In this document: piece by piece, positions 1-24,748 of the stretch
Layout of the letters: each line of letters starts with the position of its first letter
How positions within the stretch are numbered: the first letter of the stretch is position 1
Source: a virus
Direction: 5' to 3' (one strand)
DNA: 24,748 bases
IMG/VR virus record: IMGVR_UViG_3300010885_004093
Span: 1-24,748 of that record
Notes under the pieces: model-generated
Seen by the model: only the letters and a program-made list of their open reading frames with translations
Database searches by the model: none
What the model was told of the DNA's origin: nothing
Made by a program: the position numbers and the translations under genes

Positions 1-122
1 GCAACAGTAATCCAAATACTTTTTACGTTCAAATTCCCGGCGAAGGTGTTTTGGCTTCTACAGGTTTGTATTTAACGACAAGTACGGGCACAGTAACCGG
101 GATCACGGTGTTCTATGGCTAA
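1..122 (+). CDS. 3' end of an upstream gene, probably head module (partial)
   Basis: The window opens inside a reading frame that runs from base 3 to a TAA at 120-122, giving 39 visible residues that end in GITVFYG. The segment is rich in Thr, Gly and Val with alternating hydrophobic residues (STGLYLTTSTGTVTGITVF), which suggests a beta-structured virion protein. It overlaps the ATG of the next gene by 8 bases, the same tight packing seen downstream, so it belongs to the same transcription unit. From memory, short proteins ending this way sit just after the major capsid gene in related phages; that placement is an inference. The start and most of the protein lie outside the window, so no function can be assigned. 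Confidence 0.6.
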   Translation, partial: NSNPNTFYVQIPGEGVLASTGLYLTTSTGTVTGITVFYG

Positions 123-438
123 GTCACCTGCATGGACACGCAAAGAAGGGAAGAATCCGAAAGGCGGCTTGAACGCCAAAGGACGGGCTTCTTACAACGC
201 AGCGAATCCCGGGAAACCGGGGTTGAAACGTCCTCAACCCGAGGGCGGCAGCAGGCGAGACTCTTTCTGCGCCCGTATGAAAGGGATGAAAAAGAAATTG
301 ACGAGCGCCGAAACAGCAAGGGATCCCGATTCGAGGATTAACAAGTCCTTGAGAGCTTGGAACTGTGCTGAAGGCGGGTATGTCACCAAAGCTGATGGTT
401 GCGCTACCAAAGGTAAAACGAAAGGCAGGTTTGTGTAA
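115..438 (+). CDS. small basic phage protein with C-terminal KGKTKGR tag
   Basis: A 107-residue very basic protein. The N-terminal motif PAWTRKEGKNPKGGLNAKGR followed by ASYNA, and a central SFCARMKGMKKKLTSAETA, match a small phage family I recall as DUF6321; function is unknown. The C-terminus, CAEGGYV then ADGCATKGKTKGRFV, is not part of that core as I remember it and resembles the ends of the proteins at 439-813, 1004-1375 and 1385-1771. The ATG at 115 overlaps the upstream stop by 8 bases. Its place among structural genes suggests a minor virion or assembly component, perhaps nucleic-acid binding given the charge, but nothing in the sequence proves this. Confidence 0.85.
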   Translation: MAKSPAWTRKEGKNPKGGLNAKGRASYNAANPGKPGLKRPQPEGGSRRDSFCARMKGMKKKLTSAETARDPDSRINKSLRAWNCAEGGYVTKADGCATKGKTKGRFV

Positions 439-813
439 ATGGCAACAAATGCTGAAAAACGCGCTAAAAGACAAGCAGAAATTGAATCGTACGGCGATGA
501 GTCTGGGACATCGTATCGGACTTTAATGAGTTTAAAAAACGATCCTTCTGACAGATTGCAACGTGCAGTTGTAGGCGGCGGAACCTACGGAACAGAACTA
601 AGTTCTGGTGCTTTGGACGCTAGAGAAAAAGCAGCTGCTTTTGGAAAACTGGGATCAATAGACTCTGATAAAGCAAAAAAAGCAGGACGTGAAGCCGCAG
701 CAGAAGAGCGTCGCGAGGCTCGTGGCATGGCAAAAGGTGGCAAAGTCTCCAGTGCTTCCAGCCGTGCAGATGGTTGTTGCATCAAAGGCAAGACCAAAGG
801 CAGGATGGTTTAA
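439..813 (+). CDS. small hypothetical protein with C-terminal CC-KGKTKGR tag
   Basis: A 124-residue protein of unknown function. The first 90 residues are charged and probably helical (an AREKAAAFGKL segment, then KKAGREAAAEERREAR), with a Gly-rich patch VGGGTYG in the middle. A hinge MAKGGKV follows, then the tag ADGCCIKGKTKGRMV. The last 21 residues are almost identical to the end of the protein at 1385-1771 (only Ile/Val differs), while the bodies do not look alike. The ATG directly follows the previous stop and the TAA is directly followed by the next ATG, so translation is probably coupled. Confidence 0.85.
   Translation: MATNAEKRAKRQAEIESYGDESGTSYRTLMSLKNDPSDRLQRAVVGGGTYGTELSSGALDAREKAAAFGKLGSIDSDKAKKAGREAAAEERREARGMAKGGKVSSASSRADGCCIKGKTKGRMV
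736..809 (+). repeat. 74-bp direct repeat copy A encoding the C-terminal tag
   Basis: The copy at 736-809 matches 1694-1767 at 65 of 74 positions with no gap, counted by eye. It encodes GGKVSSASSRADGCC and KGKTKGRMV in both genes. Differences are nearly all at third codon positions, and only Ile/Val changes in the protein, pointing to duplication followed by selection on the peptide. Confidence 0.9.
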
Positions 814-1020
814 ATGACCGAGCATACAGACAATGCAAAGAATGTAATGGACGTTGTGGCAGTGTTTACCACGATTGGTACGTTTTTGGACTTGCTCACC
901 CCCGTATTTGGTTTGATCGGTGCGGTGGTGGGTGTCATGCGCATTTATGAAATGGCTACAGGCAAAGAGTTCTTCACGTTGTTCCGTAAAAAGAAAGACG
1001 ATGATGCCGAGCACGAGTAA
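814..1020 (+). CDS. small two-segment membrane protein, holin-like
   Basis: A 68-residue protein. After a polar N-terminus of about 12 residues come two adjoining hydrophobic stretches, roughly residues 13-26 (VVAVFTTIGTFLDLL) and 28-42 (PVFGLIGAVVGVMRI). Then comes IYEMATGK and a highly charged tail KKKDDDAEHE. This size, two-helix hairpin and charged C-terminus fit class II holins, and the R-I-Y-E-x-x-T-G-K end resembles small phage holins I remember. It lies in the head and connector part, far from the clear lysis cassette at 10983-12856, so it may instead be a membrane-active accessory. The previous TAA is directly followed by this ATG, and an AGGATGG lies just upstream as a possible ribosome site. 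Confidence 0.75.
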   Translation: MTEHTDNAKNVMDVVAVFTTIGTFLDLLTPVFGLIGAVVGVMRIYEMATGKEFFTLFRKKKDDDAEHE

Positions 1021-1375
1021 GAAACAGCACAAATTCATGGAAGCGGTGGCTCACAACCCAGCGTTTGCCAAGAAAGCCGGAGTCCCACAATCTGTGGGCA
1101 AGGATTTTTCAACTGCCGACAAAGGCAAAACTTTTAAAAGAGGTGGTGATATGGCTAAAGCAAACCCTTTCATGGAAATGATTGCCAAGAAAAAAGCAGC
1201 GGCAGCAGGTAAAAAATCAGAGATGCCTTCTAAGATGGGCAAACCTGTAATGAAAAAAGGCATGGATACTGCCAAAGACGGCCTGAAGAAAATGGCTAAA
1301 GGCGGTGGTGTTGAGGCCAAGGGTAAAACCAAAGGCACAATGATTAAGATGAACAAGGGCGGCAAAGCCTGTTAA
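1004..1375 (+). CDS. small basic composite protein with KGKTKG tag
   Basis: The protein has 123 residues. I chose the ATG at 1004 (one codon after another ATG at 1001) because the resulting start MPSTSKKQHKFMEAVAHNP matches a small phage family of about 45 residues (SKxQHxFM...VGKDFxxADKGK) that I recall as DUF3008-like. A longer frame reaching back to 920 would overlap the membrane protein by 101 bases and is rejected. The second half, from MAKANPFMEM at 1151, is a different Lys/Ala/Met-rich module with its own AGAGGTGG just upstream, so an internal start is possible. It ends with MAKGGGV, EAKGKTKGTMI and NKGGKAC. Function unknown. Confidence 0.8.
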   Translation: MPSTSKKQHKFMEAVAHNPAFAKKAGVPQSVGKDFSTADKGKTFKRGGDMAKANPFMEMIAKKKAAAAGKKSEMPSKMGKPVMKKGMDTAKDGLKKMAKGGGVEAKGKTKGTMIKMNKGGKAC

Positions 1376-1384
1376 GGAGTAGTC

Positions 1385-1771
1385 ATGGCAAAAGAACGAA
1401 TTGTTTCTAAAAAAGAGTTGGAAGAATCTGGCCTTAGCTTGCGCGATTTCTTGAACAAAGAAAAAGGCTTGACCCGCAAACCGCCTGAAGGCATTAAACG
1501 CGAGTACAGACCCAGAGACGTTGCCGATCAGGAAACCAAAAAAGCAATGTCCGCAGAAGCAGGCATGTCACGCGGCACGCGTAACTTTGCTGGTGCTGGT
1601 CGTGGCGAGTCTGGCGGCGCTAGTGCAGACATGCTTTCTCGTTTCAACGCTGGCAAAGAAGGCTATGACGAAGCAGGAACTTCTTACAAAAAAGGCGGCA
1701 AAGTTTCCAGTGCTTCCAGCCGGGCAGATGGTTGCTGTGTCAAAGGCAAAACCAAAGGTCGGATGGTATGA
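1385..1771 (+). CDS. small hypothetical protein with C-terminal CC-KGKTKGR tag
   Basis: A 128-residue charged protein. AAGGAG at 1374-1379 precedes the ATG at a good distance. The body (ELEESGLSLRDFLNKEKGL, then EYRPRDVADQ and a Gly/Ala/Arg-rich stretch) is not recognised. The C-terminus, YKKGGKV then SSASSRADGCCVKGKTKGRMV, duplicates the end of the protein at 439-813 at both protein and DNA level. The body also contains Y-x-E-A-G-T-S-Y, near the D-E-S-G-T-S-Y of that protein, so the two may be old paralogues whose cores diverged. The stop overlaps the next ATG (ATGA). Confidence 0.85.
   Translation: MAKERIVSKKELEESGLSLRDFLNKEKGLTRKPPEGIKREYRPRDVADQETKKAMSAEAGMSRGTRNFAGAGRGESGGASADMLSRFNAGKEGYDEAGTSYKKGGKVSSASSRADGCCVKGKTKGRMV
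1694..1767 (+). repeat. 74-bp direct repeat copy B encoding the C-terminal tag
   Basis: Second copy of the repeat at 736-809, lying at the 3' end of the gene at 1385-1771. It stops exactly before the ATGA overlap with the following gene, so the repeat unit coincides with a coding module and not with an intergenic element. Confidence 0.9.
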
Positions 1772-2046
1772 GACCTTCACGCGGCATGGGCGACATCAAC
1801 CCGTCAAAGATGCCGGGTAAGAAGACGATCAAACGCAAGGATGATCCGAACAAAGTCGCCATGTACGCAGAGGGTGGCAAAGTCAATGCTGCTGGCAATT
1901 ACACAAAACCCAGTCTTCGCAAGAAGATTGTGGCGCAAGTGAAGGCCGCAGCAACGCAAGGAACAGGCGCTGGCCAGTGGTCAGCAAGGAAAGCTCAGTT
2001 GGTAGCCAAGAAATACAAGGCTGCTGGCGGGGGTTACAAAGATTGA
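1768..2046 (+). CDS. small basic two-module protein (DUF5872-like C-terminus)
   Basis: A 92-residue basic protein. The ATG at 1768 overlaps the preceding stop in ATGA; a longer frame from 1732 would intrude on the tag of the upstream gene. It has two modules joined by the hinge MYAEGGKV (residues 31-38): an N-terminal MRPSRGMGDINPSKMPGKKT and a C-terminal domain with LRKKIVAQVKA, GQWSARKAQLVAKKYKAAGG. The G-Q-W-S-A-R-K-A-Q motif is, as I recall, the hallmark of a small domain (DUF5872) found in phages and large DNA viruses, with no known function. Its charge would suit nucleic-acid binding; that is inference. Confidence 0.85.
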   Translation: MRPSRGMGDINPSKMPGKKTIKRKDDPNKVAMYAEGGKVNAAGNYTKPSLRKKIVAQVKAAATQGTGAGQWSARKAQLVAKKYKAAGGGYKD

Positions 2047-2276
2047 AAGCGCCGCAGCAATCCCTCAAAGATTGGACTGCACAAAAGTGGAGAACCAAAA
2101 GTGGCAAACGCTCTTCTGACACAGGCGAAAGATACCTTCCTGAAGCTGCAATCAAAGCTCTCAGCCCTTCTGAGTACGCTGCGACAACGCGTGCAAAACG
2201 CGCTGGCAAAAAAGCCGGAAAGCAATTCGTGAAGCAACCACCCAAGGTAGCAAAGAAAACGGCAGGGTACAGATAA
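2043..2276 (+). CDS. small basic conserved phage protein, TTG start
   Basis: A 77-residue basic protein. I place the start at TTG 2043, which overlaps the preceding TGA. The reading from there begins MKAPQQSLKDWTAQKWRTKS, and proteins beginning with this D-W-T-x-Q-x-W-x-T-K-S-G-K pattern are a compact family I recall in aquatic phages, followed by S-x-T-G-E-R-Y-L-P and ending in K-Q-P-x-K-V-A-K-K-T-x-x-Y-R. An ATG at 1977 in the same frame would add 22 residues translated through the 3' end of the previous gene and lacks family resemblance. Function unknown. The stop TAA overlaps the next ATG. Confidence 0.85.
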   Translation: MKAPQQSLKDWTAQKWRTKSGKRSSDTGERYLPEAAIKALSPSEYAATTRAKRAGKKAGKQFVKQPPKVAKKTAGYR

Positions 2277-2449
2277 TGGCAGAGAAATGGATTCAGAAAG
2301 CTATCAAAAAACCCGGTGCGCTGCGTGCTCAGCTTGGCGTAAAAGAAGGTCAAACGATTCCAGCGAAGAAACTTGCAAAGGCTGCGAAACAGCCCGGCAA
2401 AACAGGTCAACGCGCACGACTGGCGCAGACACTAAAGAAAATGAAGTGA
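2276..2449 (+). CDS. very small basic phage protein (57 aa)
   Basis: A short frame encoding 57 residues. It begins MAEKWIQKAIKKPGALRAQL, continues GVKEGQTIPAKKLAKAAK and ends QRARLAQTLKKMK. The ATG overlaps the previous TAA (TAATG), and the stop is one base before the next ATG, so it fills exactly the space between two genes. The W-I-Q-K-A-I-K-K-P-G-A-L-R motif is one I remember from small phage proteins and from mycobacteriophage-type hypothetical proteins. It is rich in Lys and probably helical. Function is unknown; charge suggests contact with nucleic acid or packaging inside the virion. Confidence 0.8.
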   Translation: MAEKWIQKAIKKPGALRAQLGVKEGQTIPAKKLAKAAKQPGKTGQRARLAQTLKKMK

Positions 2450-2450
2450 C

Positions 2451-3380
2451 ATGGCAAACACCTCTGGACAAGCAGGCTTTAATTTAGACCTCACCGAACT
2501 GGTGGAGGAAGCGTTTGAGCGTGCTGGTTCAGAGATGCGCACGGGCTATGACCTCAAAACGGCTCGCCGGTCGTTGAATTTATTGTTTGCTGATTGGGCA
2601 AACCGTGGCATCAACATGTGGACGTTTGAGCAGGGCACGATTACTTTCGAGCAGGGCTTGAACACTTACGCAATCCCCACCGATACGGTGGATTTGCTGG
2701 ATCATGTGATCCGTACCAATGCAAATGTGGCCGCTACCCAGTCTGATTTGACAATCACACGCATCAGCGTGTCCACTTACGCAACCATCCCAAACAAACT
2801 GACCCAAGCCAGACCGATTCAGGTGTGGTATCAGCGTTTGGATGGCCAGAATGCTCCTGCTGGCGTGACTTTGGCAACCACCATCACGTCCACAGACACA
2901 ACAATTACCCTCTCCAGCACCGTTGGTTTGGCCACATCGGGCTACATCACGCTGGGGAGCGAGACAATCTACTACACCTACGTGGACGGCAACGATTTAG
3001 GCGACTGTTTCCGCGCTCAGAACAATACAACTGCCGCAGCGCACACCGCTGGCGTGGCTGTTTACGTCCCCAACCTCCCCAGAATCACTGTTTGGCCAAC
3101 GCCTGACGGCTCCCAGACATACCAGTTTGTGTACTGGCGCATGCGTCGCGTGCAAGATGCCGGTAGTGGTGTGAACGTCATGGACGTACCCTTCCGGTTT
3201 GTGCCTTGTATGGTGGCTGGATTGGCCTACTACATCGCTTTAAAAGTTCCGGGTGGCATGGACAGGCTGCAAGTGTTGAAAGCTCAGTACGACGAGGCGT
3301 GGATGACGGCGGCTGACGAAGATCAGGAACGCGCCGCGTTGCGTCTCGTGCCTAGACAGATGTTCATTGGGGGTGGCTGA
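2451..3380 (+). CDS. adaptor-like connector protein (P22 gp4 type), with inserted module
   Basis: A 309-residue structural protein. The N-terminus is helical (ELVEEAFERAG, then TARRSLNLLFADWANRG at about residues 37-53), followed by a beta region with NTYAIPTD, RPIQVWY, ITVWPTPDGSQTYQFVYWRM and a final helical part VPCMVAGLAYYIALKVPG. This order of motifs (short helices, Y-x-x-P-x-D, P-x-x-x-W, W-P-x-P, Y-x-x-x-Y) is shared with the protein at 4222-4959 and fits tail accessory or adaptor proteins of the P22 gp4 kind, which sit under the portal and close the DNA channel. Residues 139-207 are a separate module also found in the 745-residue tail protein. The start ATG lies one base after the previous stop. 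Confidence 0.7.
   Translation: MANTSGQAGFNLDLTELVEEAFERAGSEMRTGYDLKTARRSLNLLFADWANRGINMWTFEQGTITFEQGLNTYAIPTDTVDLLDHVIRTNANVAATQSDLTITRISVSTYATIPNKLTQARPIQVWYQRLDGQNAPAGVTLATTITSTDTTITLSSTVGLATSGYITLGSETIYYTYVDGNDLGDCFRAQNNTTAAAHTAGVAVYVPNLPRITVWPTPDGSQTYQFVYWRMRRVQDAGSGVNVMDVPFRFVPCMVAGLAYYIALKVPGGMDRLQVLKAQYDEAWMTAADEDQERAALRLVPRQMFIGGG
2865..3071 (+). other. inserted beta module, copy 1 (in adaptor-like protein)
   Basis: Encodes residues 139-207 of the 2451-3380 protein. Key order: T-T-I-T-L-S-S-T-V-G-L, then S-G-Y-I-T-L-G-S-E-T-I-Y-Y-T, C-F-R-A and A-A-A-H-T-A-G-V-A-V. The flanking parts (RPIQVWY before, ITVWPTPDG after) would join into a continuous adaptor fold without it. The same module is at 13522-13749. 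Confidence 0.7.
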
Positions 3381-3769
3381 TGGGTAATCGGTTTGCCAGT
3401 GGCAAAAATTCGATTGCCGAGTGCGACCGCTGCGGCTTTGGGTACAAACTGACGTTACTCAAAAAGCTCGTTGTCAAAACCAAGACATACGACTTGAAGG
3501 TGTGCCCTCAGTGTTGGGAACCAGATCAGCCGCAGTTGCTGTTGGGTATGTACCCAGTGGATGACCCGCAAGGCGTGCGTGACCCACGGCCTGATCTGAG
3601 CTACCAAGTCTCTGGCTTGCTGGCAGACGGGTACAGCGGTGGTGGTAGCCGAGTTTTTCAGTGGGGATGGAACCCAGTTGGGGGTGCATCCAGTTTTGAT
3701 GCTGTTTTGACCCCAAATAACTTGGCGATGGCAGTAGAAATTGGTACAGTTACAGTTGCAACGACATAA
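3380..3769 (+). CDS. zinc-ribbon phage structural protein candidate
   Basis: The 129-residue protein has two CxxC knuckles, C15-D-R-C18 and C42-P-Q-C45, 23 residues apart, with F-x-Y-K-L and V-K-T-K-T-Y-D-L-K-V between them, a classic zinc ribbon. After it come Q-L-L-L-G-M-Y-P-V-D-D-P-Q and R-D-P-R-P-D, and the C-terminus is Gly/Ser/Val-rich and beta-like. Proteins with this ribbon followed by D-P-Q-x-x-R-x-P-R-P-D are frequent beside connector genes in phages, from memory, and their role is unproven. The ATG overlaps the stop of the adaptor gene by one base (TGATG), tying the two in expression. Confidence 0.8.
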   Translation: MGNRFASGKNSIAECDRCGFGYKLTLLKKLVVKTKTYDLKVCPQCWEPDQPQLLLGMYPVDDPQGVRDPRPDLSYQVSGLLADGYSGGGSRVFQWGWNPVGGASSFDAVLTPNNLAMAVEIGTVTVATT

Positions 3770-3779
3770 GGAGTCGATC

Positions 3780-3959
3780 ATGGACAAGAAAGATTTAAAG
3801 CAGGACAAAAAGATGATTGCTGGCGCAGTGCACAAGCATGAGAAAAAGCTGCACCCCGGCAAGCCTCTAACCAAGCTGGCCAAAGGCGGCAAGACCAACG
3901 AAATGATGAAAAGTCTAGGCCGTGGTATGGCCAAAGTTGCAAATCAGCGGGGCAAATAA
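3780..3959 (+). CDS. small basic phage protein (59 aa)
   Basis: Starts at the ATG at 3780, preceded by AAGGAG at 3768-3773; the same frame extends to 3741 but that would overlap the previous gene and lacks a ribosome site. The 59 residues begin MDKKDLKQDKKMIAGAVHKH and include KLAKGGKTNEMMKSLGRGMA. The M-D-K-K-x-L-x-Q-D-K-K-M-I motif is a small phage family I recall, of unknown function. It carries the same A-K-G-G-K hinge as its neighbours but lacks the KGKTKGR tag. Confidence 0.85.
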   Translation: MDKKDLKQDKKMIAGAVHKHEKKLHPGKPLTKLAKGGKTNEMMKSLGRGMAKVANQRGK

Positions 3960-4225
3960 TGGCTAAATTCAGCAAAAAACAAGACGGCAAAGAAGTTGGC
4001 GGTGCTAGCGTCTATGCACAACCACACACCATGTCTGGCAAAGCGGTTGGTGTTGAGTCCAACCCCGGCAAGATGCCAAACCGCAGCAAAGCAGATACGG
4101 TGGATATGAGCATTGGCAGAATCAGTAAGTCTGCGGGTAATGAAGCCGTTAAGACATCCGGCATCAAAGTCCGTGGTACTGGCGCAGCCACTAAAGGTCT
4201 GATGGCACGAGGCCCGATGGCATGA
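3959..4225 (+). CDS. small basic phage protein ending ATKGLMARGPMA
   Basis: An 88-residue basic protein, ATG overlapping the previous TAA (TAATG) and stop overlapping the next ATG (ATGA). Recognisable stretches are HTMSGKAVGVESNPGKMPN, then DTVDMSIGRISKSAGN and the end RGTGAATKGLMARGPMA. The end is a looser relative of the tag in the 115-1771 genes (A-T-K-G-x-x-x-R-G against A-T-K-G-K-T-K-G-R). A family with this S-x-P-H-T-M-S-G-K...R-G-T-G-A-A-T-K-G pattern is known to me from phage genomes just before the adaptor gene, as here. No function is established. Confidence 0.85.
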   Translation: MAKFSKKQDGKEVGGASVYAQPHTMSGKAVGVESNPGKMPNRSKADTVDMSIGRISKSAGNEAVKTSGIKVRGTGAATKGLMARGPMA

Positions 4226-4959
4226 ATTACAGCCAGCTTGTAACTGCAATTCAGTCGTACACGGAGAACCAGTTCCCCGATGTATACCTTGCTGATGGAT
4301 CGACTGAGAATTCAACAACTCAGATAAACCGATTCATCCAGCAGGCTGAGCAACGCATTTACAACTCGGTTCAGTTCCCGTCCCTGCGCAAGAATCAATA
4401 CACAGCAATCACAGCCAATAACAAATATGTGTCGTTGCCAAACGATTTTCTCTCTACCTATTCGTTGGCTTTGGTGACAGGTGTTACTGGCGGCAATTTG
4501 GACACAGGTACGTTTGAGTATTTGCTTAACAAAGATGTGAACTTCATCCGTCAGGCTTACCCAAGCCCCAGCGATACGGGCGTTCCAAAGTACTATGCCT
4601 TGTTTGGCCCAACAATTGTCAGTTCAACAATCACAAATGAGCTGTCGCTTATTCTTGGCCCAACACCTGATGCGGCGTACTATGTAGAGCTGCACTATTA
4701 CTACTATCCAGAATCAATAACCACAGCCACTACAACTTGGCTGGGCGACAACTTTGACACCGTTTTGCTTTACGGCTCTTTGGTTGAAGCCTACACCTTT
4801 ATGAAGGGTGAAGTTGACATCATCACAGGTTACGATGCCAAGTACAAAGAAGCACTTGCATTGGCCATACGTCTGGGCGATGGTCTGGAGCGCAGCGATG
4901 CGTACCGTAGTGGCCAGTACAGAGTGGCTCCACTGCCTCAAAACAATGGAGTTAAATAA
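4222..4959 (+). CDS. phage adaptor protein (SU10 / DUF6682 type)
   Basis: A 245-residue protein of the phage adaptor kind. Ordered features: an N-terminal helix with Y-S-Q-L-V-T-A-I-Q, then INRFIQQAEQRIYNSVQFP (helix about residues 34-52), NNKYVSLPNDFLSTYSLAL, GVPKYYALFG, LILGPTPDAAYYVELHYYYY and a C-terminal helical part DTVLLYGSLVEAYTFMKGE. This series matches what I recall of the SU10-like adaptor (former DUF6682), a ring that attaches to the portal and carries the nozzle and fibres. The length is usual for the family. It follows the small basic genes in an ATGA overlap and is followed by TAATG into the next gene. Confidence 0.8.
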   Translation: MNYSQLVTAIQSYTENQFPDVYLADGSTENSTTQINRFIQQAEQRIYNSVQFPSLRKNQYTAITANNKYVSLPNDFLSTYSLALVTGVTGGNLDTGTFEYLLNKDVNFIRQAYPSPSDTGVPKYYALFGPTIVSSTITNELSLILGPTPDAAYYVELHYYYYPESITTATTTWLGDNFDTVLLYGSLVEAYTFMKGEVDIITGYDAKYKEALALAIRLGDGLERSDAYRSGQYRVAPLPQNNGVK

Positions 4960-5384
4960 TGGCTTTTACAGGCAACTGGGCTTGCAACACTTTCAAAACT
5001 GGGTTGATGAACGGGACGTTCAACTTTACGTCCGGCTCATTCAAAATCGCCTTGTACACCAATGCAGCCACGCTTGATGCCACTACCACGGCTTATACGT
5101 CTACGGGCGAAGTTGTGGCTTCAGGGTACACGGCTGGCGGTCTGGCTCTCACGATTACACAGACTCCGACGGTAGGCAACTCTGGTTACACAGCGTATAT
5201 ATCATTCAGCAATGCCGTTTGGAACTCAGCCCTCACTGCTCGCGGCGCTTTGATTTACCAGAGTGGCGGCGGCAATCCTGCGGTCTGTGTGTTAGATTTT
5301 GGCGCAGATAAGACTTCGACCGCAACATTTACTGTTCAGTTCCCCGCAGTCACAAACACTTCAGCAATCATAAGGATCGCGTAA
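4959..5384 (+). CDS. small phage structural protein, paralogue A
   Basis: A 141-residue, Thr/Ala-rich, beta-type protein beginning MAFTGNWACNTFKTGLMNG. Core motifs are FKIALYTNAATLDATTTAY, TSTGEVVASGYTAGG and ALIYQ, then a Cys-Val-Leu-D-F-G and F-T-V-Q-F-P near the end. This K-x-A-L-Y-T...T-G-E-V...G-Y-x-A-G-G pattern is widespread in phages between the adaptor and fibre genes, usually as an unnamed virion protein. The protein at 5587-6063 shares the same order of motifs, so the pair are diverged paralogues. The role may be a tail or fibre-attachment component; this is inferred from position only. Confidence 0.85.
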   Translation: MAFTGNWACNTFKTGLMNGTFNFTSGSFKIALYTNAATLDATTTAYTSTGEVVASGYTAGGLALTITQTPTVGNSGYTAYISFSNAVWNSALTARGALIYQSGGGNPAVCVLDFGADKTSTATFTVQFPAVTNTSAIIRIA

Positions 5385-5575
5385 TGCTAGTCACCACAAC
5401 CAAAGGCGAAATGGATGATTCTCTGCTTGTAAAGCAAGAGGGTACAGTCGATAATGACAATGAACTCACCACATGGGTCGAGTACTGGTTGGACGGAGAA
5501 CTTGTCCACCGTTCCGCGCATGTAACTTTGAAGAAGCCACCTGTGTTTGTTGGTGGCGAAGCAGCTTCGTTTTAA
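5384..5575 (+). CDS. small conserved phage protein (63 aa)
   Basis: A 63-residue acidic protein with MDDSLLVKQEGTVDNDNELT, TWVEYWLDGELVHRSAHVTL and a short hydrophobic end. The T-K-G-E-M-D-D-S-x-L...W-V-E-Y-W-x-D-G-E-L-V-H-R-S motif is one I recall as a small phage family always found beside the 4959-5384 type protein, function unknown. The ATG overlaps the previous TAA (TAATG). The two paralogues on either side make it likely that all three act in the same structure. Confidence 0.85.
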   Translation: MLVTTTKGEMDDSLLVKQEGTVDNDNELTTWVEYWLDGELVHRSAHVTLKKPPVFVGGEAASF

Positions 5576-5579
5576 GGAG
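5574..5579 (+). promoter_or_regulatory. strong ribosome-binding site deciding a GTG start
   Basis: AAGGAG at 5574-5579 overlaps the previous stop and lies 7 bases before GTG 5587. This supports the GTG start against the in-frame upstream alternative at 5473, which would read through the whole 3' half of the preceding gene. Confidence 0.8.
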
Positions 5580-5586
5580 AATCCAA

Positions 5587-6063
5587 GTGGCAAACACCCA
5601 ATCAATGTGTACTTCTTTCATGGGTGAGTTGTTAACTGCAACTCACAACTTTGGCACTGCGCCCATTCGTGCAGCTTCTACCGCTGATACCTTCAGGGGC
5701 GCTTTGTACTTGGCTTCTGCCACTGTCAATGCAGCAACCACTGTGTACTCATCAACAGGTGAAGTGACAGGAACAGGCTATTCTGCTGGTGGCGTGGTCG
5801 TTACAAACGCAACCGCTCCCACCGCTACCAACGCATCAAGCACCGCAGGCGTAGCCTACTGGACACCTTCTGCCAGTTTGACTTACACCTCAGTGACTTT
5901 GGCTACAGCGTTTGACGCGGTGTTGATCTACAACGCATCACAAAGCAACAAGGCTGTTAGTGTCCACACGTTTGGTTCACAGACCATCACGGCAGGCACT
6001 TTCACCTTGACAATGCCTGTGAACAACACCACCACAGCCCTGTTGCGTCTGGCTACAACCTAA
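5587..6063 (+). CDS. small phage structural protein, paralogue B (GTG start)
   Basis: A 158-residue Thr/Ala/Val-rich protein. GTG 5587 is chosen because AAGGAG lies 7 bases upstream and the product, beginning MANTQSMCTSFMGELLTATH, then matches the layout of paralogue A. Shared motifs are TFRGALYLASATVNAATTVY, SSTGEVTGTGYSAGG, AFDAVLIYNAS, a T-F-G-S near the end, and a final L-L-R-L-A against I-I-R-I-A in paralogue A. Role unknown, presumably a virion protein near the tail. It may have arisen by duplication around the 63-residue gene. Confidence 0.85.
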   Translation: MANTQSMCTSFMGELLTATHNFGTAPIRAASTADTFRGALYLASATVNAATTVYSSTGEVTGTGYSAGGVVVTNATAPTATNASSTAGVAYWTPSASLTYTSVTLATAFDAVLIYNASQSNKAVSVHTFGSQTITAGTFTLTMPVNNTTTALLRLATT

Positions 6064-6088
6064 GCGGAGGCGGCGTAGGCCGTAAGCC

Positions 6089-6934
6089 ATGTTTGGTATA
6101 TCCGCATACGCACAGTCACCTTATGCCGCTCTTGGCGAGAACGTAGTTGTTGTCGCCCTGTCGGGCGTGTCTGCGTCTGGAAATGTCGGGTCTGTCACAG
6201 AAACCAACACGATTGCCCTGACTGGAGTCGTAGCCGCAGGCGATGTAGGGTCTGTAGCAGAAGTAAATACAGTTGCGCTGACAGGTGTTTCAGCCACAGG
6301 CAGTGTAGGTACCGTTGTACAAAGTATCTCCATTGAACTGACTGGGGTTCTTTGTTCGCCAGATGTTGGCGGGGTAGATGAAACCAACCTTCCTGAGATA
6401 CAGGAAGTCCATGCCAATGGTGAAGTTGGTACAGTAGTTGCGACTCGCCCGAGTGCTTTGTCTGGGGTATCGGCTTCTGGTGCGGTTGGGACAATAACTC
6501 ATGGCGGCGTAGAAGTTGCGTTGTCAGGTGTAGAAGCTTCCGGCTTTGCCGGAACAATGATCTACAACGCGTCGGATGCAACAACCGGCGATGTAGCTGT
6601 AGGTGAAGTTGGAACTGTTGCTCCAGTACTGTCTATTGCCCTGTCTGGCGTTGTTGCTTCTGGCGCGGTTGGAATTGTTGAGTTTGTTCAAGTCGGGTTC
6701 TTGACCACGGACTCAGCGGCAGGTTTTGTTGGCACGGTTGGCCCAGTAGTTTCTGTGGCTTTGTCTGGGGTTCAAGCTTCCGGCGCGGCTGGAAACGTGG
6801 TCGCCGTCTACTGGAAGTTGGTAGATGACAGCGAGACTTCAAACTGGCAAAATGTCAACAATTCACAAACCGCTGACTGGACGTTGGTGAACAATGCGGA
6901 AACACCTGACTGGACGTTGGTTGAAACGGAATAA
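6089..6934 (+). CDS. repeat-built virion protein (20-residue beta repeats plus W-repeats)
   Basis: A 281-residue protein built almost entirely of repeats. After MFGISAYAQSPYAALGENVV there are eleven tandem units of 20 residues (one of 21) with consensus ALSGVxASGxVGTV plus six variable residues, residues 22-241. Then three 11-residue units W-x-x-V-[DN]-[DN]-[SA]-[EQ]-T-x-[ND] and a final WTLVETE, residues 242-281. The regular Gly spacing fits a beta-helix or stacked-sheet rod. The F-G-x-S-x-x-A-x-x-x-Y-A-x-L-G start is an N-terminus I recall in phage genes upstream of fibres. It could be a fibre shaft, tail decoration or adhesin. The nearest ribosome site is weak, since GGAGG lies 18 bases before the ATG. 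Confidence 0.8.
   Translation: MFGISAYAQSPYAALGENVVVVALSGVSASGNVGSVTETNTIALTGVVAAGDVGSVAEVNTVALTGVSATGSVGTVVQSISIELTGVLCSPDVGGVDETNLPEIQEVHANGEVGTVVATRPSALSGVSASGAVGTITHGGVEVALSGVEASGFAGTMIYNASDATTGDVAVGEVGTVAPVLSIALSGVVASGAVGIVEFVQVGFLTTDSAAGFVGTVGPVVSVALSGVQASGAAGNVVAVYWKLVDDSETSNWQNVNNSQTADWTLVNNAETPDWTLVETE
6152..6811 (+). repeat. eleven tandem 60-bp coding repeats (20-residue units)
   Basis: Units begin at VALSGVSASGNVGSV, IALTGVVAAGDVGSV, VALTGVSATGSVGTV and so on, period 60 bases except one 63-base unit. Units 4, 5, 8 and 10 are the most decayed (for example LCSPDVGGV and TTDSAAGFVGTV). The DNA copies are diverged, so this is an old array kept by protein structure. Confidence 0.9.
6812..6931 (+). 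repeat. tryptophan-rich 33-bp coding repeats (11-residue units)
   Basis: Three full units, WKLVDDSETSN, WQNVNNSQTAD and WTLVNNAETPD, and a partial WTLVETE close the protein at 6089-6934. At DNA level the last unit and the partial one share tgactggacgttggt, so this part expanded more recently than the 60-bp array. Confidence 0.9.
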
Positions 6935-6942
6935 GGATACAC

Positions 6943-8091
6943 ATGGCTTTTGTACTTGCAAACCGGGTAAAAGAAACAACCACCACGACTGGCACGGGAA
7001 CAGTGACTCTGCTTGGCGCATCGACCGGGTATCAGTCTTTTTCCGCTATCGGTAACGGTAACACGACATATTACGTTATTGCGGGGCAAACTACATCAGA
7101 GTGGGAAGTAGGGATTGGCACATACACTTCCGCAGGGACAACTTTGTCTCGAACAACCGTGCTGTCTTCCAGTAATTCAGGGTCGTTGGTTAATTTCAGT
7201 GCAGGTACAAAAGATGTATTTGTTTCATACCCAGCAAGTAAATCAGTTAATCTTGATACAAGTGGAAATGTGAGCGCACTTGGAACAGTAGCTTCCGGTA
7301 CTTGGAATGCTACAACGTTAGCAGTTGCGTATGGTGGTACAGGGGCGACTACAAGTGCAGGCGCACCATTTGCTCTTAAAGGGGCAAACTCTGACATCAC
7401 ATCTCTATCTGGATTAACCACACCTTTAAGCGCAAGTCAAGGCGGCACGGGTCTTGCAACTACGCCAGCAAATGGCGCATTAGATATTGGTAATGGCACG
7501 GGCTTTACAAGAACAACTTTAACGCCCGGGACAGGGATTTCTATCACCAATGGATCGGGGTCGATAAGCATCGCGTCTACCGCTTCTGGCGGTTTTTCCA
7601 ATATGGCGGTGATTACATCCACCAATGCCTCTTACTCAATCCCAGCAACAAAAATCAAAGTTAGTGTTGTGGGTGGGGGAGGCGCATGTTATACAGCGGC
7701 TGGCGGAGGTGGCGGAGGGGCGGTTAAGATTTTATCGGGGCTTACTATTGGCAACACTTTAAATATTACCATTGGTGCTGGCGGGACTTTTAGTATCCCT
7801 AGCGGTCAGGCCACTAGTGGCGGAACGACAAGCGTCGCTTCTGGATCTCAGTCAATTAGTACCGTATCCGCTACTGGAGGCGGTGGCTCTTTTGGTGGCG
7901 GTGGCGCATCGGGTGGCTCAGGTTCTGGCGGTGATTTAAACCTTACAGGAAATCCGGGCCTCGTCGCCGACTGTACAACACTTGCTATCGGGGGGAGTTC
8001 CGCGATTGTTGGCAGGCCTTACGGTCAAGGCGCTGGGAATGCTGGTGGCGGAACAAATGGTAGTGCAGGCATTGTAATTGTGGAGTATTAA
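6943..8091 (+). CDS. tail fibre with glycine-rich C-terminal adhesin domain
   Basis: A 382-residue fibre-type protein. Residues 1-105 form an N-terminal attachment domain with VKETTTTTGTGTVTLLGAST, WEVGIGTYTSAGTTLSRTTV and KDVFVSYPASKSV, common in phage fibres. Residues about 115-220 are a shaft with two GGTG-type units (AYGGTGATT, SQGGTGLATT) and a GTGISITNGSGSISI segment. From about residue 230 comes a glycine-rich domain with IKVSVVGGGGA, AAGGGGGGAVKILS, TIGAGG and the end GIVIVEY, the pattern of glycine-rich receptor-binding tips. AAGGATAC lies just before the ATG. The role is host recognition; the receptor is unknown. Confidence 0.85.
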   Translation: MAFVLANRVKETTTTTGTGTVTLLGASTGYQSFSAIGNGNTTYYVIAGQTTSEWEVGIGTYTSAGTTLSRTTVLSSSNSGSLVNFSAGTKDVFVSYPASKSVNLDTSGNVSALGTVASGTWNATTLAVAYGGTGATTSAGAPFALKGANSDITSLSGLTTPLSASQGGTGLATTPANGALDIGNGTGFTRTTLTPGTGISITNGSGSISIASTASGGFSNMAVITSTNASYSIPATKIKVSVVGGGGACYTAAGGGGGGAVKILSGLTIGNTLNITIGAGGTFSIPSGQATSGGTTSVASGSQSISTVSATGGGGSFGGGGASGGSGSGGDLNLTGNPGLVADCTTLAIGGSSAIVGRPYGQGAGNAGGGTNGSAGIVIVEY

Positions 8092-8092
8092 C

Positions 8093-8338
8093 ATGAAAAA
8101 AGCATTGATTGCACCAAATGAACCCGTTCAATTAGCTGATGAAAAAATTGGCTGGCGCGTTGCCCAAGTTGAGTCATCAGACAAAATTTTTTCTGTTGCA
8201 GACCCGCTATTTTGGGTAGATTGTGCTGACGACGTAGTTGCGGATAGATTTTTTTACGACGAGTTTTCAGAAACCATTACACCTATCCCAAGTCAAACAC
8301 GCAAATCAATCGGAAATGCCCCAAATGTCATTGCTTAG
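8093..8338 (+). CDS. small fibre-linked protein of unknown function
   Basis: An 81-residue protein starting MKKALIAPNEPVQLADEKIG with ATG 8093; an in-frame start at 8078 overlaps the fibre gene and has no better ribosome site. Central WRVAQVE and DPLFWVDCADDVVADRFFYD are diagnostic of a small family that, as I recall, follows tail fibre genes in many phages; it ends with a Pro-rich TITPIPSQT. It may be a fibre chaperone or a small capping subunit, but this is only guilt by position. The 3' end overlaps the next gene if that starts at 8325. Confidence 0.8.
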   Translation: MKKALIAPNEPVQLADEKIGWRVAQVESSDKIFSVADPLFWVDCADDVVADRFFYDEFSETITPIPSQTRKSIGNAPNVIA

Positions 8339-8597
8339 TACACCCCTTAACGCAGGAAAACTGATGGGTACGATCTACACCTTTGAAAAGATCGGGGACA
8401 TGCTGCCCATGCACACCCATGCCAACGGCAACGCTCACATCACCATTGTGGCTCGGGGTAAGATCAAGGCGCATGGTAACGAGTGGGAAGCTGAGTATAG
8501 TGCGGGGGCGGTCATTGATTTTCCTACAGACCAAAGCCATGAGTTCATTGCTTTAGAAGATGATTCTCGTATTGTGAACATCATCAAGTATTCTTAA
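8325..8597 (+). CDS. single-domain cupin protein
   Basis: A 90-residue cupin-fold protein. Motif 1 is G-D-M-L-P-M-H30-T-H32 followed by H38 and G45; the usual Glu is absent and H38 may replace it. Motif 2 is G-x5-P-T-D-Q-S-H72. Three or four His are thus placed to bind a metal. The end RIVNIIKYS is the last beta strand. Start choice is open: ATG 8325 gives MSLLSTPLNAGKLMG, which looks like real cupin N-terminus, while ATG 8364 has AGGA 7 bases upstream and gives 77 residues; ATG 8316 is also in frame. A role could be enzymatic (sugar or small-molecule modification) or structural in the fibre locus; neither is shown. Confidence 0.8.
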   Translation: MSLLSTPLNAGKLMGTIYTFEKIGDMLPMHTHANGNAHITIVARGKIKAHGNEWEAEYSAGAVIDFPTDQSHEFIALEDDSRIVNIIKYS

Positions 8598-8613
8598 CGG
8601 CACTGGAGGCAAA

Positions 8614-8832
8614 ATGACTGTAATCATCAACGGCACAACAGGGATTTCAGGGGTAGACGGCTCTGCTGGAACTCCTGCTGTTCAAGGAAGCGATACCAAC
8701 ACTGGAGTATTTTACCCAGCCGCTGATACTGTTGGCGTGTCCACAGGTGGCACAAGATCATTGACACAGCAGATGTACCAACAGACCGCACATTCCGCAA
8801 CGCATGGGAGTATTCAGAATGATTGTTATTAA
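8614..8832 (+). CDS. truncated tail fibre N-terminal fragment
   Basis: A 72-residue frame with an excellent GGAGG site 4-5 bases before ATG 8614. Residues 1-47 (TVIINGTTGISGVDGSAGTP, then TNTGVFYPAADTVGVSTGGT) are a typical phage fibre N-terminal region, which normally continues for hundreds of residues. From residue 48 the sequence (RSLTQQMYQQTAHSATHG) no longer resembles fibres, and the same DNA in another frame encodes a conserved motif (see 8751-8822). I read it as a fibre gene cut short by deletion or recombination, still translatable. Alternatively it is a small decoy or cap protein kept in this form. Confidence 0.7.
   Translation: MTVIINGTTGISGVDGSAGTPAVQGSDTNTGVFYPAADTVGVSTGGTRSLTQQMYQQTAHSATHGSIQNDCY
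8751..8822 (+). pseudogene. start-less 5' relic of a fibre accessory gene, in another frame
   Basis: Read from 8751 the DNA gives HKIIDTADVPTDRTFRNAWE then YSE and TGA at 8820-8822. The D-V-P-x-D-R-T-F-R-N-A-W motif is the conserved N-terminal part of a common phage fibre accessory family, whose second half is D-x-x-K-A-[KR]-x-I-x-x-[DR]. That second half begins in the next frame at 8819. No ATG, GTG or TTG lies in this frame after the stop at 8724-8726. It overlaps the tail end of the fibre fragment. Confidence 0.55.
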
Positions 8833-8995
8833 CATTGATAAAGCCAAAGATATTGCACACGACAAGCGCAGAGAGGCTCGATCTGCTGAGTTTGCGCCGT
8901 TGGACATTAAGGCAACAATTCCATCTGAAGCTGTTGCGGCAGAAGAAGCAAGAGCAACAATCAGGGCCGTTATGCCAAAAGGAGAAACACCATGA
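8819..8995 (+). CDS. 3' part of a split fibre accessory protein (58 aa)
   Basis: Fifty-eight residues: MIVINIDKAKDIAHDKRREA, then RSAEFAPLDIKATIPSEAVA and a final helical stretch. I-N-I-D-K-A-K-D-I-A-H-D-K-x-R-x-A-R-S-A-E-F-A-P-L-D is the second half of the accessory family whose first half is found just upstream in another frame (8751-8822). The ATG at 8819 overlaps that TGA (ATGA), so translation could restart here if the upstream frame were read. It ends in ATGA into the next fibre gene, whose ribosome site AGGAG lies inside this gene. It is probably helical; function in relatives is unknown. Confidence 0.7.
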   Translation: MIVINIDKAKDIAHDKRREARSAEFAPLDIKATIPSEAVAAEEARATIRAVMPKGETP

Positions 8996-10134
8996 GCAGT
9001 ACATATTCATCAAGTCTGCGGATCGAACTGATCGGCTCGGGCGACCAAGCTGGCGCTTGGGGCGCAACGACGGACAGCAACCTTGCCTATGTTTTGGACA
9101 CAGCCATTGCTGGGTATCAGGCTGTTACCGTATCGTCCACATCCCAAGCCCTGACGTACGTCAACGGGCCATCCTCCAGCGCAGCACTGAACCAATCGGT
9201 GTACGCCATGTTGAAGTTCAACAGTGCAGGCGCGGCCTCATCCATCTACGCGCCGCCGGTGTCCAAGCAGTACATCATTTGGAATAACTCAGGGTATACC
9301 CTTACCATTTACAACTCTACGGTCATCGGCAATACAACCGCTGCCGGTACTGGAATTGCAATTGCTAATGGTGACAAAGTTACTGTCTGGTCTGACGGTA
9401 CAAACTTCTACGACACCAAGAGCAGTGGCGTTACAGGAACAGTGGCTATTACCAGCGGCGGCACAGGACAAACCACAGCCAACGCAGCATTCAATGCTCT
9501 AGCTCCATCACAAACAAGTGCCAACGGCAAGTACCTGAAGTCCGACGGCACAAACACAAGCTGGGATCAGATCGACATCAGCACTGGGGACATTACAGGC
9601 ACTTTGCCGGTTGCCAATGGCGGCACTGGGGTTACAACATCAACCGGATCGGGCAACAACGTCTTGTCTACCAGTCCGACAATAGCATCTCCGACAATAA
9701 CATCTCCGTCAATAACAACCCCAACCATTACGACATACGGCAACATTAAAGCGTTGTTTGAAACGGCAACTGTTACTGGGGCAGCTCCGTCTAGCACAAC
9801 CAATTTTGATGTTGTGACGCAGGCAGTTCAGTATTACACAACCAATGCGTCAACCAATTTTACGTTGAATATTCGTGGGGATGGCACAACTTCATTGAAC
9901 AGTATTTTGTCTACCGGACAGTCAGTCACGATTGCTTTGATGGTAACTAACGGAACAACAGCCTATTACCCAACGGCATATCAGATTGATGGCAATTCAG
10001 TCACGCCTAAATGGCAAACAGGGTTTGCGCCGACGGCAGGTAACGCAAGCAGTATTGATGTTTATACACTTGCAATTGTTAAGACGGCAAGTAATACCTA
10101 CACAGTTTTGGCTGCTCAAACAAAATACGCTTAA
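8992..10134 (+). CDS. tail fibre protein with GGTG shaft units
   Basis: A 380-residue fibre. Residues 1-150 are the widespread N-terminal domain (SSLRIELIGSGDQAGAWGAT, then NLAYVLDTAIAGYQAV and KVTVWSDGTNFYDT), thought to anchor fibres to the virion. The shaft carries ITSGGTGQTTANAAFNAL and VANGGTGVTTSTGSGN and a pentapeptide-like stretch TIASPTITSPSITTPTITT at about residues 230-248. The C-terminal part (from TVTGAAPSSTTNFDVVTQAV) is a beta-sandwich-like tip found in phage fibres as I recall. AGGAG sits 8 bases before the ATG, which overlaps the preceding stop (ATGA). Confidence 0.85.
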   Translation: MSSTYSSSLRIELIGSGDQAGAWGATTDSNLAYVLDTAIAGYQAVTVSSTSQALTYVNGPSSSAALNQSVYAMLKFNSAGAASSIYAPPVSKQYIIWNNSGYTLTIYNSTVIGNTTAAGTGIAIANGDKVTVWSDGTNFYDTKSSGVTGTVAITSGGTGQTTANAAFNALAPSQTSANGKYLKSDGTNTSWDQIDISTGDITGTLPVANGGTGVTTSTGSGNNVLSTSPTIASPTITSPSITTPTITTYGNIKALFETATVTGAAPSSTTNFDVVTQAVQYYTTNASTNFTLNIRGDGTTSLNSILSTGQSVTIALMVTNGTTAYYPTAYQIDGNSVTPKWQTGFAPTAGNASSIDVYTLAIVKTASNTYTVLAAQTKYA

Positions 10135-10136
10135 TC

Positions 10137-10976
10137 ATGCCAATCTTATCTACCACAGGCGCAGCATCCGCAAAAACATTTGGGCTTGGCTCAACGGGCG
10201 CATTTCGTGTTGCAATAAGCTCAAACCAAACGGATGTCAATTTAAGAACATACCTCTTAGCCAATGGCTGGGATGCGTTATCACAGCCAGTTGTGACTAT
10301 CAACTCTGGAGTTTATGTTTCGTCCACTTCAACAAGCAGCCCAGCTTTGACCATTAGCGGATCATTTCCTACAGGAATTGTTTTAGTAAATAACGGGTAC
10401 ATCGTTGGTAAGGGGGGGAATGGTGGAACGGGGCCAACGGGCATGACATCTACTGCACCTTCGCCCAATAATGGCGGTGCAGGTGGGCTTGCTTTAAGTG
10501 TTTCCACCACTGGGGTATATATTAACAACGCCAGCGGCACAATTGGTGGTGGCGGAGGTGGTGGCGGCAGTGGGGCTGCTATGGCAAACGGCACTTGGGC
10601 ATTTTCAGGTAATGGCTGGGGTGGCGGAGGTGGTGGCGGCGGACGTTCTGGCACTTCAAGTTCGTCTGGCGGAGCAGGCGGTTCTTCATACTATCAAAAC
10701 TCTAGAGAAGCTGCTGCCGGTGGAAGTGGTACAACTTCTGGGGCGGGTTCGGGCGGTCTTGGCGGTGCAGCGGAAGACCCAACGTTTTATGCCGGGGCTG
10801 GAGGCAATGGTGGTGATTGGGGAAGTGCAGGAAGTGCGGGAGGTACAGGAGCTTCTCCGGGACAGTCCTATCAGCAGTCTGGTGTTGGTTCAGGGGGCGC
10901 TGCTGGCGGTGCAGTTTCAGGTAATTCCAATATTACATGGGTTGCAACCGGAACTCGTTTAGGTGCGATCACATAA
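10137..10976 (+). CDS. gp38-like glycine-rich receptor-binding adhesin
   Basis: A 279-residue adhesin. The N-terminal part has FRVAISSNQTDVNLRTYLLA, a W-D-A-L, PVVTINSGVYVSS and IVLVNNGYIVGKGGNGGTGP, a pattern I know from gp38-type adhesins of T-even phages and from other phage tips. From about residue 95 the chain is a long glycine-rich domain with runs of 8 Gly (TIGGGGGGGGSG, GWGGGGGGGGRSG) and GGAGG, GSGGLGG units, which in the solved S16 gp38 forms a polyglycine sandwich carrying recognition loops. It ends VATGTRLGAIT. It follows the fibre gene by 2 bases and is likely mounted on that fibre or on the one at 6943-8091. Confidence 0.8.
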   Translation: MPILSTTGAASAKTFGLGSTGAFRVAISSNQTDVNLRTYLLANGWDALSQPVVTINSGVYVSSTSTSSPALTISGSFPTGIVLVNNGYIVGKGGNGGTGPTGMTSTAPSPNNGGAGGLALSVSTTGVYINNASGTIGGGGGGGGSGAAMANGTWAFSGNGWGGGGGGGGRSGTSSSSGGAGGSSYYQNSREAAAGGSGTTSGAGSGGLGGAAEDPTFYAGAGGNGGDWGSAGSAGGTGASPGQSYQQSGVGSGGAAGGAVSGNSNITWVATGTRLGAIT

Positions 10977-10982
10977 CGGGGC

Positions 10983-11516
10983 AATGAAATTGAACCGATC
11001 ACCCTTGCTCTTACTGCGATTGCTGGTATTAAGCAAGGGATTGCGCTGTACAAAGATGCCAAAGCCACAGGCTCTGACCTCTACAAGGTAACCAAGGAGA
11101 TATCAGGATTCATCGGGCAGTTCTTTGAGGCGCATGAAGAAGTCAAAAAAGAAAACAAGCGCAACGAGATAAACCCACCAAAGGAAAAATCGCTCAAGGC
11201 GCAGGCTCTTGAAAATGTTTTTAATCAAATTGAACTTGAGCGACAAGCAGTTGAGTTGCGTGAGTTCTTGATCTACCACACAGACCCAGCGTTGGGCGCA
11301 GTCTGGTCAAGGTACGAGGCAGAATTTAAGCGGCTTGCAAAAAAGCACGATGAGGAAATCAGGCAAGAGGCGATAGCAGAACGGAAAAAGAAATGGCAAC
11401 GTCAGCAAATGATAGACAGGTTACAAAACAACGCGCTGATCTTTGGAGCGGCCCTGTTGGTAATTCTAGAAGTCTGGGCGCTGATGTATCTCATCCATCT
11501 GAATCGGGATATGTAG
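10983..11516 (+). CDS. membrane protein of the lysis region, start codon missing
   Basis: The open frame encodes 177 residues: NEIEPITLALTAIAGIKQGI, then a Lys/Glu-rich middle (FFEAHEEVKKENKRNE) and a C-terminal transmembrane helix ALIFGAALLVILEVWALMYL near residues 152-172. I recall phage proteins of this size that begin with Met just before N-E-I-E-P-I. Here the codon before AAT is GGC and no ATG, GTG or TTG occurs in frame until TTG 11256. Starts to consider are ATT 10989, 7 bases after GGGG, or CTG 11046. The upstream gene ends in the same frame at 10976. A mutated start or a sequence error is also possible. Position before the holin points to a lysis or membrane role. Confidence 0.65.
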   Translation, partial: NEIEPITLALTAIAGIKQGIALYKDAKATGSDLYKVTKEISGFIGQFFEAHEEVKKENKRNEINPPKEKSLKAQALENVFNQIELERQAVELREFLIYHTDPALGAVWSRYEAEFKRLAKKHDEEIRQEAIAERKKKWQRQQMIDRLQNNALIFGAALLVILEVWALMYLIHLNRDM

Positions 11517-11668
11517 TTGTTGCCATACTGCTACTGCTTTTTATTTGTTTGGTGATGCCGCTGATGGCGATGCTGTACTTTGATTCTCTGGCCTTGAACA
11601 AAAAGACAGAACGCACTGAGGCTAGGATCGAAAAACTGTTAAAGAACTTAGAGGAGAAAGAAAAATGA
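11393..11668 (+). CDS. small membrane protein overlapping its neighbour by 124 bases
   Basis: A 91-residue protein. The only in-frame start before the membrane segment is ATG 11393, with GGA 7 bases upstream, so its first 41 residues (MATSANDRQVTKQRADLWSG and on) are read out of frame inside the previous gene. A transmembrane helix YVVVAILLLLFICLVMPLMA at about residues 41-62 is followed by a charged helical tail KKTERTEARIEKLLKNLEEK. The layout (TM then coiled coil) resembles spanin-type or accessory lysis proteins. No lipobox is seen. The stop overlaps the next ATG (ATGA), and its AGGAG-containing 3' end doubles as that gene's ribosome site. Confidence 0.7.
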   Translation: MATSANDRQVTKQRADLWSGPVGNSRSLGADVSHPSESGYVVVAILLLLFICLVMPLMAMLYFDSLALNKKTERTEARIEKLLKNLEEKEK

Positions 11669-12012
11669 GCGAAGAGAAAATACAAGCAATGGAAACAAAA
11701 AGTGCCTTGGTTGAAAAAATCACATTTGCCTTGTTACCCTTATTGTTTTCTTGCGTTGTCTACCTCATGTCTGCGCTGTCTAATTTGTCCCATGAAGTCA
11801 CCATCCTCAACAGCAAAATAAGTTTGGTGGTTACCTCAGACAACAAGCAAGCCAGCAACACGGGCGCTGAGTTGGCAAGGGAGAAGTTGCGTCAGGACTT
11901 GGAAAAAGAAATCCAAAAGAACCGTGACGACATTCAAGTCAATCGTTTGCACATAGCCATATTGGAAGACAGGGCTGGAATGAAGACCACATTTAAGAAG
12001 GAAGATAAATGA
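11665..12012 (+). CDS. membrane-anchored coiled-coil protein, spanin-like candidate
   Basis: A 115-residue protein with a short N-terminal cytoplasmic part, one hydrophobic segment ITFALLPLLFSCVVYLMSAL at about residues 19-38 and a long polar helical C-terminus (REKLRQDLEKEIQKNRDDIQ). A single N-terminal anchor followed by a periplasmic coil is the topology of inner-membrane spanins, and it sits directly before the holin and endolysin. There is no sequence motif that proves spanin function, and an outer-membrane partner lipoprotein is not recognised nearby. AGGAG lies 8-12 bases before the ATG; both ends overlap neighbours in ATGA. Confidence 0.75.
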   Translation: MSEEKIQAMETKSALVEKITFALLPLLFSCVVYLMSALSNLSHEVTILNSKISLVVTSDNKQASNTGAELAREKLRQDLEKEIQKNRDDIQVNRLHIAILEDRAGMKTTFKKEDK

Positions 12013-12518
12013 TCCCAATAGTTGCATCCCTGCTTGGTAGCCTTGCCCAAAACGGGTTGGGTCTACTGTCCAGCGCCATCCAAGCCAAAGGCAAGGAAGT
12101 GGTTGAGAACACTCTTGGCGTAAAGATACCCGATGCGCCAACCCCGGAAGACGTTACCAAGCTGCGGGAACTGCAATACGCCCATGAGGAGAAGCTCCTT
12201 GAGCTGGGTATTGAGAAAGCCAAGATGGAATTGGCTGAGCTTGATCTTCTGGCAAAAGCCGCCCAGAGTGACGCTGACAACATCACAGACCGATGGGAAG
12301 CGGATATGTCATCTGACTCTTGGCTGTCCAAAAATATCCGGCCTATGAGCTTAATTGCCATTTTTTTGGGATATTTCCTGTTTGCCATGATGTCTGCGTT
12401 TGGTTATAACGCCAATGAGTCCTATGTCACTTTGTTGGGTAACTGGGGAATGCTTATCATGGGCGCATATTTTGGTGGTCGCACGGTTGAGAAACTGGCA
12501 GAAATGAGGAAGAAATGA
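12009..12518 (+). CDS. holin of the 3-TM / gene-transfer-agent type
   Basis: A 169-residue protein of the holin family known as GTA_holin_3TM. Features in order: an N-terminal hydrophobic or amphipathic stretch PIVASLLGSLAQNGLGLLSS (residues 3-22), a helical linker with ELQYAHEEKLLELGIEKAKM, the family signature DRWEADMSSDSWLSKNIRP (94-112), and two transmembrane helices MSLIAIFLGYFLFAMMSAFG (113-132) and about 139-157, then GGRTVEK. The role is to form lesions in the inner membrane that let the endolysin reach the peptidoglycan. It is followed directly by the endolysin in an ATGA overlap, as expected for a lysis pair. Confidence 0.85.
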   Translation: MIPIVASLLGSLAQNGLGLLSSAIQAKGKEVVENTLGVKIPDAPTPEDVTKLRELQYAHEEKLLELGIEKAKMELAELDLLAKAAQSDADNITDRWEADMSSDSWLSKNIRPMSLIAIFLGYFLFAMMSAFGYNANESYVTLLGNWGMLIMGAYFGGRTVEKLAEMRKK

Positions 12519-12856
12519 GCCTAAGCCAAGAACAAGCTGCGTTCCTGTTGGACGCTTGTAAACTGATCCAGTACGCCACAGAACAAGGTTTTGTTGTCAC
12601 TGGCGGGGAACTTGCCAGAACCCCGGAGCAGCAAGCCATCTACTTCAAGACCGGTCGTTCCAAGACCATGAACTCTATCCACCTAAAGCGTTGCGCCATA
12701 GACTTGAACTTCTTCAAAGATGGGAAGATAATCTGGGACAAGGCGACCATTGCGCCGTTGGGGGCATACTGGGAGTCATTGCACACCAAGAACCGCTGGG
12801 GTGGGAATTTTTCCAATCTGGTGGACTGCCCTCACTTTGAACGTAACGTGGGTTAA
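12515..12856 (+). CDS. endolysin, M15-type L-Ala-D-Glu peptidase
   Basis: A 113-residue single-domain peptidoglycan peptidase of the M15 (VanY / T5 endolysin) fold. The zinc ligands are H56 and D63 in SIHLKRCAIDLNFF (H-x6-D) and H107 in DCPHFE; D104 is the catalytic acid, and the spacing D-x2-H equals that of the T5 enzyme. R-T-P-E-Q-Q near residue 35 and W-G-G-N-F before the last motif are also family features. It should cut the L-alanyl-D-glutamate bond in the stem peptide. No cell-wall-binding domain or signal peptide is present, so export depends on the holin upstream. Confidence 0.9.
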   Translation: MSLSQEQAAFLLDACKLIQYATEQGFVVTGGELARTPEQQAIYFKTGRSKTMNSIHLKRCAIDLNFFKDGKIIWDKATIAPLGAYWESLHTKNRWGGNFSNLVDCPHFERNVG

Positions 12857-12858
12857 AA

Positions 12859-15096
12859 ATGCCTTTAAAAACACTCCCCTTTCGTGCTGGTGTAAATAGA
12901 GAAAGCACCTCTTACGCCAATGAGGGCGGGTATTATGCTTCCAACAAAATTCGATTTCGTTCTGGGCAAGCAGAAAAAGTTGGCGGCTGGACAGCCGACA
13001 CCGGCACAACAACATCTGCACTGAAACCCACGACTGGCACGCTCTGGGGCGTTTGCCGCAGTATGTGGAACTGGTTGAATCTGACAGGCTACAACTTACT
13101 TTCGCTTGGCACAAACCTCAAGTACTACATTCAAAACGGCACAAACGGTTTGTCCTATGACGTTACACCTTTGCGCACAACTACCGCCGCAGGTGAAGTG
13201 ACCTTTGCCGCATCCAACGGGTCAACCACAATCACGGTAACTGACATAGGCCACGGCGCACAGACTGGCGATTTTGTGACTTTTAGCGGCGCAGTATCTC
13301 TGGGCGGCAACATCACTGCCACCATCTTGAACGCTGAGTTTCAGATTACCTATGTGTCAAGTAACTCTTACACCATCCAGTCTTCTATTGCAGCAAACGG
13401 CAGCGACTCAGGCAACGGCGGTGCATCTGTTGTGGGCGCATACCAGATTACATCCGGTCAGGATGTTTACTCTCAGAACGTGGGCTGGGGCGCGGGTACT
13501 TGGGGCGGCATCATTACCGGCGCGGTGACAACCGCAGTATCGGGCGGCACGCTTTCCTCATCAAACACTACGGTGACTGTGACATCAACCACAGGATTTA
13601 CAACCACCGGCAATATCCTGATCGACTCAGAAACAATCTCTTATACCGGCAAAACAGGAACTACGTTTACAGGATGTACCCGTGGTTTAAGCGGTACAGG
13701 CTCAGGCGCGGCAACCACCCATGCCAACGGAGCGGCTGTTGTTCAATCCACATCTTTTATTGGTTGGGGTTCTCCAGCCACCGTGGGTATTGGTGTGCAA
13801 CTTCGCCTGTGGAGCCAGTCAAACTTTGGTGAAGACTTGATCTTTAACGCCCGGGGCGGTGCGCTGTATTACTGGGCAAACTCTGCGTCAGCCAATACTT
13901 TTAACAGAGGGCAGTATCTTGGCCCAAGCACAGGCATTGTCACCAAGGCGGGAACAATTACCACTGACGCATACTGCCCGACAGTTGCCAACTTTGTCAC
14001 TGTATCTGACGCATCAAGGTTTGTATTGGTGTTTGGTTGCAATGATTATGGCAGTACCGTTCAAGACCCGCTGCTCATACGCTGGTCTGACCAAGAGAGT
14101 TTTGCTACGTGGTATCCCGCTGTTACAAACCAAGCAGGTAGCTACCGTTTGAGCCACGGCTCGACCATTGTGACTGCCATGCAGACTCGCCAAGAGATCT
14201 TGGTGCTGACCGATTCAGCTATTTATTCTATGCAGTACCTTGGCCCACCCTACGTTTGGAGCTTCCAGATTCTGGGCGACAACATATCTATTGCGGGGCC
14301 AAATGCGATAGCAACCGCTAACAACATTACCTACTGGATGGGTACAGACAAGTTCTATATGTACTCTGGTCGGGTGCAGACTCTGCCGTCCACCTTGCGG
14401 GAATACGTTTACAACGACATCAACCTTGACCAGTCTTACCAATTTATGGCAGGTACAAACGAAGGCTACAACGAAGTTTGGTGGCAGTACTGTTCCGCTG
14501 GCTCAACCGTGGTTGACCGGTATGTGATCTACAACCATCTGGATAACGTCTGGTACTACGGCGATTGGGACAACTACCAAGGTGTAAGCCAAGGCCGTAC
14601 AGCATGGCTGGACAGTGCGCTTCGTGCGTATCCGATGGCGACCACATATGGTGTGGCTGGCGGCAGTGCAAACACCCAGCTTCTTTACCATGAGAATGGG
14701 GTAGATGACGGCACGGTTAACCCGGCTGTTCCAATTGTGGCGCAGATCACATCCTCCGACTTTGACATTGGGGACGGACATAACTTTGGGTTTGTTTGGC
14801 GCTTAATCCCTGACTTGAGTTTTGACGGCTCCAACGTCAACCAGCCGACATGTATGTTCACATTACTACCCCGCACATTCCCCGGCGCAAACTATGGCAG
14901 TTCAAACAACCCTGATGTGACCAGTACGCAGAACTACCAGAACCAAAGAACCTACGCTATTCAGCAGTTCACTCAGCAGATTTATGTCAGGCTGCGTGGT
15001 CGCCAGATGGCTTTCAAGGTCAGCTCCGATACGCTCGGGGTGCAGTGGCAGTTAGGCTTGACACGTATGGACATTAGACCGGACGGCAGGAGATAA
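12859..15096 (+). CDS. large tail hub/nozzle protein (P22 gp10-like)
   Basis: A 745-residue protein. The start PLKTLPFRAGVNRESTSYAN, then EGGYYASNKIRFRSGQAEKV and VCRSMWNWLNL, is the well-known beginning of a family matched to P22 gp10 (DNA-stabilising tail hub) and used as tail nozzle in podoviruses. Further segments are VTFSGAVSLGGNIT, LRLWSQSNFGEDLIFNARGG, VSDASRFVLVFG, IRWSDQESFATWYPA and QEILVLTDSAIYSMQYLGP, consistent with a beta-propeller-like repeat. Residues about 222-297 are an inserted module also present in the 2451-3380 protein. The C-terminus holds YVRLRGRQMAFKVSSDTLGV. The ribosome site is weak (GTGGGTTAAAA). It lies after lysis genes instead of next to the adaptor. Confidence 0.75.
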   Translation: MPLKTLPFRAGVNRESTSYANEGGYYASNKIRFRSGQAEKVGGWTADTGTTTSALKPTTGTLWGVCRSMWNWLNLTGYNLLSLGTNLKYYIQNGTNGLSYDVTPLRTTTAAGEVTFAASNGSTTITVTDIGHGAQTGDFVTFSGAVSLGGNITATILNAEFQITYVSSNSYTIQSSIAANGSDSGNGGASVVGAYQITSGQDVYSQNVGWGAGTWGGIITGAVTTAVSGGTLSSSNTTVTVTSTTGFTTTGNILIDSETISYTGKTGTTFTGCTRGLSGTGSGAATTHANGAAVVQSTSFIGWGSPATVGIGVQLRLWSQSNFGEDLIFNARGGALYYWANSASANTFNRGQYLGPSTGIVTKAGTITTDAYCPTVANFVTVSDASRFVLVFGCNDYGSTVQDPLLIRWSDQESFATWYPAVTNQAGSYRLSHGSTIVTAMQTRQEILVLTDSAIYSMQYLGPPYVWSFQILGDNISIAGPNAIATANNITYWMGTDKFYMYSGRVQTLPSTLREYVYNDINLDQSYQFMAGTNEGYNEVWWQYCSAGSTVVDRYVIYNHLDNVWYYGDWDNYQGVSQGRTAWLDSALRAYPMATTYGVAGGSANTQLLYHENGVDDGTVNPAVPIVAQITSSDFDIGDGHNFGFVWRLIPDLSFDGSNVNQPTCMFTLLPRTFPGANYGSSNNPDVTSTQNYQNQRTYAIQQFTQQIYVRLRGRQMAFKVSSDTLGVQWQLGLTRMDIRPDGRR
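13522..13749 (+). other. inserted beta module, copy 2 (in gp10-like protein)
   Basis: Encodes about residues 222-297 of the 745-residue protein. Key order: T-T-V-T-V-T-S-T-T-G-F, G-N-I-L-I-D-S-E-T-I-S-Y-T-G, C-T-R-G and A-A-T-T-H-A-N-G-A-A-V. The pattern S-E-T-I-x-Y-T...C-x-R...A-x-H-x-x-G-x-A-V matches copy 1 closely, while the host proteins are unrelated. Confidence 0.7.
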
Positions 15097-15098
15097 GT

Positions 15099-15425
15099 AT
15101 GGGATTAAAAACCGCAACCCAACCCCGCTTACCATCAGCACCCGACCAGTATGACCGGCAGTATATGGAGCAGCTTATTAACGTGTTGCGTTTGTACTTT
15201 ACACAACTGGACAATGCTTCTCCCGCTGTATTTGCATCTCAAGGCGTGGGCACTACCAGTGTTGTTACGGCGTTGACTTGTGCGCAACCAGACTTAACAA
15301 CCCCCGGCGCAACAGAAATTAGCTTACCAACCCAAGCGGATTTTGCCAATCTTCGCGCTGGTGATATTTACTACGACACCTCTGGCGGCGCAGCTACCAG
15401 CTACCCACTACGGATCAAGGCATGA
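15099..15425 (+). CDS. small structural protein with N-terminal helix
   Basis: A 108-residue protein. GGAG lies 6 bases before the ATG. Residues 15-40 form a helix (YDRQYMEQLINVLRLYFTQL), followed by a Gly/Ala/Thr-rich part and a C-terminal motif DFANLRAGDIYYDTSG. N-V-L-R-L-Y-F-x-Q-L-D-N and L-R-x-G-D-x-Y-Y-D are typical of a small family that follows the gp10-like gene in related phages, from memory. It may be a fibre-attachment or trimerising piece. The stop overlaps the next ATG (ATGA). Confidence 0.8.
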   Translation: MGLKTATQPRLPSAPDQYDRQYMEQLINVLRLYFTQLDNASPAVFASQGVGTTSVVTALTCAQPDLTTPGATEISLPTQADFANLRAGDIYYDTSGGAATSYPLRIKA

Positions 15426-15733
15426 TGCCGCCAGTAAGAGAAAAGCTTTATGAAGATGTAGATATTTGCGTTGGGTGTGACTACCTGATGGATCGCACGG
15501 CGGCGGCTTTGCATTTGCATTTCAATCCCGGGGCATGGACACCCAGCAAATTCAAACGGTACAAAAGCATTTTGGCAGAACAAATCCTGCCATTTTTAAG
15601 AGACAAAAGTTACAAGGAAGTGTATGCTACACCCTTTGAAAACGATGTCAAAGCACAGAAGCTGGTAGCCATGTTTGGCTTCAAAGAACTTAATCGCAAG
15701 CATGGGCTTGTTGTGATGAAAAGAGGAGTCTAA
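15422..15733 (+). CDS. small protein with GNAT-like C-terminus
   Basis: A 103-residue protein. The N-terminal half has DVDICVGCDYLMDRTAAALH and FNPGAWTPSKFKRYKSILAE; the second half KEVYATPFENDVKAQKLVAM then FGFKEL resembles the end of the GNAT acetyltransferase fold (N-x-x-A-x-K-L-x-x-x-x-G-F). The acetyl-CoA loop Q/R-x-x-G-x-G/A is not seen, so it is likely an inactive or shortened relative. It precedes the large internal protein by one base plus stop, and a second GNAT-like protein follows that gene, so both may serve the internal virion complex. The start could also be the second Met (15425). Confidence 0.7.
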   Translation: MMPPVREKLYEDVDICVGCDYLMDRTAAALHLHFNPGAWTPSKFKRYKSILAEQILPFLRDKSYKEVYATPFENDVKAQKLVAMFGFKELNRKHGLVVMKRGV

Positions 15734-15734
15734 T

Positions 15735-17105
15735 ATGACATTTGCAGCCGCACCGTTATTGGTAGAAGGAGCTGTTGCTTCAACCGCAGCAGAGATTATG
15801 ACTGCGGAACAAATTGCCGTAGCAGAAGCCGCAGCGGCGGCAGAAGCTGCACAAGCCGCGCAAGCTGCGCAGGCGCTTCAAGCACAACAAGCTGTTCAAG
15901 CCGCTGAAGCTGCACAAGCCGCGCAAGCTGCACAAGCCGCCCAAACTGGGCAAGCTGCACAAACACTTAATGCCGCCCAAGCGGGTGGCTACGGTGGCAT
16001 TAACAGTCTTGGTGCGGGAGCTGGTGCGGGGGCAGGAACGGGTATTAGTTCAGCAAGCGGTATTGAGCTTTTGTCAAAAGAAGTTGGCTTAAATGCAGAC
16101 CCTACAGGGCTTGAGCAAATCACAAAGGCATTTCAGCAAGCGGAAATAAACAAAGTCCCAATGACGGGGCAGGAGTTTTTAAATAACTCTTTTGCTGGCG
16201 AGGCAACAAGCATACCCGTTACAACGCCCGGTGCACCCCCCGTTTCGCAGCTACCGTCTTTTGATGCCACACAGTACCTCAATTCAACAATGCCCGGCAC
16301 GTTTACTGGTGCTCCTCCTACTGCGCCTGCCCCAACGCTCTACGGTTCTGCACAACCGCCAACACCCCCCAGCATGGGGCCAAACACATTACCGGATATT
16401 ACTGCGCAAACGTCTCCTACGCTCGATTACGGATTTAATCGCCCAGATATGGGCGGTGCAGGTGGTATGCAGCAAGGGTTTGGCAGTACCGGCATGCAAG
16501 CCCGGCTTACCCCAGATCAACTAGTTGGGCCAAACCAGTACTCAATGGCTCAAGGGTTAAATTACCAGTCCCCCTTAAGCGCTTCGGTTAATGCTGCGAC
16601 TCCCGCACCATCTACTGGACTTGAAGGGTTGCTTAATAAAGGTATTGAGTACGCAAAGAACAACCCGTTGTCTTCGCTATCTATGGCTAACACAGCCTAC
16701 AACCTTTTAAATAAACCCAAGCCCTACGAAAAACCAAAATACAAATCTACTTTCAACGCTGGCGCATACTCAGGCTATGAACCTCCCACGCCCAACTACT
16801 ATCGTGCGCAGTATGCACATGGCGGTTTGGCTGATTTGGGCGGTTACTCTGATGGTGGGCGTATGCTCAAAGGCCCCGGAGACGGTATGTCTGACGACAT
16901 TCCTGCGACAATTGCCAACAAGCAACCCGCACGTTTGGCCAACGAAGAGTTTGTAATCCCCGCCGACGTGGTTTCCCACCTTGGTAATGGTTCCTCTGAA
17001 GCCGGAGCCAAACAGTTGTACAAGATGATGGATAGAGTTCGTCAAGCACGTACAGGCACGAAGAAACAAGGCAAGCAAATCAAACCTGAGAAGTACCTAG
17101 CTTAA
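15735..17105 (+). CDS. large internal virion protein candidate with Ala-Gln repeats
   Basis: A 456-residue protein. GAGGAG lies 7-8 bases before the ATG. Residues 1-35 are hydrophobic and Ala-rich, residues 36-80 a run of A-Q-A-A-Q units, then Gly-rich and Pro/Thr-rich disordered parts. The C-terminal 100 residues carry the conserved MLKGPGDGMSDDIPATIANK, ARLANEEFVIPADVVSHLGN and KQLYKMMDRVRQAR, a domain I know from internal or ejection proteins of T7-like and related phages and from some tail proteins. The long Ala/Gln helix may help insert into the host envelope. It contains D-G-G-R-M-L near the conserved domain. Confidence 0.75.
   Translation: MTFAAAPLLVEGAVASTAAEIMTAEQIAVAEAAAAAEAAQAAQAAQALQAQQAVQAAEAAQAAQAAQAAQTGQAAQTLNAAQAGGYGGINSLGAGAGAGAGTGISSASGIELLSKEVGLNADPTGLEQITKAFQQAEINKVPMTGQEFLNNSFAGEATSIPVTTPGAPPVSQLPSFDATQYLNSTMPGTFTGAPPTAPAPTLYGSAQPPTPPSMGPNTLPDITAQTSPTLDYGFNRPDMGGAGGMQQGFGSTGMQARLTPDQLVGPNQYSMAQGLNYQSPLSASVNAATPAPSTGLEGLLNKGIEYAKNNPLSSLSMANTAYNLLNKPKPYEKPKYKSTFNAGAYSGYEPPTPNYYRAQYAHGGLADLGGYSDGGRMLKGPGDGMSDDIPATIANKQPARLANEEFVIPADVVSHLGNGSSEAGAKQLYKMMDRVRQARTGTKKQGKQIKPEKYLA
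15843..15931 (+). repeat. exact 26-bp direct repeat within the Ala-Gln tract
   Basis: The 26 bases at 15843-15868 (gaagctgcacaagccgcgca and six more) recur exactly at 15906-15931, offset 63 bases (21 codons), inside a longer stretch of related gcacaagcc and gcgcaagct units. Such an array can change length by slippage while keeping the frame. Confidence 0.9.
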
Positions 17106-17107
17106 AC

Positions 17108-17515
17108 ATGGCGTTACACCAAATCCACCCAAGCCAGTTGCCGCAAGTGTGGCCTATTGCTGCGCCCTTACTTCAAAAAGCAATTGACCTTGAGCCTGAG
17201 ATGATTACCATTGAGCAGGTGGAATACTCGGTGCGTACTGGCAGGGTGTTTCTGTTGGTGTGGGATGAACCGAATGAAGGTATCACAGGCGCTGTGACTG
17301 TTGAGTTTATGGACTACCCCCGCGAGCGCGTAGCGCATGTCAACTTGATGGGCGGCAAAGGGATAGTCAGACAACATGTGTTTGAAGCTGCCAAAGACTG
17401 GATGCGGAGTTTTGGCGCTACCAAAGCGCAGTGCTGGGCAAGAGGCACGCTGGTTCAGATGTATGAAAAGATGGGGCTGGAAAACACCCATCAAGTAATG
17501 AGGATTGAATTATGA
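17108..17515 (+). CDS. GNAT-like small virion protein
   Basis: A 135-residue protein with an N-acetyltransferase-like outline: MALHQIHPSQLPQVWPIAAP (helix), a beta segment RVFLLVWDE, GITGAVTVEFMDYPRERVAH, a helix VFEAAKDWMRSFGATKAQCW and the end YEKMGLENTHQVMRIEL (K-M-G-L-x-x-x as in the GNAT last strands). The CoA loop is not clear. Proteins of this sort are found among internal virion genes in podoviruses and are probably not active enzymes; this is inference. The ribosome site is weak. The stop overlaps the next ATG (ATGA). Confidence 0.75.
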   Translation: MALHQIHPSQLPQVWPIAAPLLQKAIDLEPEMITIEQVEYSVRTGRVFLLVWDEPNEGITGAVTVEFMDYPRERVAHVNLMGGKGIVRQHVFEAAKDWMRSFGATKAQCWARGTLVQMYEKMGLENTHQVMRIEL

Positions 17516-18684
17516 ATATTGTTAAAAGCTTATATAGCTGGTTGACTGGCGAACGGTTCATCATGTACATGGGTGGCGGTGGCAGTGGCAGTAGCCAACC
17601 AAACACTACATACTCAAACACCTCAAACATTCCTGAGTATGCGCAGCCCTATGTCGAGCAAATGCTTGGCTCCGCGCAAAAAGAAATTTTTAACTACGAT
17701 GCGGCAGGCAACCCCACAAACATTAAGCCGTACAAGTCGTTTAGCTCCAACCCCAACGATTACTTTGCCGGGTTTTCTCCATTACAACAACAAGCACAGC
17801 GGCAAGCGGCAAACATGGGGGTTACGCCTGAAACAGGTATTGCTGCTGGCATGACTGGCGCTGCCGGTATGGGTGCTTTGGGTACGCAGTACGACCCGAT
17901 GATGGCGCGGTCTCAACAGTTTGGCCAACGCCAAGCTGACCAGTACATGAACCCGTACATGCAGAGTGTGGTGAATGTCCAGCAAGCCGCAGCTCAACGC
18001 CAAGCCGACATAGCCAGAACAGGTCGCAATGCACAAGCCACTCAAGCGGGTGCGTTTGGTGGTGCGCGGCAAGCCATTACCGATGCCGAAGCTAACCGTG
18101 CGTTGGCCGACCAACAAAACGCTATTCAAGCGCAAGGTCTCAACACCGCATACACAAACGCGCAGCAACAGTTCAACGCTGACCAAGCACAACGCATGGC
18201 TGCTCAACAAGCCAACATCGGTCAACAACAGTTTGGTGCCACCCTTGGTATGCAAGGACTTCAGACCGGGCTGCAAGCCGCAGGTCAGTTAGGACAGCTT
18301 GGCCAGAATATCTACGGCCAGCAAATGGGCATCAACCAGTTGCAGAACCAGTACGGCGCACAGCAACAAGCGGCAGAGCAAGCAAAGATCAACCAACAGA
18401 TCCAAGACTACGCAACTGCACAACAGTACCCAATGATGCAACTGGCCAACATGAGCGCGTTGACACGCGGTCTGCCTATGCAGTCAGCCACCACGCAGGT
18501 GTATCAAGCCGCACCAAGCGCAATGTCTCAACTGGCGGGTCTCGGCACAGCCGCTTACGGACTGTCTCAACTTGGCGGTCTTGGCGGCACAGGCGCAGTT
18601 GCTGGCAAAGCCAAAGGCGGCGCGATCAAAGAAAAGAAACGCCCAGCCGGTTTGGCTGAGTTGGCCTTGATGAAAATGCAGTAA
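17512..18684 (+). CDS. Gln/Ala-rich internal virion protein candidate
   Basis: A 390-residue protein. It may start at ATG 17512 (ATGA overlap with the GNAT-like gene, MNIVKSLYSWLTGERF) or at ATG 17563 (MYMGGGGSGSSQPNTTYSNT), the latter matching what I recall of the family start. The region IPEYAQPYVEQMLGSAQKEI, FSPLQQQAQRQAANMG is characteristic of phage ejection or internal proteins. Residues about 150-300 are a Gln/Ala-rich coiled-coil (QQAAAQRQADIARTGRNAQA, TQAGAFGGARQAITDAEANR). The C-terminus is a Gly-rich hydrophobic stretch followed by KAKGGAIKEKKRPAGLAELA. It probably travels in the virion and acts at DNA entry. Confidence 0.75.
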   Translation: MNIVKSLYSWLTGERFIMYMGGGGSGSSQPNTTYSNTSNIPEYAQPYVEQMLGSAQKEIFNYDAAGNPTNIKPYKSFSSNPNDYFAGFSPLQQQAQRQAANMGVTPETGIAAGMTGAAGMGALGTQYDPMMARSQQFGQRQADQYMNPYMQSVVNVQQAAAQRQADIARTGRNAQATQAGAFGGARQAITDAEANRALADQQNAIQAQGLNTAYTNAQQQFNADQAQRMAAQQANIGQQQFGATLGMQGLQTGLQAAGQLGQLGQNIYGQQMGINQLQNQYGAQQQAAEQAKINQQIQDYATAQQYPMMQLANMSALTRGLPMQSATTQVYQAAPSAMSQLAGLGTAAYGLSQLGGLGGTGAVAGKAKGGAIKEKKRPAGLAELALMKMQ

Positions 18685-18693
18685 GGAACATTC

Positions 18694-20706
18694 ATGCTTA
18701 CTAACTTAAATAACCTCAAAGATACTTTGTCCGGCATGGACTTGCAGGGTTTGCAAAACTACGCTAGGGTAAACAAGAACGATCCTTACATTGTCTCAAT
18801 GGCACTGTCTATGGCAAACACATTGAAAAAAATGGAGGTTGCCAAAAAAGGGCGAGCTGGAATGCAGCCGCAACCTAAAGTGGTTGACCAACAAATTGCC
18901 CAAATGGTGGCTCCTCCACCACAACAAATGGCTGCCGCACCGCAGCAACAGGCGCTTCCAGAAGATTCAGGTATTGGCCAACTCCCCGCCCAGAACATGC
19001 AGCGCATGGCCGGTGGTGGCATTGTTGCGTTTGAAGAAGGTGGCGACGTGCCGGGATATGCTGGCGGCGTTTATACCGGAGAAGAAGTTCCCTCTGGTGC
19101 AATCATCATGGGTAATATGTACCAAGACCCTGTTACGGGTCAGATGAAACCGCTTCCACAACGAGATGCGTTACCGTTTGGTAATGTGCCAATAAACTAT
19201 GCTGAAAATAAAAGGCTTTACTTAGAAAAACAAAAAGCAGACTTGGCAAATCGTAAAGCCGCAGCAGAAGCCATTATCAACGAAAGTCCCGAAGATTACG
19301 CCCTCAGAAAAGTTACAGAACTCGAAGCCCAAGGCGGTAAGAAGCTGTCACCTGATGCCAGAAACATGGCGATGTCTGGTTTTGTAAAAGAAAAGATGGC
19401 GGGGCAAGTTGGTCGTGGCGAAGCAAGCTACACAAAAGACAGTCAGCTTCCAACACCTGCAACCACTTATACGGGCGCTAAGCCGTTGCCGGGCATGACT
19501 CCGCCCGGACAGTCGCCTTTAAGCGCATTAACTAAGCCTCCCGGTGCTCCCGGAGCTGTAAGCCCTGAAGATGAACACATGTCTGGCATCAACAAATTGA
19601 TTGGTTCTATTCAAACAGCCAGCAGAATGGGGCCGATGACCCCGTTGGATGCAAAAAAGTATTCATACACACCTGCTGAATTTGCAAACATGACCCCTGA
19701 GTTTTTTGCCGATGCTGTAACAAAAGCAATGGGTAAAGATCCTGCAAAAGATCCTTTTGGTGGACAAACAGAGGAGCTAACCAAAACAGCGGTTGCAGCA
19801 AAACAAAACTACAAAGCAGATCTTGAAAAACAGTTTAAAGAACAAGGGCTGGCGTTTGAAGGAACGCTAAAAAAACTGACCGAAAAAGAAGGTCGGATTA
19901 ACACAATGGAAGAACGCAACACAGGCATGGCTTTATTGGAAGCAGGACTGTCTATGATGTCGGGCGAAAGCCCCCACGCACTTGTTAACATTGGTAAAGG
20001 TGCGCAAGTAGGCGCTAAGAAATACTCAGAAGGCATGGCGCAGATCGAGGCTGCGCGAGATAAGCTTGACGACGCTAGGATGAAAATTGAAGAGTTCCGT
20101 CGCAACGAAGCCAACATGAATGCACGTGAAGCGCGTGCTGCACAAAAAGATATTGACGACACCATACATCAAGGCGCTGTTTTAAAGCTAGCGGGTATGC
20201 GCGACGCGTTCAACATGAACAAACAACAGGCTATTGCGTCAGTAACTAACTACGCTCAAATACAGCAGTTTAATATCGGCGAGAAAAACAAAGCGGCAGC
20301 GCAAAACCAATCAACCGCCGCTGGTATTGACACGGCCTATGCACAAATGGCTAATCAAGAGCGTATTAATGCAAGAAGCAACGCTATGCACTTGGGTCTT
20401 GCAAAGTTGGAAGCGCAATACAAAAAAGACAATCCTGCGGCTGGCAGTTTAGGCTTCTACAAACAGCTTGCCAACAATCCAGAAGCTGTCAAAGGCATGA
20501 AGCTGTTCTCCGAAAACTTGGGGCCAGAAGGCAAAGGCTCAGAAGCAATCTTGCTTGATTGGCAGAAAAAGAATCCATTTGAAAAACAGCAGGCGCGTAA
20601 AGCTGACCCTGTTGGATCAGCAATGCTTGATCGTCAATTGCGAGAGCGTGTTTTACAAGGGAGCATCAGCGACGCGCCTGCTGGCAAATTGCTTGACAAA
20701 CAATAA
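18694..20706 (+). CDS. large internal virion / DNA-ejection protein candidate
   Basis: A 670-residue protein. AAGGAA lies 6 bases before the ATG. N-terminal helices are followed by a Pro/Gln-rich spacer and the motif MAGGGIVAFEEGGDVPGYAG (residues 105-124), a marker of phage internal or tape-like proteins. A second marker, LLEAGLSMMSGESPHALVNI at about residue 413, precedes a predicted coiled coil (AARDKLDDARMKIEEFRRNE). The remainder is Ala/Gln/Asn/Lys-rich helix. No lysozyme, protease or transglycosylase motif is visible. Its place between two other large helical proteins suggests a multi-protein ejection complex like T7 gp14-gp15-gp16, though order and sequence are not T7's. Confidence 0.75.
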   Translation: MLTNLNNLKDTLSGMDLQGLQNYARVNKNDPYIVSMALSMANTLKKMEVAKKGRAGMQPQPKVVDQQIAQMVAPPPQQMAAAPQQQALPEDSGIGQLPAQNMQRMAGGGIVAFEEGGDVPGYAGGVYTGEEVPSGAIIMGNMYQDPVTGQMKPLPQRDALPFGNVPINYAENKRLYLEKQKADLANRKAAAEAIINESPEDYALRKVTELEAQGGKKLSPDARNMAMSGFVKEKMAGQVGRGEASYTKDSQLPTPATTYTGAKPLPGMTPPGQSPLSALTKPPGAPGAVSPEDEHMSGINKLIGSIQTASRMGPMTPLDAKKYSYTPAEFANMTPEFFADAVTKAMGKDPAKDPFGGQTEELTKTAVAAKQNYKADLEKQFKEQGLAFEGTLKKLTEKEGRINTMEERNTGMALLEAGLSMMSGESPHALVNIGKGAQVGAKKYSEGMAQIEAARDKLDDARMKIEEFRRNEANMNAREARAAQKDIDDTIHQGAVLKLAGMRDAFNMNKQQAIASVTNYAQIQQFNIGEKNKAAAQNQSTAAGIDTAYAQMANQERINARSNAMHLGLAKLEAQYKKDNPAAGSLGFYKQLANNPEAVKGMKLFSENLGPEGKGSEAILLDWQKKNPFEKQQARKADPVGSAMLDRQLRERVLQGSISDAPAGKLLDKQ

Positions 20707-20723
20707 TAGGATAAGATCCGCAC

Positions 20724-23700
20724 ATGGCTAAATACCTCACACTGCCCGACGGCAACTCGGTAACGATTCGAGAGGGTGAAACGCCTGAGCAAACATGGGC
20801 GCGTGCACAACGCGATTTCCCCAACTCTTTCCCCAAACAACAAACACAAGAGGCCAAACCAGAAACTGGCTTCTTCCCTGCTATGCGGGGTACGTTTGAG
20901 GAAATGAAAGGCCAAGCGGCGCTTACTGCCGGTAAAACTGGCATCATGGATTTACCTGCTGCGGAGAAATACTACAAGCAACAGCAAAAAGAATCTGAAA
21001 AAATCTACAAGCCCACCGAAGAAACTTGGGGGCAAGCGCCTTGGACAAAGCTCAAAGAATTGGCTGGCACGTCCCTGCCGTACATGGTGGCTCCCGCAGC
21101 CGTTGCTGCTGCCGCCCCTGAAGGCCTTGTTATTGGCGCGTTGGCCGCAGGCGTTCCCTCCGCCGCGCAGTTTGTCGGTACTAACTTAGGTCGTCAAGTT
21201 GATGAGGGTAAATCCCTAGCCGAAGCCAGCGGCACAAAAGCCGTTGCAGCAGCCATCCCTCAAGCGGCGCTGGATGTTATTGGTTTGAGATTTATTCCCG
21301 GCCTGAGAAAAGTTTTTGGTGCGGCAGGTAAAGAACTGACCGAAGCAGAAGCCCAAGCCCTACTCAGCCAGACACTGAAACAAAAAGCGGTTGACTACGC
21401 CAAAGCTACTGGCAAAACAATGGGCGTGGAGGGTCTGACCGAATCTGCCCAACAAATTTTTGAGCGTGCTCAAGCCGGTTTGAACATCACTGACGCACAA
21501 GCGCGTCAGGAATACTTTGACAACTTTATTGGCGGTGCAATCCTTGGTGGCGCAATTGCCCCTGCTGGTAGGTTTGTTGAACGCGGAGGCGAGAAACGCA
21601 AAGCCGAAGCCTTGTTGCTCAAGAGCGATCTTGAGAAAAGCAAAACCGAATACGAAGCCGAACAAGAAGCGCGTAAAAAAGCTGCCGCAGAAAAAGCTGC
21701 TCTTGAAAAAGGTGAGCCTACGTTGCTTTCCGCAATGGGCGATGAAACTGTGCAAGGTGAGTACTCACTTTTGCCACAGGCACAATTGCAGAAAAACGCG
21801 CTTGCGTTGGCAACAAAAGCCAACATCCCTGCCGAAAGTCTGCAAGGGATGGATTCCACCGAAATTCTTGCCGCCACAAAACAAAAACTGTCTCAAGACA
21901 TTACAGAAAACAACCGCGTACTACAGTTACTGACAGCCCAGCGCGACATCTTCAGCCAAGCCAACCAAATGGACAGAGTGGCAACACTTAACCGCCAGCT
22001 TGGACAAGTTAAAAAAACAACTGATACCGCCGAAGACCTGTATAAACAAGTTGGCAAACTGGCTGGCCCAGAGTTTGATCCTGACGAAGCAGATGCCAAA
22101 CGCAAACAAGCTGAAGAAAAAGGTGACTTTGAAGCTGCGGCCAAGTATGCAGAACAGTTGCATGCGTGGAACCAAAAGAACTTTGCTATGCGCGACAAGG
22201 TGCGCAGCGAAGCCGCGCCCGGCACAAGCGTTGAAGCAATACCCAAAGAGCAGATGGATTTGTTTGCTCCGGGCTATGAAACCAAACAAGACAAAGCCGA
22301 GCTCGAAGACATTGAAAGCGTGTACCAAGGCGAACGTGGAACTGCAAAAAGCCGCGAACGCTTAGAAGCTTTGAAGACAAAGCCATCAGCAGACGAGCTG
22401 ATGATGCAGCAAGAAGAAGAGTACCAACGCGATTTGGATCAGCGCGATATTGTCAAGAGCATGACGCTGTACCCAGAACAGTACTTGGCTTCGTTGCGCA
22501 AACAGATTAGCCAAGACGTTGCCGAAGCAATTGACAGCGGTGTTGTTAACGCCGGTGTGCGCAAAACGTTGGGTTTGACTGGACTCGGTAATGCCAACCT
22601 TGATTTGAGAAATACAAACCAAGCTAAAGCCGCAGAAACAATTCTTCGTCAAAAGATGGAACAGCACAAAGCTGAACGCGATGCGTTTGCTGCTGCGCAC
22701 CCAACAGAAGATTCTTTGTACGACGCTGACGGCAAACTAAGACCAGAGACGTTGGAACAGCTTCGCCGTGATGTTCAAGCCGAAGAAGTTAATCGCTTGT
22801 TACAGCACATTCGTGAAACAGGCACACAGCAACGCGCTGATATTGTTCAAGCCAAAATACCGGAAGCAGAAGCTGACTTAACAGCTAGCAACCATATGGT
22901 GGCCGCTAAACAACAAGAAGCCCTGCAAAAAACCTACTACAACAATTTGCTCACACGGTTGGAAGACATCAATCGCCAAGTAAATCAAGAGGGCGTGGAG
23001 CCGCATCCCGTTGATAGAAAAAGCGCTGAAGACCTTGGCCAAAAATATATTGATGCTGCGCTCAAAACTGCGGCGCATCGTCGGGCTGCTCAGGGTGTTA
23101 CCCCGCTTAGCAAAGATAAAGTTGAACAAGCTCGTGTTGAGTTGCAAAAACTTGTCAGTGAGTTAATCACTCGCAGCATGGCAGGTAAAACCACAGAGAC
23201 CGAAAAAGTCACAGGCCGTATTGTGAAGCCAAATGTTGGCATAACACAAACGCTTGAAAAAGAACACTATGAAGATGGTGCTTTGAAATGGAAAGGTTTT
23301 TGGAAAGAACTCAAAGGTAAGAACGCTGCTGCGTTCAAAAAATACAACAAACGCATAGATCAACTGACTAACCGCTTGGTTGATTTGCGCTCTCGCATGG
23401 AGCGCCTTAAAAAGTTTGTTGACCCGTATGAGAAGGCTTACAAAGCCATGCCCGAAGGTAACCCCAACGGCACTGAAGAACAACGCCGCCAATACGATGC
23501 ACGCGAAGCGGCCATGCTCAAGTTCAAAGAAGTTCAAAAACCTTTGTTGGATTTGGCCAAACAAGATGCAGGCGTTACCGATGTGCTGGTCAAGACTTTG
23601 CAAGAAGTTAAACAAAAACACGTCGAGTACACAACTTTTGATAGAGACGTACGCGCATTGAGAGAGCGTCCGTTTGCCGCGCCAGCTCGTGCCCAAGAAG

Positions 23701-24748
23701 TTATTTTTGAAGAACTCAACAAAGTTATTGATAGCTTGTCTCCCAAAGAAAAAGTTGAGATTACGCCAGAAGGCAAAATTAAATTTAGACGCGAAGGCCA
23801 AGAAGTCAAACGCGTCGAACAAAGCCCTATTAACTACGCCCAAGAATTACTGCGCCGCATTTCCGAAGCCAAAAAAGAAATGGAGGCTATCAAAGGTAAA
23901 CACGGCACGGCCAAACGCAAGGGCGAATTGGAAAACCGCGTGCAGGCTTTAACCACCAGCTACAACAAGCTGATGGAAGAACAAGAAGGCAAAGTTAAAA
24001 AACCCGCTGTTGATACCCAACAAGCCAAGGCTGAAGAAGGCCAAGACTTGGAAAAAGCAAATCAAAAGCTGGCACGCGCAATTAACGATGCAAAAGCCGA
24101 GCTGGAAGAAATTGCTACAGGCATTCGTCCAGAACCAGCCAAAGAAGTCAAAGTTGGAGAACGTCCTCCGGTCAAGCGTGCTCTGGATGCCAGCCAAACT
24201 CGCCGCATGGGCGAGTTAAATAAGCAGCTCAACCAGTTTGAATCTGAGTACGTCAAGAACAATGCACGGCTTAAAGAACTGGGTATGTACGGCGTGCCGG
24301 GCGGTGTTGACTTTGAAACAAGAGACATGTTTGAGCAAGCGCCAGAAATGGGCGTTATCTTTGACACGCCCGAACAGTACTTGGGTTCAGCCAAGTCTGG
24401 CAAGATTTCTAAGCTGCGTAAACAACTGCGTGATGTACAAACACCTACCCCCATAACAGTTGAAGAACTGCAAGGCGCACGCACTGATTACGTTGCCGCA
24501 CAAGAGGCGTATGCTAAGTTGCGCAAAATGGCTCCTGCCAAAGCCAACATGGAAGCGTACTATGACGCTTTGCGTTTTCATTACGAAAATGCTGCACATA
24601 AATTAGAAAAATCTGCTAACTTTGCAAAGCTGCCAGAAGACTCACCGTACAAAATAGAAGTTGCACAACTTAAAGAAAAAATTAAAAAAGTAGAAGCCAA
24701 GCGCAAAGCATGGCGTGACATGCGTGCCAAAATGGCCGAGTTCCCTGA
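20724..24748 (+). CDS. giant internal virion / ejection protein, 5' part (partial)
   Basis: Open from ATG 20724 to the end of the window, 1341 codons with no stop. It begins MAKYLTLPDGNSVTIREGET, then PEQTWARAQRDFP, a small N-terminal domain common on phage and polyvalent proteins. Residues about 115-155 are hydrophobic (YMVAPAAVAAAAPEGLVIGA), and FIGGAILGGAIAPAGRFVER near residue 267 is a Gly-zipper; both could enter a membrane. From about residue 285 on the chain is highly charged and mostly helical, with many K/E/A/Q heptad-like stretches. No catalytic motif is seen in the visible part. By size and position it resembles the longest ejection protein of podoviruses; the enzymatic end may lie beyond the window. 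Confidence 0.8.
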   Translation, partial: MAKYLTLPDGNSVTIREGETPEQTWARAQRDFPNSFPKQQTQEAKPETGFFPAMRGTFEEMKGQAALTAGKTGIMDLPAAEKYYKQQQKESEKIYKPTEETWGQAPWTKLKELAGTSLPYMVAPAAVAAAAPEGLVIGALAAGVPSAAQFVGTNLGRQVDEGKSLAEASGTKAVAAAIPQAALDVIGLRFIPGLRKVFGAAGKELTEAEAQALLSQTLKQKAVDYAKATGKTMGVEGLTESAQQIFERAQAGLNITDAQARQEYFDNFIGGAILGGAIAPAGRFVERGGEKRKAEALLLKSDLEKSKTEYEAEQEARKKAAAEKAALEKGEPTLLSAMGDETVQGEYSLLPQAQLQKNALALATKANIPAESLQGMDSTEILAATKQKLSQDITENNRVLQLLTAQRDIFSQANQMDRVATLNRQLGQVKKTTDTAEDLYKQVGKLAGPEFDPDEADAKRKQAEEKGDFEAAAKYAEQLHAWNQKNFAMRDKVRSEAAPGTSVEAIPKEQMDLFAPGYETKQDKAELEDIESVYQGERGTAKSRERLEALKTKPSADELMMQQEEEYQRDLDQRDIVKSMTLYPEQYLASLRKQISQDVAEAIDSGVVNAGVRKTLGLTGLGNANLDLRNTNQAKAAETILRQKMEQHKAERDAFAAAHPTEDSLYDADGKLRPETLEQLRRDVQAEEVNRLLQHIRETGTQQRADIVQAKIPEAEADLTASNHMVAAKQQEALQKTYYNNLLTRLEDINRQVNQEGVEPHPVDRKSAEDLGQKYIDAALKTAAHRRAAQGVTPLSKDKVEQARVELQKLVSELITRSMAGKTTETEKVTGRIVKPNVGITQTLEKEHYEDGALKWKGFWKELKGKNAAAFKKYNKRIDQLTNRLVDLRSRMERLKKFVDPYEKAYKAMPEGNPNGTEEQRRQYDAREAAMLKFKEVQKPLLDLAKQDAGVTDVLVKTLQEVKQKHVEYTTFDRDVRALRERPFAAPARAQEVIFEELNKVIDSLSPKEKVEITPEGKIKFRREGQEVKRVEQSPINYAQELLRRISEAKKEMEAIKGKHGTAKRKGELENRVQALTTSYNKLMEEQEGKVKKPAVDTQQAKAEEGQDLEKANQKLARAINDAKAELEEIATGIRPEPAKEVKVGERPPVKRALDASQTRRMGELNKQLNQFESEYVKNNARLKELGMYGVPGGVDFETRDMFEQAPEMGVIFDTPEQYLGSAKSGKISKLRKQLRDVQTPTPITVEELQGARTDYVAAQEAYAKLRKMAPAKANMEAYYDALRFHYENAAHKLEKSANFAKLPEDSPYKIEVAQLKEKIKKVEAKRKAWRDMRAKMAEFP

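Follow-up and report, generated by a model that had tools for sequence, protein, structure and literature searches.

A portable C-terminal peptide on unlike small proteins of Pam1-type podoviruses, a candidate virion-loading tag

The known capsid-targeting sequences of phages are, to our knowledge, N-terminal. The T4 CTS is a short terminal peptide common to divergent internal proteins (PMC9026906), and a short N-terminal stretch of the P1 protein DarB directs this protein, and also a reporter, into the capsid (PMC9024508). Encapsulin shells, which have the HK97 fold, collect their cargo through short, usually C-terminal, cargo-loading peptides (PMC8346489). Here we describe a peptide of uncultured short-tailed phages that, by analogy, stands nearest to the encapsulin cargo-loading peptides in position and design, and for which we found no description in the literature on the peptide itself, on DUF6321 or on Planktothrix phage Pag-Yong1. 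We read it, at roughly even odds (probability about 0.5), as a C-terminal virion-loading (cargo) tag for interchangeable cargo. The peptide was noticed in the IMG/VR virus record IMGVR_UViG_3300010885_004093, and the window analysed is this entire record, a linear fragment of 24,748 bp.

As with the T4 CTS, we are dealing with a short terminal peptide on divergent, small, basic proteins, which in the present case are only presumed to reside in the head. The T4 CTS, however, is N-terminal, measures about 10 residues, works by way of the core and is cleaved off by gp21, whereas the tag is unrelated in sequence, about 28 residues long and C-terminal in 526 of 577 matching ORFs; a related core lies at the N-terminus in one family, a 62-residue protein encoded just downstream of the tagged genes (51 ORFs). 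A T4-like cycle of targeting and cleavage is not supported, because a Pfam and PHROG scan of the portal-to-major capsid protein (MCP) interval of one relative detected no protease. DarB differs from the tagged proteins in that its signal is N-terminal and belongs to a single protein, with no peptide common to many bodies. The likeness to encapsulin cargo is closer in that the tag, too, is terminal and is joined through a flexible linker to proteins that are complete without it, as follows from the existence of DUF6321 with and without the tag and from the alignment and model of a domain-linker-tag family, both described below. Yet encapsulins are bacterial and archaeal compartments with enzyme cargo and a different peptide sequence, and binding of the tag to a shell would be an analogy only. 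By the tests made, the tag is a member of neither the T4 CTS nor the encapsulin peptide family.

In the window, three neighbouring proteins (genes 115-438, 439-813 and 1385-1771) end in the same peptide (Table 1). The first-pass annotation had listed these ORFs and a fourth, and all four, with their shared end peptides, are present where it placed them. Its figure of 88% identity over 74 bp for two copies was reproduced as 88.5% DNA identity over 78 bp between the 439 and 1385 copies; with these two, the 115 copy shares 75-80% identity over stretches of 35-48 bp. A tag search of the whole record matched these three copies only, with E-values of 7e-15, 4e-14 and 2e-5, which rules out chance. 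The genes concerned lie on one strand and abut or overlap by a few bases, in an operon-like arrangement. The supposed fourth carrier, 1004-1375, belongs to a tagged family (101 of 169 relatives carry the tag), but its own copy has decayed and lost the ADG half (GGGVEAKGKTKGTMIKMNKGGKAC). The 'looser form' said to end the 3959-4225 protein (GTGAATKGLMARGPMA) could not be upheld: the profile-profile probability is 1.8%, none of 142 relatives matches the tag profile, and the GTGAATKG motif, with no profile support as a tag variant, belongs to a separate, fixed, single-copy family. The motif itself is real, and longer than had been recognized, at about 28 residues.

Table 1. Features of the window related to the tag and to the gene slot in which it occurs
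Feature	Coordinates	Strand	Evidence and remarks
DUF6321 domain protein with the tag fused past its natural end (...SLRAWNC followed by AEGGYVTKADGCATKGKTKGRFV)	115..438	+	tag 367-435; PF19846 E 1.2e-18; untagged relatives end RAWNC or RAWKC
Orphan-body tagged protein	439..813	+	tag MAKGGKVSSASSRADGCCIKGKTKGRMV at 727-810; PHROG/Pfam: no match
Small predicted membrane protein, untagged, at the 'holin-like' slot-gene position	814..1020	+	gene order; family matches weak only
phrog_16759-type N-terminal domain, then basic linker, then decayed tag	1004..1375	+	tag 1292-1372: MAKGGGVEAKGKTKGTMIKMNKGGKAC; phrog_16759 E 4.6e-20; phrog_22033 'virion structural protein' E 1.4e-10
Tagged protein with N-terminal helical-looking module VSKKELEESGLSLRDFLNKEKGLTRK (about 1391-1480)	1385..1771	+	tag YKKGGKVSSASSRADGCCVKGKTKGRMV at 1685-1768
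Conserved basic protein flanking the slot, phrog_17747, with MYAEGG element, never tagged	1768..2046	+	
Basic protein phrog_14910, conserved, at the right-hand slot border	2043..2276	+	
Small basic protein phrog_20603, slot border	2276..2449	+	
Pam1-type tail (portal) adaptor, landmark of the downstream edge of the slot	2451..3380	+	matches annotated adaptor / tail adaptor proteins in DSL-LC04, CRP-902 and Manatee Spring phage
Conserved Cys-rich protein of the structural operon	3380..3769	+	
Small basic protein with LAKGG, where relatives have the N-terminally tagged 62-residue protein	3780..3959	+	
Protein of a single-copy family with the ending RGTGAATKGLMARGPMA; likeness to the tag not supported by profile comparison	3959..4225	+	
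Predicted internal/ejection-region protein with YAHGG element	15735..17105	+	
Predicted DNA ejection protein	17512..18684	+	phrog_4287 'DNA ejection protein' E 3.8e-6
Predicted ejection-region protein with MAGGG element	18694..20706	+	

At least 120 stretches were recovered from IMG/VR with a degenerate nucleotide pattern encoding ADGC..[KR]G[KR]T[KR]G, and at least 80 further loci, mostly aligned through the tag, with the 439-813 protein as query. Across 201 IMG/VR loci, a looser regular expression found at least 472 tags in this motif-based collection, and a profile search of all ORFs of the loci, duplicated sub-contigs included, yielded 578 tagged ORFs (about 580). For the consensus, the tag that had brought each locus in was set aside to control bias, leaving 254 unique tags, which gave [MYF][KA]xGGxVxSASKRADG[ICV]Ax[KR]G[KH]T[KR]G[KRT][MI][VIC] over about 28 residues. 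Near-invariant among these are Gly5, Gly6, Gly16 and Gly21 (98-100%, with 98-99% for the Gly-Gly ahead of the core), Thr23 (96%), Gly25 (95%) and Asp15 (88%). At the basic positions K and R interchange, and position 22 tolerates H (8%) and L (3%). The commonest form stops exactly three residues past the core (RMV, KMV, RFV or KIC); short variants end in ...GKTRA and long ones add KMxxGGKAC. The cysteine pair, which had been taken to fit binding or cross-linking, is not a property of the tag, because neither position is conserved: the first holds I in 48%, C in 41% and V in 9% of tags, and the second A in 84% and C in 2%. A cysteine cross-link or metal site was accordingly rejected. So was a P-loop (Walker A) NTPase reading of DGCAIKGKT as GxxxxGKT, as the lysine is replaceable, no fold lies behind the motif, and it stands at the C-terminus and is disordered in models.

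At identical tag residues the same codon is used in 44% of cases between different loci and in 47% within the same locus. Synonymous codons are thus near-randomised, from which it follows that selection acts on the peptide. Tag pairs at ≥85% DNA identity make up 3.3% of pairs within a genome versus 1.0% between genomes, and among within-locus pairs on unlike bodies only 3% reach 85%, so that the near-identical 439 and 1385 copies appear to be a rare recent duplication or conversion. Amino acid identity of the tags is 0.69 within and 0.68 between genomes and therefore gives no sign of co-evolution with a lineage-specific receptor.

The bodies preceding the tag are largely unlike one another. 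Single-linkage clustering (blastp, E < 1e-4) divided them into 130 groups, 90 of them singletons, with no similarity detectable between groups, a count that varies with sensitivity and is an upper estimate given that the bodies are fast-evolving and disordered. At least three are clearly independent: DUF6321, the phrog_16759-type domain and a beta-rich domain. DUF6321 (PF19846), a known cyanophage and pelagiphage family with 525 INPHARED records, is matched by the 115-438 body at 67.9 bits, above the curated cutoff of 28.5. Its members comprise 35 tagged and 127 untagged proteins, and whereas the untagged ones mostly stop at ...LRAWNC or ...KRWKC, the 35 tagged ones continue past this end with KDGGYV...ADGCAIKGKTKGRYI or with one of two further versions of the tag. 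The tag is thus an add-on, as DUF6321 occurs with and without it and the junction falls exactly at the domain end. The AlphaFold2 model of 115-438 (mean pLDDT 60, low confidence) has a helical body and a disordered tag, with tag residues 86-107 at pLDDT <50. The phrog_16759-type domain of 1004-1375 is also found N-terminally in jumbo-phage proteins whose annotation is virion structural. The beta-rich domain spans about 100 residues, modelled by AlphaFold2 at pLDDT 80-90 over most of its length, and in its family the folded domain is followed by a variable linker and the conserved tag, both disordered according to the alignment and the model; the model had no fold match in the PDB. By charge-hydropathy, 85% of tagged bodies are predicted to be disordered, versus 22% of other ORFs, and they are basic and rich in K and R. 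The 1385-type body has a short module in common with some other bodies. Searches of tagged representatives against Pfam, PHROGs and NCBIfam returned the phrog_16759-type domain and chance matches only, with no recognisable anti-defence or enzymatic domain among the cargo bodies. Sequence searches of the PDB with the tag, the bodies, the MCP and a second structural protein gave nothing useful, the only matches being weak (the adaptor to 7awz, the 12859 protein to 9nwi). These data bear out the earlier description of a portable C-terminal peptide on unlike bodies, which now comprise the three independent domains and more than 100 dissimilar groups; the opposite outcome, a tag always bound to one homologous full-length family, was looked for, and the tag was found on several unrelated families instead.

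Judging by gene content and sequence, all tagged loci sampled appear to fall in one lineage of uncultured, short-tailed, Pam1/GP4-type podoviruses. The relatives of the adaptor are found in DSL-LC04 (whose adaptor is annotated as Pam1-type), HTVC023P/027P, CRP-901/902 and Pag-Yong1, and the Pam1-type podoviruses Pag-Yong1, DSL-LC04, HTVC023P and CRP-901/902 have a homologous tail adaptor and the same MCP-to-adaptor gene order. The cyanophage Pag-Yong1 has a single tagged protein, UMO75986.1 (...RDGCAKRGRTKGRFI), encoded at the same place, between the minor capsid and portal-adaptor genes, whereas none of the other Pam1-type podoviruses named gave a match to the tag; cassettes of several tagged genes occur in the uncultured relatives. 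The carriers in INPHARED are only Pag-Yong1 and MinM2 and Pra-JY27 (same length, identical matches), a group found through synteny, as INPHARED searched with the window tags alone gave no match. A stricter pattern run across about 85,000 bacterial and archaeal GTDB genomes matched only three contigs, two of them phage contigs with the same slot binned in one lake metagenome-assembled genome and the third apparently a chance match; the tag is therefore neither a bacterial trait nor one common among prophages. Most tagged contigs seem to be of lake origin, going by the small number of annotated relatives.

The tagged genes occupy a defined slot within a co-directional virion operon (terminase-portal-scaffold-MCP-cement-[slot]-adaptor). 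The full order begins with terminase, portal, GroES-like, scaffold-type, u79, MCP (which matches Phage_capsid_4), cement, pre6321, DUF6321 with or without the tag and the small membrane protein; the phrog_16759 protein, tagged or not, and one to several tagged orphans come next, followed by phrog_17747, phrog_14910, the tail adaptor, the Cys-rich protein, in some cases the N-terminally tagged 62-residue protein, the GTGAATKG protein and a head-tail protein. In the 135 loci with both DUF6321 and the adaptor, 345 of 360 C-terminally tagged ORFs lie between pre6321/DUF6321 and the adaptor, and 130 of the 135 slots hold at least one. On average a slot holds 2.6 tagged ORFs, whose bodies are unlike. 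Where an adaptor match is missing (27 tagged loci), other members of the same gene set are present, and 16 larger contigs (39-67 kb) have their tags together in one group of a few kb, with none elsewhere at E ≤ 0.01.

Within the slot, the bodies turn over fast. When two loci have adaptors 80-90% identical, a blastp relative of the body turns up in the partner slot for only 19% of tagged genes, whereas the flanking genes are shared by both loci in 89-100% of such pairs, a large contrast that is descriptive rather than a statistical test, since the pairs are not independent. Sharing of tagged bodies amounts to 12-17% at 50-80% adaptor identity and to 58% at 90-99%. Equally short flanking proteins served as a length control, and at an unchanged blastp threshold they were detected in 70-100% of all pairs.

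The front half of the tag, [MYF][AK]xGG, was counted against shuffled sequences in six large contigs and the window. Tagged proteins contain it 25 times (shuffles, 1.2), their untagged neighbours in the slot 16 times (1.9) and the predicted ejection-protein region downstream of the tail gene 29 times (5.3), a region set by distance from one tail gene, with approximate borders; the remaining 67,000 residues contain 2, versus 5.5 in shuffles. In contig G009 the ejection region is present twice, and its adaptor was also matched as a tail gene. The Gly-Gly signature of the tag thus also marks the predicted ejection proteins. The virion-operon slot and this common signature are consistent with the packaging or sorting role that the first-pass annotation had suggested.

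These Pam1/GP4-type podoviruses keep, between the capsid/cement genes and the tail adaptor, a cassette of 1-5 small genes. Each specifies a free-standing protein, in which a body that is variable and mostly disordered, or in some cases a folded domain, is joined by a flexible Gly-Gly linker to the tag. According to the virion-loading reading, a conserved component of the virion or prohead, possibly the major capsid protein, scaffold, portal or adaptor, would recognise the tag and thereby draw the protein into the assembling particle. The rapid exchange of bodies would suit proteins that enter the host at infection, perhaps to counter its defences. Tentatively, and with less confidence, we extend this reading to a universal, encapsulin-like C-terminal tag with which any protein could be loaded, the slot being dedicated to ever-changing tagged effectors delivered with the DNA.

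The strongest alternative, though an unlikely one, places the same proteins outside the particle, fixed by the tag to a cement layer or to the adaptor and neck as exchangeable decoration. Cement-type and tail-adaptor genes directly flank the slot, as such docking would lead one to expect; however, the Gly-Gly signature is common to the predicted ejection proteins, which are internal, and basic, disordered bodies are unlike the usual decoration proteins. Next in order, and also unlikely, is a nucleic-acid-binding tail that would hold the packaged genome or RNA, the bodies riding the DNA as condensing or protecting proteins. This would suit the net basic charge of the peptide, the K/R-rich bodies and the small basic proteins that are their neighbours in the slot, yet plain nucleic-acid binding, as proposed at first, fits the conservation pattern poorly: it is G, G, D, G, G and T that are near-invariant, while basic positions interchange and position 22 takes H or L, and a merely electrostatic tail needs neither the ADG/GKT frame nor a fixed C-terminal position.

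Improbable, in our estimate, is an intracellular signal for sorting, stability or processing of non-virion proteins, such as recruitment to replication sites or cleavage at the Gly-Gly with a discarded propeptide. Double glycine is a common protease site, and the strict conservation of the Gly-Gly ahead of the core invites this explanation. Against it, tagged genes are found in the virion operon only, the portal-to-MCP interval scanned in one relative has no protease, and the N-terminal version of the tag is not explained by a discarded propeptide. An adenovirus-type site was rejected for its wrong register: the adenovirus protease consensus is (M/I/L)xGG, and in the tag ([MYF][AK]xGG, hence MxxGG) the hydrophobic residue lies one position too far upstream. 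Descent of all bodies from one ancestral tagged gene is very improbable; homology would indeed be hard to see in short, disordered, fast-evolving bodies, and the module shared by the 1385-type and some other bodies could be a trace of it, but DUF6321 and phrog_16759-type families exist elsewhere without the tag, and a beta-rich domain is tagged as well. Still closer to negligible is a DNA-level recombination cassette, in which the tag-coding DNA itself would be conserved and used for swapping gene bodies. The two window copies with 88% identical DNA and the slight within-genome excess of similar pairs point that way, but the codon use (44-47% identical) largely refutes it, as synonymous positions are near-randomised while the reading frame and C-terminal position are kept.

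If the virion-loading reading is correct, the tag would provide a simple sequence rule for spotting candidate virion cargo in many contigs of uncultured phages, among genes that would otherwise pass as short 'hypothetical proteins'. It would point to a store of proteins that are exchanged rapidly and may be directed at the host, and short-tailed phages would gain a loading tag that is both small and portable.

Within the tagged family represented by a protein of locus L239, a beta-rich domain of ~100 residues was confidently modelled by structure prediction, and comparison of this model with PDB folds returned no match. The C-terminal tag is present in all ten relatives seen of this family.

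A second portable module, with the pattern [VI]SKKELEESGLSLRDFLNKERGLTRR, forms residues 3-32 of the tagged protein encoded at 1385-1771 of the window and recurs, at varying positions, in 38 proteins among the collected loci (including L294, L275 and L308). The C-terminal tag was found in 26 of 38 module carriers, the others ending differently; the L294 copy belongs to a phage whose gene set differs. The tag core itself also occurs N-terminally, in a 62-residue protein of the form M-x-[YF]-x-x-[SA]ADGIAKKGKTEGKNLGDSGP, the place of which is taken in the window and its relatives by a protein lacking the core. The family of the adjacent gene (3959-4225), with 142 relatives, has a C-terminus fixed as RGxGAATKGxxxRGPMA, and a head-tail gene lies just downstream.

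Coordinates of the features described (L, collected loci; G, larger contigs compared with the window)
Feature	Position	Homologues or counterpart
Beta-rich tagged family	L239:2001-2519	L237-L244, L073, L178
Second portable module	window 1391-1480	
N-terminally tagged 62-residue protein	L204:15992-16180 and 50 other ORFs	window 3780-3959
Insertion-like genes	L221:9386-10129; L208 (G005 contig 53512-54237)	
[MYF]AxGG[LIVM] carriers	window 15735-17105 and 18694-20706	G004, G005, G006, G009 and G014 (ejection regions)
Very long ORF	window 20724-24746	G009, L206 (46856-60907 of contig)

Two genes near the slot that houses the tagged genes resemble insertions: one is weakly glycosyltransferase-like (Pfam E ~1e-3, under the cutoff), and the product of the other, judged by eye, resembles a GIY-YIG homing endonuclease. 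Predicted ejection proteins repeatedly display the element [MYF]AxGG[LIVM] (for example, MAGGGIVAF, YAEGG and MAAGGM), which is nearly missing from the remainder of the genomes compared. The very long ORF, without a Pfam match, continues past the record end; the gene in the corresponding region of G009 encodes a 4,683-residue product, perhaps a giant injected protein. Contig IMGVR_UViG_3300011335_000278 (L204-L207), possibly a chimeric assembly, carries the ejection/tail region in two diverged copies, one at each end. Finally, two phage contigs of the tagged-phage lineage, CAIMTR010000163.1 (L234) and CAIMTR010000124.1 (L235), were apparently binned into the gammaproteobacterial metagenome-assembled genome LinL1_bin-0432.
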